Shown here in pieces: positions 1-64,000 of a stretch of 64,000 nt of DNA. The notes under the pieces are model-generated. The model ran no database searches, was not told where the DNA came from, and saw nothing but the letters and a program-made list of their open reading frames with translations. The DNA comes from Stakelama portus (lineage in GTDB: Bacteria > Pseudomonadota > Alphaproteobacteria > Sphingomonadales > Sphingomonadaceae): positions 930,001 to 994,000 of the forward strand of contig NZ_QFZL01000001.1 in the NCBI RefSeq assembly GCF_003171655.1, written 5' to 3'. The translations under genes and the position numbers were made by a program. Numbering within the stretch: the first letter of the stretch is position 1; each line of letters starts with the position of its first letter.

Positions 1-266
1 GCGCTGGCGACATCGAGGTCGCGACCATGGATATAGATTTTCGTCGCGTTCTGGTTCAGCGTCGCGTCGATTTCGGTGTGACCGGAAAAGGTCGGGCTTT
101 CGGGCAGGATGGTGAAATCGAGCCGATAGGCAGTCGGGGTGGCGATATCGGGAAGCTTGCCGGTCGGAACCGTTTCTTCCTGCGTAGTCGGTGGGGACGG
201 CTGAGTCTGTGCCGACGCCGTGCCGATGCTCAGGGCAACGCAGGCGACAGAGAATATCCGGCGCAT
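1..266 (-). CDS. M1 family metallopeptidase (aminopeptidase N-like), N-terminal fragment
   Basis: Only the first 88 codons lie in the window; the gene runs off the left edge. The chain opens with a signal peptide (MRRIFSVACVALSIGTASAQ, cleavage after ASA around residue 19). After a Pro/Thr-rich linker follows the typical start of an M1 aminopeptidase N-terminal beta domain: LPDIATPTAYRLDFTILPE, then a stretch about solutes of the form GHTEIDATLNQNATKIYIHG. The zinc site (HExxH) would lie outside the window, so activity cannot be judged. The family removes N-terminal residues from peptides; the signal peptide points to an exported enzyme. The start is the ATG ending at 266, the only one giving a complete signal peptide. 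Confidence 0.8.
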   Translation of the reverse strand, partial: MRRIFSVACVALSIGTASAQTQPSPPTTQEETVPTGKLPDIATPTAYRLDFTILPESPTFSGHTEIDATLNQNATKIYIHGRDLDVAS

Positions 267-338
267 CAAGAATCCTTTCGTACCGCGGAAGTGCAAGGGC
301 TTAAGATCGCGGCGTGTTTCGTGCAAGGTTACATTGTA

Positions 339-1415
339 TCAATCGAATAATTCTCCCTGCGCACCGCGCGGCGGCCGAAACAGGTCGGTGCGCACGCGCG
401 GAACCGGCCTGTCGAGTCCATGGCGCCGCGCGGCGATATGGAAGCGCCTGCGCATCAGTTCGCCCCAGACACCCTGGCCGCGCATCCGCGAAAAGAAACC
501 GGGATCATTGTCGCGCCCGCCGCCGCGCATTGCCTGGATCGTCGCCATCACCTTGCCGGCGCGATCGGGGAAATGCGTGTCGAGCCAGGCCCGGAACAGC
601 GGGGCGACTTCGTGCGGCAACCGAACGGGAATGAAGGACGCGGCCCGTGCGCCGGATTCCGCAGCACGCTCCAATATATGTTCGAGTTCGTAATCGGTGA
701 TCATCGGGATCACCGGAGCGATCGATACGATGACCGGTATGCCGGCATCGGCCAGTCGGCGCACCGCGGTCAGTCGCCGTTCGGGATGTGGCGCGCGCGG
801 CTCGACCGTCATCGCGATCCGGGGATCGAGCGAGGTTATCGACACCATGACCGACGCCAGCCCCTTCGCCGCCATCGGCGCGAGCAAATCGATATCGCGC
901 AGCACGCGATCCGATTTGGTGGTGATCGTCAGCGGATGGCTGGTTTCGGCGAGTATTTCCACACATCCGCGCATGATCCGCCACTCGCGCTCGATCGGCT
1001 GATAGGGATCGGTATTGGTGCCGAACGCGATATTCGCACAGACATAGCCCGGCTTCGCCAGCGCCTCGCGCAGCAGGGCAGGGGCATCGGGCTTGGCGAA
1101 CAGCCGGGTTTCGAAATCGAGACCCGGCGAGAGGTCATGATAGGCATGGGTCGGCCGCGCGAAGCAATAGATACAGCCATGCTCGCAGCCGCGGTAAGGA
1201 TTGATCGAACGATCGAAGGGGATGTCGGGCGATTTGTTGCGCGTGATGATCGTTTTCGGCTTTTCCACCGTCACGGTCGTGCGCAATTTGGGCGCGCCGC
1301 CATCGATTGCTTCGCGCGCGTCGATCCAGTCGCCATCCGCCTCGCGCTCGGCAAGGCCGAAACGCGTGCTTTCGCGGTTGAGCGTCGCACCACGCGAGGG
1401 CCGTGGTTTTCCCAT
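339..1415 (-). CDS. PA0069-type radical SAM protein
   Basis: 358 residues. The radical SAM cysteine cluster is visible as C77-x3-C81-x2-C84 in GCEHGCIYCFARPTH, which binds the [4Fe-4S] cluster that cleaves S-adenosylmethionine. The surroundings (NPYRGCEHGC, then AFGTNTDPYQPIER and TKSDRVLRDIDLL) match the PA0069/Rv2578c group, distantly related to spore photoproduct lyase-like proteins. No substrate is established for this group as far as I know. It is a single gene, divergent from the VOC gene, with about 70 bases between its stop and the aminopeptidase start. The ATG at 1415 gives a normal-length N terminus. Confidence 0.85.
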   Translation of the reverse strand: MGKPRPSRGATLNRESTRFGLAEREADGDWIDAREAIDGGAPKLRTTVTVEKPKTIITRNKSPDIPFDRSINPYRGCEHGCIYCFARPTHAYHDLSPGLDFETRLFAKPDAPALLREALAKPGYVCANIAFGTNTDPYQPIEREWRIMRGCVEILAETSHPLTITTKSDRVLRDIDLLAPMAAKGLASVMVSITSLDPRIAMTVEPRAPHPERRLTAVRRLADAGIPVIVSIAPVIPMITDYELEHILERAAESGARAASFIPVRLPHEVAPLFRAWLDTHFPDRAGKVMATIQAMRGGGRDNDPGFFSRMRGQGVWGELMRRRFHIAARRHGLDRPVPRVRTDLFRPPRGAQGELFD

Positions 1416-1467
1416 TGCGCAAAGATAGGACTAGCGTTAGAACATATCAAGAACATTGGAGTGTGAT

Positions 1468-1809
1468 ATGGCCCGCATCAACTATGTCGAACTGCCGGTG
1501 CGCGATGTGCCGGGGCTCAAGCAATTCTACACCCAGGCCTTTGGCTGGAGCTTCACCGATTTCGGTCCCGATTATGCCGGCATGACCGGCGGCGACGTCG
1601 ATCTGGGCCTGAACGGCGATACCGATCAATGGACGGCGCAGCTGTTGCCGGTGATCGAAGTCGAGGATCTGGAAGCGGCGCTGGATCAGGTGCTGGCGGC
1701 GGGCGGTACGGTGACGCTGCCGATCTTCAGCTTTCCCGGCGGTCGGCGCTTCCATTTCAAGGACCCGCACGGGCATGAGCTCGGAGTGTGGAAGTCGGAA
1801 GCGCAGTGA
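1468..1809 (+). CDS. VOC family protein (glyoxalase/bleomycin resistance-like)
   Basis: 113 residues. It has the vicinal oxygen chelate fold pattern: an opening strand MARINYVELPVRDV followed by LKQFYTQAFGW, and the closing FPGGRRFHFKDPHGHELGVW, where the FKDPxGHELGVW end supplies a metal-ligand Glu. VOC proteins act in glyoxal detoxification, antibiotic binding or ring cleavage; this single-module type is of unknown substrate. I chose the ATG at 1468 because a GGAG Shine-Dalgarno (1458-1461) sits six bases upstream. The in-frame TTG at 1456 would overlap that signal. It converges with moaB. Confidence 0.8.
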   Translation: MARINYVELPVRDVPGLKQFYTQAFGWSFTDFGPDYAGMTGGDVDLGLNGDTDQWTAQLLPVIEVEDLEAALDQVLAAGGTVTLPIFSFPGGRRFHFKDPHGHELGVWKSEAQ

Positions 1810-1824
1810 TCCCGCATGGCGGGA
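1810..1824. terminator. perfect 6-bp hairpin between convergent genes
   Basis: TCCCGC-ATG-GCGGGA is a perfect inverted repeat with a three-base loop. It lies exactly between the stop of the VOC gene and the stop of moaB, which face each other. The position and symmetry suit a bidirectional terminator. There is no T-run on either side, so intrinsic termination is only inferred. Confidence 0.4.
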
Positions 1825-1830
1825 GCCCGG

Positions 1831-2358
1831 TCAGCGCTCGGTAAGGCGGGGCATCAGCTCGACGAAATTGCAGGGGCGGTGCCGGATGTCGAGCTGGTCC
1901 CTGAGGATGCCGTCCCAGCCATCCTTCACTGCTCCGGTGGAACCGGGCAGCGCGAACAGATAGGTGCCGCGCGCAACCCCGGCGGTCGCACGCGACTGGA
2001 CCGTCGACGTGCCGATCGACTGAAAGCTCAACCAGCGGAAGAGTTCGCCAAAACCGGGAATTTCCTTTTCCCACACCATGGCGAAGGCTTCGGGCGTGAC
2101 GTCGCGGCCGGTAACGCCGGTGCCGCCGGTCGAAATCACTGCATCGACACCCGGATTGTCGATCCAGATGTCGAGCTGCGCGGCGATCCGCACGGCATCG
2201 TCGGGAAGGATCATGCGATCCGCCAGCTCGTGCCCCGCTTCGGTAAGCCGTGCGACCAGCGTGTCGCCCGACCGGTCATCCTCCGGCCCGCGCGTATCCG
2301 ATACCGTCAGAACTGCAATGCGAACCGGACGGAAGGGGATGTTCTCGTCAATTGGCAC
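1831..2358 (-). CDS. moaB: molybdenum cofactor biosynthesis protein MoaB
   Basis: 175 residues of the MogA/MoaB family, which adenylylates or stabilises molybdopterin before molybdenum insertion. Diagnostic motifs are [16 protein letters not shown] near residue 16 and [18 protein letters not shown] near residue 75 (the GGTG and D loop that binds molybdopterin). [14 protein letters not shown] near the end is also typical. It starts with GTG at 2358 and overlaps the end of the lytic transglycosylase gene by 11 bases, so it is the last gene of a three-gene minus-strand operon. No other Moco genes are in the window. Confidence 0.9.
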
Positions 2359-4153
2359 CGTTTGCCGCCGAAAAACCGGGAGCGGCGGTCACACGCACCG
2401 CCGCATCGCCGGGGAGACCCGGGAAGCGCGGCCACATGCCCTGCGCCAGCGCGGCGCGGCTGGCCGAAGCCTTGCCTTCCTGCCGCTCGTACATCCAGTA
2501 ATTGCGCAGGACGATCATCACATATCCCCGCGTTTCCCAATAGGGGATGCTCTCGATATAGAGCAGCGGGTCGCCATTGTCGTGCGTGGTCGAATTCCAT
2601 TCGGCCACCGGAGTCGGTCCGGCATTATAGGCCGCGATGACCTTGGGCAGCAGCCCGCCGGTGAAGGGGGAATCGCGCAGCTGCTCAAGATAGCTCTGCC
2701 CGATTTCCATGTTGACCGAGGGATCGGTGAGATCGGCATTGGCGTAATCGACTCCGTGCCGACGGCTGACGTCGATCGCCGCACCCTGCTTGACCTGCAT
2801 CAGCCCCATCGCCCCCGCGGCGCTGCGGATATCGGAATTGAACCGCGATTCCTGCAGCGTGTGCGCATAGACGAGCGCGCGATCGACGCGCCATCCGCCG
2901 TCGGGCGTCCAGTTCGGAGCGGGATAGCGCGCCAGTTCGGCCTCGGACGTGCCGTTGGGCGCATTGTGCGACAGCCAGAGCTGAGTCGCCGGCAGGTTGA
3001 GTCGTCCGGCCAGGCGGACAAGCGCGGGATGTTCCTCGGCGGTTTCGAGCCGCGCCTGATGGCGCAACACTTCGTCCGCAAGGTCGTTTTCGCCGATTTC
3101 GGTCAACGCGGCGGCGACGCGGATATTGGGATAATGTTCGAGCGTCCGCCAATCCTGAACGACATAGGCTTCGCCATTGGCGGCGGCATCGAAAATGCCG
3201 AGCGCTTCCTGCGCAAGCATGCCGTAGAAGGTTTCGCCATATTGGGCGGCAGCCTTCAGGCTGGGCGACACCCGCTCGGGATGGCCGCACGCCATGTCCG
3301 CGCGCGACAGCCAGTACAGCCCCGCCGAACGCATATCGCCATCGGCGGCGCGCACGCTGACCGCATTGAACGCGGTCGCCGCGCCTTCGCAATCGCCCTG
3401 ACGCCATGCCGCGAGCCCCTGAACCCAATCGCCCAGTGCCGCGAAATCGCCGACGCCCTGCTGCGCGAAGGCCGCCATGCGGCGGGCATTCGCGTCGTCA
3501 TTCGCGGTATAATATATCCACGCGATCTTCTGTTGCCATTCGGTCAGTGCATCGGGCGGCAGATCGGCGGCAAATTGCCCCAGCAGCGCCTCGGCCCCGG
3601 CGCCGTCATCCTGTTTGATATAGGGCTGCATAGCGAGCACGACTTCGGTCGCGGCGCTGTTCGTGCTGATCGAGCGCAGCCGCTGGCGCACCGGCGCACC
3701 ATTGTACCAGCGCAACGCCTGCTCATAGGGAAGCGCCGGCGTCGAGGTCGCGCCGCGCAGGTCGGCGAGGCGCGACAATTGCCCGGCCTGCGGCAATTCG
3801 GGCGCCTGAGCGAGCAGGTCGAGCAGCGGCTGAAGCTCGACGCGCGGCGACCCTGCGGCAGTATAGAGTTCGGCACGCGCAATGGGGTGGAGAATGCCGG
3901 GCCGCATCGCGTCGAGAAGCTGCGCCGCTTCGTCCCAGCGCTGTGCGCGGATCGCGGCGAACACTGCCGCATATTGGCGGCGCTGTTCGGCATTGAGCTG
4001 ATCGGGAATGCCGTCATTGTCGCGCGCGTTCGCTGCGGCCTTGTCGCCGTCATGGGTCAGCGCCAGAACCGATGGGGGCAGTTCGAGCCCCTTGTCCCCG
4101 GCATGAGCCGCGGCGGGCATCGCCAGCGCAGCGGCAGCTAGAATGATACGCAT
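2348..4153 (-). CDS. lytic transglycosylase (SLT domain) with long helical N-terminal region
   Basis: 601 residues. A signal peptide ([18 protein letters not shown]) is followed by a long alpha-helical repeat region resembling the superhelical U-domain of Slt70. A C-terminal SLT domain cleaves the MurNAc-GlcNAc bond of peptidoglycan. The catalytic Glu is E435 in [10 protein letters not shown], followed by [11 protein letters not shown] and, later, VIAAYNAGP. It is an exported periplasmic enzyme. The frame is open upstream to 4252, but the ATG at 4153 gives the complete signal peptide and lies two bases after the UDG-like stop codon, so the two genes are co-transcribed. Confidence 0.9.
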
Positions 4154-4155
4154 CG

Positions 4156-4902
4156 TCACAGGCTGCTCCCCCGGATCAGCAACATTTGAAGGTTCTTCCA
4201 GGCGTCCGCCTTGTTGGCGGGATGCTTCAACAAAAATCGGGGATGAAGGCACGCCACTGCCGCCATTTTGCCCCGCGAATGGTTTACATAGCCTAAACCA
4301 TCGTTCGCGTCCGCCCCGTCCGTCTCAAGCAGGAGTCGTTCCGTCGTACGACCGAGCAAAAGCAGCTGTTTCGGAGATGCGAGCGCAATGTGATGCCGGG
4401 CCAGGTCGGCAAGGCGCGTTTCGGAATCGGGCGGCAATTGGGTGGCGACCGGCGCCGCCCATGCCACCGGCGCGATATAGACGTCTGCGCGCGTCATCCC
4501 GATCGCCGCGAGCATCCGGTCGAACAGGCGCCCGGGGGCTCCGCCGATCAGTGCAGGTGATTCGCCATTTCCCGATTCGGGCATGTCGGTGACGATCATC
4601 AGCGGCGCCGAAGGATCGCCTTCGGGAGCGACGCGCGGTGCAAACCAGCCATTTTCGGGCGCATGTTCGCTCATCCGCCACGCCAGGAAGGATTCGAGGG
4701 TCTGAGGCAGCGGCTCCGGCGCAGCAGCCTCGCCGCCGCCGGTCGTCGCCGCCGTTGTTGCCGTAGCGGCGGCGGGCGGCGGCGCGCGCGTCAGCCAGTC
4801 GCGCGGCGCATCCTGCAACAGCATATCGACGCCGGCATCATGCCACCATTCCAGCGTACTCGCTGCCTCTGCTCGCCAGTCAAGAATTGGTTCTGCCCCC
4901 AT
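4156..4902 (-). CDS. uracil-DNA glycosylase superfamily protein, atypical
   Basis: 248 residues. The C-terminal half has the UDG fold signature: IGGAPGRLFDRMLAAIGM, VYIAPVAWAAP, LLLLGRTTERLLL and finally CLHPRFLLKHPANKADAWKNLQ, the family 4/5-like HP-hinge motif. The N-terminal 60 residues are Ala/Thr-rich and unlike the family. Only one cysteine (in VACLHPR) is present, so the four-cysteine Fe-S site of family 4 enzymes is absent. The first motif GExPG is replaced by TDMPESG. Repair activity is therefore uncertain. I prefer the ATG at 4902 with AAAGGG just upstream over a TTG at 4938. First gene of the operon with slt and moaB. Confidence 0.75.
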   Translation of the reverse strand: MGAEPILDWRAEAASTLEWWHDAGVDMLLQDAPRDWLTRAPPPAAATATTAATTGGGEAAAPEPLPQTLESFLAWRMSEHAPENGWFAPRVAPEGDPSAPLMIVTDMPESGNGESPALIGGAPGRLFDRMLAAIGMTRADVYIAPVAWAAPVATQLPPDSETRLADLARHHIALASPKQLLLLGRTTERLLLETDGADANDGLGYVNHSRGKMAAVACLHPRFLLKHPANKADAWKNLQMLLIRGSSL

Positions 4903-4922
4903 AAGCCCTTTAGAATCCCGGG

Positions 4923-4938
4923 TTGACGTCGCGGTCAA
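4923..4938. promoter_or_regulatory. symmetrical TTGAC/GTCAA element between divergent genes
   Basis: TTGAC (4923-4927) and GTCAA (4934-4938) form a 5-6-5 inverted repeat in the 115-base gap between the divergent UDG-like and ETF-QO genes. It could be two oppositely facing -35 boxes or a dyad operator. I cannot identify convincing -10 boxes at the expected distance, so the role is open. Confidence 0.25.
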
Positions 4939-5017
4939 TCTGCCTTCATCCGGTCAGAGACAAGACGTGGCGGACACGCGACGACAGGCATAACGAGTGT
5001 CCCGGAAGGAGATGAGC

Positions 5018-6673
5018 ATGAGCGAACGCGAGTCGATGCCCTATGACGTGGTGATCGTCGGTGCCGGTCCCGCCGGGCTGTCGGCGGCAATCCGGCTGAA
5101 GCAGCTTGCCAATGAGGCCGGCAGCGAACTGTCGGTCTGTATCCTGGAAAAAGGGTCCGAAGTCGGCGCGCATATCCTTTCGGGCGCGGTGATCGATCCC
5201 AAGTCGCTCGATGAATTGCTGCCGACCTGGCGCGACGACGGCTGCCCGCTGGCGCAGACGCCGGTGACCGAGAATATTCACTGGCATCTGTCGGCGAAGC
5301 ATAAATCGTCGATGCCCAATTTCATGATCCCGCCCTTCATGAACAACAAGGGCACCTATACCGGATCGCTCGGCAATCTGTGCCGCTGGCTGGCGGGCAA
5401 GGCCGAAGAACTGGGCGTCGAGATTTTTCCGGGCTTCGCCGCTGCCGAAATCCTGTTCAACGACGATGGGTCGGTAAAGGGTGTTGCCACCGGCGACATG
5501 GGCGTTGCGCGCGATGGCGAGCACAAGCCCGATTATCAGCCCGGCCTCGAACTCCATGCCCGCTATACCCTGTTCGGCGAGGGGTGCCGCGGTCACCTGT
5601 CCAAACAGGTGATGCGCATGTTCGATCTGCGCAAGGATTGCGACCCGCAGATTTACGGCCTGGGCATCAAGGAATTGTGGGATATCGATCCGGCCAAGCA
5701 TGTGCCGGGGCGTGTCATCCACACCCAGGGCTGGCCACTGGGCGAAGACGCCGATGGCGGCGGCTTCCTCTATCATCAGGCGGACGGGCAGGTGGCGCTC
5801 GGCTTCGTCACCTGGCTCAACTATTCCAATCCCTATCTCTCGCCGTTCGAAGAGATGCAGCGCTGGAAGACGCATCCGGCGATCGCGGAGATCCTCGCGG
5901 GCGCCAAGCGCGTTTCCTATGGCGCGCGCGCGATCAGCGACGGCGGGTTCCAGTCGGTGCCCAAGCTGGTGTTCCCGGGCGGCGCATTGATCGGCGACAG
6001 CGCCGGATTCCTGAACGTGCCGCGTATCAAGGGCACGCATACCGCGATGAAAAGCGGCATGATGGCCGCCGAAGCGGCGTTCGAAGCAGTCAAGGCGGAT
6101 CGCAGCGCCGACGAACTGACGGCCTATCCCGCCGCCTATGAATCGAGCTGGGTTTATAAGGAACTGCGCATGGTGCGGAACACCGCGCCGCTGGTGAAGA
6201 AGTTCGGCGACGAATGGGGCACCATATTCGCGGGCATGACGATGTGGGCCGAATATCTGGGCATCCGCATGCCGTTCACCATGCACCACCACCCGGATCA
6301 CGAAAGCCTGGTGCATGCCAGCCAGGCGAAACCGATCGCCTATCCCAAGCCCGATGGCGTGCTGACGTTCGACCGGCTTTCCTCGGTATTTCTGTCGAAT
6401 ACCAATCATGAGGAAGATCAGCCCTGTCACCTGACGCTCAAGGATCCGGACATTCCGATCGACTATAATCTGCCAGTGTACGCAGAGCCCGCGCAGCGCT
6501 ATTGCCCTGCGGGTGTATATGAAGTCGTCGGCCTGGAAGAAGGAACCCCGCGGTTCCAGATCAATGCGCAGAATTGCGTCCATTGCAAAACCTGCGACAT
6601 CAAGGACCCCACCCAGAACATCAACTGGGTCGTACCCGAAGGCGGCGGAGGCCCCAATTATCCCAACATGTAA
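5018..6673 (+). CDS. electron transfer flavoprotein-ubiquinone oxidoreductase
   Basis: 551 residues. This membrane-associated flavoprotein passes electrons from ETF (fed by acyl-CoA and amino-acid dehydrogenases) to ubiquinone. The FAD dinucleotide motif VVIVGAGPAGLSAA lies at residues 11-24. A second FAD contact region is GGALIGDSAGFLN. The C-terminal [4Fe-4S] ferredoxin domain has CPAGVYEV and NCVHCKTCDIKDP, and the chain ends PNYPNM. The ATG at 5018 has AAGGAG (5006-5011) at ideal spacing; the earlier ATG at 5012 abuts that signal. Its stop overlaps the beginning of the TPR gene. Confidence 0.93.
   Translation: MSERESMPYDVVIVGAGPAGLSAAIRLKQLANEAGSELSVCILEKGSEVGAHILSGAVIDPKSLDELLPTWRDDGCPLAQTPVTENIHWHLSAKHKSSMPNFMIPPFMNNKGTYTGSLGNLCRWLAGKAEELGVEIFPGFAAAEILFNDDGSVKGVATGDMGVARDGEHKPDYQPGLELHARYTLFGEGCRGHLSKQVMRMFDLRKDCDPQIYGLGIKELWDIDPAKHVPGRVIHTQGWPLGEDADGGGFLYHQADGQVALGFVTWLNYSNPYLSPFEEMQRWKTHPAIAEILAGAKRVSYGARAISDGGFQSVPKLVFPGGALIGDSAGFLNVPRIKGTHTAMKSGMMAAEAAFEAVKADRSADELTAYPAAYESSWVYKELRMVRNTAPLVKKFGDEWGTIFAGMTMWAEYLGIRMPFTMHHHPDHESLVHASQAKPIAYPKPDGVLTFDRLSSVFLSNTNHEEDQPCHLTLKDPDIPIDYNLPVYAEPAQRYCPAGVYEVVGLEEGTPRFQINAQNCVHCKTCDIKDPTQNINWVVPEGGGGPNYPNM
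6647..6651 (+). promoter_or_regulatory. strong Shine-Dalgarno inside the ETF-QO end, serving the TPR gene
   Basis: GGAGG lies within the last codons of the ETF-QO gene. No ATG, GTG or TTG exists at a suitable distance in the TPR frame. The codons five and eight bases downstream are ATT (6657) and ATC (6660). The site supports initiation near here, either on a non-standard codon or through the AUGUAA junction at 6668-6673. Confidence 0.4.
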
Positions 6674-8276
6674 ATGGCTGGTATCGGCGCTGGCCCTGCT
6701 GACGATGGTCGGCGCAGGGCCGGCGCTGGCGCAGCAAGTCGACGGACGCGCCTATGTCCGCGCAATGGCTGCGGACGCGGACGGCGACGTGCGGACCGCG
6801 GTTGCCGCCTATGCCAATGCGCTGAACAATGCGCCCGACGACGAGATGGTTGCGCTGCGCGCCTATCGCGAAGGGCTTGCCGCCGGCGACGAGGCGCTGA
6901 CGACGCGCGCGGCGCGGGTGCTGGCATCGGGCGAAGCGACGCCACCCGATGTTTCGCTCTATCTGCTGGCGGTCGCGGTGCGCGACAAGGACAGTATGGC
7001 GATCGACCGGCTGATGGCCGATATTGCCAAAGGGCCGTTCAATTTCATGCTGCCGTCGCTTCGCGCCTGGCAGGCATATGAAAATGGCGGCGATCCCTTC
7101 GCGCCGCTTTCCGAACCGAGCGACAGCGGGCTGGAGCGCCGTTTCAACGCCGAAAATCGCATGCTGCTGGGGCTGGCGACCGGCGATGTCGCCGTCGCAT
7201 CGGGCGCCATCCGTGCGCTGATGGCGACGGGGCGGGGCAATCCCGATCTGGCGCTCGACGGTGCCGTCATCCTGGCATCGACCGGCCAGCGCGATGCCGC
7301 GCGCGCGCTGGCGATCGGCGCACAGGGCGAACTTTCCGAATATCTCCGGCGCATGGGACGGCAAAAGCCCGGCATGGCATTCGCGCTGTCGCGGATAATG
7401 CTGCGCGTCGCAGGGGATCTGGCGCATGAGGACGCAGTGGTGCTGTCGATCATGCTGACGCGGACCGGGCTGATGCTCGATCCGCTGGACGATCGGCTGC
7501 GGCTGTTGCTCGCCGACGCGCTTTCGCGCGACGGTGCCGACCAGGTCGCGCTCGAAGTGCTGGCGCAAATCCCCGCGTCCAGTCCGTTCGACGATGAGGC
7601 CCGGATCGTGTCGATCGACGTGCTCGCGCGCGCCGGGCGAACCGAGGAAGCGCTGACGCGCGCCCGGGAAATCGCCAACCGGCGCGGCGCGACGAGCGAG
7701 GACGCGCAAAGCTATGGCGACCTGCTGGCGGCGAACGAGCGCTACGAAGCCGCCGCGCAAGCCTATGCAATGGCGATTGCGCGTGCCGAAGGCTCCGCCA
7801 ATTGGGTGTTGTATGTTTCGCGTGGCCGCGCGCTCGACGCGGCAGGGCATTGGGACGATGCGCTGGCGGCGCTGCGGCAGGCGGTGGCGCTGGCGCCGGA
7901 TGAACCGGTGGCGCTCGACACGCTGGGACGCGCGCAGATCGAACGCGGCGTCAATCTGGCAAAGGCGACGAACCTGATCGAACGCGCACATGACCTGCGC
8001 CCCGACGATCCGCAGATTACCGATTCGCTGGGCTGGGCCTATTTCCTGCAAGGCGATGTCGATCGTGCGGTGCCGCTGCTGGAACTCGCGGCAAAGGGCG
8101 CGCCGGGAAGCACCGAGATCAACGAGCATCTGGGCGATGCCTATTGGCATGTCGGTCGCCGGTTCGAGGCGCGTTATGCCTGGCAGGCGGCTTCGGTCTA
8201 TGCCGATGCCGAACAGAGCGCGCGGTTGCAGCGGAAAATCAGCCATGGCCCCGGCACGGCCATGGCCGCCGACTGA
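6657..8276 (+). CDS. exported tetratricopeptide repeat protein; start codon uncertain
   Basis: About 539 residues. A signal peptide core (KWLVSALALL, then GAGPALA before QQVDG) is followed by helical TPR-type repeats. These are clearest in the last 200 residues, for example WDDALAALRQAVALAPDEPVALDTLGRAQ and PQITDSLGWAYFLQGDVDRAVPLLELAA. TPR proteins are scaffolds; a periplasmic role in envelope assembly is inference only. In this frame the first ATG is at 6705, inside the signal peptide, and would destroy it. The coordinate given uses ATT at 6657 behind GGAGG. The gene overlaps the ETF-QO stop and is followed six bases later by ispE. Confidence 0.7.
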   Translation: MIPTCKWLVSALALLTMVGAGPALAQQVDGRAYVRAMAADADGDVRTAVAAYANALNNAPDDEMVALRAYREGLAAGDEALTTRAARVLASGEATPPDVSLYLLAVAVRDKDSMAIDRLMADIAKGPFNFMLPSLRAWQAYENGGDPFAPLSEPSDSGLERRFNAENRMLLGLATGDVAVASGAIRALMATGRGNPDLALDGAVILASTGQRDAARALAIGAQGELSEYLRRMGRQKPGMAFALSRIMLRVAGDLAHEDAVVLSIMLTRTGLMLDPLDDRLRLLLADALSRDGADQVALEVLAQIPASSPFDDEARIVSIDVLARAGRTEEALTRAREIANRRGATSEDAQSYGDLLAANERYEAAAQAYAMAIARAEGSANWVLYVSRGRALDAAGHWDDALAALRQAVALAPDEPVALDTLGRAQIERGVNLAKATNLIERAHDLRPDDPQITDSLGWAYFLQGDVDRAVPLLELAAKGAPGSTEINEHLGDAYWHVGRRFEARYAWQAASVYADAEQSARLQRKISHGPGTAMAAD

Positions 8277-8282
8277 TCCGAA

Positions 8283-9113
8283 ATGATCGTCGAACAGGCG
8301 CGGGCCAAGCTCAATCTGGCGCTTCATGTCCGCGCGCGGCGCGCGGACGGCTATCATGAGCTGGTGACGCTGTTCGCTTTTGTCGATCATGGCGATGCGG
8401 TGTCGGTGAAAGCGAGCGATGCTCCCGCATTTGCGGTGAGCGGAGACTTCGCCGATGCCCTGGTCGGCGAAGCGGATAACCTCGTGCTCCGCGCCGAACA
8501 TGCGTTTTGCGCGGTTTTCGGCATTGCGCAAACGCATGCGATCCATCTGGAAAAGCGATTGCCGGTGGCGTCGGGTATCGGCGGTGGATCGGCCGATGCG
8601 GCGGCGACGCTGCGTGCGCTTGCGCGGTTGCATGGCATTGCGGCCGATGACGCCCGTCTGTGGCAAATCGCCGACGATCTGGGGTCGGATGTGCCCGCCT
8701 GCCTTGCCAGCACGACTGTGATTGGAAAGGGGCGCGGGGAAAAGCTGCAGCCGATTGCAGGCGCGCCCGGCACTCCGGTGTTGCTGGTGAACCCCGGCAT
8801 CGCGGTTTCGACCGGCGAGATTTTCCGACGCTGGGACGGCGCCGATGGTGGCGCGTTGCCGTCGGGACCGGTGATCGAAGTCGCCATGGCGTCGCGCAAC
8901 GACCTTTATCCCCCCGCGCGGGAGATCGCGCCCGCGATTGGCGATAGTATCGCCTGGCTCGAAACAATGGCCGGAGTCCGGATGGTGCGGATGTCGGGTT
9001 CGGGAGCGACCTGTTTCGCGCTGTTCGACACCGCGGACGATTGCGCGGCGGCGCATCGGCGCGCGCGCGCAGAGCATCCTGATTGGTGGGCAGTCGCTAC
9101 CCAATTGGTGTGA
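8283..9113 (+). CDS. ispE: 4-diphosphocytidyl-2-C-methyl-D-erythritol kinase
   Basis: 276 residues. It phosphorylates the 2-hydroxyl of CDP-methylerythritol with ATP in the non-mevalonate isoprenoid pathway. The GHMP kinase features are AKLNLALHVRARRADGYHEL at the N terminus (catalytic Asp region), the ATP loop LPVASGIGGGSADAAATL near residue 95, and the C-terminal MSGSGATCFALF. The length is normal. It sits six bases behind the TPR gene, so the two are probably one transcript. The fused ispDF that makes its substrate, and consumes its product, is 40 kb away at 48863-50020. Confidence 0.95.
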   Translation: MIVEQARAKLNLALHVRARRADGYHELVTLFAFVDHGDAVSVKASDAPAFAVSGDFADALVGEADNLVLRAEHAFCAVFGIAQTHAIHLEKRLPVASGIGGGSADAAATLRALARLHGIAADDARLWQIADDLGSDVPACLASTTVIGKGRGEKLQPIAGAPGTPVLLVNPGIAVSTGEIFRRWDGADGGALPSGPVIEVAMASRNDLYPPAREIAPAIGDSIAWLETMAGVRMVRMSGSGATCFALFDTADDCAAAHRRARAEHPDWWAVATQLV

Positions 9114-9209
9114 GCATTTACCAACGATCCTAACCCGCTGTTGACCAGCGTGCGGCTATGCCGTCGGGCAGCGGATCGAACGCCGGGAGCGCAACGTCCG
9201 TCGGTGGTC

Positions 9210-9223
9210 CCCGCTTCGGCGGG
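9210..9223. terminator. CCCGC-TTCG-GCGGG hairpin downstream of ispE
   Basis: A perfect five-base stem closed by TTCG lies in the 158-base gap between ispE and the enoyl-CoA hydratase-like gene. It could be a terminator without a long T-run, or a remnant of a REP-like palindromic element (the flank GCGCCATCCCCGGTGAC is also C/G-skewed). I see no other structure in this gap. Confidence 0.4.
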
Positions 9224-9271
9224 CGCCATCCCCGGTGACAAGCCGGCCAACATGCGGCACATGCCGCTGCG

Positions 9272-10009
9272 ATGATTCACCTGACACGCGAAGGCCATAT
9301 CGCCCTGTTGACGCTCGACCGGGCGGCTGCGCGCAATGCCATTCCGGTTTCGGGCTGGGACTCGCTCGCCGCCGCCGTGACCGAAATCGCCGCGAGCGAC
9401 GCACGCGCGGTGATCCTGCGTTCCGCCGCACCGGGGATTTTCAGCGCGGGCGCGGATATCGGCGAGTTCGACACGCTGCGCAACGACCCCGATCAGCGAA
9501 CCCGCTTCCGCCGTGCGATGCGCGCGGCGATGGATCCGCTGGCGGCGTTGCCGATGCCGGTAATCGCGGCGATCGATGGGGGATGCTATGGCGCGGCAGT
9601 CGCGCTCGCACTCGCATGCGACTTTCGCATCGGCGGCGGCGCGGCGGAATTCGCAGTGACCCCGGCGAAGCTCGGCATCGGCTATCCGCGCGAGGATGTC
9701 GCCCGGCTTGCGGCCCAGGTGGGGAAGGGGCAGGCTGCCCGGATGCTGTTCACCTGTGAAATCATCGACGCGATCGATGCCGAGAAAATCGGGCTGATCG
9801 AGCTGCGGACCGAAGATGCCATACCGCTCGCCACGGCCTTTGCCGATCGCATTGCCGCCAACGCGCCCGAGGCGGTGCGCCTGCTCAAGCGCACGCTCGG
9901 TGATCCGCGGCAACAGGCGCATGACATGGATTTCGAAGCGAGCTTCGGCGGCACCGAATTTGGCGAGGGGCTGGCGGCATTCCGAGCGCGGCGGCGACCG
10001 AGCTACTGA
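9272..10009 (+). CDS. enoyl-CoA hydratase/isomerase family protein
   Basis: 245 residues of the crotonase fold. The oxyanion-hole segments are visible: SAGADIGEFDTL near residue 57 and AIDGGCYGAAVALALACDFRIG near residue 100, followed by FAVTPAKLGIGYP. The first catalytic Glu position of hydratases (after GGCYGAA) is not obvious; the family includes hydratases, isomerases, dehalogenases and thioesterases, so the reaction is unassigned. The last base of its TGA is the first base of the next gene's ATG, implying coupling with the formylglutamate amidohydrolase-like gene. Confidence 0.85.
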   Translation: MIHLTREGHIALLTLDRAAARNAIPVSGWDSLAAAVTEIAASDARAVILRSAAPGIFSAGADIGEFDTLRNDPDQRTRFRRAMRAAMDPLAALPMPVIAAIDGGCYGAAVALALACDFRIGGGAAEFAVTPAKLGIGYPREDVARLAAQVGKGQAARMLFTCEIIDAIDAEKIGLIELRTEDAIPLATAFADRIAANAPEAVRLLKRTLGDPRQQAHDMDFEASFGGTEFGEGLAAFRARRRPSY

Positions 10010-10746
10010 TGGCGCCCGAAGTCCTTAACGGCCACGACACGGGCCTGCTGGTCATCTGCGATCATGCGTCGTCGCATGTTCCGGACGACATCGATCTCGG
10101 CGTCACTCTGGACCCGGACGATTTGTATCAGATGCATATCGCGGTCGATACGGGCGCCCGGGACGTCGCAAAACGGCTCGCCGAGGGTTTCGATGCACCG
10201 GCGGTGCTCGCCACAGTGTCGCGCCTTGTCATCGACCTGCATCGCGAGCCTGACCATCCCAGGCTGATCCCCACCGAAAGCGACGGTTGGGATATTCCGG
10301 GCAATATCGGTGCCGATCGCGCGGCGCGGATCGCGCGCTTTTACGATCCTTATCACGAAGCAATCGCCGAACGCGTGGCAGCCGATCAGCCCGAACTGAT
10401 CGTTTCGATCCACAGCTTCACGCCCAGGCTGGCGACCAGCGATGCTGCGCGGCCGTGGACGGTCGGCATCCTCTACAATCAGGACGAACGTGCCGCGCGG
10501 ATCGCAATCGACTGGTTGCGCGGGCAAGGGCTGGAGGTGGGCGACAACGAGCCCTATTCGGGCAAGCTGCTCAACGCGACGCTCAATCGCCATGGCGAAG
10601 CGCATGGCATCCCCTATCTGGCCGTCGAAGTCCGGGCGGACGGTATCGCCGATCCCGATGGCGTCCGCCTCTGGGCCGCGCGGATGCAACAAATGATCGG
10701 ATTTGTGCGCAATAGCCTTGCGTCCGAAGGGTCTCCCGCGACATAG
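10009..10746 (+). CDS. N-formylglutamate amidohydrolase family protein
   Basis: 245 residues. The family hydrolyses N-formyl-glutamate (the last step of one histidine degradation route) or related N-acyl amino acids. Motifs are [13 protein letters not shown] near residue 14, [12 protein letters not shown], then [13 protein letters not shown] and [10 protein letters not shown], which carry the likely zinc ligands. The closing [10 protein letters not shown] is also typical. No hut genes are nearby, so a role in histidine catabolism is not supported by context. It overlaps the preceding gene by one base (TGATG) and is followed 11 bases later by ilvD. Confidence 0.85.
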
Positions 10747-10757
10747 GCGTTCGCGCC

Positions 10758-12479
10758 ATGACCAATCGTTTCGATAAAAGCCGGCTTCCGAGCCGCCATG
10801 TAACCGTCGGCCCCGAACGCGCGCCGCACCGCAGCTATTATTATGCGATGGGCCTCGATGAGGCCGATATCGCCAAGCCGTTCGTCGCGCTCGCCAGTGC
10901 GGGCAATGACAGCGCGCCGTGCAACACCACGCTCAACGCCCAGGCCGATGCCGCGCGACAGGGCGTGATCCAGAATGGCGGCACGCCGCGCCGGTTCAAC
11001 ACCATCACCGTCACCGACGGCATCGCGATGGGGCATCAGGGGATGAAATCCTCGCTCGTCAGCCGCGAGATCATCGCCGATTCGGTCGAGCTGAGCGTGC
11101 GCGGCCATTGCTATGACGCGCTGGTCGGCTTTGCCGGGTGCGACAAATCGCTGCCGGGCATGATGATGTCGATGCTGCGGCTCAATATCCCGTCGATCTT
11201 CGTCTATGGCGGGTCGATCCTGCCGGGCCGGTATCAGGACAAGGACGTCACCGTCGTCGACGTGTTCGAAGTGGTGGGCAAATTCGCCGCCGGGACCTGC
11301 CCGATTTCCGAAGTCCATGCGCTCGAAAAGGTCGCATGCCCGGGCCATGGTGCCTGCGGCGGCCAGTTCACTGCCAACACCATGGCGTGCGTGGGCGAGG
11401 CGATTGGCCTGTCGCTGCCCAATTCGAACATGGTGCCCGCGCCCTATTCGACGCGCGAGCAGATCGCGGTTGCGGCGGGGCATCAGGTAATGGAACTGAT
11501 CGAGCGCAATCTGCGCCCGCGCGACATCTGCACGCGCGAAGCCTTTATCAACGCCGCGCGCGTGGTGGCGGCGACCGGCGGATCGACCAATGCGGCGCTG
11601 CACCTGCCGGCAATGGCGAATGAAGCCGGGATCGAATTCGATCTGCACGATGTTGCGGAAGCCTTTAAATCAACGCCTTACATCGCGGACCTCAAACCCG
11701 GCGGCAATTATGTCGCCAAGGATATGTATGAGGCCGGCGGCGTCTATATGCTGATGAAGACGATGCTCGAAGGCGGGTATCTCGACGGCAATTGCCTGAC
11801 CGTCACCGGCAGGACGCTGGGCGAGAATATCGACCAGGTCAGCTGGAACCCCGACCAGAAGGTAATTCACGACATCAGGACGCCGCTGTCGCCGACCGGC
11901 GGCGTGGTCGGCCTGACCGGCAGCCTTGCCCCCGAAGGTGCGATCGTAAAGGTGGCTGGTCTGGCACGGCTTGAGTTCGAAGGGCCGGCGCGGGTGTTCG
12001 ATTGCGAGGAAGATGCGTTCGCCGCAGTCGAAAAGCGCGAGATCAACGAAGGCGAAGTGATCGTGATCCGCTATGAAGGGCCCAAGGGCGGCCCGGGCAT
12101 GCGCGAGATGCTGTCGACCACGGCGGCGCTCTATGGCCTTGGCATGGGCGAAAAGGTCGCGCTGATCACCGACGGTCGTTTTTCGGGCGGGACGCGCGGT
12201 TTCTGTATCGGCCATGTCGGCCCGGAAGCCGCCGAGGGCGGGCCGATCGCACTGGTCGAAAATGGCGACCCGATCCGCATCGATGCCGTGGCCGGGACGA
12301 TCGACCTGCTGGTTGCCGACGATGTCCTCGCGCAACGCCGGGCGGCGTGGAAGCCGCGCGTCAACGACTATCAGTCGGGCGCGCTGTGGCGCTATACCCA
12401 GACGGTCGGTCCTGCCTATAAGGGTGCGGTGACGCATCCTGGAGCCAGCGCCGAAACGCATGTCTACGCGGACATCTGA
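10758..12479 (+). CDS. ilvD: dihydroxy-acid dehydratase
   Basis: 573 residues. It dehydrates 2,3-dihydroxy-isovalerate and 2,3-dihydroxy-3-methylvalerate in valine, leucine and isoleucine synthesis. Visible motifs are [27 protein letters not shown], the Fe-S cysteine regions [15 protein letters not shown] and [16 protein letters not shown], and the C-terminal [20 protein letters not shown]. The three cysteines suggest a bound iron-sulfur cluster. The length is normal for the family. Its last 20 bases overlap the start of the lipoprotein gene, so it probably heads a run with that gene, nnrD/E and the methyltransferase. Confidence 0.96.
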
Positions 12480-12873
12480 TCCGGCACGGCTTCTCTGTGT
12501 CGCCTTGTTGCTGCTTGCGGGCTGCGACTCGCAGCTGCGCGACAAGACCGACGAGGTCAGCGAACAGGCCAATCGCGAGGCGATGGCGAAAGCCGAAGGA
12601 AAGATCCTGTGCGCGCCCGATGGCGCCACAGGCTTTTCGCGCGTGTGCACGATCGACCGGACTCCCACCCAGGACGGCCTCTATCTGACGATCCGCCAGC
12701 CAAGTGGCGGTTTCCGCCGCCTGCTTGTTACCAATGACGGACGTGGCGTGATCGCCGCCGACGGGGCGGAGCAAAGCGTGGTAACGCCGATCAGCGACAG
12801 CGAGATCGAAGTCGCCGTGGGGAAAGATCGCTATCGCCTGCCCGCCACCGTGAAACCGATGGCGGCACAATGA
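12460..12873 (+). CDS. small lipoprotein of unknown function
   Basis: 137 residues. The N terminus is a lipoprotein signal peptide with lipobox LLAG-C22. The mature part starts with a polar helix ([20 protein letters not shown]) and continues with a beta-rich domain containing a C-x-x-D...VCTIDRT pair of cysteines. It would be anchored to a membrane by C22. I do not recognise the family. The ATG at 12460 is inside the end of ilvD (20-base overlap) and its stop overlaps the start of nnr, so it is coupled on both sides. Confidence 0.75.
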
Positions 12874-14279
12874 TTCCTACGGGTGTCGCTGTCGTCACTG
12901 CCGACGCCATGCGCGCCGCCGAGGAGGCCGTTTTCGCCGGCGGCGTTTCCCAGATCGACCTGATGGAGCGCGCCGGCGCGGCGGTGGCGCGCGAAGCATT
13001 GCGCTTTGCGATGCTCCGGCCGGTGCTGGTGCTCGCGGGGCCGGGCAATAATGGCGGTGACGCCCATGTCGTTGCCCGGCTGCTCGCCGCGGCCGGGCTG
13101 GATGTCGTGGTCGCGGCCTGGGGCGAACCCAAGCCGGGTGTCGCGGCGGAAATGCGTGCGCGCTGGACCGGGCGAACGGTCCCGATCGGGAAGGCCGAAC
13201 CGCGCCCGGTTCTGATTGACGGGCTGCTCGGCATCGGCAAGGCGCGACCCTTTGCGCCCGATCTGGCGGCCCAGCTGAAAAAACTGTGCGACGGAGCCGA
13301 GTTCGTCCTGTCGATCGACATTCCCAGCGGGTTCGATACCGACAGCGGCGATGCGCTGGGATCGCCGCTGCACGCGCATTGCACGGTCGCGCTCGGTGCG
13401 CTCAAACCCGTGCACTGTATCGGCGAAGGGCGCGAAAAGAGCGGCGCTGTGCTCTGTGCGGATATCGGCATTCCGGTCGAATCGGCATGGCGAAGCTTGA
13501 CGCGCCCGAAACTGGCAACGCCGCCGCCGGACGCCAATAAATATACGCGCGGACTTGTCGTCGTGATCGAAGGTGCGATGCCCGGCGCTGCGCGGCTCTG
13601 CGCAAGGGCCTCGATGGCAAGCGGCGCGGGCTATGTTGTCCTGACCGGCAGCGATCCGGGCGAGGGGCCGCCCGACGCGATCGTGCGCCGGCGGATCGGC
13701 TCGCAGCAGGCACTCGCGGCATTGCTCGACGATGATCGTATCGGTGCCGTCGTCTTCGGCCCCGGCCTGGGCCGCGAGGGCGATGCCGCGCGCTGGCTCG
13801 ACACCGTGCTGGCGTGCCGCCATCCGCTCATCCTCGATGGCGACGCGCTGAGCCTGCTCGGCGAATCCGCCGCACGGCGCGTTTCGGATCGTGGCGCGGC
13901 GACCTGGCTTACGCCGCATTCGGGGGAGTTCGAACGCATGTTCGGCGCCGCCGACGAGAGCAAGATTATCCGCACGTTGCACGCCGCCAAAGCCAGCGGT
14001 GCGACGATCCTGCACAAAGGCGCTGATACTGTGATCGCCGTGCCCGATGGACAGGCGATCCTTTCCGCGAACGCTTCGGTCTGGCTGTCGACCGCAGGGA
14101 CGGGCGATGTCCTGGCCGGCATTCTGGCCGCACGCATTGCCGCTGAACCGGCATCGCCGCTGGATGCTGCAGGCGCTGCAGTGTGGCTTCATGGCCGCGC
14201 CGCCCATTATTGCGGACCCGCGCTCCATGCCGACCGCTTGATCGACGCGCTGCCCATCGCCATAGCCGATTGCCTGTGA
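12870..14279 (+). CDS. nnrD: bifunctional NAD(P)H-hydrate epimerase / ADP-dependent NAD(P)H-hydrate dehydratase
   Basis: 469 residues repairing hydrated NADH and NADPH. The N-terminal epimerase (YjeF_N) domain has VLAGPGNNGGDAHVVARLL near residue 50 and LSIDIPSGFDTDSG. The C-terminal ribokinase-like dehydratase domain has VVFGPGLGREGD, LDGDALSLL, TPHSGEFERMFG, LHKGADTVIAVPDG and the ATP-site STAGTGDVLAGILAARI. This is the standard fused arrangement. The ATGA overlap with the lipoprotein stop and the GTGA overlap with the methyltransferase start place it in the middle of a coupled operon. Confidence 0.93.
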   Translation: MIPTGVAVVTADAMRAAEEAVFAGGVSQIDLMERAGAAVAREALRFAMLRPVLVLAGPGNNGGDAHVVARLLAAAGLDVVVAAWGEPKPGVAAEMRARWTGRTVPIGKAEPRPVLIDGLLGIGKARPFAPDLAAQLKKLCDGAEFVLSIDIPSGFDTDSGDALGSPLHAHCTVALGALKPVHCIGEGREKSGAVLCADIGIPVESAWRSLTRPKLATPPPDANKYTRGLVVVIEGAMPGAARLCARASMASGAGYVVLTGSDPGEGPPDAIVRRRIGSQQALAALLDDDRIGAVVFGPGLGREGDAARWLDTVLACRHPLILDGDALSLLGESAARRVSDRGAATWLTPHSGEFERMFGAADESKIIRTLHAAKASGATILHKGADTVIAVPDGQAILSANASVWLSTAGTGDVLAGILAARIAAEPASPLDAAGAAVWLHGRAAHYCGPALHADRLIDALPIAIADCL

Positions 14280-15469
14280 CTCAGGAAATCATCGAATATG
14301 TGGCCTCACGCGGTGACGGCGTGACGCAATCGGGGCGCCATGTCGCGCTGGCGGCGCCGGGGGATCGCGTCAGTGCCGACGGCATTGTGACGCCGGGCCC
14401 GCACCATCGCGAGCCGCCATGCCGCCACTTTCCCGAATGCGGCGGTTGTCAGTTGCAGCATCTCGACGATGCCGCATGGTCCGATTTCATCGTCCAGCGG
14501 ATATCCGGTGCGCTCACCGCGCATGGCATTACCACCGACGTTCGCGCGCCCGCACTATCGCCGCCACGCACGCGCCGCCGGGCGACGCTTCATGCCGAAC
14601 GGCGGGGGCGGCAGGTGCATCTGGGCTTTACGCGTCAGACCAGCCATCATCTGATCGATCTTTCCGAATGCTGGGTGCTCGCGCCCGAATTGTTCGCGCT
14701 GATCGCACCGTTGCGCGGCTTGCTCGCCTCGATGCTCGGACGGTCGCGCGCCGAAGTGCAGCTGACGCTGGTCGATCAGGGTGTCGATGTCTGCGTTTCC
14801 GGCGTGCAGGCGGAGGGGCTGAGCAATGCAGAGGCGCTGACCGGCTTTGCCGGACGGCACCGGCTTGCCCGGCTTTCGATCGACGATGGCTATGGGCCCC
14901 AGCCGCGCTGGGAGCCCGAGCCGGTTACCGTGACGCTGGGCGGAGCGCCCGTGCCGTTCCCGGTCGGGGCCTTTCTGCAGGCGACGGCAGAGGGCGAGGC
15001 CGCGCTGGTTTCCGCCGTGCAGGAAGCGGTGGGCGAAGCGGGCGCGGTGGCCGATCTGTTCGCCGGGCTCGGCACCTTCGCGCTCTCGTTCCCGAACGCC
15101 AAAGTCTATGCCGCCGAAGGCGCGCGCGACGCTTTATTGTCGCTGAAGGGCGGGGCCGGGCGCGCCCAGCGGATGATGCTGGCCGAACATCGCGACTTGT
15201 TCCGCCGCCCGTTGATGGTGGAGGACATCAACCGGTTCGATGCGATCATCCTCGATCCGCCGCGCGCCGGCGCGAAGGACCAGATTGCCGAGCTGGCGAA
15301 GGCAGCCGCACCCGTGATCGCATATGTTTCCTGTAATCCCAGCACCTTCGCGCGCGATGCTGAGATGTTACAGGACGGTGGCTATCGCCTCGAATGGGTA
15401 CAGCCGGTGGGCCAGTTCCGCTGGTCGACGCATGTCGAGGTGGCGGCGAAGTTCGTGCGTCAGGCCTGA
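14276..15469 (+). CDS. 23S rRNA/tRNA (uracil-C5)-methyltransferase, RumA/RlmD-like
   Basis: 397 residues. It transfers a methyl group from SAM to C5 of a uridine. An N-terminal Fe-S site is suggested by PCRHFPECGGCQLQHL and the later C in LSECWVLAP. SAM-binding motifs are FPVGAFLQAT and VADLFAGLGTFALSFP; ILDPPRAGAK and the catalytic Cys in IAYVSCNPSTFARD close the domain. The TRAM domain is short or absent. The frame is open further upstream, but GTG at 14276 overlaps the nnr TGA and gives the usual start (VTQEIIEYVASRGDG). It converges with rsmD and shares its last 10 bases with it. Confidence 0.9.
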   Translation: MTQEIIEYVASRGDGVTQSGRHVALAAPGDRVSADGIVTPGPHHREPPCRHFPECGGCQLQHLDDAAWSDFIVQRISGALTAHGITTDVRAPALSPPRTRRRATLHAERRGRQVHLGFTRQTSHHLIDLSECWVLAPELFALIAPLRGLLASMLGRSRAEVQLTLVDQGVDVCVSGVQAEGLSNAEALTGFAGRHRLARLSIDDGYGPQPRWEPEPVTVTLGGAPVPFPVGAFLQATAEGEAALVSAVQEAVGEAGAVADLFAGLGTFALSFPNAKVYAAEGARDALLSLKGGAGRAQRMMLAEHRDLFRRPLMVEDINRFDAIILDPPRAGAKDQIAELAKAAAPVIAYVSCNPSTFARDAEMLQDGGYRLEWVQPVGQFRWSTHVEVAAKFVRQA

Positions 15470-15996
15470 CGCAACAACGTGATCTTCGCCTTGCCGTGCA
15501 CGCGTTCGGCATCGATATCGAACCCGGCGAGGCTGACCGCCTCGTCGCGTGCGGTTTCGATGCTGATCCATGTGGCGGGTCCGGTCCAGCCAAGCCGCGA
15601 GAGCTTGTCGAGCGCGACCACGCCCGCGCCGCTGCCATAGGGCGGATCCATCAGGATGACGTCGAGCGGCGCAGCGGCCGGGCCGAGCGCCAGCACCGAC
15701 GTCGCCCGGATGTCCGCCCGGATACTCAGTTTTTCGGCATTGGCACGCAACGCATCGAGCGCCGCGCGATCCTGTTCGACGAACAGGCAGGACGCGGCGC
15801 CACGTGACAGCGCCTCGAAACCCAGCGCGCCCGACCCCGCAAAGAAGTCGCCGACCGCGAGCCCTTCGAAATCGCCCAGGCGGCTTGCGAGCATCGAAAA
15901 CAATGCCTCGCGCGTGCGATCGGCGGTCGGCCGTGTCGCCTGACCCTTGGGCGCTATCAGCGGCCTGCCGCGCATCGATCCGGCAATGATCCGCAT
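15460..15996 (-). CDS. rsmD: 16S rRNA (guanine(966)-N2)-methyltransferase RsmD
   Basis: 178 residues. It methylates G966 of 16S rRNA in the 30S subunit. Motifs: MRIIAGSMRGRPL at the start, TRPTADRTREALFSML, the SAM loop VGDFFAGSGALGFEALSRGA near residue 50, and the catalytic ILMDPPYGSG near residue 115. The length is typical. Its ATG overlaps the stop of the pseudouridine synthase gene (ATGA), so two ribosome-modification genes are coupled. A third, the uracil methyltransferase, ends against them. Confidence 0.95.
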   Translation of the reverse strand: MRIIAGSMRGRPLIAPKGQATRPTADRTREALFSMLASRLGDFEGLAVGDFFAGSGALGFEALSRGAASCLFVEQDRAALDALRANAEKLSIRADIRATSVLALGPAAAPLDVILMDPPYGSGAGVVALDKLSRLGWTGPATWISIETARDEAVSLAGFDIDAERVHGKAKITLLRQA

Positions 15997-17201
15997 CAGC
16001 GCCTCGGCCCGCGCGGACGCGGCGGACGCTTGCCGGGCGCTCCGGTGCGCGCTCCGGTACGCGGGCGGGTCGAACGGGGCGTGTCGCCCTGCGGGCCATT
16101 TTCCCCGGTACGCACGGGACGTTTGCCCGGTGCAGGCTTAGGCCCGCGCACCGAGCGCGGCTTGCCCGTGTCCGCCGCCGCGTCGGCGGTGCGGACGGGC
16201 CGGTTGGCAGGCTTGCCCCGCTGCGGCCGATCCTCGACACCTTCGGGGCGCGGACGGCGGCGGTCGTCGGCGCGTGCTGTCGGACGAGCATCCTTTTTGG
16301 CGGGCGCCCCGCCGGATTTTGCAGCAGCGCCGGGGCGTGCCGCCTTGCGTCGCGGATCGGTGTCGGTGCGGCTCGGCTTTGGCGCTTCGGGCGCTTTGGC
16401 TACCGGCGGAACATAGGGTTTATGGGCGAGCTGGAGATTGGACGCCGCCTTGCCGCCACCGGGCGCGTCGAGCGTCTTGCGGAAAAGCACCAGATCATGC
16501 TGTCGCACTTCATCGACGGCGCCGGTCGGCAGATCGGCGAGCAGGAACGGGCCGTATCGCGTGCGGATCAGGCGCGAAACCTGAAGCCCCAGATGTTCCA
16601 GCACCCGGCGAACCTCCCGATTCTTGCCTTCGGTCAGGGTCAGTTCGATCCAGACATTGGCACCGGTCCGGCGCTCCATATTGGCATCGATCGGGCCGTA
16701 TCGGACACCGTCGATCTCGACTCCGTCCATCAGCTCCTCAAGCTGCGCCTGCGTTACGTCGCCATAGGCGCGGGCGCGATAGCTGCGTTCGACACCGCTT
16801 GCGGGCAGCTCGAGCTGGCGCTTGAGACCGCCGTCGGTGGTCATCAGCAACAGCCCCTCGGTGTTGAGGTCGAGTCGACCGACCGGAATGACGCGGGGCA
16901 GGTCGCCGGGCAGCCGGTCGTAAATCGTCGCGCGGCCCTTGGGATCGTTCGCCGCGGTCAGCACGCCCGCTGGCTTGTGAAAGCGGAACAGCCGTGCGGG
17001 AGCGGGCGCCTGAACCGGCTTGCCGTCCACGGTGACGCCACGCAGCGACGTGAGCAGTGTAGCCGGCGTATCGAGCGTAACGCCGTCGATGGCGATACGC
17101 CCTTCGGCGATCATGCGTTCGATCTCACGGCGCGACGCAATTCCGGCACGGGCCAGCAGCTTCGCGATTCGTTGCGCTTCTCGGGGCTTTGATAGGGACA
17201 C
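15996..17201 (-). CDS. rRNA pseudouridine synthase (RsuA/RluB family) with long basic tail
   Basis: 401 residues. An S4 RNA-binding domain (residues 10-60, RIAKLLARAGIASRREIE) precedes the synthase domain with catalytic Asp D111 in VGRLDLNTEGLLL. YGPIDANMERR and LTEGKNREVRRVLEHLG are also family motifs. It isomerises a uridine in rRNA, probably of the large subunit. From about residue 250 to 401 the chain is a low-complexity tail rich in Arg, Lys, Pro, Gly and Ala, ending RPPRPRGPRR, likely disordered and RNA-binding. The start is GTG at 17201 with only a weak ribosome site. The gene is coupled to rsmD. Confidence 0.9.
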   Translation of the reverse strand: MSLSKPREAQRIAKLLARAGIASRREIERMIAEGRIAIDGVTLDTPATLLTSLRGVTVDGKPVQAPAPARLFRFHKPAGVLTAANDPKGRATIYDRLPGDLPRVIPVGRLDLNTEGLLLMTTDGGLKRQLELPASGVERSYRARAYGDVTQAQLEELMDGVEIDGVRYGPIDANMERRTGANVWIELTLTEGKNREVRRVLEHLGLQVSRLIRTRYGPFLLADLPTGAVDEVRQHDLVLFRKTLDAPGGGKAASNLQLAHKPYVPPVAKAPEAPKPSRTDTDPRRKAARPGAAAKSGGAPAKKDARPTARADDRRRPRPEGVEDRPQRGKPANRPVRTADAAADTGKPRSVRGPKPAPGKRPVRTGENGPQGDTPRSTRPRTGARTGAPGKRPPRPRGPRR

Positions 17202-17330
17202 GGGGCGTGCCTATAGCCAGTTTGTCGCCGCCAGCCAAAGCAATGCGAACAGGGCGATCGGTCGCTGACGAAAAAATGATCGAAATCGCGTTCGGTGCGT
17301 TGCGAGAGGGAAAGGGTGGTGCTGCATAAA

Positions 17331-17762
17331 ATGTTGTTCGGAAAGAAGAAGCGTCACCTCGCGCGGCTGCTGGTGGTCGAGGACGAACCGCTGATCGCAT
17401 TCGACACCGAACATTATCTGGGCGACGAGGGATTCGAAGTGGTCGCGACGGTGGATTCGGTCGCGCATGCCGTACGCGTGATCGCGACTGAAGATGTGCT
17501 GCACCTCGTGCTGGTCGATGTGAATCTTGCCGATGGCAGCGGTCTCGACGTCGCGCGCGAAGCGATGGCGCGTGACATTCCGGTGCTGTTCGTCACTGGT
17601 CATTTCCCGGGCGAAGCCGAAGCGCTCGCTTCGGGCTTCCTCGCCAAACCCTATCAGCAGCGCGATCTGTTGCTCGCCATCGAAGCGATCGAGGCGATGG
17701 TCCTGGGCGAAAAGCCCCGCCGCCTGCCGCCGCGTTTCAGCCTGTTCGACCGCGCGGCCTGA
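17331..17762 (+). CDS. single-domain response regulator
   Basis: 143 residues made of one receiver domain and no output domain. The acidic pair is E17-D18 in LLVVEDEPL, the phospho-acceptor is D63 in LVLVDVNLADGSG, the conserved Thr/Ser is in VLFVTGHFPGEA, and the Lys is in FLAKPYQQRDLL. Such stand-alone receivers pass phosphate or act by protein contact. No kinase is adjacent. The ATG at 17331 begins the basic leader MLFGKKKRHLARLL. GTG codons at 17316 or 17319 behind GAGAGGG are possible alternatives, so the first few residues are uncertain. Confidence 0.85.
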   Translation: MLFGKKKRHLARLLVVEDEPLIAFDTEHYLGDEGFEVVATVDSVAHAVRVIATEDVLHLVLVDVNLADGSGLDVAREAMARDIPVLFVTGHFPGEAEALASGFLAKPYQQRDLLLAIEAIEAMVLGEKPRRLPPRFSLFDRAA

Positions 17763-17841
17763 CAGGCTTGCCCCAATCTGCGCTTTGCTTCGCGGCATTT
17801 GGCGTTAGGGTCTGCGCCGGATCGGGGAAGGGGAGCCACGC

Positions 17842-19593
17842 ATGCAGGCTGACGCGCAGCACAAGTCGAGATATTATGGCGGTGCGCTGATTGCGCTGGC
17901 GGCGGTTTTGCTGCTGCTGGCGCTGCCTTGGCTGACGATTACACTTGACGGCGCGACTGTTACGGCGCGCGGGATTGACCTCATTACCGGCACAGCCGCG
18001 CGCGGCGAGGATGCCGCGCTGCTCGCCCCTTCGATGACCTTTATTCTCGGCCTGGCGATCGTGGTCGTGACGATCGGTTTTGGGCTGTTCGGCCGCGCGA
18101 TCGGTGGGGCAAGCATGTTGCTGGCGGGCACGGTGGTGGGCGGCTGCGTTGTTGCGATCGCAGTGCTCTACACCATGTTCGCAGGGCCGGGGCCGTTGCG
18201 AGAGGCTATCGTGCATCCCGCATCCGGCCTGTTGCTCGCATCGGTCGCGTTCATAGCTGCATTTTTCGCCGCCAAGCGGGCCGCACCCGCCCGCTGGCGT
18301 GAAGGACTGCCGCAAGGAGTCGCGCCCTATTTCGAAACCGGGCCGCTGGCGGCGCTGGCGCTCGGTATCTCATCGGGGTTTCCCTACGCGATGATCGGCG
18401 CGACGCTTACCACGCGACTGGCGCAGGATGGGATCACCAAATCGACGGTCACCGCCTTCGCGCTGGCGTTTCTCGTCTACAATCTCAAATGGATGTGGGC
18501 GTGGATTGTCGACGGGGTGCGCATCCCGCTGCTCGGCCACCTCGGTCAGCGCGTTTCGTGGCTGATCGTGTCCGGCGCGTTCGTGATTGCCGCCGTGATC
18601 AATCTCGCGCTGTGCGATCCGTCGGCAGACATCGCCTATATGGCGCTTTCGGCAGTGCTGGTGGGGATCGCGGGCTCGACTTTCGACATCGTGATCGACG
18701 CCTATCGCATCGAAATCCTCGAACCACGCCAGCTGGGCGTGGGATCGGGCATGTCGCAATATGGCTGGCGGATCGGCAGCGCGGGCGCAGGCGCCATCGC
18801 ACTGGTCGTCGCGGCACGCGGCGGATGGGAACTGGCCTATATCGCCTGCGCGATGCTGGCGCTGCCGGCGGTGTTCACCGGCCTGATCGTGGGCGAGCCG
18901 CCCCGCCGCAAGGTGACGATCGCGCGGCGTGGCGTCGCCGAAGTGGCCAAATCGGTATGGGGACCATTCGCGCAATTCTTCATGCGCCAGGGCGCGGTCC
19001 TCGTGCTGATCTTCATTCTGGTCCACAAGATCGGCGACACGCTGAGTCAGCTAACCGTACGGTTGCTCTTCGATGACCTGGGATTCACCAACGACGAGAT
19101 TGCCTTTTACGACGTTGGTGTGGGCTTTCTTGCCTATCTGATCGGCATCTTTGCCGGTGGCTTTCTGTATGCGCGCATGGGGATGAAGCATTCGGTGCTG
19201 CTCAGTCTGGTGCTGATGGCGGTATCGAACATCAGCTTTGCGGGGCTGGCCGCGCTGGGCCATTCGAACCTGGGCATGGCCGGCGCGATGGCGTTCGAGA
19301 ATTTCGCCAGCGGGTTCGGCGGCGTGGTAGTGGTGGCCTATTTCTCGGCCCTGACCGATCTGCGGTACACCGCTGCGCAATATGCCCTGATCTCGGCAGC
19401 GGCGAGCATTGTCGGCCGCTTCATTTCGGGCACCACGGCCGGCGCGATGATCGAAGCGATCGGATATGTGAACTTCTATCTGTTCACTTTCTTCATTGCG
19501 ATTCCCGGCGTGCTGATCTTCTGGTGGATGATTCACACCGGGCTGGTCGACCGTTCGATCGGCAGCGCGGGTGTGGAAGGCGAACAGGAGTAA
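17842..19593 (+). CDS. AmpG/PAT-type MFS permease with extra N-terminal membrane domain
   Basis: 583 residues. From about residue 155 the chain follows the AmpG-like permease pattern (ALGISSGFPYAMIG, then STFDIVIDAYRIEIL and GSGMSQYGWRIGSAGAG), ending in several membrane helices. AmpG imports anhydro-muropeptides for recycling, and the PAT family also contains other transporters. Ahead of this core are about 150 residues with four predicted membrane helices (roughly 13-33, 64-85, 88-112, 122-143) that ordinary AmpG proteins lack. Substrate is inferred from similarity only. It is followed 43 bases later by a TPR protein gene. Confidence 0.8.
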   Translation: MQADAQHKSRYYGGALIALAAVLLLLALPWLTITLDGATVTARGIDLITGTAARGEDAALLAPSMTFILGLAIVVVTIGFGLFGRAIGGASMLLAGTVVGGCVVAIAVLYTMFAGPGPLREAIVHPASGLLLASVAFIAAFFAAKRAAPARWREGLPQGVAPYFETGPLAALALGISSGFPYAMIGATLTTRLAQDGITKSTVTAFALAFLVYNLKWMWAWIVDGVRIPLLGHLGQRVSWLIVSGAFVIAAVINLALCDPSADIAYMALSAVLVGIAGSTFDIVIDAYRIEILEPRQLGVGSGMSQYGWRIGSAGAGAIALVVAARGGWELAYIACAMLALPAVFTGLIVGEPPRRKVTIARRGVAEVAKSVWGPFAQFFMRQGAVLVLIFILVHKIGDTLSQLTVRLLFDDLGFTNDEIAFYDVGVGFLAYLIGIFAGGFLYARMGMKHSVLLSLVLMAVSNISFAGLAALGHSNLGMAGAMAFENFASGFGGVVVVAYFSALTDLRYTAAQYALISAAASIVGRFISGTTAGAMIEAIGYVNFYLFTFFIAIPGVLIFWWMIHTGLVDRSIGSAGVEGEQE

Positions 19594-19636
19594 TAGCGAT
19601 ACCCCGGTCTTCCGACGCAGCGGTCGAACCCGCATA

Positions 19637-20398
19637 ATGGCGATCTATATCGCGACGTTGCTGGTGCAGATATTCTGCATCGTCCATGTGATCCGCAATG
19701 GGCGCAACGGCCTGTGGGTGCTCGCGCTGATCTTTCTTCCGCTGGTCAGTGCGATTGTCTATTTTCTGGTCGAAATTCTGCCGGGAAGCGGCGCCAATCG
19801 CCATGTTCGTGCGGCGCGGGCCCGCGCGGTCCAGACGTTCGACCCGCAGCGCGAATTGCGCGAGGCGCGCGATCAGCTCGACCTTGCCGACACTGTCGCG
19901 AACCGGGTTCGCGTCGCCGATGCACTGGCCGGGCTGGACCGCTGGGACGAAGCGGTCCCGCTTTACCGGGAGGCGCTGTCGCGCAGCGCCGGCGGCGATG
20001 CCGCTATCCAGGCGCGGCTCGCAAAAGCGTTGTTCGAAGCCGGCAAGACCCAGGCGGCGTTGGACGAACTCGACGCGCTCGAACCCGCGACGATCCAGAG
20101 CGATCGCGACCAGCGCATGTTGCTGCGCGCCCGTATCCTGGAGGATATGGGCCGCGAAGAAGAGGCGCTGCCGCTCTACGCCGATGTCGCCACGCGCTAT
20201 CCCGGTGAAGAAGCGCGCTGCCGCTATGCGGCGCTGCTGATCCGGCTTGGCCATGACGGTGAAGCCCTGGCCGTGCTCGAGGAAGTCGAGAGCCGGATGA
20301 AGCGGCTGGACCGCCGACAACGCGCCGCCGATGCCGGCATGTACCGCTGGGCGATGGACGAGCTGCGCAAATTGCGCGCGTCAGGGCTCCAGCGGTAG
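19637..20398 (+). CDS. membrane-anchored TPR protein with PLDc_N-like head
   Basis: 253 residues. The first 50 residues hold two membrane helices with the pattern of the short N-terminal domain of cardiolipin synthases (GLWVLALIFLPLVSAIVYFLVEILPG). The rest is soluble with TPR-like helix pairs, such as RWDEAVPLYREALSRSAGGDAAIQARLAKALFEAG and EEALPLYADVATRYPG. There is no phospholipase D catalytic HKD motif. Probably a scaffold facing one side of the inner membrane. The ATG at 19637 was chosen because it starts the hydrophobic segment; the frame upstream overlaps the permease gene. It ends 18 bases inside the convergent small gene. Confidence 0.75.
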   Translation: MAIYIATLLVQIFCIVHVIRNGRNGLWVLALIFLPLVSAIVYFLVEILPGSGANRHVRAARARAVQTFDPQRELREARDQLDLADTVANRVRVADALAGLDRWDEAVPLYREALSRSAGGDAAIQARLAKALFEAGKTQAALDELDALEPATIQSDRDQRMLLRARILEDMGREEEALPLYADVATRYPGEEARCRYAALLIRLGHDGEALAVLEEVESRMKRLDRRQRAADAGMYRWAMDELRKLRASGLQR

Positions 20399-20815
20399 CG
20401 CGAGATCGGCGAAGCTTTCGGACAGCGCATGGGCAGTCGCCAGCACGCCGTCGACGCCACGCGTGCCGAGCAGATCGTCGAGCAACAGCCCGGCGGCGGC
20501 GCGGTTAAGCCGTACCTTGCCGAGTATGGCGAGCACGGCACCTTCCGCAGCCGTCATCCGCGGGCAGCACCAGGGCGCGATCTGGATCGGGCGGGACGAT
20601 GCGACCGACATTTCCTGCATCAGCGCGCGCAGCAATAGCAGCGGACGGCGGAAATCCTTGCCGAACGCCATGACGAAAGCGTGTGCGGCGCAGGCATCGT
20701 TCAGACCGTTCGCGCCCATTTGCCGTACGCCGAAGAGGAGCAGGCGCGCGCCGGGATCGTCGGGTTGCATCACCGGGAGCGCGTCGGCGAGTGTCTTGGT
20801 AGCGGCGTGGTTCAC
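20381..20815 (-). CDS. small conserved protein of unknown function (DUF6628-like)
   Basis: 144 residues, soluble, mostly helical, with C-x0-C in IAPWCCPRMTAAEG near residue 83 and the segment RRPLLLLRALMQEMS. I recall a sphingomonad family of this size and pattern annotated as DUF6628, but cannot check it. No function is known to me. It is transcribed in the same direction as folC, starting 73 bases downstream of the folC stop, with a Fur-like palindrome in between. Its 3' end overlaps the convergent TPR gene by 18 bases. Confidence 0.65.
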   Translation of the reverse strand: MNHAATKTLADALPVMQPDDPGARLLLFGVRQMGANGLNDACAAHAFVMAFGKDFRRPLLLLRALMQEMSVASSRPIQIAPWCCPRMTAAEGAVLAILGKVRLNRAAAGLLLDDLLGTRGVDGVLATAHALSESFADLALPLEP

Positions 20816-20864
20816 GAATCTGTCTCCTCTCGCGCTGTTGGGAGAGAAGTGTCGCTAACACGCT

Positions 20865-20883
20865 ATTGCAAGTCAATCGCAAT
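20865..20883. promoter_or_regulatory. 19-bp Fur-like palindrome upstream of the DUF6628-like gene
   Basis: ATTGCAAGTCAATCGCAAT is a 9-1-9 inverted repeat with 7 of 9 positions matching between the arms, centred on 20874. It lies 50 bases before the start of the minus-strand small gene. The TTGC...GCAA edges resemble alphaproteobacterial Fur-type operators. Binding by Fur, Irr or another regulator is inferred, not shown. Confidence 0.4.
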
Positions 20884-20888
20884 AATAA

Positions 20889-22244
20889 TCAGTCGGGCAA
20901 TTCCGCGTTCGCGGTGAGGACGGTGCCCGCAAGATAGAGCGAGCCGAGGATCAGAACGACCGGTGGGATCCCATGCGGATCGCAGCGACTGCTTGCGATC
21001 CGCACTGCGTTCGTCACGTCCGGCGCGGTTGCCGTGAACGAAATTCCCGCGGCATGGGCGGCGCGGGAAAGCTCGGCGGGGGCATGATGGGCATGGCCCG
21101 GCACTGGCACGGCGATCAGGCCGTCGGCGAGCGGCGCCAGCGGATCGAGCAGTCCCGCCATATCCTTGTTCGCGAGCATGCCGAGGATCAGCTGGATCGG
21201 GCGGCGATGCCCCGAAGGCGTGGCGGCGATGCCGCCGATCGCATCGGCAATCGCCTGACCCGCGGCGGCATTGTGCCCGCCATCCAGCCAGAGCGGAACG
21301 TCATCGGGCAGCATTGCGGTCAGCGGACCCGCGCCGAGCCGCTGCATCCGCGCTGGCCAGCGAGCACGCGCGCTGGCCACTGCAAGCGCGTCATCGTGTA
21401 CCGGCACAGCCTGTTGATGCCGCAGCATCGCGACGGCGAGCGCCAGATTGCCTGGCTGATGCGGCCCGGCAAGCATGGGCAGGGGGAGCCGCAGTTGCCC
21501 CTTTGCGTCGGAATACAGGATATGTTCGTCGGCGACGCGATAGCGCCAGTCGCTTCCTTCGGCATGCAATTGCGCCCCCGCAGCCTCAGTCACTTCGGCG
21601 ACGCGCGCTGCGACGGACGGGGGGTACTGCATCGTCACCATCGGAACGCCCGCCCGTGCGATACCTGCTTTCTCGGCCGCGATTCCCTCCGGAGACGTGC
21701 CCAGAAACGCTTCGTGATCGACGCCCAGCTGCGCGATTCCCGTGGCGGCGGGGCGGGGAATGACATTGGTGGCGTCAAGCCGTCCGCCAAGCCCCACTTC
21801 GATCACGCAGGCATCGGCAGGCGTGCGTGCGAAGGCGAGCAGCGCGGCGGCAGTCGTCACTTCGAAAAAGCTCGCCCCGATATTGCCGCCGCGTGTCGCG
21901 GCATCGAGCGCTTCGTCGAGCAGTGCGGCAAGCGCGGCGTCCTCGATCAGCTTGCCCGCGATGCGAATCCGCTCGTTGAAACGAACCAGATGCGGGCTCG
22001 AATAGACATGGACGCGGTAGCCTTCCGCCTCCAGCGCGGCGCGCAGGAAGGCACAGGTCGATCCCTTGCCATTGGTGCCGGCGACATGGAACACCGGCGG
22101 CAGCCGCTCCTGCGGGTTGCCGAGCCTGTCGAGCAATTCGGTGATGCGACCAAGCCCCAGCACGTCCGCACCGGGGGACAGCGCCATCAGCCGGTCGAGC
22201 TGGCGCTGCACGTCAGGATCGGAGGATGTCGCGTGATCCGGCAC
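20889..22244 (-). CDS. folC: bifunctional folylpolyglutamate synthase/dihydrofolate synthase
   Basis: 451 residues. It joins dihydropteroate to glutamate and then extends the polyglutamate tail of folates. Motifs: the Mur-ligase ATP loop VFHVAGTNGKGSTCAF near residue 50, VYSSPHLVRFNERIRI, EVGLGGRLDATNVI, and LWLDGGHNAAAGQAI near residue 300. The start is GTG at 22244 with GGGG seven bases upstream. It is the last member of the trpB-x-trpA-accD-folC run, a gene order known from many alphaproteobacteria. Confidence 0.95.
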   Translation of the reverse strand: MPDHATSSDPDVQRQLDRLMALSPGADVLGLGRITELLDRLGNPQERLPPVFHVAGTNGKGSTCAFLRAALEAEGYRVHVYSSPHLVRFNERIRIAGKLIEDAALAALLDEALDAATRGGNIGASFFEVTTAAALLAFARTPADACVIEVGLGGRLDATNVIPRPAATGIAQLGVDHEAFLGTSPEGIAAEKAGIARAGVPMVTMQYPPSVAARVAEVTEAAGAQLHAEGSDWRYRVADEHILYSDAKGQLRLPLPMLAGPHQPGNLALAVAMLRHQQAVPVHDDALAVASARARWPARMQRLGAGPLTAMLPDDVPLWLDGGHNAAAGQAIADAIGGIAATPSGHRRPIQLILGMLANKDMAGLLDPLAPLADGLIAVPVPGHAHHAPAELSRAAHAAGISFTATAPDVTNAVRIASSRCDPHGIPPVVLILGSLYLAGTVLTANAELPD

Positions 22245-22277
22245 GAAATGCCCCGCAATGTGCGAGCGGCTGGCGCG

Positions 22278-23144
22278 TCAGGCAGCCGCCTTTTGCGCGC
22301 CAAGCAAGTCGATCAGCTGGCCCAGCGTATCGCGCAGATCCTTGCGATGGACGACCATGTCGACCAGCCCGTGATCGCGATAATATTCGCTCGTCTGGAA
22401 ATCGTCGGGCAGCTTTTCGCGGATCGTATTTTCGATCACCCGGCGACCGGTGAAGGCCAGCGTCGCGCGCGGCTCGGCGATCTGGACATCGCCCAGCATC
22501 GCATAGGCCGCCATGACGCCGCCCGAGGTCGGATCGGTGAGGACGACGATATAGGGCAGTCCGGCATCGTGCAGCATCTGGATCGCCACGGTGCTGCGCG
22601 GCATCTGCATCAGGCTCAAAATGCCTTCCTGCATGCGCGCGCCGCCCGACGCGGCGAAGATGATATAGGGGCAGCGCGCCGCGATCGCGGCTTCGCAACC
22701 CGCGACGAACGCTTCGCCGACCGCCAGGCCCATCGATCCGCCCATGAACGCGAAATCCTGAACCCCGACGACGGCCGGGTTGCCCAGGATGAAGCCCTTG
22801 GCATTGATCAGGGCGTCCTGTTCCTCGGTACTGGCGCGCGCCGCCTTCAGCCGGTCGACATAGCGTTTGGAGTCGCGGAATTTGAGCGGGTCCTCCGCCA
22901 CCTGCGGCATGGCGAGCAGCGAATAGTCGCCCGAATCGAACAGCATCGCGAAGCGTTCCTTCGGCCCGATCCGGTCATGATGCTCGCAATGCGGGCAGAC
23001 ATGGAGGTTTTCCTCCAGTTCCTTGGTGAACACCATCGTCCCGCATCCCTTGCACTTGTGCCAGAGATTGTCGGGCGTCTCGCGCTTGGTGACATAGGCG
23101 AGCGCGTTGCGGACGCGGCCGAGCCAGGTCGGGCTGGTGCTCAT
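22278..23144 (-). CDS. accD: acetyl-CoA carboxylase carboxyltransferase subunit beta
   Basis: 288 residues. With AccA it moves the carboxyl group from biotin to acetyl-CoA, giving malonyl-CoA for fatty-acid synthesis. The N-terminal four-cysteine zinc ribbon is seen in CKGCGTMVF and HVCPHCEHHDR. The carboxyltransferase part has FILGNPAVVGVQDFAFMGGSMG and ASGGARMQEGILSLMQM. The ATG overlaps the trpA stop (ATGA). folC starts 33 bases after its stop. Confidence 0.97.
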   Translation of the reverse strand: MSTSPTWLGRVRNALAYVTKRETPDNLWHKCKGCGTMVFTKELEENLHVCPHCEHHDRIGPKERFAMLFDSGDYSLLAMPQVAEDPLKFRDSKRYVDRLKAARASTEEQDALINAKGFILGNPAVVGVQDFAFMGGSMGLAVGEAFVAGCEAAIAARCPYIIFAASGGARMQEGILSLMQMPRSTVAIQMLHDAGLPYIVVLTDPTSGGVMAAYAMLGDVQIAEPRATLAFTGRRVIENTIREKLPDDFQTSEYYRDHGLVDMVVHRKDLRDTLGQLIDLLGAQKAAA

Positions 23145-23938
23145 ACGGTTTCCTTTCGCGCGGCCATCATGGCCGACTTGAGCGATTCGATATAGGCACG
23201 GACCGGCTCTGCGGCATCCGCGCCATGTTCGGCGACCAGATCGACGATCGCCGAGCCGACGACAACCCCGTCGGCAGTTTTCGCGACATCGGCGGCCTGT
23301 TGCGGCGTGCGAATGCCGAAACCGACGGCAACGGGCAAGTCCGTCGCGGCCTTGAGCTTCGCGACCGCTTCTTCGATCGTGGTCTGCGCGGCCTGCTGCA
23401 TCCCGGTGATCCCGGCGACCGAGACATAATAGAGAAAGCCCGATGCGCCGTTCAGGACCGCGGGCAGCCGCGCGGCATCGGTCGTCGGCGTGGCGAGGCG
23501 GATCACGTCGATTCCCGCGTTGCGGAACGCTTCGACTTCGTCGGTTTCCTCGGGCGGGATATCGACGATGATCACGCCATCGACGCCGGCTTCTGCTGCT
23601 TTGGCCGCAAATTCGCCGGGCGTGGGCCGCGTCATCGTGTTGGCATAGCCCATCAGGACGAGCGGGAAATCGGGATGGCGCTGGCGGAAGGAAGCCGCGA
23701 TCGCGAGCACGTCCCTGGTTTTCGTGCCCGCGGCCAGACTGCGCAAATTCGCGGCCTGAATGGCGGGGCCGTCGGCCATCGGGTCGGTGAACGGCATGCC
23801 GAGTTCGATCACATCCGCGCCCCCCGCGACAAGCGCGTCGAGGATCGCGCCGGTGGCGTCCGGCGTGGGATCGCCGGCGGTGACGAAGGTGACAAGCGCG
23901 GCGCGACCGGACGAAAAAGCGACGGAGAGACGAGTCAT
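23141..23938 (-). CDS. trpA: tryptophan synthase alpha chain
   Basis: 265 residues. It splits indole-3-glycerol phosphate into indole and glyceraldehyde 3-phosphate and channels indole to TrpB. Motifs: VTFVTAGDPTPDATG, the catalytic Glu region VIELGMPFTDPMADGPAIQ near residue 40, GVDGVIIVDIPPEE with the catalytic Asp, and PVAVGFGIRTPQQA near residue 205. Length is normal. It overlaps accD downstream and the small membrane-protein gene upstream, both by four bases. Confidence 0.97.
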   Translation of the reverse strand: MTRLSVAFSSGRAALVTFVTAGDPTPDATGAILDALVAGGADVIELGMPFTDPMADGPAIQAANLRSLAAGTKTRDVLAIAASFRQRHPDFPLVLMGYANTMTRPTPGEFAAKAAEAGVDGVIIVDIPPEETDEVEAFRNAGIDVIRLATPTTDAARLPAVLNGASGFLYYVSVAGITGMQQAAQTTIEEAVAKLKAATDLPVAVGFGIRTPQQAADVAKTADGVVVGSAIVDLVAEHGADAAEPVRAYIESLKSAMMAARKETV

Positions 23939-24120
23939 TTCTTCGGATTCCAGATAGCGGCTACGATACCGCCAAAGGCCGCGATAGCGACCGCATAGGG
24001 TGCGAGGTCAGGCGCGACAGTATCACGGCCCATCACCACAAAAGCCAGTGCCGAAAGAATGAACCCGACGGGCAAGCCGATCAGAAAGAAGACCAGCCCA
24101 CGGAGTGGTGACAAACTCAT
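23935..24120 (-). CDS. small two-helix membrane protein between trpB and trpA
   Basis: 61 residues with two likely membrane helices ([21 protein letters not shown] and [16 protein letters not shown]) and a short basic C terminus. The ATG at 24120 overlaps the trpB TGA and its stop overlaps the trpA ATG, so it is a coupled member of the operon rather than a spacer. The frame is open further upstream inside trpB, but the coupled ATG gives the full membrane protein. I do not know a function. It has no resemblance to tryptophan enzymes. Confidence 0.7.
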
Positions 24121-25361
24121 ATCTCCACTCCCAAGGCCTCGGCGACGGTGAAGATATCCTTGTCGCCGCGGCCCGACAGATTGACCACGACAATCTGATC
24201 CTCGTTCATTTCCATGCACTTGTCGGGCAAAGCGGCCAGTGCATGCGAGCTTTCGAGCGCGGGGATGATCCCCTCGAGCTTGCAGCAGAGCTGGAACGCC
24301 TCAAGCGCCTGTGTGTCAGTGATCGGCACATAGTCGACGCGGCCGCTTTCGTGGAGCCAGCTATGTTCGGGGCCGATGCCGGGATAGTCGAGCCCCGCCG
24401 AGATGCTGTGCGCCTCGGTAATCTGGCCGTCTTCGTCCTGGAGCAGATAGGTGCGGTTGCCGTGGAGGATGCCGGGGCTGCCACCCATCAGGCTGGCGGC
24501 GTGCTTGCCCGTTTCAATGCCATGGCCCGCCGCTTCGATACCGAGCATCTTTACGTCGGGATCGTCGAGGAACGGGTGGAACAGCCCGATCGCATTCGAT
24601 CCGCCGCCAACCGCCGCGACCAGCAGGTCGGGCAGGCGCCCCTCGCGCTTCAATATCTGTTCGCGCGCTTCCTTGCCGATCACGCTCTGAAAATCGCGGA
24701 CCAGTTCGGGATAGGGGTGGGGCCCTGCGGCAGTGCCGATGATGTAAAAGGTGTCGTGGACGTTCGCGACCCAGTCGCGCAGCGCCTCGTTCATTGCATC
24801 CTTCAGCGTCTGGGCGCCGCTGGTCACCGGTTGCACTTCGGCGCCCAGCAGTTTCATGCGGAAGACGTTGGGCTTTTGCCGCTCGACATCGGTCGCACCC
24901 ATGAAAATGGTGCAGGGCAGGCCGAAGCGCGCCGCCACCGTCGCGGTCGCGACGCCGTGCTGGCCCGCGCCGGTTTCGGCGATGATCCGCGTCTTGCCCA
25001 TGCGGCGGGCGAGCAGGATCTGGCCGATGCAATTGTTGATCTTGTGCGCGCCGGTGTGATTGAGCTCTTCGCGCTTGAAATAGATTTTGGGACCTTTCCC
25101 CGCTGGCGCCTGCGCGCGCAGATGCTCGGTCAGCCGCTCGGCATAGTAAAGCGGACTGGGGCGACCGACGAAATGTTCGAGCAGATCGTCGAATTCCGCC
25201 TGAAACGCCGGATCGGCTTTCGCCGCGCGATATTCACGCTCAAGATCGAGGATCAGCGGCATCAGCGTTTCGGCGACGAAACGCCCGCCAAACTGGCCGA
25301 AATGGCCGCGCGCGTCGGGATAGGATCGCAGGGAGTTGGGCAGGGTGCTGGCTTCGGTCAT
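24117..25361 (-). CDS. trpB: tryptophan synthase beta chain
   Basis: 414 residues. The PLP enzyme condenses indole and serine to tryptophan. The PLP lysine lies in [16 protein letters not shown] near residue 100. [33 protein letters not shown] (phosphate-binding loop) and the end [17 protein letters not shown] are family hallmarks. Normal length. It is separated by 96 bases from trpF and coupled to the small membrane-protein gene downstream. Confidence 0.97.
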
Positions 25362-25393
25362 GCTGGGTTCCGGATAGAGACAGAGAGATGGGG

Positions 25394-25413
25394 TCGCTTC
25401 GATGGAAAAGCGA
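25394..25413. promoter_or_regulatory. 6-8-6 inverted repeat in the trpF-trpB gap
   Basis: TCGCTT and AAGCGA flank an eight-base loop, 33 bases before trpB in its direction of transcription. It is the only clear symmetry in this 96-base gap. It could be an RNA hairpin affecting stability, or an operator. No leader peptide with Trp codons is visible here. Confidence 0.3.
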
Positions 25414-25457
25414 TCAGCGCCATCGCGTCTCGTGGCGGGCCGTGCAGGCGGTCAGCG

Positions 25458-26096
25458 TCAACATTGCGCCACGGCTTTGCAGAAGGCCGCGATCTTGTCC
25501 ACATCCTTGACGCCCGGCGCGCTTTCCACGCCCGACGAGACATCGACCATGCGCGCGCCGGTTAGTTGAATGGCGGGAACGACATTTTCCGGAGTCAACC
25601 CGCCCGCCAGGATCCAGGGAACCGGGTGACGACGTCCCCGGAGCATGGCCCAATCGAATCGCAATCCCATTCCGCCGGGCAACAGCGCGTCATCCGGCGT
25701 TTTGGCATCATAGAGAACATGATCGACCGGGATGCCGGCATAGCGATTTGCCGAATCGAGATCGGACGCGCGGCGAACCGAGATAGAGGGCCATACCGAA
25801 TAGCCGCGAGAACCGAGCGCGGCCACGCGCGCAAATTCGGTTTTGTGCAATTGGAGAATGTCGATCCCCGACGCCTTGATCGCGGCGTCGATCAATCCGT
25901 CATCGGGATCGACGAAGACACCGACCTTTTGCACATGCCCCGGCACGCGGGCGGCAAGGGCAGCGACCTGCTCGAAACCGACATTCCTGGGCGAGGGAGG
26001 GAAGAAGACGAAGCCGACATGGCTGGCGCCGCCGGCAATCGCCGCGTCAATCGCTTCGGGCGTCGATACGCCGCATATCTTTACCGAGACTCGCAT
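25458..26096 (-). CDS. trpF: phosphoribosylanthranilate isomerase
   Basis: 212 residues. It catalyses the Amadori rearrangement of phosphoribosylanthranilate in tryptophan synthesis. Motifs: VKICGVSTPEAIDAA with the catalytic Cys near residue 8, HVGFVFFPPSPRNV, KVGVFVD, LQLHKTE, and the late PWILAGGLTPENV and VDVSSGVESAPGVKD with the catalytic Asp region. It leads the trp run on the minus strand. Divergent to it, 154 bases away, is a tiny membrane-protein gene. Confidence 0.96.
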   Translation of the reverse strand: MRVSVKICGVSTPEAIDAAIAGGASHVGFVFFPPSPRNVGFEQVAALAARVPGHVQKVGVFVDPDDGLIDAAIKASGIDILQLHKTEFARVAALGSRGYSVWPSISVRRASDLDSANRYAGIPVDHVLYDAKTPDDALLPGGMGLRFDWAMLRGRRHPVPWILAGGLTPENVVPAIQLTGARMVDVSSGVESAPGVKDVDKIAAFCKAVAQC

Positions 26097-26136
26097 GGAA
26101 CAGCGCCTATAGGCCCCGCGGCGTACAAGCAGAAGT

Positions 26137-26156
26137 GCAGGCTTTGTTACGCCTGC
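26137..26156. promoter_or_regulatory. 6-8-6 inverted repeat in the divergent gap upstream of trpF
   Basis: GCAGGC and GCCTGC flank an eight-base spacer, 41 bases upstream of the trpF start. The element could be an operator for a dimeric regulator or a leader hairpin. No known consensus is matched. The rest of the 154-base gap shows nothing else I can name. Confidence 0.3.
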
Positions 26157-26250
26157 GATCCATGTTCAGCGTGAAGAAAGGTCGCGGCTGGCAACCATAT
26201 TTGCTCAGCGGCGTTTACACCCGCGACAAATCGAACGGTCAGAGGGGCTT

Positions 26251-26394
26251 ATGGAACAGCTGGAAAGCTTTATCGAGCGTCGCAACAGCACGGGAATGGC
26301 ACTGGTGTTCCTTGCCGTCGGCCTTGTCATCGTTGCCACCGGCTATGGTGTCGGCAGCGCGATCACCGAAGTGGTCGATACGCTCGTCGCCTGA
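26251..26394 (+). CDS. 47-residue single-helix membrane protein
   Basis: A short open frame: an amphipathic start MEQLESFIERRNST, one membrane helix GMALVFLAVGLVIVATGYGVG, and a short acidic end. AGAGGGG sits just upstream of the ATG at good spacing, and the codon use fits the neighbours. It is divergent from trpF and ends 20 bases before the convergent exported protein. Probably a real small inner-membrane protein; I do not recognise a family. Confidence 0.55.
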   Translation: MEQLESFIERRNSTGMALVFLAVGLVIVATGYGVGSAITEVVDTLVA

Positions 26395-26413
26395 TGCGCG
26401 GGCGCCGGACGGG

Positions 26414-26854
26414 CTAATCGGCCTCGAACATCGCGACCGCACCGTAATTGGCGCCATGTTTCCGATAGACTGCGAAACAGACGATCAAGAGGCCGTTTTC
26501 GGGCGTGCCGTATAAGCGACAACGCCCCTTCGTCGCCTCAAACGCTTCGCCGTCTCCGATGGTGACTGCATCTATGGTGATGTCGGTCTCCTCCCCGGGA
26601 TGGCCGCGAAATACCAAAAGCTGACGATCGCCCCGGAAAAAGGTGACGCGGTTGCCGCGCTCAATCACCGCACGATTGCATTCGGGCACCGCGACATCGC
26701 GGGCGGAGTCGCGATTGCGCAATATTCCCGCCAGCGGAGCGTTGGTTTCGCATCGGCCGGTCACAACCAAAGGCGGGGACGAACCATCCTGCGCATGCGC
26801 GACAGGAATGATCCAGGCTGCGGCACAGATCGCCGCGATGCAAAATCGGCGCAT
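26414..26854 (-). CDS. exported protein of unknown function
   Basis: 146 residues. The signal peptide MRRFCIAAICAAAWIIPVAHA is cleaved before QDGSS. The mature part is beta-rich with four cysteines (in GRCETN, VPECNR, GRCRLYG and LIVCFAV), which may form two disulfides in the periplasm. I do not recognise the family. The frame is open upstream across the pyrF end, but the ATG at 26854 is the one starting the signal peptide. It follows pyrF by 14 bases, so the two are probably co-transcribed. Confidence 0.7.
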   Translation of the reverse strand: MRRFCIAAICAAAWIIPVAHAQDGSSPPLVVTGRCETNAPLAGILRNRDSARDVAVPECNRAVIERGNRVTFFRGDRQLLVFRGHPGEETDITIDAVTIGDGEAFEATKGRCRLYGTPENGLLIVCFAVYRKHGANYGAVAMFEAD

Positions 26855-26868
26855 GGACTCCCCGTTTC

Positions 26869-27543
26869 TCAGAGGGTGGCTTCGATTTCCCGTGCCGCGA
26901 CATCGGGATCGGATGCCTGCGTGATCGGCCGCCCGACCACCAGGATCGATGCGCCGCCGTCGAGCGCCTGTCGCGGCGTGACCACGCGCTTCTGATCGCC
27001 GGCATGGCCATTCGCCGGACGCACGCCGGGAACGACGAAAAATCCCTGCGGCCATGTCCTGTGCGCGGCTTTGACTTCGGCGCCCGAGCAGACGATCCCG
27101 TCGAGCCCGGCTTCACGCGCGAGTTCGGTAAGGCGGACAACCTGTTCATGCGGATCGGGAGCGAGGCCGATCGATTGAAGGTCGTTCGAATCGAGGCTGG
27201 TCAACATGGTCACCGCCACCACCCTGGTCCCGGTAGGCGCAGCGGCCTTCGCATCCTCCATCATCGCGCGCCCACCGGCGGCATGAACGGTGAGAATGGC
27301 AGGCTCCAGCGGGCGCAGCGCCTGGATCGCCTTTGCCACGGTATTGGGAATATCGTGCAGTTTCAGGTCGAGGAAGATCGGCAGGTCGAGCTTCGCCATT
27401 TCATGCACGCCATGCGCGCCGTTCGCCATGAAGAACTCAAGCCCCAGCTTTATCCCGCCGACATGCGCATGCACGCGCTGGGCGATGGTCTTGGCGCGTT
27501 CCAGATCGGGAGTATCGAGAGCAACGAACAGGGGCGAGCGCAT
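26869..27543 (-). CDS. pyrF: orotidine-5'-phosphate decarboxylase
   Basis: 224 residues. It converts OMP to UMP in pyrimidine synthesis. Motifs: LFVALDTPDLERA at the start and the catalytic Lys/Asp tetrad region IFLDLKLHDIPNTVAKA near residue 55. VPGVRPANG and ASILVVGRPITQASDP near the end bind the phosphate. Length is typical. The ATG shares one base with the stop of the LapA-like gene upstream, indicating coupling. Confidence 0.96.
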   Translation of the reverse strand: MRSPLFVALDTPDLERAKTIAQRVHAHVGGIKLGLEFFMANGAHGVHEMAKLDLPIFLDLKLHDIPNTVAKAIQALRPLEPAILTVHAAGGRAMMEDAKAAAPTGTRVVAVTMLTSLDSNDLQSIGLAPDPHEQVVRLTELAREAGLDGIVCSGAEVKAAHRTWPQGFFVVPGVRPANGHAGDQKRVVTPRQALDGGASILVVGRPITQASDPDVAAREIEATL

Positions 27544-27905
27544 TATTTCTCCTCGGGCGGACTGGATTCAACGGGCGCCAGCGGCAATTCGCCGGCAGGC
27601 GCCACAGGTTGCGGATCCGGCGTTTCAGCCGGTGGCGGCGGTGCCGCATTGACCGCGCGCAAATCGGCGATCGCGCGTTCGAGCCCCGCCAGCCGCTGCC
27701 GCAACCGCCAGCGCAGCGCGTGATAGGCAAGCAGCATCGGCAGAAAGCCAAGCAGGAAGGTAAGGATCAGCAGGAAGGGCAGGCTGAAATCCGCGATCAG
27801 TCCGCCCCACAGGTGCAGCGCGATCCGCTCGTCGCCATTGTAGATCACGAACGCCGCGACCAGGCCTCCGAGCAGCAGCCAGAACAATATCTTGAGGAAG
27901 CGCAT
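27543..27905 (-). CDS. LapA-domain (DUF1049) membrane protein
   Basis: 120 residues. Two membrane helices (about 4-21 and 42-62) flank a periplasmic loop with YNGDERIALHLWG, the LapA/DUF1049 pattern. Then comes a basic helix WRLRQRLAGLERAIADLRA and a Pro-rich tail. In enterobacteria LapA works with LapB in controlling LPS synthesis; here no LapB is adjacent, so this role is only possible. Neighbour pyrF overlaps its stop by one base, a pairing also seen in other proteobacteria. Confidence 0.8.
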   Translation of the reverse strand: MRFLKILFWLLLGGLVAAFVIYNGDERIALHLWGGLIADFSLPFLLILTFLLGFLPMLLAYHALRWRLRQRLAGLERAIADLRAVNAAPPPPAETPDPQPVAPAGELPLAPVESSPPEEK

Positions 27906-27979
27906 GCTTCTCCTTCCCTCGGCAAAACGGCCCGATTTCTTAGCGGTCTTCTATGCCGGGTCGCGGCGCTTTGCCAGTG

Positions 27980-30286
27980 TCAGCCGATTTCGGCGCGCAG
28001 TTCGGCAAAAAGGCTGGGAATGGCTGTCAGGCGCGGCTCTTCCTCATCGAGTATGGCGAGGAACACCCTGCGCTTGATCTGCGCCACGCGTTCGTGCGGC
28101 AGGCCGCTGGTGGCGGGCAGGGTGGAAAGGACGATGTCGATCATCCGTTCGGCACCATGCAACCGGCCCCACAGATAGTCATTCTCGCGGTACGACCGGC
28201 TGAAGAACGCGCCGAAGCTGTTGAACTGAATACCTTTCAGCGTTGCCTCCGCGCCGCCCTTGCGGATCGATCCGGCATCCTCCGGCGCAATCCGGTCGAC
28301 GCGGATCGGGTCGTATTCGTTCATATTCTCGCCATGGAGCATCGGCAGCGTGGCGATGTCGAAAAAGGGGAAACCCAGATATTCGAGCAGGATCGGGCGG
28401 CGCGCCTCTCGCGACAAGGCGCTGAACCCTTCCGACAGCCGGGCATCGGTTTCGGCATCGAGCCGCTTCAGATCCATGATCCTGGCCATGTCGTCGATCA
28501 GCGCGCCCGCGTCTCCGCCCGCGCCAAGACGCCGGACCGATTCCCGAAGCCGGGAAAAATGATCCGCGCGACGGCATTCCAGATAGCCGGCCAGCGAATC
28601 GTAAATGGCGGTGCGCATCGGTGAGAGTTCGGCGCGCTGATATTCGGTGTCGAGTTCGGTGAGGCGCCGCGCGAGCAGGCGCAGCCGCCGGATGCGAAAC
28701 CCGAGATCATGTTCGCGCAAAAATTCGAGAGTTGCCGGACTTGCGCCGTTCGATTGTCCCGCGCCGAACCGGCTCTGTCCGCGCGACTGCACCGAGCGCA
28801 TCAGCGCGGTGCGGATCTCGCGCAGCCGGTCGCCGCCTTGATGGTCGCCGACCGTGTGCAACAGGCTGGCCATGCGATCGACCGCGCCGTCGATCTTGAG
28901 CAGGCCATAGGCAGTGTGGCCATATCCCGCGCGTGACGCGGCGGCGACCTGCGACCGGCTGCGCCATGCCGAAAGCCGCTTGGGCGTCGGATAATCCAGA
29001 AACAGCGTATAGCCGAACAGCGCCTCGACCTGAGTTTCGACTTCGGCGCGAATTTCCGCGACGATCGCCAGCATCCGTTCGATCCGGTCGGACCGCTCGG
29101 CAACGGCCTCCAGATTGTCGCGGATCGGCTGTTCGCGGGGCAATTCGGAAAGCGCGCCCATGATCGTCTGGAAAAATCCCGGATTTTCACGCGAATCGCC
29201 ATAGAAATCGAACCGGGTATTGGGCGTGGGATCGATATAGACGAAACGCCGGTCGACCTGGCGGCGCGCCGGGCGTTCGCGCAGCGCATCGATCGCCGGG
29301 CCGAACGGCGCATTGGCCAGCACCGAACCGTCGATCAGCACGGCCTTTTCCGCCGCATGATCCGCCCATTGGCGCGGCAGCACATGTTCCAGGAAACGGT
29401 CGCGACCGGGCCAGGCCAACCCAAGGTCGACCACCATCTCATCGACTTCGTTCACCTTGGCGGGCGGAAAGGCGCCGGGGAAACTCGATGTGGCGCGGGC
29501 GGAGAAGGCAAGCTCGATCGAATCGCCCAGCCGATTTTCGGCGGTGCCATGGTCGGAAAATCCGAAGACCAGCCGATGCTCGTTTTCGATCACTTCGGGC
29601 GGTGAATTGAGGCGCAACCGTTCGGGATGTCCGCGAAAATCGGTCACGGTAACGAACAGGTCGAGCGGTTGCCCATCGGGCAGCAGCCGCTTGCCGGTCG
29701 GGCCGTTCTCCATCGCTTCGAACGCATCGAACAGCATTTCCAGCAGGCGACGCCCGCCAAAGGGCGGCTCGAACCATCGCGACCGGACGAAATGCTCCAG
29801 CTTGGTGCGCACTTCCTCCTGCGCGCCCGGCTCCACTGTCTGCTCGATGCTCTTGCCACGCCCCATCGCCATCCATGCGATCGGCAGCGCCCAGAATTTG
29901 GCAAGCCGGTGCGATGGCGCCTGTTTGGGATCGAGCAGCGCCAGCACATCGGCGTTCTTCAGCCACAATTCCGTCAGCGGATCGAGCGACTGGCCGCGCG
30001 ATATTGCTTGTGCCAGATAGATCGCGTTGATCCCGCCGGCACTCGCACCCGACAGGATATCCACCAGCACGCGCAGCTTGATGCCGGTGGCTTCGTGTAT
30101 TTCATCCAGCAGCGCGCGATAGGCGCCCTGGCTGCCGCTCGCCGGGCTATCGCCATCGCGCGCGGCCTGGCTCGCGCGGGCGAGCCGCCAGATCTCCTTG
30201 GTGATGCCGTGCATATAGACGGCAAGGCTGATGCCCCCATAGCAGACGAGCGCGAGCCGCAGCTCCTTGTCACGCGTAACGGTCAT
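27980..30286 (-). CDS. patatin-like phospholipase (DUF3376-containing)
   Basis: 768 residues. The patatin core is in the first 350 residues: LVCYGGISLAVYMHG (oxyanion hole), the nucleophile S82 in LSGASAGGINAIYLA, and the catalytic Asp in VLIDGSVLANAPFGPAI. Long helical regions follow, with a C-terminal part matching the DUF3376 patatin-like proteins of actinobacteria and sphingomonads. No signal peptide is present. It probably hydrolyses lipid esters at the cytoplasmic face of the membrane; the substrate is unknown. Its ATG overlaps the stop of the endonuclease-like gene (ATGA). Confidence 0.85.
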   Translation of the reverse strand: MTVTRDKELRLALVCYGGISLAVYMHGITKEIWRLARASQAARDGDSPASGSQGAYRALLDEIHEATGIKLRVLVDILSGASAGGINAIYLAQAISRGQSLDPLTELWLKNADVLALLDPKQAPSHRLAKFWALPIAWMAMGRGKSIEQTVEPGAQEEVRTKLEHFVRSRWFEPPFGGRRLLEMLFDAFEAMENGPTGKRLLPDGQPLDLFVTVTDFRGHPERLRLNSPPEVIENEHRLVFGFSDHGTAENRLGDSIELAFSARATSSFPGAFPPAKVNEVDEMVVDLGLAWPGRDRFLEHVLPRQWADHAAEKAVLIDGSVLANAPFGPAIDALRERPARRQVDRRFVYIDPTPNTRFDFYGDSRENPGFFQTIMGALSELPREQPIRDNLEAVAERSDRIERMLAIVAEIRAEVETQVEALFGYTLFLDYPTPKRLSAWRSRSQVAAASRAGYGHTAYGLLKIDGAVDRMASLLHTVGDHQGGDRLREIRTALMRSVQSRGQSRFGAGQSNGASPATLEFLREHDLGFRIRRLRLLARRLTELDTEYQRAELSPMRTAIYDSLAGYLECRRADHFSRLRESVRRLGAGGDAGALIDDMARIMDLKRLDAETDARLSEGFSALSREARRPILLEYLGFPFFDIATLPMLHGENMNEYDPIRVDRIAPEDAGSIRKGGAEATLKGIQFNSFGAFFSRSYRENDYLWGRLHGAERMIDIVLSTLPATSGLPHERVAQIKRRVFLAILDEEEPRLTAIPSLFAELRAEIG

Positions 30287-30981
30287 CAGCGGCTGTCGAG
30301 CGTCGCCCAGACGGGCAGATGGTCGGACGCGGTTACCGCCGCTGCGCTGCGATGCACCCCGCTGTCCGAAACGCGCAGGTCATGCGAGACCATGATGCGG
30401 TCGAGCCGCCCGACCGGTCGCCGCGCGTGATAGCTGGCGCCGGTATCGGCATAGCGAAATTCCCGCCCGAAATCGCGCAGACACCCGGAAGCCGCGCTCC
30501 ATTCATTGAGGTCGCCCATCAGCACGGTCGGATATTGCGTCGTGCTGGCGGCGATATGCGCCATGATCGCATGCGCCTGACGCCGTCGCCACAGCCCCGA
30601 AAGATCAAGGTGCATGCCGACGACACGGATCATCGTCCCGCGCACGCGTATATCGGCCATCACCGCGCCGCGCGGTTCGAGCGCCGGCAGGTGGATAAGC
30701 TCGAAATCGACGATTTGCGCATCCTTGGGGACCAGCAACGCGTTGCCGTGCCATCCCATGCTGTTGGCGCGCACTTCGAACGGCACGGCTTTCCACGGGC
30801 TATGCTCGTCCAGAAGATGCGGGGTGATGACTGCGTTTCGCGCGCCGAAACGGCGATCGGCTTCCTGCAGCGCCACGATGTCCGCACCGACTTCCGACAA
30901 TACGTGCAGCGTGCGTTCGGGTCGGCGCCGACGGTCGGTGCCGATCGCCTTGCGCATATTGTAACTGGCGACCTTGATCAT
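30286..30981 (-). CDS. endonuclease/exonuclease/phosphatase family protein
   Basis: 231 residues of the EEP fold. Motifs: IKVASYNMRKAIG (Asn ligand), IVALQEADRRFG (metal-binding Glu), VVGMHLDLSG, TVLMGDLNEWS (catalytic Asp/Asn) and the closing TASDHLPVWATL (Asp-His). Members act on nucleic acids, inositol phosphates or sphingomyelin; nothing here decides which. ATG at 30981 is preferred because it begins the first strand. Coupled to the patatin-like gene by ATGA, which hints at a shared role in phospholipid metabolism (inference). Confidence 0.88.
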   Translation of the reverse strand: MIKVASYNMRKAIGTDRRRRPERTLHVLSEVGADIVALQEADRRFGARNAVITPHLLDEHSPWKAVPFEVRANSMGWHGNALLVPKDAQIVDFELIHLPALEPRGAVMADIRVRGTMIRVVGMHLDLSGLWRRRQAHAIMAHIAASTTQYPTVLMGDLNEWSAASGCLRDFGREFRYADTGASYHARRPVGRLDRIMVSHDLRVSDSGVHRSAAAVTASDHLPVWATLDSR

Positions 30982-31023
30982 TGCGCCCTTATCGCGGGCT
31001 TGGACCTTTGGGGGCAAGAGCCG

Positions 31024-31218
31024 TTACGCGTTCGAATCGTCAATTGATTGTCCGGCTGCCAGTTTTGCCGCAGCGATCAGGCTTTCGCCCGTCTCAACAG
31101 CGGCTTGCGGCGTCATGGTTACGGCAACGCCGTTCGGGCCGTCTAGCAGGACCTTGCCCCGCTCGGCACTCGCCACTCCGGCGTCGTGACGCAGTTTATC
31201 ATGTGCTTCCGGTTGCAC
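31024..31218 (-). CDS. 64-residue protein of unknown function
   Basis: A small polar protein (VQPEAHDKLRHDAGVASAER followed by GKVLLDGPNGVAVTMTPQAA and TGESLIAAA). The GTG at 31218 is preceded by AAGGAG at seven bases, which is a far better start than the upstream ATG codons of the same frame. It lies 42 bases before the endonuclease-like gene, on the same strand. No membrane segment, no motif I recognise. The 179 bases upstream of it, to the purN stop, contain no gene I can support. Confidence 0.6.
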   Translation of the reverse strand: MQPEAHDKLRHDAGVASAERGKVLLDGPNGVAVTMTPQAAVETGESLIAAAKLAAGQSIDDSNA

Positions 31219-31397
31219 CGTCGCGCTCCTTCTTTTTTGTCGCGGCCGGGACGCTCTCGCTGGTCTGCCCATCGCTATCGACCACACGAAATTCGTCTGT
31301 CGCATCGCTTATAGACCCCAAACGAGTCAGCTGCGGTTGCGTTGCAATTTGCTGTTATTTCCTGTCGCGAACGGGACGGACCGTTGCAGCGCGAAGC

Positions 31398-31973
31398 TCA
31401 GCGCCGCATCGACAGCCATTGGTCGAGCATGCGAGGATAGAGCTTATGCTCTTCCACGATCACCCGGGCACCAAGCGTTTCCGCAGTATCGCCGGGCAGG
31501 ATCGGCACTTGCGCCTGACCCAGCACTTCGCCGCCATCGAGCTCTTCGGTAACGACATGGACCGAGCAGCCCGCCATGGCGTCTCCCGCAGCGATGGCAC
31601 GCGCATGGGTGTCGAGCCCCTTATATTTGGGCAGCAATGACGGGTGAATGTTGAGGATGCGTCCGCGCCATTTCGCGACGAAATCGTCCGATAACAGCCG
31701 CATATATCCGGCAAGCGCGATCGCTTCGACGCCGGCGTCGCGCAGCGCGGCGTCGATCGCGGCTTCATATTCGGGTTTGGGAATGCCGCGCGGCGACATC
31801 GCGAATGTCGGAACGCCTTGTTCCGCCGCCCATGCAAGACCCGGGGCCTCGTGCTTGTCGCTGGCGACGAGCACGACATCATAACCACTGTCGGGCGCAC
31901 GCGACGCTTCGACCAGACTCGCCATGTTCGATCCACGACCGGAGATGAGGATGCCGACGCGGCTTTTAGCCAT
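31398..31973 (-). CDS. purN: phosphoribosylglycinamide formyltransferase
   Basis: 191 residues. It transfers the formyl group of 10-formyl-tetrahydrofolate to GAR in purine synthesis. Motifs: [28 protein letters not shown], the catalytic His in [16 protein letters not shown], and [16 protein letters not shown]. Length is right. ATG at 31973 was chosen over an upstream non-ATG start. It overlaps the end of purM by eight bases, the usual purM-purN pair. Confidence 0.96.
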
Positions 31974-33072
31974 GGTGCGTCGCGGTCCAGGGCGCACGCG
32001 CGCTCCAGCTTTCGGCGCTGCCCGAAACGGTGCATCCGCGCTCGCCGGCTATGACGTGCCCGATCCTGTGGACTGTCTCGCCCGCAGCTTCCAACGCCGC
32101 CACAACCGCATCGGCCGCGTCCGGCGCAACCAGAACGGCCATGCCGATCCCGCAATTGAAGGTGCGCGCCATTTCTTCCGGCTCGATATTTCCCTGCCCC
32201 TGAAGAAAGGCCATCAGCCGCGGCTGTTCCCAGCGATCGGCCTCGACCATCGCATGGCACCCCTTGGGCAGCACGCGCGGGATATTTTCCAGCAGCCCGC
32301 CCCCGGTGATGTGCGCAAGCCCATGGACGCGCCCTTCGGCGAGCAGCGGCAGCAGGCTGCGCACATAAATGCGAGTCGGTGCCATCAGCGCGTCGATCAG
32401 CAATCGTTCCTGGTCGAACAGCGCAGGGCGGTCGAGCTTCCACCCCTTGTCGGCGGCAAGCCGGCGAACGAGCGAATAGCCGTTCGAATGCACGCCATTG
32501 GACGCAAGCCCCAGAATCACGTCGCCGGCCCGAACCTGGGTCCCGTCGAGCAACCGGTCGCGCTCGACCGCACCGACGCAGAAACCGGCGAGATCATAGT
32601 CGCCATCGGCATACATGCCCGGCATTTCCGCCGTTTCGCCGCCGATCAGCGCACAGCCGGCCTGACGGCACCCTTCGGCGATACCGGCGATGACTCGCTC
32701 GGCAATACCGCTCTCGAGTCGTCCGCTGGCATAATAATCGAGGAAGAAGAGCGGTTCGGCGCCCTGCACGATCAGATCATTGGCGCACATCGCGACCAGA
32801 TCGATCCCGACGCCATCATGGCGGTCATGTTCGATTGCGAGCTTGAGCTTGGTGCCGACGCCGTCATTCGCCGCGACCAGCAAAGGATCGGTGAACCCCG
32901 CCGCCTTCAGGTCGAACAGGCCGCCAAAGCCGCCAAGATCGGCGTCCGCGCCGGGGCGGCGCGTGCTGCGCGCGAGCGGCGCAATCGCGCGGACAAGAGC
33001 ATTGCCGGCAGCGATCGAGACGCCCGCATCGGCATAGGTATAAGGGCCATCGCCCCGTTCCGGATCGTTCAT
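31966..33072 (-). CDS. purM: phosphoribosylformylglycinamidine cyclo-ligase
   Basis: 368 residues. It closes the imidazole ring of AIR using ATP. Motifs: [15 protein letters not shown] at the N terminus, [15 protein letters not shown] near residue 65, [20 protein letters not shown], and [15 protein letters not shown] near residue 145. Length is typical. ATG at 33072 is used; the frame is open upstream but would run into the divergent gene. The 64-base gap to that gene must hold both promoters. No clear boxes are visible to me. Confidence 0.96.
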
Positions 33073-33136
33073 GGCAATCGCGCCTAGCGATATCGCGCTT
33101 GGATTTCCACGCCCGCTTCGCCAAAAGGGCGCCAAC

Positions 33137-34387
33137 ATGATCCAACGTCGTCATTTTCGCATGTTCGTCGCCGCCTTGTCGCTGGCCCTGCTGGGCGTGG
33201 CGGGCATGGTCGTGGCGCAGGGAACGCGCAACAACGGCTTCGACAGCTCGGGCAGTTTCGAAGTCGGCGGAGTCGAAGTCGATGTGCGCGCCGACGATGC
33301 CGAAAGCGCGCGACAGGCCGGATGGCGTTTGGCGACGCGCAAGGGCTGGGCGCAGCTGGCGCAACGGCTTGCGGGACGCAAGGGCGCAACGCTTTCCGAT
33401 TCGACGCTCGATTCGATCGTTACCGGCATCATCATCGAACAGGAAAATGTCGGGCCGAATCGCTATATCGCGCGGCTTGGCGTGTTGTTCGATCGCAACA
33501 AGGCTGGCGCGTTGCTGGGCGTTTCGGCGCATGTGACGCGCTCCCCGCCGATGCTGTTGCTGCCGCTCGAATGGTCGGGCGGGGCAGGGCGCATGTTCGA
33601 ACGCACCAATGCCTGGCAGGACGCCTGGGCGCGGTTCCGTTCGGGCAACAGCGCGATCGATTATGTTCGTCCGCAAGGCACCGGCCCCGATTCGCTGTTG
33701 ATGAACGCCGGGCAGACATTCCGGCGCGGCCGCGGCTGGTGGCGCGAAGTGCTCGACAGCTATGGCGCCGCCGACGTGCTGATCGCCGAAGTCGAACTGC
33801 GCCGCGAATATCCGGGCGGGCCGATTACCGGCATCTTTACCGCCAGCCACGGCCCGGACCGGTTGCCGCTGGCGCGATTCGCGCTTCGCGTGAACAACAG
33901 CGATTCGCTCGATGCGCTGCTCGACGCGGGCGTTCAGCGGATCGACAAGGTCTATCAGGACGCGCTGACATCGGGGCTGCTCAAGACCGACCAGCTGCTT
34001 TCCTTCCATCCGCCGACACCGCAGGTCGAGGAAGAAGCGCCCGAACAAACTGCCGTAGACACGACGCCGTCGGTGCAACCGACGACGCCCGCCGACACCG
34101 CCACTAGCTTGTCGGTTCAGGTTGATACTCCGGATGCGTCGGCCTTCCTTACGTCTGAAGGCGCGCTCCGAGGGATACCGGGCGTGCGCTCGGTTACGAC
34201 CAGCAGCACCGCGCTCGGTGGCGTTTCGGTAATGCGCGTCACCTATGACGGCAGCATCGGATCGCTGCGCGCCCAGCTCGAAGGACGCGGCTGGAGCGTG
34301 CAGCAGGGGCCGGGCGTCCTGCGGATCAGCAAGCCTTCGGCAGCGCCGCCGCGCCCAGCATCGACGGAACCTGCAGGCCAGGAATGA
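33137..34387 (+). CDS. exported protein upstream of hdaA (DUF2066-like)
   Basis: 416 residues. It has an N-terminal signal or anchor segment ([21 protein letters not shown]). A domain follows with the pattern [40 protein letters not shown], resembling DUF2066 proteins found next to hdaA in alphaproteobacteria. The C-terminal 100 residues hold a small alpha/beta domain ([15 protein letters not shown] ... [20 protein letters not shown]) after a Thr/Pro linker. AAGGG precedes the ATG at 33137. The TGA overlaps the hdaA ATG. Periplasmic location inferred; function unknown. Confidence 0.75.
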
Positions 34388-35019
34388 CGCAACTGCGCCT
34401 GCCGCTCGGATTGCCCGAGCCGCGCGACGCGGAGTTTCTGGTGAGCGATGCCAATGCCCGCGCCGTCCAGCAACTCGATCGCTGGGGAGCGTGGCCGGTG
34501 ATGGCCGCGCTGCTCGTCGGGCCGCGCAAGTCGGGCCGCAGCCTGCTCGCGCGCATCTTTACGGCCAAGACCGACGGCACGATGATCGACGACGCCGAGC
34601 GCGTTGCCGAAGCGGACATTTTTCACGCCTGGAACGATGCGCAGGCACGCCGCCATCCCTTGCTGATCGTTGCCGATGCGCCGCCGCCCTCATGGTCGAT
34701 CCGCCTGCCGGACCTGCGTTCGCGGATGATGGCCACCCCGGTACTGACGATCGATCCGCCCGACGACATGCTGATGGGGCAATTGCTCGGGCGCTTTTTC
34801 GATCGCCGCCTACTGGTGCCTGCGCCGGACCTGATTCCCTGGCTCGTGGCCCGGGTGGAACGCAGTTATGTTGCGCTCGTTCGCATAGCTGACACATTGG
34901 AGGACGATGCTGCGTCACGCGGCACGGCGCGCTTGTCGATCCGGGCGGCGAAAGGCACATTGGAAAATGCCGGGCTGTTGCCCAAATCGGAACCGGAAGC
35001 TTTCAGCGAGACCCCATGA
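34384..35019 (+). CDS. hdaA: DnaA regulatory inactivator HdaA-like AAA+ protein
   Basis: 211 residues. Hda-type proteins, with the DNA clamp, trigger ATP hydrolysis by DnaA and so prevent over-initiation. The N-terminal [13 protein letters not shown] contains the QLxLPL clamp-binding motif, and the DnaA-like core follows ([17 protein letters not shown] as Walker A-like loop, [33 protein letters not shown]). The Walker A loop reads GPRKSGRS, with Arg where Lys is usual, so nucleotide binding may be changed. Overlaps both neighbours by four bases. Confidence 0.85.
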
Positions 35020-37199
35020 ACCGACCTGCCAGCCTCCGATTCGAAAATGACGATCCCTTTGCGGTCGATCGTACCGAAAGCCGTTATTTCAATCGCGAGC
35101 TTTCATGGCTTGCGTTCAATGGGCGGGTGATGGAGGAAGCGTCGAACCCGGCGCATCCGCTGCTCGAACGGCTGCGCTTCCTGTCGATCTCGGGATCGAA
35201 CCTCGACGAATTCTTCATGGTGCGCGTCGCCGGGCTCAAGGGGCAACAGCTTCAGGAAGTCGAGCAGCGTTCGGCCGACGGCCTCACGCCAGGGCAGCAG
35301 CTGGTCGCGATCATCGCCGAAGGCAATGAGCTGGTCGCCAACCAGCAGGCCGCTTGGAAGAATCTGCGCCCCGAACTGGCCGAAGCGGGCATCACGGTGC
35401 TCGAGGCCCAAGACATTGCCGGCGAAGAAGCCGAATGGCTCGAACGCCATTTCCGCGATCAGATTTTTCCGATCCTGACGCCGCAGGCACTCGATCCGGC
35501 ACATCCCTTTCCGTTCATTCCCAACCGGGGATCGAGCGTCATTTTCGATCTCGTCCGGCGATCCGACCGCGAGCCGATCCGCGAACTGGTGCTGTTGCCG
35601 ACAACCATGTCGCGTTTCATCCGCCTGCCGGGCGATGCAGCGCGCTATGTCATGGTCGAAACGCTGCTCATCCATTTTTCCAAGCTGCTGTTCCCGGGCT
35701 ATGATGTGAAGGAATCGGCGGTTTTCCGCGTGCTGCGCGACAGCGATATCGAAATCGAGGAAGAGGCCGAGGATCTCGTTCTCTATTTTCGCAGCGCGAT
35801 CAAACGCCGGCGGCGCGGGCGCGTGATCCGGCTCGAGATGGAAAGCAGCATCTCTCCCGCGCTCGAAGCGACGCTCAAGGAAGAGCTGGGCGGCAGCGAC
35901 GCGATCCTGACCGAAAAGGGGAGCTTCCTGGGCATCAGCGACCTTTCCGCGCTGGTGGAAGAGGACAGGCCGGACCTTAAATTCCCCCCCTACAGCCCGC
36001 GCTTCCCCGAGCGGGTGCGCGAATATGGCGGCGATTGCTTCGCCGCGATCCGCGCCAAGGATATCGTCGTCCATCACCCCTATGAGACATTCGACGTCGT
36101 GCTCGCCTTTCTGCGACAGGCCGCGCAGGATCCCGATGTCGTCGCGATCAAGCAGACGCTGTACCGCGCGGGCAAGCAGTCCGCGGTCATCAACGCCCTG
36201 ATCGCCGCCGCCGAGGCGGGCAAATCGGTAACCGCCGTGGTCGAGCTGAAGGCGCGTTTCGACGAGGAGCAGAATCTGCTCTGGGCTGCAGCGCTCGAAC
36301 GCGCAGGCGTGCAGGTGGTGTACGGCTTCATCGACTGGAAAACCCACGCCAAGATTTCGGTGGTCGTGCGGCGCGAAGGCGATGGCTATCGCAGCTACTG
36401 CCATTTCGGGACGGGCAATTATCACCCGATCACGGCGCGTATCTATACCGATCTCAGCTTCTTCACTGCGGATGCGCGGATCGGTCGCGATGCCGCGCAG
36501 ATCTTCAACTATGTCACCGGCTATGTCGAACCGCAGGCGCTGGAGCTGATCGACATCAGCCCGCGCAATCTGCGCGCGCGACTGATGGAACTGATCGACG
36601 AGGAAATCGCCCATGCGCATGCCGGTCGGCCGGGAAACATCTGGGCAAAGATGAATTCGCTGGTCGATCCGGCGCTGATCGACAAGCTGTATGAAGCGAG
36701 CGATGCCGGAGTGCAGATCGACCTGATCGTGCGTGGCATTTGCTGCCTGCGTCCCGGGGTCGAGGGTCTTTCGGACAATATTCGCGTCAAATCGATTGTC
36801 GGGCGTTTTCTGGAACACAGCCGCATCTGGGCGTTCGGCAACGGCAAGGCACTGCCCAATGACGGCGCCAGGGTCTTCATTTCCTCCGCCGACTGGATGC
36901 CGCGCAATCTCGACCGGCGAGTCGAATATATGCTGCCGATCCTCAACAATACCGTGCACGACCAGATTCTCGATCAGGTGATGGTCGCCAATCTGCTCGA
37001 CAACGAACAAAGCTGGGAACTGCATCCTGACGGAAGTTACGAGCGCATCCATCCCGATGGCGCGCGACCGTTCAACCTCCACCGTTATTTCATGACCAAT
37101 CCGTCGCTTTCCGGGCGCGGCGCTGCGCTGGAGGCGGGGGGCGATGCCGTTCCCAAGCTCACCATCCGCCGTCGCCGCACACCGGCACGGGGACATTGA
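35016..37199 (+). CDS. ppk1: polyphosphate kinase 1
   Basis: 727 residues. It makes polyphosphate from ATP reversibly. The N-terminal domain starts [20 protein letters not shown]. The catalytic His that is autophosphorylated is H444 in [15 protein letters not shown], followed by [19 protein letters not shown]. The ATP-contact Tyr-rich and phosphate-binding Arg segments ([25 protein letters not shown]) are intact. Length matches the family. It is coupled to hdaA upstream and to the Ppx gene downstream. A second type of kinase, PPK2, is at 44819-45598. Confidence 0.96.
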
Positions 37200-37201
37200 G
37201 C

Positions 37202-38701
37202 GTGGCGACCTTGTTATTCCGCAAGCCGCGCCTCGATCCGGCGCTGACCGATACCCGGCGCGCGATCATCGACATCGGCTCCAATTCGATTCGTCTGGTC
37301 GTGTATGACGGCCCCGCGCGACTGCCCGCGACGCTGTTCAACGAAAAGGTGATGGCGGGCCTCGGCAAATCGCTCGCCGAAACGGGCGCTATCGAAGAAT
37401 CCTCGCTGGCGATGGCGCGCGCCGCGCTGGCGCGCTTTGCCGGGCTCGCGCGCGAGATGGAGGTTTCCAGCCTTCGCACCGTTGCCACCGCCGCAGTGCG
37501 CGATGCGAGCAATGGGCATGAGATCATCGCCGCCGCCGAAGCAGTCGGGCTCGACGTCGAAATATTGTCGGGGCTCGAGGAAGCGATGGCTTCGGGCATG
37601 GGCGTGCTGTCGGGCATTCCCGATGCCGACGGGATTGTCGGCGATCTGGGCGGCGGCAGCCTGGAACTGGTGCGCGTGGTCGCCGGCGCCGTTACCGATC
37701 GGGTGTCGTTTCCGCTGGGCGTGCTGCGGATTGGTGCGATCCGGGAAAAAGGGCATGGCGCGCTCGACCGCAAGGTCGCGCGCCTGTTGCGCGAGGCCGG
37801 CTGGAAGGGGCGGGGCGAAGGCCTGCCTTTCTATCTTGTCGGCGGCTCGTGGCGCGCAGTTGCGCGGCTCGACATGCATCTGTCCAAATTCCCGCTGCCC
37901 GTGGTGCACCAATATGCGATGTCGCCCGAGCAGATCACTCGGCTGGGCCGCACCGTCAGCCATATTTCCAAGAGCAAGCTAAAATCGGTCGCCGGGCTTT
38001 CGAGCGGGCGTATCGCGACGCTGGGCGATGCCCAGATGCTGCTTTCCTCGGTGCTCAAGCATCTTGGCAGCAGCGGGACGGTGGTATCGGCATTCGGATT
38101 ACGCGAAGGGCTGCTCTTTTCGACGCTTTCGCCCGAGGCGCGGCGCGAAGACCCGTTGATCGCCGCCGCGCGGGAGGAAGGCGACCGGCTGGGCCGCTTC
38201 CCCGGCCATGGTGATTTGCTCGACCGGTGGATCGCGCCGCTGTTCGCCGACGAACCGTCCGACCTCAGCCGCCTGCGCCATGTCGCGTGCCTGCTGGCCG
38301 ATGTCGGCTGGCGCGCCAATCCCGAATTCCGCGCCGAACGCGGGCTGGAAGCGGCATTGCACGGCAATTGGGTGGCGATCGATGCGACCGGGCGCGCGAT
38401 ATTGGCGCAGGCATTGTTCACGTCGCTCGGCGGCGGGCTTACGACGCCGCCTGCGCTGACGGTGCTGGCCCCGACCGAACTGCTCGAACGCGCGCAGCTA
38501 TGGGGTCTGGCGATCCGGCTGGGCCAGCGGCTGAGCGGCGGCGTGGCGCGGCCGCTCGAACGCTCGCGCATCGAAGTTGCCAAGGGCCGCCTGCACCTGC
38601 GCCTCGAACCGGTCGACGCTGCGCTCTATGGCGAAGCGGTTCAGCGCCGCCACAAGACGCTGGCGTCGGCGATGGCGCTGGAACCCGAATGCAGCCGATA
38701 A
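37202..38701 (+). CDS. ppx: Ppx/GppA family exopolyphosphatase
   Basis: 499 residues of the actin-like ASKHA fold. The phosphate-1 loop is AIIDIGSNSIRLVVYDG near residue 21, the second is GIVGDLGGGSLELVRV near residue 140, and a C-terminal HD-like helical domain follows. It removes terminal phosphates from polyphosphate or from pppGpp. The TTG at 37196 overlaps the ppk1 stop, but GGGGA (37189-37193) sits eight bases before GTG 37202, which I therefore prefer. Forms a synthesis/degradation pair with ppk1. Confidence 0.9.
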   Translation: MATLLFRKPRLDPALTDTRRAIIDIGSNSIRLVVYDGPARLPATLFNEKVMAGLGKSLAETGAIEESSLAMARAALARFAGLAREMEVSSLRTVATAAVRDASNGHEIIAAAEAVGLDVEILSGLEEAMASGMGVLSGIPDADGIVGDLGGGSLELVRVVAGAVTDRVSFPLGVLRIGAIREKGHGALDRKVARLLREAGWKGRGEGLPFYLVGGSWRAVARLDMHLSKFPLPVVHQYAMSPEQITRLGRTVSHISKSKLKSVAGLSSGRIATLGDAQMLLSSVLKHLGSSGTVVSAFGLREGLLFSTLSPEARREDPLIAAAREEGDRLGRFPGHGDLLDRWIAPLFADEPSDLSRLRHVACLLADVGWRANPEFRAERGLEAALHGNWVAIDATGRAILAQALFTSLGGGLTTPPALTVLAPTELLERAQLWGLAIRLGQRLSGGVARPLERSRIEVAKGRLHLRLEPVDAALYGEAVQRRHKTLASAMALEPECSR

Positions 38702-38995
38702 TCAGCCGCAGGTGATTTTGGTGATCGTGCCGTTTTCGTCGGTATAGACGTTCACCCGATCGCCCCGGAAATCCATCGTGACCATCGTATCCGGCGGAAT
38801 CGGCCGCAGCGTGCGTGCGCCCGAAAGCCGCTGCGCGTCGCGCGCCGTACCGCCATTATAGGGTTTGCCGACCAGCGATTGCGCCGGACCTGCCTGACAC
38901 AAGCCGCCATCGGCAGGCGGCGGCGCGGGTTCGGGGGGAAGATCGGGAGTACAGGCGCCCAGCATCAGCGGCGCAATCAAAACCATTCGTTTCAT
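38702..38995 (-). CDS. lipoprotein with peptidase inhibitor I78-like domain
   Basis: 97 residues. Lipobox LGA-C15 marks a lipid-anchored protein. After a Pro-rich spacer the domain shows the I78 pattern: CQAGPAQSLVGKPYN, TLRPIPPDTMVTMDF, DRVNVYTDENGTITKITCG, with the two outer cysteines likely forming a disulfide. I78 proteins inhibit serine proteases in some organisms; for bacterial members the target is unknown. Its ATG overlaps the stop of rnd (38992-38994), and its stop abuts the convergent ppx gene. Confidence 0.85.
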   Translation of the reverse strand: MKRMVLIAPLMLGACTPDLPPEPAPPPADGGLCQAGPAQSLVGKPYNGGTARDAQRLSGARTLRPIPPDTMVTMDFRGDRVNVYTDENGTITKITCG

Positions 38996-40167
38996 GCAAC
39001 TTCCTCGGTACGCGTCATCTTGAGCTTACCGTTGCGTACCGTGAACCCAAGCTGACCCTCGACCAGGGCAAGCGCATCGCGGCCGAACTGCTCATAGCGC
39101 CAGCCTTCGAGGATAGGCAGATTTTCCCGCTGCCCCGCAGCCAGCGCCTCAAGCTCTTCGGAACGGGCGAGCAGGCGCGCGGCGACGCTGATTTCCTTTG
39201 CGCGGATCTTGAGCAGCAGCTTGAGCAGATCGGCGACCAGCGCGCCGTCCTTGCCCAATGCCGGCTTGCGCGAATCGCGCGAGGGCATTTCGTCGCCCGA
39301 AAGCGGTTGCGCATCGGCAAGTGCCGCCAGCAGCCGCCCGCCGATATCGTTTGACGACCATGCGCCGGAAAGGCCGCGCACGCGCCCCAGATCGGCCTGT
39401 TTGCGCGGCGGATTGGCGGCCAGATCGGCCAGCGTTTCGTCTTTCACGATGCGGCCGCGCGGCAGATCCTTGTTCTGCGCCTCGATCTCGCGCCAGCGCG
39501 CCAGCGCCTTGAGACGGCCGAGAACATCGGCCTTGCGGCTGGGAATGCGGACTCGCTGCCATGCCGCATCGGGATCATTATGGTAGTTTTCCGGGTTGGA
39601 AAGCCGTTCCATTTCCTCGTCCAGCCAGGCGCCGCGCCCGGTCTTGACCAGCTTGTCGAGCATCTTGGGAAAGATCATCGACAGATGCGTCACATCGGCG
39701 ATCGCATAGTCGATCTGACGCTTGTCGAGCGGACGGCGGCTCCAGTCGGTGAAGCGCGCGCCCTTGTCGATGACAATGCCCAGATAGCTGTCGACCAGAT
39801 TCGAATAGCCGATCTGTTCGCCTTGCCCTAGCGCCATCGCTGCCACCTGGGTGTCGAACATGGGGTGGGGGGTCTTGCCGGTAAGGTTGTAGACGATTTC
39901 GATATCCTGCCCGCCGGCATGGAATACCTTCAGCACGTCGCGATTCTCGGTCAGCAGCTCAAGCAGCGGTCCAAGGTCGAGTCCCTCGGCCTTTGGATCG
40001 ATGGCGGCGGCTTCCTCATCATCCGCAATCTGGATGAGACATAACTCGGGCCAATAGCTGTTTTCCCGCATGAATTCGGTGTCGACCGCCACGAAAGGCT
40101 TTTGAGCGAGGCGGTTGCAGAGATTGGCGAGGGCGGCAGAGTCCTCGATAAGGCCATGAATATGCAT
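38992..40167 (-). CDS. rnd: ribonuclease D
   Basis: 391 residues. A 3'-5' exoribonuclease acting in tRNA 3' end maturation. The DEDD exonuclease residues are in [25 protein letters not shown] and [10 protein letters not shown]; an HRDC domain follows around residues 205-290 ([25 protein letters not shown]). Length is typical. It is divergent from aspS, 177 bases away, and coupled to the I78-like lipoprotein gene downstream. Confidence 0.95.
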
Positions 40168-40227
40168 CGTGGCCCTTTAGACCGACATGCGCGGGTTGAC
40201 AAAGGACGATGCGACGAGGATTCGCGC

Positions 40228-40247
40228 CGCTCGTATCAAATCGAGCG
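40228..40247. promoter_or_regulatory. 6-8-6 inverted repeat in the rnd-aspS gap
   Basis: CGCTCG and CGAGCG flank an A/T-rich eight-base loop (TATCAAAT), about 100 bases before aspS. A TTGACA (40196-40201) lies 26 bases earlier and could be a -35 box for aspS, though the -10 position is poor. The hairpin could form in the aspS leader RNA. I see no T-box pattern. Confidence 0.35.
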
Positions 40248-40344
40248 TCGATATGGCCTTTGCCCGTATTCCGAGCCTTATCTTACGGCGAAAGAAAGCG
40301 GTATCGCGGCTGATCTCATCGACCGAAAAACAGAGTTTGAAGCC

Positions 40345-42183
40345 ATGCATCCCTATCGTACGCACAATTGCGGTGCGCTGACCGCGGCCAATGTCGGTGA
40401 AGAAGTCCGCGTTTCGGGCTGGGTTCATCGCAAACGCGATCATGGCGACCTCGTCTTCATCGACCTGCGCGACCATTATGGCCTGACGCAGATCGTCACC
40501 GAAGTCGACGGCCCGGCCTTTGCCGTGATCGAGTCGCTGCGCAGCGAATCGGTCGTCACCATCACCGGCAAGGTGGTCGCGCGCGACAAGGAAGCGATCA
40601 ATCCGAACCTGCCGACCGGCGAAATCGAAGTCCGCGCGAGCGAGGCGACGGTCCAGTCGCAGGCGCAGGACCTGCCGATGCCGGTGTTCGGCGATTCGGA
40701 ATATCCTGAGGATATCCGCCTGCGCTATCGCTATCTCGATCTGCGGCGCGAGAAAGTGCACAAGAATATCCTGCTGCGCTCGAACGTGATTTCGTCGCTG
40801 CGCCGCCGGATGATCGATCAGGGCTTTACCGAGTTCCAGACGCCGATCCTGACCGCGTCGAGCCCCGAGGGCGCGCGCGACTATCTGGTGCCCAGCCGCG
40901 TCCATCCCGGCAAATTCTATGCGCTGCCGCAGGCGCCGCAGATGTTCAAGCAGCTGCTGATGGTCGCCGGCTTCGACAAATATTTCCAGATCGCGCCGTG
41001 TTTCCGCGACGAAGACGCGCGCGCCGACCGCAGCCCGGGCGAATTCTATCAGCTCGATTTCGAAATGAGCTATGTCACGCAGGACGATGTGTTCGCCGCG
41101 ATCGAACCGGTGCTGCACGGCGTGTTTGAGGAATTCGCAAATTGGGAAGGGCTGAACCGCACCGTTTCGGCGCTGCCGTTCAAGCGCATTCCGTACAGGG
41201 AATCGATGCTCAAATACGGCAATGACAAGCCGGACCTGCGCAATCCGATCCTGATCACCGACGTGTCTTCGCATTTTGTCGGATCGGGCTTTGGCCGTTT
41301 CGCCAGCATCGTCGAGGGCGGCGATGTCGTCCGCGCGATCCCGGCACCGGGCACCGCGGAAAAGAGCCGCAAATTCTTTGACGACATGAACAGCTGGGCA
41401 CAGGGCGAGGGCTTTCCCGGCCTTGGCTATGCCACGCGCAAGGGCGGCGAATGGGGCGGGCCCATCGCCAAGAACCATGTTCCGGAAAAGATGGACCAGC
41501 TTGCCGAAGAACTCGGCCTTGGCCCCGATGACGGCATCTTCTTTGCCGCAGGCAAGGAAGCGCAGGCGGCCAAGCTGGCTGGGCTGGCACGCACCCGCGT
41601 TGCCGAGCAGCTGGAACTGATCGACCAAAGCCGGTTCGAATTCTGCTGGATCGTCGACTTTCCGATGTTCGAATATGACGAGGACGCCAAAAAGGTCGAT
41701 TTCAGCCACAACCCCTTCTCGATGCCGCAGGGCGAGATGGACGCGCTGGAGACCAAAGACCCGCTCGATATCCTCGCCTGGCAGTACGACATCGTCTGCA
41801 ACGGCGTGGAACTGAGCTCGGGCGCGATCCGGAACCATCGCCCGGACATCATGTACAAGGCGTTCGAAATTGCCGGCTATTCGCGGGAAGATGTCGATAC
41901 GAACTTTGCCGGCATGATCAATGCGTTCAAATTCGGCGCGCCGCCGCATGGTGGCTCGGCGCCGGGCGTCGACCGCATCGTCATGCTGCTCGCCGACGAA
42001 CCCAATATCCGCGAAGTCATCGCCTTCCCGATGACGCAGCGCGCCGAAGACCTGATGATGGGCGCGCCGAGCGAGGTTTCGGAAAAGCAGCTCAAGGAAC
42101 TGCACATCCGGCTCGCGCCATCGGTGGCGGCGGAAAAGGCGAAGCGGGAGGCCGCTGAAATCGTGTCGCCGGACGCCGGTTGA
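40345..42183 (+). CDS. aspS: aspartyl-tRNA synthetase (probably non-discriminating)
   Basis: 612 residues. It charges tRNA with aspartate in the cytoplasm. The N-terminal OB-fold ([24 protein letters not shown]) binds the anticodon. Class II motifs follow: motif 2 [22 protein letters not shown] and motif 3 [19 protein letters not shown]. The bacterial insertion domain is present. Alphaproteobacterial enzymes often serve both tRNA-Asp and tRNA-Asn, but I cannot tell from the sequence. ATG at 40345 gives the usual [12 protein letters not shown] start. Confidence 0.96.
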
Positions 42184-42200
42184 ACGGCGTCGGCATGCGG

Positions 42201-42977
42201 TCAGCCCGCTGAGGCGCGCCAGGCGACATAGGCGGCGGTGACGAGGATCATCGCCGCGAACGCCTTGCGCGCCATCGGGGCGCGTGCCGCGAACAGCGGC
42301 GACAAACGCGCTCCGCCAATTGCGCCCGCCGCGCCGCCCGCGATCAGTGCCAGGAACACCGGCCAGTCGACCAGACCCGACGCAGCATAGCTTGCGCTGG
42401 TGGCTGCGCCGAACAGCGTGACCGATACGAGCGATGACGCCGCAGCATGCGCCAGTGTCATGCCCGTTGCCGCCATCAGGCCCGGCACGATCAGAAATCC
42501 GCCGCCGATGCCGAAGAAGCCGGCGGCAAGCCCCGTAATCAGTCCGATCGGCGCCAGCCGCATCGTTCGCGACGGATCGATATGGACGCCCGGATCGCCT
42601 TCGCTACGCGGCTTGCGCAGCATCGACAGGCCGACCAGCGCCATCGCCAGCGCGAACCACAGAATAAGCGCCTGTCCGTCGACTTGTTTGGCGATGTGTG
42701 CGCCGGTCAGCGTGCCCGCCAGACCCGCTCCGCCGAATACGAGCGCGCACGGCCATTTGACGCGACCCGCGCGTGCCTGCGCCGTCAGGCCCATCGCCGC
42801 ATTCACGGCGACGGCGGCCGCCGATGTGCCGATCGCGACATGCGGATCGCGCACGCCGACGAAATAGAGCAGCAGCGGCGTCGCCAGTACCGACCCGCCG
42901 CCGCCGAACAGCGCGAGCAGCATCGCGACCACCGCGCCGCTCAGCGCGGCGGCGCCATAGGTCCAGAGCGGGTCCAT
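42201..42977 (-). CDS. TauE/SafE family anion exporter
   Basis: 258 residues, about seven to eight membrane helices. The repeated family motif GGGGSVLATPLLLYFVGV near residue 25 and GFFGIGGGFLIVPGLM near residue 150 define TauE/SafE permeases. These move sulfite, organosulfonates or related anions across the inner membrane. It starts four bases after the rhodanese gene's stop, so it belongs to the arsR-rhodanese operon. This supports a role in exporting a sulfur oxyanion made during persulfide oxidation (inference from context). Confidence 0.88.
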   Translation of the reverse strand: MDPLWTYGAAALSGAVVAMLLALFGGGGSVLATPLLLYFVGVRDPHVAIGTSAAAVAVNAAMGLTAQARAGRVKWPCALVFGGAGLAGTLTGAHIAKQVDGQALILWFALAMALVGLSMLRKPRSEGDPGVHIDPSRTMRLAPIGLITGLAAGFFGIGGGFLIVPGLMAATGMTLAHAAASSLVSVTLFGAATSASYAASGLVDWPVFLALIAGGAAGAIGGARLSPLFAARAPMARKAFAAMILVTAAYVAWRASAG

Positions 42978-42981
42978 CGGA

Positions 42982-43515
42982 TCAGGCCGCCGCTGCCGGG
43001 CGGTTCCACGGCATCAATGCCAGCAGTTTGGCCATGCCGCACCAGCCGCTGACGCCGGCAAAGGTCAGACCCGCGCCGATAAATGCCGAAAGCGCGAAGA
43101 AACCCGGGGCCACGACAAGCCCCAGCACCACGCCGGTCAGCACCAGCAGCCCGGCAGCGATCTGAACCTGTCGCATGATTTCCAGCGGCGCCTTGCGGTT
43201 CTCGGCGACGGGCAGTCCCGCCGCCTCCCACGCATCGACACCGCCGTCGAGCACATAGGAATCCCCCGCCACGCTGTTTTCCAGCCGGATGCAGTTCGCC
43301 GCAGTACGGTTTCCGGTCCGGCAGGTGAAAATCACGTCCTTGCCCGCCTCGACGCGCAGATGCGCTTCTTCAAATGCGGAAATGGGGCGGGAGAGGGCGC
43401 CCGGCACATGACGGCGCGCGAATTCGTCCGCTTCGCGAATGTCGATCAGGATCGCATCGCCGGTCTCGATCCGACGCGCCGCTTCGGCAGGCTTCAGAGG
43501 TATCAGTTTCGTCAT
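42982..43515 (-). CDS. rhodanese domain fused to DUF2892-type membrane domain
   Basis: 177 residues. The rhodanese domain covers about residues 1-105, with the active cysteine C65 in VIFTCRTGNRTA. Rhodaneses carry sulfane sulfur as a cysteine persulfide. The C-terminal 65 residues form two membrane helices of DUF2892 type (GLLVLTGVVLGLVVAPGF, then GAGLTFAGVSGWCGMAKLL). It is an inner-membrane sulfurtransferase. The ATG overlaps the stop of the ArsR-type regulator. The frame extends upstream but the coupled ATG is the natural start. Confidence 0.9.
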   Translation of the reverse strand: MTKLIPLKPAEAARRIETGDAILIDIREADEFARRHVPGALSRPISAFEEAHLRVEAGKDVIFTCRTGNRTAANCIRLENSVAGDSYVLDGGVDAWEAAGLPVAENRKAPLEIMRQVQIAAGLLVLTGVVLGLVVAPGFFALSAFIGAGLTFAGVSGWCGMAKLLALMPWNRPAAAA

Positions 43516-43838
43516 TGGTCCGACTCCAAGGGGCAAAAGATATCCGCGAGCGTCATCACCAGCTTCACCGCGGCGGGGTCCTTGATCCGGTACCAGATCG
43601 TCTGCGCCTCGCGACGCGTGGCGACGATCCCTTCCTCGCGCAGTTTCGCGAGATGCTGGGAAAGCGCGGATTGCGACAATCCGACCTTGGGCAGCAATTC
43701 GCCGACCGATCGTTCGCCGTCCGCAAGCTGGCACAGGATCATCAGCCGACGTTCGTTGGCCAGCGCCCGCAGCAGCTTTGCCGCTTCGCTCGCATTGGCC
43801 TGAAACTGAGCGATGTCCAGATTCGCAGTGTTCAACAT
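43512..43838 (-). CDS. ArsR-family persulfide-responsive repressor (BigR/SqrR-like)
   Basis: 108 residues with a winged helix: recognition helix SQSALSQHLAKLREEGIV and wing ATRREAQTIWYRI. Two cysteines, C36 (LMILCQLADGE) and C102 (ADIFCPLES), are 66 residues apart. This is the spacing of the sensing pair C41/C107 in SqrR and BigR, which form a tetrasulfide link with persulfides and leave DNA. The neighbours (rhodanese, exporter, divergent dioxygenase-like hydrolase) are the expected targets. The operator candidate is at 43849-43868. Confidence 0.88.
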   Translation of the reverse strand: MLNTANLDIAQFQANASEAAKLLRALANERRLMILCQLADGERSVGELLPKVGLSQSALSQHLAKLREEGIVATRREAQTIWYRIKDPAAVKLVMTLADIFCPLESDQ

Positions 43839-43848
43839 GCCTCGTTAT

Positions 43849-43868
43849 ATATCAGTTGATTCTAATTT
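43849..43868. promoter_or_regulatory. candidate BigR/SqrR-type operator
   Basis: ATATCAGTTGATTCTAATTT is an imperfect dyad (5 of 10 arm positions match) in the 66-base divergent gap between the ArsR-type gene and the MBL hydrolase gene. The right arm ATTCTAATTT resembles the half-site reported for BigR-type repressors. It could control both directions. The A/T content stands out from the GC-rich flanks. Confidence 0.45.
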
Positions 43869-43904
43869 AGCAAGTGCTTATGTACTGCGTCAGGAGGCAA
43901 TGTC

Positions 43905-44768
43905 ATGAAACCTGAAATCCAGACTTTCTTCGATCACGCGACCAACACCGCCAGCTATCTGGTTTCCGATCCGGTCACCGGGGCGGCTGCGGTCATCGAT
44001 CCCGTGCTCGATTTCGAACCGGGCGGCGGCAAGCTCGCCACGACCAGTGCCGACGCAATGCTGGCGGCGGTGGAGGAACAGGGGCTGAAACTGCTCTATG
44101 TGCTCGAAACCCATGCCCATGCCGATCATCTGTCGGCGGCCGATCATATCCGTGCCCGTACCGGGGCGAAGATCGTGATCGGGGCCAACATCACCAAGGT
44201 TCAGAAAACCTTCGCGCCGGTGTTCGAAGCCGAAGACGTCGCGACTGACGGGACGGTATTCGACATATTGATGTGCGAAGGGGACACGCTGCCCTTTGGC
44301 GAGCTCGACATCGGCATCTTGCACACGCCCGGCCACACGCCCGCCTGTGTCACTTATCTGATCGGCGATGCGGCCTTTGTCGGCGATACGCTGTTCATGC
44401 CGGATTATGGCACCGCGCGTGCCGATTTTCCGGGAGGCGACGCTGCGACACTCTATCGGTCGATCCGCAAGATTCTGGCACTGCCGCCGGAAACCCGGAT
44501 TTTCGTCGGGCATGATTATCTGCCCGCCGACCGCAGCGACTATCGTTGGGAAACGACCGTGGCCGAGGAGCGCGCCGCCAATGTCCATGCGCACGAAGGC
44601 GTGAGCGAAGCCGATTTCGTCGCGATGCGCGAAGCGCGCGACGCAACGCTCGCGGCGCCGCGACTGCTGCTCCCGTCGCTTCAGGTCAATATCCGCGCCG
44701 GCGCGCTGCCGCCCGAAAGCCCGGAAGGCCATGTCTTCCTGCGCATTCCGGTGACCCGGGCGGCCTGA
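43905..44768 (+). CDS. MBL-fold hydrolase, persulfide dioxygenase-like (Blh/ETHE1 group)
   Basis: 287 residues. The metal-binding signature is H70-A-H72-A-D74-H75, with HTPGHTPACVTYLIGD, the metal-bridging Asp in FVGDTLFMPDYGT, and the last His in IFVGHDYLP. This is the ETHE1-like group that oxidises glutathione persulfide to sulfite with O2. An aligned relative (Blh) lies next to bigR in Xylella and Agrobacterium. AGGAGG precedes the ATG. Divergent from the repressor gene, it completes a sulfide-detoxification set. ETHE1-type iron binding is inferred. Confidence 0.88.
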   Translation: MKPEIQTFFDHATNTASYLVSDPVTGAAAVIDPVLDFEPGGGKLATTSADAMLAAVEEQGLKLLYVLETHAHADHLSAADHIRARTGAKIVIGANITKVQKTFAPVFEAEDVATDGTVFDILMCEGDTLPFGELDIGILHTPGHTPACVTYLIGDAAFVGDTLFMPDYGTARADFPGGDAATLYRSIRKILALPPETRIFVGHDYLPADRSDYRWETTVAEERAANVHAHEGVSEADFVAMREARDATLAAPRLLLPSLQVNIRAGALPPESPEGHVFLRIPVTRAA

Positions 44769-44818
44769 TCCTGCTGCCATGCGCCCTTCGCCGTGCTAGC
44801 ATGCATGACGGAGGACGC

Positions 44819-45598
44819 ATGGCGACAGATCTTTCGGACTATGAATCCGGCAAGCATTTCAAGGGCGATTACCGCGAGGCACTGGAAACGCTCCAGAAAC
44901 GGCTCGCACATATCCAATATGCCCATATCGTCCACCGGCGGCGCGCGATCATCGCGTTCGAAGGATGGGACGCGGCGGGGAAGGGCGGCATCATCCGCCG
45001 ACTGACCGCGCAATGGGATCCGCGCTATTTCGAAGTATGGCCGATCGGCGCGCCCACGCCCGAGGAAAAGGCGCATCATTTCCTCTGGCGCTTCTGGCAA
45101 CGCCTGCCGCCGCTCCACAATATCTCGGTATTCGATCGGACCTGGTACGGGCGCGTGGCGGTCGAGCGAGTCGAAGGCTATGCCAGCGAGGCGGAATGGC
45201 GTCGCGGCTATGACGAAATCAATGCGTTCGAAGCGCAGCAGATCGACACCGGCACGACGCTGATCAAGATTTTCGTGCATGTGACGCAGGAGGAACAGGA
45301 CGCGCGGTTGCGCGACCGGCTTTCGCATCCGTGGAAGCGCTGGAAGACCGGGCTCGACGATTTCCGCAATCGCGCCCGCCGGGCGGATTATCTTGATGCC
45401 TATGCCGAAATGTTCGCGCGCACCGACACCGAAAAGGCGCCGTGGATCGTGATCGACGGCAACAACAAAAAGGCCGCGCGCATCGCGGCGCTGACCGCGA
45501 TCGCAGACCGGCTGGAAGCGTGCGTACCGATGCAGCCCCCTGAACTTCCTCCCGAAGTCGTCAAGGTTGCCCGCGCCGCACTGGGCGACTGGGATTAA
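44819..45598 (+). CDS. ppk2: polyphosphate kinase 2 family protein
   Basis: 259 residues. PPK2 uses polyphosphate to phosphorylate nucleoside mono- or diphosphates. The Walker A loop is IIAFEGWDAAGKGGIIRRL near residue 45. The lid and Walker B regions are SVFDRTWYGRVAVERVEG and WKTGLDDFRNRARRADY. Length fits single-domain PPK2. GGAGG precedes the ATG at 44819. It stands alone between the persulfide gene and a carbonic anhydrase gene; its substrate class (GDP, ADP or AMP) cannot be read from the sequence. Confidence 0.9.
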   Translation: MATDLSDYESGKHFKGDYREALETLQKRLAHIQYAHIVHRRRAIIAFEGWDAAGKGGIIRRLTAQWDPRYFEVWPIGAPTPEEKAHHFLWRFWQRLPPLHNISVFDRTWYGRVAVERVEGYASEAEWRRGYDEINAFEAQQIDTGTTLIKIFVHVTQEEQDARLRDRLSHPWKRWKTGLDDFRNRARRADYLDAYAEMFARTDTEKAPWIVIDGNNKKAARIAALTAIADRLEACVPMQPPELPPEVVKVARAALGDWD

Positions 45599-45601
45599 CC
45601 G

Positions 45602-46231
45602 TCAGGCAGGTGCGAATTCGCCCTTGTCGTCCATCACGTGCAGCATGCCGTCGGCGATCGCGAAATAAGCGCCCTGGAGCCTAAGCTTGCCGGCTTTCTC
45701 GCGTGCGGGGACAAAGGGAAAGGTGCGCAGATTGGCGATCGAGACGCGAACCGTCTCCAGCTCCAGCGCCCGCGTCGCTTCCGGGCCATCGCCATGTTCG
45801 GCGACAACCCGCTCGCGCGCTTCGTCGAGCAGGTCGACCCAATGATCGATGAACCCGCCTTCGCCCGGCGCGCTGCCGTCGAAGCTCTGGGTCAGCGCCG
45901 CATGCACGCCGCCGCATTTGCCATGCCCCATCACGACGATTTCCGCGACTTCCAGCTGCGTCACCGCGAACTCCAGCGCCGCCGAAACGCCGTGGCGTCC
46001 GCCACCGGTTTCGAACGGCGGGACCAGATTGGCGACATTGCGCACGACGAAAATCTCTCCCGCCGTGGTGTCGAATATCTGCGCGGGGTCGACTCGGCTG
46101 TCCGAACAGGCGATCACCATCACCTTCGGGTTTTGTCCGCCCACCAGATCTTCCCACCGCGAGCGTTCGCGCTTCCAGCCGGTTTCCCGAAAACGGTGAT
46201 ATCCTGCGATCAGATCAGCGAAATCGGTCAT
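45602..46231 (-). CDS. beta-class carbonic anhydrase
   Basis: 209 residues. It interconverts CO2 and bicarbonate. Zinc ligands are Cys in VIACSDSRVDP (with the Asp-Arg dyad), and His and Cys in VVMGHGKCGGVHAAL. Length is normal for the cytoplasmic beta class. It converges with ppk2 and is divergent from lipA, with 73 bases between starts. Bicarbonate supply for AccABCD and carboxylations is its usual purpose. Confidence 0.94.
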   Translation of the reverse strand: MTDFADLIAGYHRFRETGWKRERSRWEDLVGGQNPKVMVIACSDSRVDPAQIFDTTAGEIFVVRNVANLVPPFETGGGRHGVSAALEFAVTQLEVAEIVVMGHGKCGGVHAALTQSFDGSAPGEGGFIDHWVDLLDEARERVVAEHGDGPEATRALELETVRVSIANLRTFPFVPAREKAGKLRLQGAYFAIADGMLHVMDDKGEFAPA

Positions 46232-46304
46232 TATCTTCCCCTAGGTTTCGGTTGCCTAACTAGCGCGTGTTGTGTCCGGGGCAAGCCATCGCTATCTCGC
46301 GCGC

Positions 46305-47231
46305 ATGAACGAAATCAGCCCGCTGCCCCGGCCCGAGCGTCAACGCAAACCCGACTGGATCCGCGTCAAGGCGCCGACTTCCGAAATGGTCGCCGAAACG
46401 CGCAAGCTCATGCGCGCGAAGAATCTGGCGACGGTGTGCGAGGAAGCGGCATGCCCGAACATGGGCGAATGCTGGTCGAAAAAGCACGCCACGGTGATGA
46501 TCCTGGGCGATACCTGCACGCGCGCCTGCGCCTTCTGCAACGTCAAGACCGGCATGCCGCGCGCCGTCGATCCGATGGAGCCGCAGCATGTTGCCGATGT
46601 CGCGATCCAGATGGGCCTCGAACATATCGTCATCACCTCGGTCGATCGCGACGACCTGCCCGATGGCGGCGCGATGCAGTTCGTGAAGGTTATCCGGGCG
46701 CTGCGCGATCAGGCACCGAACACGACGATCGAAATCCTGACGCCCGATTTCCGCAACAAGCATGAACGCGCGCTGGAAATGATCGTCGACGCGCGCCCCG
46801 ACGTGTTCAATCACAATCTTGAAACGGTGCCGCGCAACTATCCGATGATCCGCCCCGGTGCGCGCTATTATGCGTCGTTGCGGCTGCTGGAAACCGTGAA
46901 GAAGCTCGATCCGTCGATCTTCACCAAATCGGGCATCATGCTGGGTCTGGGCGAAGAACGGCTCGAAGTGCATCAGGTGATGGACGACATGCGTTCGGCC
47001 GACATCGATTTCCTGACGATGGGCCAGTATCTTCAGCCGACGCCCAAACATGCCAAGGTGCAGGAATTCGTGCCCCCGCAGGGTTTCGATGCCTATGCGG
47101 CCGTGGCGCGCGCCAAGGGCTTCCTGCTGGTCGCTTCGTCACCACTGACGCGCTCGAGCTATCATGCGGGCGACGATTTCGCGAAGATGAAGGCCGCACG
47201 CGACGCCAAGCTGGCGCGCGCAGCGAGCTGA
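46305..47231 (+). CDS. lipA: lipoyl synthase
   Basis: 308 residues. A radical SAM enzyme that inserts two sulfurs into octanoylated lipoyl domains. The auxiliary cluster cysteines are C-x4-C-x5-C in [12 protein letters not shown], and the radical SAM cluster C-x3-C-x2-C in [10 protein letters not shown]. The late GLGERLEV and [12 protein letters not shown] motifs are present. Start chosen at ATG 46305. The COQ10-like gene follows 27 bases later, a pairing common in alphaproteobacteria. Confidence 0.96.
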
Positions 47232-47257
47232 CCGGAACCCGCGCCGAACGACAGACA

Positions 47258-47767
47258 ATGCCCAAACATACCGAGCAGCGCCATCTTCCCTACACCCCCG
47301 AACAGATGTTCGATCTGGTGGCGGATGTGGGTTCCTATCCCCAGTTCCTGCCGTGGGTGTCGGCGATTCGCGTCCGTTCGAACAGCGATACGATGATGGT
47401 GGCGGATATGGTCGTGGGGTTCAAAAGCCTGCGCGAGACCTTCACGTCGAAAGTATCGAAGCATCGCCCCGATTCGATTCATGTCGAATATATCGAAGGG
47501 CCGCTCAAATTCCTGCACAATGACTGGAAATTCCGGCCCGACGGGCAGGGGGGCTGCATCGTCGATTTCTGCGTCGACTTCGCGTTCAAGAACCGGGTGT
47601 TCGAAATGCTCGCCGGTCAGGTTTTCGACCGGGCGCTGCGCAAGATGATCACGGCGTTCGAGGAGCGCGCCGAAGCGCTTTACTCCGGCGACGATTCCGG
47701 TTCGGCTTCCTCGGGTTCGGGGTCGTCGGGCGGCAGCAACAGTTCGAGCGCGCACAACGCCGCCTGA
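47258..47767 (+). CDS. COQ10-like ubiquinone-binding START-domain protein
   Basis: 169 residues. The domain MPKHTEQRHLPYTPEQMFDLVADVGSYPQFLPWVSAIRV is typical of COQ10/RatA-like proteins, which bind polyketide-like lipids such as ubiquinone and assist its delivery. The last 28 residues are an unusual Ser/Gly/Asp run (GDDSGSASSGSGSS, then SSSAHNAA). That run is encoded by DNA shared on the opposite strand with the C-terminal part of the pncC-like gene (88 bases). It follows lipA. Confidence 0.85.
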   Translation: MPKHTEQRHLPYTPEQMFDLVADVGSYPQFLPWVSAIRVRSNSDTMMVADMVVGFKSLRETFTSKVSKHRPDSIHVEYIEGPLKFLHNDWKFRPDGQGGCIVDFCVDFAFKNRVFEMLAGQVFDRALRKMITAFEERAEALYSGDDSGSASSGSGSSGGSNSSSAHNAA

Positions 47768-48228
47768 AGCCGGATCGAACCGCGCCCTTCATTGTCGAAA
47801 CGGCGCGAATCGGCAATGACATCGGTGGGATCGGCGCCGCGTTCGGCGCGCGCGAAGACGACTGTCCCGACAGGCTTTTTCTCAGTGCCGCCCGCCGGTC
47901 CGGCAACGCCGGTGATCGCGACCGCGACATTGGCATGGCTCTTTTCCAGCGCGCCCTGTGCCATGCTCCATGCCACTGCGATCGAAACCGATCCGAAAGT
48001 CTCCAGCACGTCCTGGCTGACTTTCAGCACCTCCATCTTGGCTTCGTTCGAATAGCTGACGAACGAGCATTCGAGCACCTCGGAAGAGCCGGGGATTTCG
48101 GTCAGCGCCGCCGCGACCAGCCCCCCGGTGCAGCTTTCCGCAACCGTGATGGTGCGCCCGCAGGCGCGATTGGCGTCCACCACCTTGCGTGCGGCATCGA
48201 CCAGTTCCGCGGGCAACACTGTATCCAT
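47680..48228 (-). CDS. pncC: CinA C-terminal domain protein (nicotinamide-nucleotide amidase)
   Basis: 182 residues. It hydrolyses NMN to nicotinate mononucleotide in pyridine-nucleotide recycling. Motifs: [22 protein letters not shown] near residue 30, FVSYSNEAKMEVL, and AVAITGVAGPAGGTEKKPVGTV near residue 100. The last 25 residues are acidic (PPDDPEPEEAEPESSPE) and antisense to the COQ10-like tail. The start is ATG 48228, sharing one base with the stop of the unknown gene before it. Confidence 0.9.
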   Translation of the reverse strand: MDTVLPAELVDAARKVVDANRACGRTITVAESCTGGLVAAALTEIPGSSEVLECSFVSYSNEAKMEVLKVSQDVLETFGSVSIAVAWSMAQGALEKSHANVAVAITGVAGPAGGTEKKPVGTVVFARAERGADPTDVIADSRRFDNEGRGSIRLQAALCALELLLPPDDPEPEEAEPESSPE

Positions 48229-48866
48229 TACTTTGCTGCCGTATCTGCAGTGCAGACCGTAAAGGGAATGCCGCTGTCATCGGATTCTTCGTCTTCGGTC
48301 GCTTCACCGTTCGCTGCGGCTTCGGCTGCCTCCGCAGCGGCCTTTTCGGCCTTGCGCTGTTCGGCGACCATGACCCCTTCAAGACCGACGGCGAACAGAC
48401 CGGCGAGATTTTCCGGCGGAAGCGGTGCCAGCTGGCCGATGGCACGATCGATATAGTTGCAGGCTTCCGGATCGAGCTTTTCGGCAAGCACCGGTCCCAG
48501 AATCGCACCCAGCATCACCGAAAGCATCGAAGGGTCGATCGATTCGGGCAGGTTCAGCTCGTCCGATTCGGCGCTGAGCCGCTCGATCGCCGCCAGCGCG
48601 ACCGGGCTGGCCGCTTCACCGGCAGCATCATACCCCGCGATCATCGCATCGCCGCCGGTCGCGAAGAAGGAGGTGCCCGACAGCTTGGGCTTGCAGGCTT
48701 CGCTGACCGCGCGCAACACGCCGGGCAGCGCCATCTGAAGACTGGCCTGAATTTCCACGGGCGTCAGGCACGGTTTGGTCGCTTCGGTCACCGCCTGCGC
48801 ATGTGCCGCGGTACCCATAAGCGCGAGCCAGCCGGCCCCCGCAGTTGCAAAACGCTTCAACTTCAT
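48228..48866 (-). CDS. exported protein of unknown function between ispDF and pncC
   Basis: 212 residues. A signal peptide MKLKRFATAGAGWLALMGTAAHA precedes a helical mature part with several cysteines (ATKPCLTP, SEACKPK, PEACNYID and VCTADTAAK), probably disulfide-linked in the periplasm. An Ala/Glu-rich segment lies near the C terminus. I do not recognise the family. The ATG overlaps the ispDF stop (48863-48865). Its stop shares a base with the pncC start, so all three genes are coupled. Confidence 0.75.
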   Translation of the reverse strand: MKLKRFATAGAGWLALMGTAAHAQAVTEATKPCLTPVEIQASLQMALPGVLRAVSEACKPKLSGTSFFATGGDAMIAGYDAAGEAASPVALAAIERLSAESDELNLPESIDPSMLSVMLGAILGPVLAEKLDPEACNYIDRAIGQLAPLPPENLAGLFAVGLEGVMVAEQRKAEKAAAEAAEAAANGEATEDEESDDSGIPFTVCTADTAAK

Positions 48867-50020
48867 GCGCCGCTCCCAGTTAGCCTGACGGTGGCAATCG
48901 CCTGTGCCGCCATGCCTTCGCCCCGTCCGGTAAAACCCAGACGCTCCGTTGTCGTGGCCTTGATGCTAATCTGCTCGGGAGGGAGCCGCAACAGCGCCGC
49001 GACGCTTTCGCGGATCGCCTGACGATGCGGGCCGATCTTCGGCGTCTCGCAGATGATCGTCGCGTCGACGAAATCGATGATGCCCCCACGTTCCCGGATC
49101 AGCGCGGCCGCGTGCTCCAGAAACCGGGAAGAGGCGGCGCCGGCCCATTGCGGGTCGCCTGGCGGGAAATGGAGTCCGATATCGCCTTCGCCGATGGTGC
49201 CGAGCAGCGCGTCGGTGATGGCATGGAGCAGCACGTCGGCATCGCTATGCCCCGAAAGGCCGAGCGGAGAGGGGATTTCGACCCCGCCCAGCCACAGCGG
49301 CTTGCCTTTGGCATAGCGATGGACGTCGAAGCCGGTGGCGCTGCGCGAGATCATCGCGCTGCCCAGCCGCGCTTGGGCAAGCGCCAGATCGTCGGGATGC
49401 GTGATTTTCTCCAACAGCGTGTCTCCGGGGATCAGCGCGACTTCGCCGCCGCCAAGGCGCAACATCTGCGCATCGTCGGTCGCCTCGCGATCTTCGGGCC
49501 AGCCGCGATGCGCCGCAAGAATGGCATCGAAGCGGAACGCCTGAGGTGTCTGGACGCGCACCAGCGCGGTGCGATCGACGATATCGCCCAATGTGCCCGT
49601 GCCAGCGTAGCCGGCCAGCGTATCGGCGACCGGAAGCGTCGGGATCGCGCCCGGCGCCGATTCGAGCGCCGCCAGCAATCCATCGATCACCTGCGCTGGA
49701 ATGATCGGGCGCGCCGCGTCATGGATCAGCACGCGATCCGCGCCGCCCTGCGCAGCAATATATTCCAGTCCGTTGCGCACCGATTCGCGACGGTTCGCAC
49801 CGCCAATGACAAAGGCAATGTCGCCAAGCGCGGCCTGCAAGGCCGATTCCTGCCCTGCGCCGATCACCAGCAATATCGAATCCACTGCCGGATGCGCGGC
49901 GAGCGCGGCATGGCTGTGCGCCACCACTGGCCTGCCGGCGAGCAGGCGATATTGCTTGGGGCTGCCGCCCATACGCGAACCCGTTCCGGCGGCAACGATG
50001 ATCGCAACGGTGCGTCCCAT
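48863..50020 (-). CDS. ispDF: fused IspD/IspF: MEP cytidylyltransferase and MECDP synthase
   Basis: 385 residues, two domains of the non-mevalonate pathway in one chain. The IspD half (1-225) has VAIIVAAGTGSRMGGSPKQY and VLIHDAARPIIP. The IspF half (about 230-385) has GFDVHRYAKGKPLWLGG, LSGHSDADVLLHAITDALLG and the late LGFTGRGEGMAAQAI. The fusion is typical of alpha- and epsilonproteobacteria. IspE, which works between the two steps, is encoded at 8283-9113. Divergent from dusB, 84 bases away. Confidence 0.96.
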   Translation of the reverse strand: MGRTVAIIVAAGTGSRMGGSPKQYRLLAGRPVVAHSHAALAAHPAVDSILLVIGAGQESALQAALGDIAFVIGGANRRESVRNGLEYIAAQGGADRVLIHDAARPIIPAQVIDGLLAALESAPGAIPTLPVADTLAGYAGTGTLGDIVDRTALVRVQTPQAFRFDAILAAHRGWPEDREATDDAQMLRLGGGEVALIPGDTLLEKITHPDDLALAQARLGSAMISRSATGFDVHRYAKGKPLWLGGVEIPSPLGLSGHSDADVLLHAITDALLGTIGEGDIGLHFPPGDPQWAGAASSRFLEHAAALIRERGGIIDFVDATIICETPKIGPHRQAIRESVAALLRLPPEQISIKATTTERLGFTGRGEGMAAQAIATVRLTGSGA

Positions 50021-50104
50021 GGCGATGCGCCCTAGACGCGTGCGGACAACTTGCCAATCATCGCTTGTACCGGTAGCGGCCCTTGCCTATTTTTCAGGCA
50101 GACC

Positions 50105-51103
50105 ATGACGACACTTGCTCCCATCCAGATCGGCGATGTGCGGATCGACGCGCCGGTATTGCTCGCGCCGATGACCGGCGTGACCGACCTGCCGTTCCGC
50201 CGCGCGGTGCGCCGGTTCGGCTCGGGCCTCAACGTGACCGAGATGATCGCCAGCGCCGCCGCGATCCGCGAAACGCGCCAGTCGGTGATCAAGGCGGCAT
50301 GGGATCCGATCGAGGAACCGGTGTCGATGCAGCTGGTCGGCTGCACCCCGCATGAAATGGGAGAGGCGGCCAGGCTCAATGAGGATCGCGGCGCCGCGAT
50401 CATCGACATCAATATGGGCTGCCCGGTCCGCAAGGTTACCAATGGCGATGCCGGGTCGGCGCTGATGCGCGACCTGAAACATGCCGCCGCGATCGTGAAG
50501 GCGACGGTGGAGGCAGTGTCGGTTCCTGTCACGCTCAAGATGCGGATGGGCTGGTGTCATGACAGCCTCAACGCACCCGAACTCGCGCGGATTGCCGAGG
50601 ATCTGGGCGTCAGGATGGTGACCGTCCACGGCCGTACCCGCAATCAGATGTATCGCGGCTCCGCCGACTGGACCTTCGTGCGCAAGGTGAAGGACGCGGT
50701 CTCGATTCCCGTCATCGTCAATGGCGATATCTGCTCGGTCGCCGATGCGCGCGAGGCGCTGGCGCAATCGGGCGCCGACGGTGTGATGATCGGGCGGGGT
50801 GCCTATGGCCGTCCCTGGCTGCTGCGTCAGGTGATGGATGCGCTGTGCCTCGGTCAGGAACGCGAAGATCCGACAATTGATGAACAATATCAGGTGATTA
50901 TTCGCCATTATACCGAAACGCTCTCACATTATGGAGAGCAGGTCGGCGTCAATATGATGCGCAAGCATATCGGATGGTACACACGCGGCCTGCACGGCTC
51001 GGCAGAGTTTCGCAACAAGGTCAATCAGGAACCCGACGCAACGCGCGTGCTCGCGATGCTCGACGAATATTACGCCCCGTGGCGATCGCGCGAAGCGGCG
51101 TAG
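50105..51103 (+). CDS. dusB: tRNA-dihydrouridine synthase (DusB/NifR3-like)
   Basis: 332 residues. FMN enzyme reducing uridines in tRNA D-loops. Motifs: [21 protein letters not shown], the catalytic Cys in [12 protein letters not shown], and [16 protein letters not shown]. The late [28 protein letters not shown] ends the barrel. Five bases separate its stop from ntrB. The classic alphaproteobacterial nifR3-ntrB-ntrC order is thus preserved, and the enzyme is probably transcribed with the nitrogen regulators. ATG at 50105 is used. Confidence 0.94.
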
Positions 51104-51108
51104 CGCCC

Positions 51109-52172
51109 ATGCCGCAGGACGCGCCGATTGCCGGACCGTCCTTTGCCGAGCTGTTCGCCGCGATGCCGGTCGCGGTACTGATTCTCGATCCCGAAGAGCG
51201 GGTCGTCCACGCCAATGCGGCGTGCGAGCTGCTGCTCAACCATTCCGAAAAGTCGATGATCGGGCAACGGCTGCACAGCATATTGACGCCGCCCGCAGAT
51301 GATGTGTCGCGCCGCAGCGGCCATGGCTTTGCGGCATTCGATACCGAAGTGCGCGTGGTACGCGGCCCGCGCCTGCGCGTCGATTATCTGGAATCGATGA
51401 TTGCCGACAATCCGGGCTGGCGCATCCTGACGCTCCACCACGCGCCGACCGCACGTCGCACCCATGGCGTCGAACGCAGCGCCGGCGCACGTGCCGCGAT
51501 CGGCGCGGCGGCCATGCTGGCGCATGAGATCAAGAATCCGCTTTCGGGCATTCGCGGCGCCGCGCAGCTTCTGGAAGGCGGCGCGGAGGAAAGCCCGGAG
51601 CTTACCCGGCTGATCACCACCGAAGTCGATCGCATCACTGCGCTGATCGATCTGATGCAGGATTTCACCGACACGCGGCCGATGAAGCTCGAATCGACCA
51701 ATGTCTATCCGCTGCTCGAACATGCCAGCCGGCTGGCGCTGACCGGATTTGCGCGCGATATCCAGCTGGAGGAACGATTCGATCCTTCGCTGCCCCCGGC
51801 GATGATCGATCGCGACGCGTTTCTTCAGATTCTGCTCAACCTGCTCAAGAACGCCGCCGAGGCGCTGGTCGATACGCCCGAGCCCCGGATCACGCTTTCC
51901 GCCGCCTATCGCCACGGCATGTCGGTGAGCAGCGGTCCGCGGCAGGTCCGGCGCCCGCTGCCGATCGAGATTGTCGTGTCCGACAATGGTCCGGGCGCGC
52001 CGGAGGATATCGCCGACCATCTGTTCGAACCGTTTGTTTCGGGCAAACCGGAAGGGAAGGGGCTTGGCCTGCCGCTGGTCGACAAGCTGGTTCGCGACAT
52101 GGGCGGCATCGTTCAATATGCGCATGAGGAGGGCGTGACGAGTTTTCGCCTGCTGCTGGCAAGGGCAACCCA

Positions 52173-52176
<4 letters not shown>
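51109..52176 (+). CDS. ntrB: nitrogen regulation sensor kinase NtrB
   Basis: 355 residues. A soluble histidine kinase with an N-terminal PAS domain (residues 10-110), dimerisation domain with H139 in AMLAHEIKNPLSGIRG, and an ATPase domain (NLLKNAAEAL, VVSDNGPGAPEDI, KGLGLPLVDKLV). It phosphorylates NtrC when nitrogen is short, under PII control; no glnB is in the window. No membrane helix. The TGA overlaps the ntrC ATG. The start ATG at 51109 follows dusB closely. Confidence 0.94.
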
Positions 52177-53591
<1,415 letters not shown>

Positions 53592-53711
53592 GACTGCCGT
53601 TCCGCCAATCCCTGCCGGGGCTTTCGGCTCATCGGCAAATTGCCACATCATGTCCTCTGCCGCCGAATTTATGTGTTTTCCGGGCAACGCTCCTGTTGTA
53701 ACCAAGCAACG

Positions 53712-55970
53712 ATGGAGCCTGTTGTGGACCCTGGAGTGACATCTCCCCGGCGAAAGCGCTTCGGCGTAACGGCGGCAGTTGAACTCGGAGTTCTGATCCT
53801 CGCGCTCGTGATGGGCGTCGTCACCTATATGGTGATCACGCGCGCGGATGCCGCGGGCCAGGTCGTGGGACCGGCCATCAGCGCGCTGTTGCTGCTCGGC
53901 AATCTCGTGCCGCTCGTCGCGCTGATCGTGCTGATCGGTCGCCGCATTGCCAAGCATCGGGCCGCCAAGTCATCGGTCGCCGGGGGCGGAAGGCTCCATG
54001 TCCGGCTGGTCGCGCTTTTTTCGGTAATCGCCAGCGTGCCGATCATCCTGACCGTGATCGCGGCGTCGACGATGTTCCATTCGAACACGCAATTCTGGCT
54101 GACCGGCCGTGCGGCGAATGCAATCGACGATGCCATCAGCCTGGCCAAGGAAGGGCAGAATCTGATCGCCCAGCGCTGGGGCGGGGAGGCGCGCCAGATT
54201 ACGCTGGATATCGCCAAATATTATCCCCGTGTTCCCACCGATTCGGCGGAATTCCAGTCGTTTTTCGATCAGCAGACCTATTTCCGCAATCTCGAGCAAT
54301 CGGTGCTGTTCACCTATGAACCCGGCAAGAAGCTGCGCGTCCTCTATCTGTTCAATCCGCCCGAAGAGGCGGCGTTTCTCCAACGCGTCGATCCGTCGCT
54401 GCTCGATACGCTGACGGTCGATTCAACGCCCGACGTCTATCTGACCGCCGACACCATCTGGGTCGTGGCCAAGGTGCCGAAGGTGCCCAATCTCTATCTC
54501 TACGCCGGGACCAGCGTGAATGCCGAGTTCCTGAACAAGCAGCTGGTTTCCGCCGAATCGATCACGCGCGAATATGAAGCGATTCAGGCGCGGGCACGCG
54601 GCGTGCAGATGCAGTTCAATGCCGCCTTGTTCGTCGTCGCGCTGCTGATCGTCGGCTTTACCATGCTGATCGCGCTGGCCGTTGCCGACCGGCTCGTGCG
54701 CCCGATCGACAGGCTGGTCGATGCCGCAGGCAGCGTTGCCGAAGGCGATCTGAGCGCGCGCGTCCCCGTTTCGGCGGCGAGGGACGAAATCGATACGCTG
54801 GGCGTTGCGTTCAACAGCATGACCGAGCGGTTGCAGGAACAGACATCGGCGCTGGTCGACGCCAACCTTCAGCTCGAAAGCCGCCGCGCGCTGATCGAAG
54901 CGGTGATGTCGGGCGTGACCGCCGGCGTCGTTTCGATCGGTCCCGACCGGCGCATTCAGCTGATCAACGATTCCGCGCGCATCCTGCTGCATATCGGCGA
55001 GACCGAGCCGGTGGGACATGCGCTTGCCGACGTCGCTCCGGAACTCGACACCCTGCTCGACAGCGGCGACCGCGAGGCGATCGTTCAGATGACCACCGGC
55101 GGCGAGGCGCGCACGCTCGCGGTCAAGGTCACGCGCGATGAAAGCGGTCAGGTGCTGACTTTCGACGACATTACCCAGCAATTGCTCGATCAACGGCGCG
55201 CCGCATGGTCCGACGTCGCCCGGCGCATCGCGCACGAGATCAAGAATCCGCTGACGCCCATTCAGCTCGCCGCCGAACGGCTCCAGCGCCGCTATGGCCG
55301 CAAGCTGGAAGAGGATGAGGGGACCTTTGCCCGGCTGACCGACACGATTGTCCGTCAGGTCGGCGATCTGCGCCGGATGGTCGACGAATTTTCCTCCTTC
55401 GCGCGGATGCCCAAACCGGTTTTCCGCGAAGAATCACTGCTCGATATCGCGCGTCAGGCGATGTTCCTCCACGAAGTCGCGCATCCGGGCATCCGTTTCC
55501 ATGTCGAAGCCGAAGAGGATCTGCCGGCGTTCGTCTGCGACCGTCGCCAGATCGGCCAGGCGCTGACCAATGTGGTCAAGAACGCCGTCGAGGCAGTCGA
55601 GGCGCGCGAGGAAAATGCCGAACCGGGCGAGATCCGCATGACCGTCGCGGCGGGCGAGGGGCATTCGCTCCTTGTCGAAGTCGCCGACAACGGGATTGGC
55701 CTGCCGGTCGAACGCGACCGGATCGTCGAACCCTATATGACGACGCGCAGCCGCGGCACCGGGCTTGGCCTCGCGATCGTCAAGAAGATCATCGAAGAAC
55801 ATTTCGGCACGATCGCCTTCGCCGACCGGCCTCAGGGCGGCACGGTGGTGCGCATGGTCTTCGATACCACGCTTTTGTCGCATCTCGCGACCGAAGCGAG
55901 TGAAGAAGACGGGAAGGGGAATGAACCCCGTCCCGTCGCGCTTACCCGCAATGAAAGTGGACGCTCATGA
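53712..55970 (+). CDS. ntrY: membrane sensor histidine kinase NtrY
   Basis: 752 residues. Several N-terminal membrane helices (about 18-40, 47-70, 85-107) precede a large extracytoplasmic region, another helix near 300-320, a HAMP domain (RPIDRLVDAAGSVAEGDLSARVP), a PAS-like region, the dimerisation motif with H508 in VARRIAHEIKNPLTP, and the ATPase domain (NVVKNAVEAVEA, VADNGIGLP, RGTGLGLAIVKKII). It senses redox or nitrogen cues and pairs with NtrX. ATG at 53712 is preferred. The TGA overlaps the ntrX ATG. Confidence 0.93.
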   Translation: MEPVVDPGVTSPRRKRFGVTAAVELGVLILALVMGVVTYMVITRADAAGQVVGPAISALLLLGNLVPLVALIVLIGRRIAKHRAAKSSVAGGGRLHVRLVALFSVIASVPIILTVIAASTMFHSNTQFWLTGRAANAIDDAISLAKEGQNLIAQRWGGEARQITLDIAKYYPRVPTDSAEFQSFFDQQTYFRNLEQSVLFTYEPGKKLRVLYLFNPPEEAAFLQRVDPSLLDTLTVDSTPDVYLTADTIWVVAKVPKVPNLYLYAGTSVNAEFLNKQLVSAESITREYEAIQARARGVQMQFNAALFVVALLIVGFTMLIALAVADRLVRPIDRLVDAAGSVAEGDLSARVPVSAARDEIDTLGVAFNSMTERLQEQTSALVDANLQLESRRALIEAVMSGVTAGVVSIGPDRRIQLINDSARILLHIGETEPVGHALADVAPELDTLLDSGDREAIVQMTTGGEARTLAVKVTRDESGQVLTFDDITQQLLDQRRAAWSDVARRIAHEIKNPLTPIQLAAERLQRRYGRKLEEDEGTFARLTDTIVRQVGDLRRMVDEFSSFARMPKPVFREESLLDIARQAMFLHEVAHPGIRFHVEAEEDLPAFVCDRRQIGQALTNVVKNAVEAVEAREENAEPGEIRMTVAAGEGHSLLVEVADNGIGLPVERDRIVEPYMTTRSRGTGLGLAIVKKIIEEHFGTIAFADRPQGGTVVRMVFDTTLLSHLATEASEEDGKGNEPRPVALTRNESGRS

Positions 55971-57352
55971 CACTCGACATCCTCGTCGTCGACGACGAAC
56001 GCGACATTCGCGAGCTGGTCTCCGGCGTGCTCGAAGATGAAGGCTATCAGACGCGCGGCGCCGCCGACAGCACTGCCGCGCTCGAAGCCATTGCCGAGCG
56101 GCGCCCGTCGCTGGTTCTGCTCGATGTTTGGTTGCAGGGATCGAAGCTCGATGGGCTGGATCTGCTCGACGAGATCAAGCGGCGCGATCCTTCGATCCCG
56201 GTGCTTGTGATTTCGGGGCACGGCAATCTCGACACCGCAGTGGCGGCGATCCGGCGGGGCGCATCCGATTTCATCGAAAAGCCGTTCGAGGCCGAGCGGC
56301 TGCTGCTGATGGTCGAGCGCGCGACGGAGACCGAACGGCTGCGCCGCGAAGTCGCTTCGCTGCGCGCAACGGTGGGGTTCGAAGCGGACCTGACCGGAAA
56401 TTCGAGTGCGATCAACACCGTTCGCGCGACTCTGAAACGAGTGGCGTCGACGGGAAGCCGCGTGCTGATCAATGGCGGGCCGGGAACCGGCAAGGAGGTG
56501 GCGGCGCGGCTGCTCCACGGGTGGAGCCAGCGCGCCGGCGCGCCGTTCATCATCGCCAGCGCCGCGCGCATGACCCCCGAACGTGTCGAAGAGGAATTGT
56601 TCGGTGTGGAAGAGGGCGGCGATCTGGTGCGCCCCGGCCTGCTCGAACAGGCGCATGGCGGCACCTTGTTCCTCGACGAAATCGCCGACATGCCGGTCGC
56701 GACCCAGGCGCGCATTCTGCGCGTGCTGACCGATCAGAGCTTCTCGCGGATCGGTGGCCAGCGGACCGTGAAAGTGGATGTCCGGGTCGTTTCCGCGACG
56801 TCGCGCGATCTGATGGGCGAAATCGCGGCGGGGAATTTCCGCGAGGATCTCTATTATCGGCTCAATGTCGTGCCGGTCACCATTCCGGCGCTGGCCGAAC
56901 GGCGCGAGGATATTCCCGTGCTGGTCGAACATTTCGTCGCGCATTATGCGCGCGAACGCCGCGTGCCGACGCCCGAAATCGCTTCCGACGCGCTGGTCGC
57001 GCTGCAAAGCTATGAATGGCCCGGCAACGTCCGCCAGCTGCGCAATGTGGTCGAACGCACGGTTATCCTGGCGCCCGGGGACCGGATCGGTCGCATCGAC
57101 CTCGATCTGCTTCCGCCCGAAGTGCTCGGCACCAGCAACCAGTCGGAAGGCGGCATGGGCACCAATGCGATCATGGGATCGCCGCTCAAGGAAGCACGCG
57201 AGACATTCGAACGCGAATATCTGCGCATCCAGATCCGCCGTTTTTCGGGAAATATCTCGCGGACGGCGAACTTTATCGGGATGGAGCGTTCGGCACTCCA
57301 TCGCAAGCTCAAGCTGCTGGGCATTACCGAGACGCGCGAGGACCGGAACTGA
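55967..57352 (+). CDS. ntrX: response regulator NtrX with altered sigma-54 loop
   Basis: 461 residues. Receiver with D53 (VLLDVWLQGSK), AAA+ domain with Walker A NGGPGTGKEVAARLLH and Walker B LFLDEIADMPVATQ. A C-terminal Fis-type HTH (SRTANFIGMERSALHRKL) follows. At the place of GAFTGA it reads ELFGVEEGGDLVRPGLLE, so the usual sigma-54 contact loop is missing, as in other alphaproteobacterial NtrX proteins as far as I recall. It may regulate without sigma-54. Coupled to ntrY. 151 bases separate it from hfq. Confidence 0.93.
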   Translation: MTLDILVVDDERDIRELVSGVLEDEGYQTRGAADSTAALEAIAERRPSLVLLDVWLQGSKLDGLDLLDEIKRRDPSIPVLVISGHGNLDTAVAAIRRGASDFIEKPFEAERLLLMVERATETERLRREVASLRATVGFEADLTGNSSAINTVRATLKRVASTGSRVLINGGPGTGKEVAARLLHGWSQRAGAPFIIASAARMTPERVEEELFGVEEGGDLVRPGLLEQAHGGTLFLDEIADMPVATQARILRVLTDQSFSRIGGQRTVKVDVRVVSATSRDLMGEIAAGNFREDLYYRLNVVPVTIPALAERREDIPVLVEHFVAHYARERRVPTPEIASDALVALQSYEWPGNVRQLRNVVERTVILAPGDRIGRIDLDLLPPEVLGTSNQSEGGMGTNAIMGSPLKEARETFEREYLRIQIRRFSGNISRTANFIGMERSALHRKLKLLGITETREDRN

Positions 57353-57381
57353 CCCGATCGGTGCACCGCAATTGCCGGTGC

Positions 57382-57410
57382 TGGACGGGCGGCCCGGGGC
57401 ACCCTAGATT
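57382..57410 (+). promoter_or_regulatory. possible hfq promoter
   Basis: TGGACG (57382-57387) and TAGATT (57405-57410) are spaced 17 bases apart, each matching the sigma-70 consensus at four of six positions. Transcription from here would give a leader of about 85 bases with both hairpins. Weak evidence; other promoters may lie within ntrX. Confidence 0.3.
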
Positions 57411-57445
57411 GCAACCCGTCCGTCGCGAATGGCGTGACGATCCGA

Positions 57446-57460
57446 CGCCGGGAACCGGCG
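57446..57460 (+). promoter_or_regulatory. hfq leader stem-loop 1
   Basis: CGCCGG-GAA-CCGGCG is a perfect six-base stem with a three-base loop, 43 bases upstream of the hfq start. With the next stem-loop, four bases further on, it forms a tandem pair that could be a terminator for ntrX transcripts or an RNA target for autoregulation. Confidence 0.45.
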
Positions 57461-57464
57461 CACA

Positions 57465-57480
57465 GCGGGACAAATCCCGC
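57465..57480 (+). promoter_or_regulatory. hfq leader stem-loop 2
   Basis: GCGGGA-CAAA-TCCCGC is a perfect six-base stem with a four-base loop. It ends 23 bases before the hfq ATG, and the A-rich stretch CAATAACAGAAGGAAAA that follows contains the Shine-Dalgarno AAGGA. Such A-rich RNA is the kind bound by the distal face of Hfq. Confidence 0.5.
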
Positions 57481-57503
57481 CAATAACAGAAGGAAAACGC
57501 GGC

Positions 57504-57995
57504 ATGGCAGAAAAGCAGACTTCGCTTCAGGACCTGTTTTTGAATTCCCTGCGCCGATCGAAGACTCCGGTGACCATGTTTCTGGTCAAGGGCGTCAAGC
57601 TTCAGGGCATCGTCACCTGGTTCGACAATTTCTCGGTGCTGCTGCGCCGCGACGGCCAGTCCCAGCTGATCTACAAGCATGCGATTTCCACCATCATGCC
57701 CGCCGGTGCGATGGACCTGCCCGCGCTTTTGGAAGCGGTGGGAGAACATCAGTCTAAGAACCCGGTTTTGCAGGAAATTTTCCTCAATGCGATCCGCAAG
57801 GCGCAGGAAAATGTCACGATGTTCCTGGTCAATGGCGTGATGCTGCAGGGCCAGATTGCGGGTTTTGACCTGTTCTGCATGCTGCTTCAGCGCGAAGGCA
57901 TGGCGCAACTCGTCTACAAGCACGCCGTTTCGACGATCCAGCCGGCCCATCCGCTGAATCTCGCCGAAGAGACGAACAGCTCGGACGACGATTGA
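57504..57995 (+). CDS. hfq: double-domain RNA chaperone Hfq
   Basis: 163 residues holding two complete Hfq (bacterial Sm-like) domains in one chain. Domain 1 is residues 8-67 and domain 2 is 89-148, with about 35 of 60 positions identical and a constant offset of 81. The Sm2 signature YKHA is at 57-60 and again at 138-141. Domain 1 keeps the usual RNA contacts (Q9, D10, R17-R18, K32, F43, K58-H59). Domain 2 has E91, R98-K99, M113 in place of the distal-face Lys, and L123 before F124. A 21-residue linker joins them, and the tail is acidic. Ordinary Hfq has one domain of about 80-100 residues and forms a hexamer. Three of these chains could make a pseudo-hexamer. Its TGA overlaps the hflX start. 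Confidence 0.95.
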
Positions 57996-59281
57996 GTACC
58001 GGATTCGATCGCGACGCCGATGATTTCGCACGCGGCGCGCGTGCCGTCGTCGTCTATCCCGATATCGGTGGATCGGCACGCGATGCCGATGCGCGGCTGG
58101 AGGAGACTGCCGGTCTCGCCGCCGCGATCGGGATCGACGTGGCCGAACGCACTGCATTCCGTATCCGCCAGCCAAAGCCGGGGACACTGATCGGCTCGGG
58201 CCAGGTCGAAATGCTCGCCGAAACGGTGCGCGATCACGAATTGCAACTTGCCGTGTTCGACGCGGCGCTGACGCCGATCCAGCAACGCAATCTGGAAAGC
58301 GCGCTCGGCTGCAAGGTGATCGACCGTACCGGGCTGATACTTGAGATTTTCGGCGAACGCGCACGCACTGCCGAGGGGCGGCTGCAGGTCGAACTCGCGC
58401 ATCTCGATTATCAGGCGGGGCGGCTGGTACGCAGCTGGACTCACCTTGAGCGCCAGCGTGGCGGCTTCGGCTTTCTGGGCGGACCCGGCGAAACCCAGAT
58501 CGAAGCCGATCGGCGGCTGATCCGCGATCGCATGGCGCGTTTGCGCCGCGAGCTCGATCAGGTCAGCCGCACCCGCACGCTGCAGCGCGACCGGCGCCAG
58601 CGTGCGCCCTGGCCCGTGATCGCGCTGGTCGGCTATACCAATGCCGGAAAATCGACGCTTTTCAATCGCCTGACAGGTGCCGACGTCATGGCGGAAAACC
58701 TGCTCTTCGCGACGCTCGACCCTACGCTGCGCCAGATTTCGCTGCCCGGCATCGACAAGGCGATCCTGTCGGACACCGTCGGTTTCGTCTCCGAACTGCC
58801 GACGCAACTCGTCGCGGCGTTCAAGGCGACGCTGGAAGAAGTGGTTTCGGCCGATCTGCTGATTCATGTCCGCGACATTTCGCATCCAGACAGCGAAGCG
58901 CAGCGCGCCGATGTCGAGAAAGTCCTGTCCGAAATCGGCGTCGACGAAACGACGCCGCGGATCGAAGCGTGGAACAAGATCGACCTGCTCGACGAAGAGC
59001 GCCGCGCGGAACTGCTCGCCGAAGCCGAGGGTCGCGAAGATCTGATGACGGTATCGGCTGTGACGGGGGAGGGCGTCGACGCGCTGCGCCGCGCCATGGC
59101 CGAACGGCTGACCACCGGCCATCGCCGCTATGTCGTTCGCCTCGACCCCGCCGATGGTGCGGGCGCCGCCTGGCTGCATCAGCATGGCGAAGTGCTGGAA
59201 CATTGGATGGACGAGGGGGATGCCCTGTACGAAGTGCGCATGGCGCCGCGCGACCATGAACGGTTTCTGTCGCGGACCTGA
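57992..59281 (+). CDS. hflX: ribosome-splitting GTPase HflX
   Basis: 429 residues. The GTPase splits stalled or stressed 70S ribosomes. An N-terminal nucleotide-binding-like domain ([16 protein letters not shown], the HflX motif) precedes a helical part with [19 protein letters not shown]. The G domain has [16 protein letters not shown], switch [13 protein letters not shown] and NKID. Start is TTG at 57992, overlapping the hfq TGA in the form TTGA, so hflX is probably translated by re-initiation after Hfq. The hfq-hflX pair is conserved across proteobacteria. Confidence 0.93.
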
Positions 59282-59301
59282 CAATTTCGGAAAGGGGCAG
59301 C

Positions 59302-59736
59302 TTGCGCTATTTCGTCGATACCGAATTCAACGGCTTTCTGGGCGAACTGATCTCGATCGCGCTGGTCCCGGAAGCCGAGGATATGGCACCATTTTACGCT
59401 GCGCTGGCATGTGATGCGCCCACCCAATGGGTGCGCGAAAATGTCATCCCTTCGCTGCGCACCGATCCGATCCCGCGCGAGCAATTGTCCGAACGGTTCG
59501 GCGCCTATCTCGCAAACGACCCGGAGCCGATCCTGGTGGCCGACTGGCCGGAGGATCTGGCGCATGTCCTGTGCCTGACCGTCACCGGGCCGGGGCGTCG
59601 GCTGGTTACGCCGCCGCTTCGGTTCGAATTGCTCCAAAGCAGCGGTTTCGATGCGGCTGCGGCCAGCGAAGTGCCGCACAATGCCTATTACGATGCCGTG
59701 GCGCTGCGCCGGCACGTCCTGTTGCGCATGCGTTAG
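59302..59736 (+). CDS. DEDD-type 3'-5' exonuclease-like protein
   Basis: 144 residues. It opens with RYFVDTEFNGFLGELISIALV, matching the first acidic motif of DEDD exonucleases and the short Rv2179c-like exoribonuclease group. A DWPEDLAHV segment may hold the second, and the end PHNAYYDAVALRRHV contains the HxAxxDA pattern with the last acid. The start is TTG at 59302 with AAAGGGG upstream. It ends four bases inside the convergent mazG gene. Substrate unknown; the assignment rests on these motifs only. Confidence 0.7.
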   Translation: MRYFVDTEFNGFLGELISIALVPEAEDMAPFYAALACDAPTQWVRENVIPSLRTDPIPREQLSERFGAYLANDPEPILVADWPEDLAHVLCLTVTGPGRRLVTPPLRFELLQSSGFDAAAASEVPHNAYYDAVALRRHVLLRMR

Positions 59737-60515
59737 GCGCCGGCGGCCTTGGCATCCTGCCAGAGCCGCTCCATCGCATCGAGATCGAGATCGGCGAAGC
59801 CGTCGCCGGCAACATCCTCCATTGCCCGAAAGCGCCGTTCGAACTTGGCATTGGCCGCGCGCAGCGCCGCTTCGGGCTCGATACCCTGTTTACGCGCCCA
59901 ATTGACCACTGCGAACAGCAAGTCGCCGATTTCCTCTTCGCGATGCGCCGCATCGGTGGCCGCATCGACTTCGGCGATTTCCTCGATCACCTTGGCACGC
60001 GCACCATCGGCATCGGGCCAGTCAAACCCGACGCGCGATGCACGTTTCTGTAACTTTTCCGCGCGTAACAGGGCAGGGAGGGAAAGCGCCACTCCCGCCA
60101 GGGCGCTGTTATCACCCTTCTCCCCCCGCTCTTCGGCCTTGATTTGTTCCCACAGGTGATGGCCGCCATTTTCGGCATCGCCAAAGATATGCGGATGGCG
60201 GCGCTCCATCTTGTCGCTGATCGCAGCGATGACGTCGGGCAGCGCAAACGTGCCGGATTCCTCGGCCATGCGCGCATGGAACACGACCTGGAGCAGCAGG
60301 TCGCCAAGCTCGTCGCGCAATTCGGCCATGTCGCTGCGCGCGATGGCGTCGGCGACTTCATAAGCTTCTTCGATCGTATAGGGCGCGATCGTCTCGAATG
60401 TCTGGACGGTATCCCATTCGCATCCGCGTTCGGGATCGCGCAGCCGCGCCATGATCGCCACGAGGCGGGCGATATCGCCGCGTCCGATGCCGGGGGGGAG
60501 GCTCCAGTCACTCAT
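59733..60515 (-). CDS. mazG: nucleoside triphosphate pyrophosphohydrolase MazG
   Basis: 260 residues with two MazG repeats. It hydrolyses NTPs to NMP and pyrophosphate, which cleans the pool and lowers ppGpp precursors in stress. Repeat 1 has TIEEAYEVADAI and ELRDELGDLLLQVVFHARMAEE. Repeat 2 has KVIEEIAEVDAA and EIGDLLFAVVNWARK. The acidic EExxE...ExxD pattern in both repeats is intact. HPHIFGD between them is also typical. ATG at 60515. It lies 36 bases after the retropepsin-like gene on the same strand. Confidence 0.95.
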   Translation of the reverse strand: MSDWSLPPGIGRGDIARLVAIMARLRDPERGCEWDTVQTFETIAPYTIEEAYEVADAIARSDMAELRDELGDLLLQVVFHARMAEESGTFALPDVIAAISDKMERRHPHIFGDAENGGHHLWEQIKAEERGEKGDNSALAGVALSLPALLRAEKLQKRASRVGFDWPDADGARAKVIEEIAEVDAATDAAHREEEIGDLLFAVVNWARKQGIEPEAALRAANAKFERRFRAMEDVAGDGFADLDLDAMERLWQDAKAAGA

Positions 60516-60551
60516 TTCGGGATATCCGCTAGAACGATAATATACATTATG

Positions 60552-61169
60552 TTAAATCGAGCTGGTGTCAGCCACGGCTGGTGGTTCGAGGATCAACGTC
60601 TGTCCCTCTACGCGCCAGGAGCCGAGCCGGGACAGAAAGTTCATGCCCAGCACATCCAGATCGCCGAAATTGGATGCCACCACCACACCCAGATTGTCCG
60701 TGCGTAGCGATCCGATCGCCAATTTCTCCACCGTCCCATGCTTTGCCAGCACGGTTCCGTTGGCAGTCGACAACAGCACGGGAAAGTCGCTGTCGGGCGT
60801 GATTCCGGCGGCCTGCGCAGTCGCTTCGGACAGCGCCGTTGTGGTCGCGCCGCTGTCGATCAACATCATTCTGCTGATGCCATTCAGCGTGACCCGCGCA
60901 TAGAAATGGCCGTCTGGCGACATGCGAATGCGAACGGCATCGCCCACAACCTGCTGGCTGGAAATTCCCAGTCGGTCGCCGATGGCCGCAAAGAAATTCT
61001 GGATCTGATAGCGGTGAGACACCAGCAGCAACACGACAAGCGCGATTGCCGCCCAACCCAAAATGCCGCGGAGCCAGGTGGCCAACGACAAACGGCGCGA
61101 CGCCAAGGTGCCGGCGATCGCGACGAGAACCACGACAAGCCAAATCGTATTCGGGCCGAAGCCGTTCAA
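60552..61169 (-). CDS. membrane-anchored retropepsin-like aspartic protease (TIGR02281 type)
   Basis: 205 residues. Two membrane helices (about 8-24 and 33-50) precede a soluble domain with the single aspartic protease motif LIDSGATTTALSE near residue 105 (D-S-G) and the second half LGMNFLSRLGSWRVEGQTLIL. Like retropepsins, one chain supplies one Asp, so it must work as a dimer. Location is probably periplasmic, target unknown. It starts with TTG at 61169, overlapping the stop of the MBL gene (TTGA), so it depends on re-initiation. Confidence 0.88.
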   Translation of the reverse strand: MNGFGPNTIWLVVVLVAIAGTLASRRLSLATWLRGILGWAAIALVVLLLVSHRYQIQNFFAAIGDRLGISSQQVVGDAVRIRMSPDGHFYARVTLNGISRMMLIDSGATTTALSEATAQAAGITPDSDFPVLLSTANGTVLAKHGTVEKLAIGSLRTDNLGVVVASNFGDLDVLGMNFLSRLGSWRVEGQTLILEPPAVADTSSI

Positions 61170-61933
61170 AAAGCGATCTCCATCCCGTCATAGCCCGGGA
61201 CCACGCCCGCCGGCAGTTCGGCGGCGAGGCTAGCATAGTCCATCGAGTTATCCATGTGGATCAGCGCGGCTTCACCGATATTGCACGCCGCAATCCATTG
61301 CAGCGTATGCGCAAGGTGCGGATGCGTCGGGTGCGGGCGGCGCCGAAGCGCATCGACCACCCAATAATCCATTCCTTGATATACAGACTGCATTTTATCT
61401 GTCAAGTCATTGAAATCAGTAGAATATCCTATCGATACGCCGCCGCTTTCAAAGCGGAAACCCGCCGAAGTTATCCCGCCATGCGGTTGATCGACCACGC
61501 GCACGTTGATGTCGCCGATCGTGATCGCGTCGGGAAGCATTTCCCCGGCGACCACCGGCGGATAGCCTGCTCTCCCCCTGAAGATATATTCGAAGCGCGT
61601 CCGCAATTGCTCCAGCGTCCATGGGCGCGCCAGACCGCGCACAGGCTCGCCGCCGCGCGCATGCATCACCTGCCTCAGATCGTCGATCCCGTGACAATGA
61701 TCCGCATGGTCGTGGGTCCAGATGACCGCATCGACATTGTCGACCTCTGCGGTGAGCAGCTGTTCGCGCATATCGGGGCTGGTATCGATCAGGATACGCG
61801 TCGTGTCGGTCGAAACCAGCACCGACGCGCGGGTCCGCCGGTTCCTGGGTTCGGTTGGATCGCACGCACCCCAGTCATTTCCGATCCGCGGCACGCCAGA
61901 CGATGTGCCCGAGCCGAGGATGCGGATCTTCAC
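61166..61933 (-). CDS. MBL-fold phosphodiesterase (PhnP-like)
   Basis: 255 residues. Metal site: IWTHDHADHCHGIDDL (HxHxDH), with H and D ligands later in IGYSTDFNDL and ALIHMDNSMDY. N-terminal ILGSGTSSGVPRIGNDWGAC is the sequence found in PhnP-like and tRNase Z-like phosphodiesterases that cleave cyclic phosphates. No phosphonate genes are near. The start is GTG at 61933, overlapping the tatD stop. It belongs to the metG-tatD-MBL-retropepsin operon, an order seen in many alphaproteobacteria. Confidence 0.88.
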   Translation of the reverse strand: MKIRILGSGTSSGVPRIGNDWGACDPTEPRNRRTRASVLVSTDTTRILIDTSPDMREQLLTAEVDNVDAVIWTHDHADHCHGIDDLRQVMHARGGEPVRGLARPWTLEQLRTRFEYIFRGRAGYPPVVAGEMLPDAITIGDINVRVVDQPHGGITSAGFRFESGGVSIGYSTDFNDLTDKMQSVYQGMDYWVVDALRRRPHPTHPHLAHTLQWIAACNIGEAALIHMDNSMDYASLAAELPAGVVPGYDGMEIAF

Positions 61934-62709
61934 GCGCGCGTCTTGGCGAACAGCCGGTGGAAATTCTCGCGCGTCACGTCCGCCAGCGCGTCCGCATCCT
62001 CACCGCGCAATTGCGCCAGAAAACGGCAGGTATCCGCCACAAATGCCGGCTCGCCAGTCTTGCCGCGATGCGGCACCGGCGCGAGGAACGGCGCATCGGT
62101 TTCAACCAGCAGCCGTTCGCGCGGCAGTCGCACGGCGGTTTCCTGCAGATCCTTCGCATTCTTGAACGTCACGATCCCCGAGATCGAGATGTAGAAGCCC
62201 AGATCGAGCGCGATGTCGGCAAATTCACCGCTGGCGGTGAAACAATGGATCACGCCGGGAAGGGCCCCCTTCCCCACTTCCTCGCGCAGGATGTCGGCGG
62301 TGTCCGCTTCGGCATCGCGTGTGTGGACGACGATCGGCAGCTGCGTTTCGCGGCTCGCGGCAAGATGCGCGCGGAAACTGGCGCGCTGGCGATCGCGGTC
62401 GCTGTGATCATAATAATAATCGAGCCCGCTTTCGCCGATACCGACCACGCGCGGATGCGCGGCCTTGGCGACCAGCTTGGCGGTATCGACATCGGGATGG
62501 GTATCGGCCTCATGCGGATGGATGCCGACCGTTGCCCAGACGTCGCTTTCGCGCTCGGCGGTGGCGATGATATCATCCCATTCGCTTTCGCGCGTGGAAA
62601 TATTGAGCATCGCCGCAACGCCGCTCTCCCGCGCGCGCGCCAGCACATCGCCTTGTTGTTCGAACAGGCCCTTGTAATTCAGATGGCAATGGCTGTCGGC
62701 CAGCTTCAT
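61930..62709 (-). CDS. tatD: TatD family metal-dependent hydrolase
   Basis: 259 residues. Motifs: MKLADSHCHLNY (first two His ligands), VGIHPHEADTHPDVD, VVGIGESGLDYYYDH with the metal Glu, PIVVHTRDAEADT, VIHCFTASGEFA and the final LLVETDAPFLAPVPHRGK. TatD proteins are 3'-5' DNases or D-tyrosyl-tRNA-linked hydrolases. The frame is open upstream but ATG at 62709 overlaps the metG stop (62706-62708) and gives the standard start. Coupled to metG. Confidence 0.94.
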   Translation of the reverse strand: MKLADSHCHLNYKGLFEQQGDVLARARESGVAAMLNISTRESEWDDIIATAERESDVWATVGIHPHEADTHPDVDTAKLVAKAAHPRVVGIGESGLDYYYDHSDRDRQRASFRAHLAASRETQLPIVVHTRDAEADTADILREEVGKGALPGVIHCFTASGEFADIALDLGFYISISGIVTFKNAKDLQETAVRLPRERLLVETDAPFLAPVPHRGKTGEPAFVADTCRFLAQLRGEDADALADVTRENFHRLFAKTRA

Positions 62710-64000
62710 GCCGATTCCTCTTCGGTTTTGAGCTCGAGCCGCGGGAACAACGGGGTGGGCTGTTCGAGCCGGAAATCGCTTTCGGCGAGCGGCGAATACC
62801 AATGCGATCCGATGGCCTCCGGCGTGCGCAGCTCAGGCGCGATGCCCATGCGATCGAGCAGCGTGGCAGCGTTTTTCGGGATCACCGGCAGGATCGACAC
62901 CGCCAGCTGGGCGATGCAGATATAGAGCGTCGCGAGCACCGTCTCCATCCGCTGCGGATCGGTTTTGCGCAGCGCCCAGGGCGCCTGTTCGTCGATATAG
63001 GCGTTGCAGGCAAACACCGCCTGCACCCATGCTTCGGTCGCCTGATGCAGCGCGAGGCTTTCGAACGCGGCAGGCACGGTTTCGCGCACCGCCTTGCCCA
63101 CGGTTTCGAACAAGGCCTCGTCGGCGGCATCATGGCCGTGAATCTGCGGCGGAGACGCACCGCAATTCTTGAAGATCTGAGTCAGCGTCCGCTGCGCCAG
63201 ATTGCCGAAGCTGTTGGCCAGATCGGCATTGGCCCGCGTGACGATCGCTTCGTCGCTGAACGTCCCGTCCTGCCCGAAGCTGACGTCGCGCAGCAGGAAA
63301 TAGCGCAGCGTATCGACGCCATAGAGCTCGGCCAGCGCCATCGGATCGACGACATTGCCGGTCGATTTCGACATTTTCTCGCCGCGATTGAGCAGGAAGC
63401 CGTGCCCGAACACCTGTTTGGGCAGCGGCAGCTTCGCCGACATCAAAAATGCAGGCCAATATACGGTGTGGAACCGGACAATGTCCTTGCCGATCAGATG
63501 CAGGTCCGCCGGCCAGTATTTTTCGAACATCACCGCGTCGTCGGGGTACCCGACTCCGGTGATGTAATTGGTCAGCGCGTCGACCCAGACATACATGACA
63601 TGTCCCGGGCTGCCCGGGACCGGCACGCCCCAGTCGAAACTGGTGCGGCTGACCGACAGATCGGCAAGCCCGCCCTCGACAAAGCGCAGAATCTCGTTGC
63701 GGCGGCTTTCGGGACGGATGAAATCGGGATTGGCGGCGAAGAAATCGAGCAAGGGCTGCTGATATCTGGAAAGGCGGAAGAACCAGGTTTCCTCGGCAGT
63801 CCATTCGACAGGGGTTCCTTGCGGCGACAGCTTCTGCCCCCCTTCCCCGTCGGTGAGTTCCTTTTCCTCGTAAAAAGCTTCGTCGCGAACCGAATACCAG
63901 CCTTCATAGCGATCGAGATACAGGTCGCCGGCATCCGCCATCGCCTTCCAGATCGCCTGACTGGCGGCATAATGTTCGGGTTCGACCGTGCGGATGAAGC
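62706..64000 (-). CDS. metG: methionyl-tRNA synthetase, C-terminal part
   Basis: The gene continues past the right edge; the frame is open through position 64000 with coding sequence reading FIRTVEPEHYAASQAIWKAM at the boundary. Visible are GDLYLDRYEGWYSVRDEAFY (zinc/connective peptide region), WVDALTNYITGVGYPDD, the KMSKS loop in RGEKMSKSTGNVVDPMAL, and the anticodon-binding helix bundle. The HIGH motif lies outside. No C-terminal tRNA-binding dimerisation domain is seen before the stop. It heads the metG-tatD operon. Confidence 0.95.
   Translation of the reverse strand, partial: FIRTVEPEHYAASQAIWKAMADAGDLYLDRYEGWYSVRDEAFYEEKELTDGEGGQKLSPQGTPVEWTAEETWFFRLSRYQQPLLDFFAANPDFIRPESRRNEILRFVEGGLADLSVSRTSFDWGVPVPGSPGHVMYVWVDALTNYITGVGYPDDAVMFEKYWPADLHLIGKDIVRFHTVYWPAFLMSAKLPLPKQVFGHGFLLNRGEKMSKSTGNVVDPMALAELYGVDTLRYFLLRDVSFGQDGTFSDEAIVTRANADLANSFGNLAQRTLTQIFKNCGASPPQIHGHDAADEALFETVGKAVRETVPAAFESLALHQATEAWVQAVFACNAYIDEQAPWALRKTDPQRMETVLATLYICIAQLAVSILPVIPKNAATLLDRMGIAPELRTPEAIGSHWYSPLAESDFRLEQPTPLFPRLELKTEEESA

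Follow-up and report, generated by a model that had tools for sequence, protein, structure and literature searches.

A double-domain Hfq in Stakelama portus and its family carries fixed, complementary residue differences between its two halves

The window analyzed here is a 64,000-nucleotide stretch of the Stakelama portus genome (contig NZ_QFZL01000001.1, positions 930,001 to 994,000), in which hfq is a single open reading frame on the forward strand (57504..57995, stop codon included) whose 163 residues encode two complete Hfq domains. The gene was identified from the open reading frame list, the profiles PF17209 and NF010691, and a profile search of the genome. A candidate Shine-Dalgarno-like sequence, AGAAGGA (57488..57494, forward strand), was seen by eye 9 bases ahead of the ATG. 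The N-half Hfq (Sm-like) domain spans residues 8 to 69 (57525..57710) and the C-half Hfq (Sm-like) domain residues 89 to 151 (57768..57956); by alignment, the linker between them covers residues 67 to 88 (57702..57767), where AlphaFold2 predicted a short helix at residues 72 to 79. The alignment also places an acidic tail after the C-half (residues 148 to 163; 57945..57992), with DDD as its last residues, and none after the N-half; all of these features lie on the forward strand, as do both neighboring genes. Upstream is a gene for an NtrX-type sigma-54 response regulator (55967..57352; profile match), and downstream is that of the GTPase HflX (57992..59281; open reading frame list and profile match), which has a TTG start as listed. 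With that start, the hflX frame and the end of hfq, stop codon included, share 4 bases (57992 to 57995), an arrangement that would allow translational coupling. Promoter and terminator scans around hfq gave no match. An hflX homologue was present in 94/94 hfq loci examined, and an ntrX homologue was found in 63/63 hfq loci of the window's family and in 0/31 loci of other families. The upstream neighborhood of hfq differs between the family loci and those of other families (L003-L032 and L038), the outgroup flanks being mostly 1.5 kb.

Each half of the protein is recognizable as Hfq in its own right. PF17209 matched the whole protein twice (191.7 bits), and the halves searched alone scored 104.9 bits (N-half) and 90.9 bits (C-half) against a cut-off of 27. 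The full-length model NF010691 matched residues 1 to 161 at model positions 16 to 175 with 287.5 bits (cut-off 270). This NCBIfam entry (PRK14091.1; 176 positions; "RNA chaperone Hfq") is a model of the double form and, together with Yang et al. 2010 (PMC2877685), establishes that the double Hfq is already known. The available text of that paper reports two Sm-like domains in ZMO0347 of Zymomonas mobilis, states that similar proteins in six other Sphingomonadales species share the two-domain layout, and poses the question of whether three proteins build a ring; an earlier reading of the window made from the sequence only (the sequence-only reading) was thus right to suspect that its own sighting was not the first. 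ZMO0347 has a layout like that of the window protein, with two Hfq/Sm-like domains per chain and no difference in kind; the half-specific residue asymmetry that we report below is not described in the text of PMC2877685 that was available. Later Z. mobilis papers, as far as their accessible sections go, link hfq to stress tolerance, and we found no mention of the two-domain layout in the accessible sections of PMC7546472 or PMC9797736. A search of the PDB by sequence found no solved structure of the double form, the 35 distinct matching sequences being 63 to 114 residues long. In the assembly of the window's own genome (18 contigs), the only two PF17209 matches were the two halves of this one open frame, and the same search found no second hfq elsewhere. 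The best explanation is that the double form serves this sphingomonad as its normal RNA chaperone and is the one Hfq that it has.

Comparison of the two halves points to a real and old duplication. At a register of 81 residues, the halves were identical at 35/61 positions and different at 26/61; other registers (75 to 80 and 82 to 87) gave 1 to 5 identities, and the maximum over 10,000 shuffles of one half was 13. BLASTP of half against half aligned 69 positions with 37 identities (E = 4e-28). The motif YKHA, which includes the Sm2 motif YKH, is present in both halves, and its K56 was invariant among N-halves (170/170) and occurred in 168/170 C-halves, with gaps in the remaining 2 (58 survey proteins and 112 among the matches listed in a scan of named genomes). 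The layout proposed in the sequence-only reading, with two Hfq domains in one 163-residue chain at a spacing of 81 and YKHA twice, therefore holds, and the profile search of each half that it had called for returned the Hfq family for both. The 35 shared residues use the same codon at 18 positions and another codon at 17, and these differing codons argue for an old duplication rather than recent copying or an assembly error. As grounds for refutation, the same reading had named a frame error, a chimeric assembly that joined two separate hfq genes, and a doubling seen in this assembly only. We consider such an artefact vanishingly improbable, given that both domains lay in one frame in 58/58 double-form loci read in our order survey (the window's genome included) and that the scan of named genomes, which looked for codons spelling LVKGVKLQG, a motif of the N-half, listed at least 119 loci, of which 115 encoded a double Hfq and the other 4 ended before the C-half. 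The 26 residues at which the halves differ likewise speak against it. Artefact, chimera, and recent duplication were thus ruled out by independent assemblies, codon differences, and the comparison of half with half.

The double form is common to nearly all sampled members of the window's family. The order survey covered 196 genomes searched with the Pfam Hfq profile, 113 of them from the window's family (its own genome included) and 83 from seven other families. Two Hfq matches were found in 108/113 family genomes and one in 5/113; in the other families there was one match in 76/83, two on separate contigs in 1/83, and none in 6/83 (five of these genomes being <80% complete). Proteins were read from 58 of the 108 two-match genomes, spread over genera, with the genus coded g12 sampled fully. 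In a class survey with NF010691, a search model that could miss an independent fusion, 5/385 genomes exceeded the cut-off, each of them a member of the window's family and one of them the window's own genome, and 380 fell below. A phylum sample of 160 genomes included six family genomes with two matches each, and none of its 98 Hfq-bearing non-family genomes had two Hfq domains in one place. Outside the family, the order, class, and phylum samples yielded no double form. Two non-family genomes, G596 (phylum sample) and G001 (order survey), had two unfused Hfq matches on different contigs, which are second copies or fragments; in G001 one of the matches is partial. Single-domain Hfq is retained in five family genomes (L033-L037, from G053, G105, G121, G133, and G155). 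Among the loci listed by the scan of named genomes, 80 titles belonged to sphingomonads or to MAGs with broad names only; the closest double Hfq among the matches listed was that of Sphingomonas sp. dw_22 (L140; 93% identical), and four Sphingopyxis loci listed there also had the double form.

In a tree of HflX and NtrX from 43 chosen rows, the 28 double-form genomes formed a single clade (100/100). The five single-domain members of the family branched apart from this clade but within the family (100/98), and the ten genomes from other families fell outside the family. The ten outgroup rows contributed HflX only, and the rows omitted included L003 and L038 as well as two with long branches, L005 and L007; in a first tree built from HflX (93 rows; the short L024 left out), L033 grouped with a long-branched outgroup row and L067 was unplaced. 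A tree of the Hfq domains themselves, from 49 of the 58 pairs, recovered all N-halves as one clade (100/95) and all C-halves as another (99/97). Nine mostly fast-evolving proteins (L082 and L089-L096) were left out of this tree, and a version with all 58 pairs and E. coli Hfq had poor resolution and put one N-half (L092) in the wrong place. These results show that the double form arose once, and the double-form clade together with the separate N and C clades indicates one duplication-fusion within the family, the halves of which have not been homogenized since. The proposal of internal duplication followed by divergence is therefore upheld by the 49 domain pairs and by the single double-form clade of the neighbor-gene tree. 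Given that L033-L037 fall outside the double clade in the neighbor-gene tree, single-domain Hfq looks ancestral in these genomes rather than reverted. In the free domain tree, the N-halves lay beside the single-domain proteins of the family (91/74). A constraint uniting N- and C-halves without the family's single-domain proteins was 20 log units worse and was not rejected (p-AU 0.27), and one that set N-halves, C-halves, and family single-domain proteins against the rest was equal to the free tree; since these constrained trees are tolerated, the joining point of the C-halves is not fixed by the 58 columns. Position 24 (E. coli Hfq numbering by alignment, here and for all positions below) was Met in 5/5 single-domain proteins of the family and Val in 30/31 of those from other families, and Met also occurred in 141/170 N-halves and 151/170 C-halves (58 survey proteins and 112 among the matches listed). 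As a shared sequence marker, this residue argues that the origin lay within the family.

We compared the 58 double proteins with 36 single-domain proteins (5 from the family and 31 from other families). Because the 58 proteins had been found with an Hfq profile, the counts at positions 28 and 31 are not circular. At position 28, all single-domain proteins (36/36) and all C-halves (58/58) had Asn, and all N-halves (58/58) had Lys; the corresponding codons in the window protein are those of Lys29 (57588..57590) and of Asn110 (57831..57833), the latter being the ancestral Asn retained in the C-half. Position 31 was Lys in 36/36 single-domain proteins, so that every sampled subunit of ordinary Hfq carries Asn28 and Lys31 together. 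The N-halves had Lys (52) or Arg (6) at position 31, and the window protein retains Lys32 there (57597..57599). Among the 58 C-halves, this position was Met in 54, Ala in 2, Leu in 1, Arg in 1 (L092), and Lys in none; the window residue is Met113 (57840..57842). The C-halves from the scan of named genomes, a set preselected for Lys28 in the N-half and free to vary in the C-half, had Asn28 and Met31 in 112/112 unique proteins among the matches listed. When a residue was required to reach at least 90% in both sets compared, N28K was the sole shift of the N-half, and K31M (54/58) and M63Q (55/58) were the sole shifts of the C-half. Residue asymmetry between the halves is thus fixed. K28 was one of 17 positions invariant among the N-halves of the 58 proteins, and Gly29, Trp38, Asp40, and His57 of the N-half each varied somewhere. 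Further changes in the C-halves were found at positions 50, 51, and 54, which together with M63Q lie in a strand region that we take to be the subunit interface. We found no report of this fixed, complementary asymmetry of the halves in the literature searched (main texts of open-licence PMC papers, as far as these were available).

We considered that this asymmetry could be neutral, with the chain forming the same ring as that proposed below: a chance duplication would have become fixed and the C-half would have drifted under weaker constraint, with no new chaperone property gained. The C-halves are indeed the less conserved (mean pairwise identity of 66.1%, compared to 79.9% for the N-halves), and nine ancestral residues survive in no more than 20% of them, as such drift would predict. 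However, K28 was invariant in 58/58 N-halves, those of the fast-evolving proteins included, and fixation of K31M and M63Q at the levels observed is not expected from drift alone. We regard a neutral history as rather unlikely.

The halves also differ in charge. The mean number of basic residues at the rim positions 16, 17, and 19 was 3.00 of 3 in the single-domain proteins (n = 36), 2.95 in the N-halves, and 1.10 in the C-halves (n = 58). The window protein has a fully basic rim in its N-half (Arg17, Arg18, and Lys20; 3/3) and a partial loss in its C-half, where Arg98 and Lys99 are kept and the third position is Gln101 (2/3). Mean net core charge was +2.9 for single-domain proteins of other families, +3.2 for those of the family, +3.8 for N-halves, and -0.3 for C-halves. 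An acidic tail (charge -2 or lower) ends 35/36 single-domain proteins and follows the C-half in 52/58 double proteins, the six without it being L091-L096. After the N-half there is instead a linker of 15 to 24 residues with a median charge of 0 (170 proteins: 58 from the survey and 112 among the matches listed). Hfq of Caulobacter crescentus (PDB 6gwk), which in the structure alignment shares 72% identity with the N-half of the window protein, represents the single-domain alphaproteobacterial type, with the hfq-hflX setting and the acidic tail found in the window. The available part of PMC6561178 describes how the acidic tip of Caulobacter Hfq sits against the rim of the neighboring protomer (R18, K19, and K21) and competes with RNA; these residues align with E. 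coli positions 16, 17, and 19.

AlphaFold2 was given 78 double forms, namely, the window protein and 77 named-genome proteins among the matches listed, after a 92% identity filter. The single chain was predicted with confidence as a compact structure (mean pLDDT of 90.6, pTM of 0.85) with the helix at residues 72 to 79 in the linker. In our judgment, the whole-chain pTM favors a defined arrangement of the two halves in the model, given that loosely tied domains would be expected to score clearly lower. Both halves of the predicted model have the Sm-like fold: residues 5 to 77 matched 6gwk (Z 10.0) and residues 86 to 154 matched 2ylb (Z 9.1), and the matches listed in the fold searches were single-domain Hfq chains. 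We consider it rather probable that three of the 163-residue chains close into one six-domain Hfq-type ring of about 55 kDa. N- and C-halves would take turns around this ring, and with them the distal lysines, the rims, and the tails. In favor of this arrangement, each half is a complete Hfq domain that has the YKH motif, and the linker is short. A different assembly would have six chains, with the N-halves in an ordinary ring and the C-halves either hanging outside it or forming a second, stacked ring; in its favor, the N-halves alone hold nearly all of the ordinary Hfq residues. The short linker and the high whole-chain pTM favor side-by-side halves, as far as a model can tell, and M63Q with the C-half changes at positions 50, 51, and 54 falls in the presumed interface strand, as expected if N-half meets C-half. 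We judge the six-chain assembly to be improbable.

Of the two kinds of subunit in the alternating ring of three chains, the N-half has kept the ordinary Hfq residues and gained one lysine on the distal face, which binds A-rich RNA. The C-half has lost the matching lysine of that face and, in many species, some of the basic patch on its rim. Each ring would then present three lysine-paired and three lysine-free distal positions; with a lysine pair on each N-half and no lysine on the C-halves, the number per ring would stay at six, on a face that had become three-fold. It would also present three well-charged annealing rims, each beside acidic tails able to auto-inhibit. Because each C-half is flanked by N-halves in such a ring, a tail would meet a basic rim in either direction. 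The rims that lose charge, those of the C-halves, would be the ones whose neighbors' tails became linkers, a matched loss suggested by the sequences. With acidic tails only after C-halves, beside the N-half rims, tails and rims would be matched three to three in a three-fold ring. We infer from these patterns the ring stoichiometry, the alternation, a tail docked at the rim of the N-half, and what this does to RNA. The idea of the sequence-only reading that one complex offers two different RNA surfaces fits the fixed differences between the halves. We see a roughly even chance that the ring is obligately three-fold with two functional classes of subunit, the N-half bearing the rim and a Lys28/31 pair (or Lys and Arg) and the C-half rarely bearing either distal residue, such that A-rich RNA would be read with a two-subunit period and not at six equal sites. 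Against the alternating ring as described above stand the C-half rim partly kept in the window protein, the tails lost in 6/58 proteins, and the single C-half with Arg31.

Work on single-domain Hfq bears on how large the effect of these changes could be. For the distal face of Pseudomonas aeruginosa Hfq, the available text of PMC8121710 reports that the K31 backbone nitrogen binds the phosphate of the A-nucleotide, and its simulations have the N28 backbone oxygen lining a third pocket; in the accessible part of PMC10628458, N28 reaches the second A-site through water. In E. coli, according to the sections available of a preprint (PMC12262471), K31A is mild for regulation; it reduces RIL-seq chimeras, and with R16A these are nearly lost. 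Given that K31A is mild and that the contacts of residue 28 are made through the backbone or water, the distal change may matter little, and the stronger effect of R16A on chimeras suggests that the rim effect may exceed the distal one. Reports from relatives are mixed. In Sphingopyxis granuli TFA, the review PMC6563040, as available, describes Hfq-dependent repression of thnR by the sRNA SuhB; in this genus, the double form is known from the four loci mentioned above. In Z. mobilis, the accessible text of PMC7064620 reports that Hfq matters for growth and that the sRNAs Zms4 and Zms6 neither bind Hfq in vitro nor pull it down, a result that speaks against a strong general role.

Ordinary alphaproteobacterial Hfq is made of six equal subunits, each a chain with a single domain, and bears six tails. 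The eukaryotic Sm/Lsm hetero-heptamers, built from seven separate chains (background in the available text of PMC2877685), also arrange Sm subunits that are not identical into a ring; we draw this only as an analogy in how such a ring works and claim no membership. If the alternating ring is correct, it would be a natural experiment on how many of the six equivalent Hfq sites and tails are needed, since having the halves in one chain means that exactly three of six subunits can be changed, which is hard to do in an ordinary homohexamer. It would also be a caution, in sRNA work on these industrial and pollutant-degrading species, against taking the sphingomonad protein as equivalent to that of E. 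coli. The complementary asymmetry of the halves makes the idea of an alternating ring directly testable, and the six fast-evolving proteins of genus code g12 (L091-L096) could serve as natural variants for such tests: they have lost the acidic tail, carry Gly in place of Trp38 and Arg in place of Lys31 in the N-half, and have diverged C-halves, and they keep Lys28 in the N-half.
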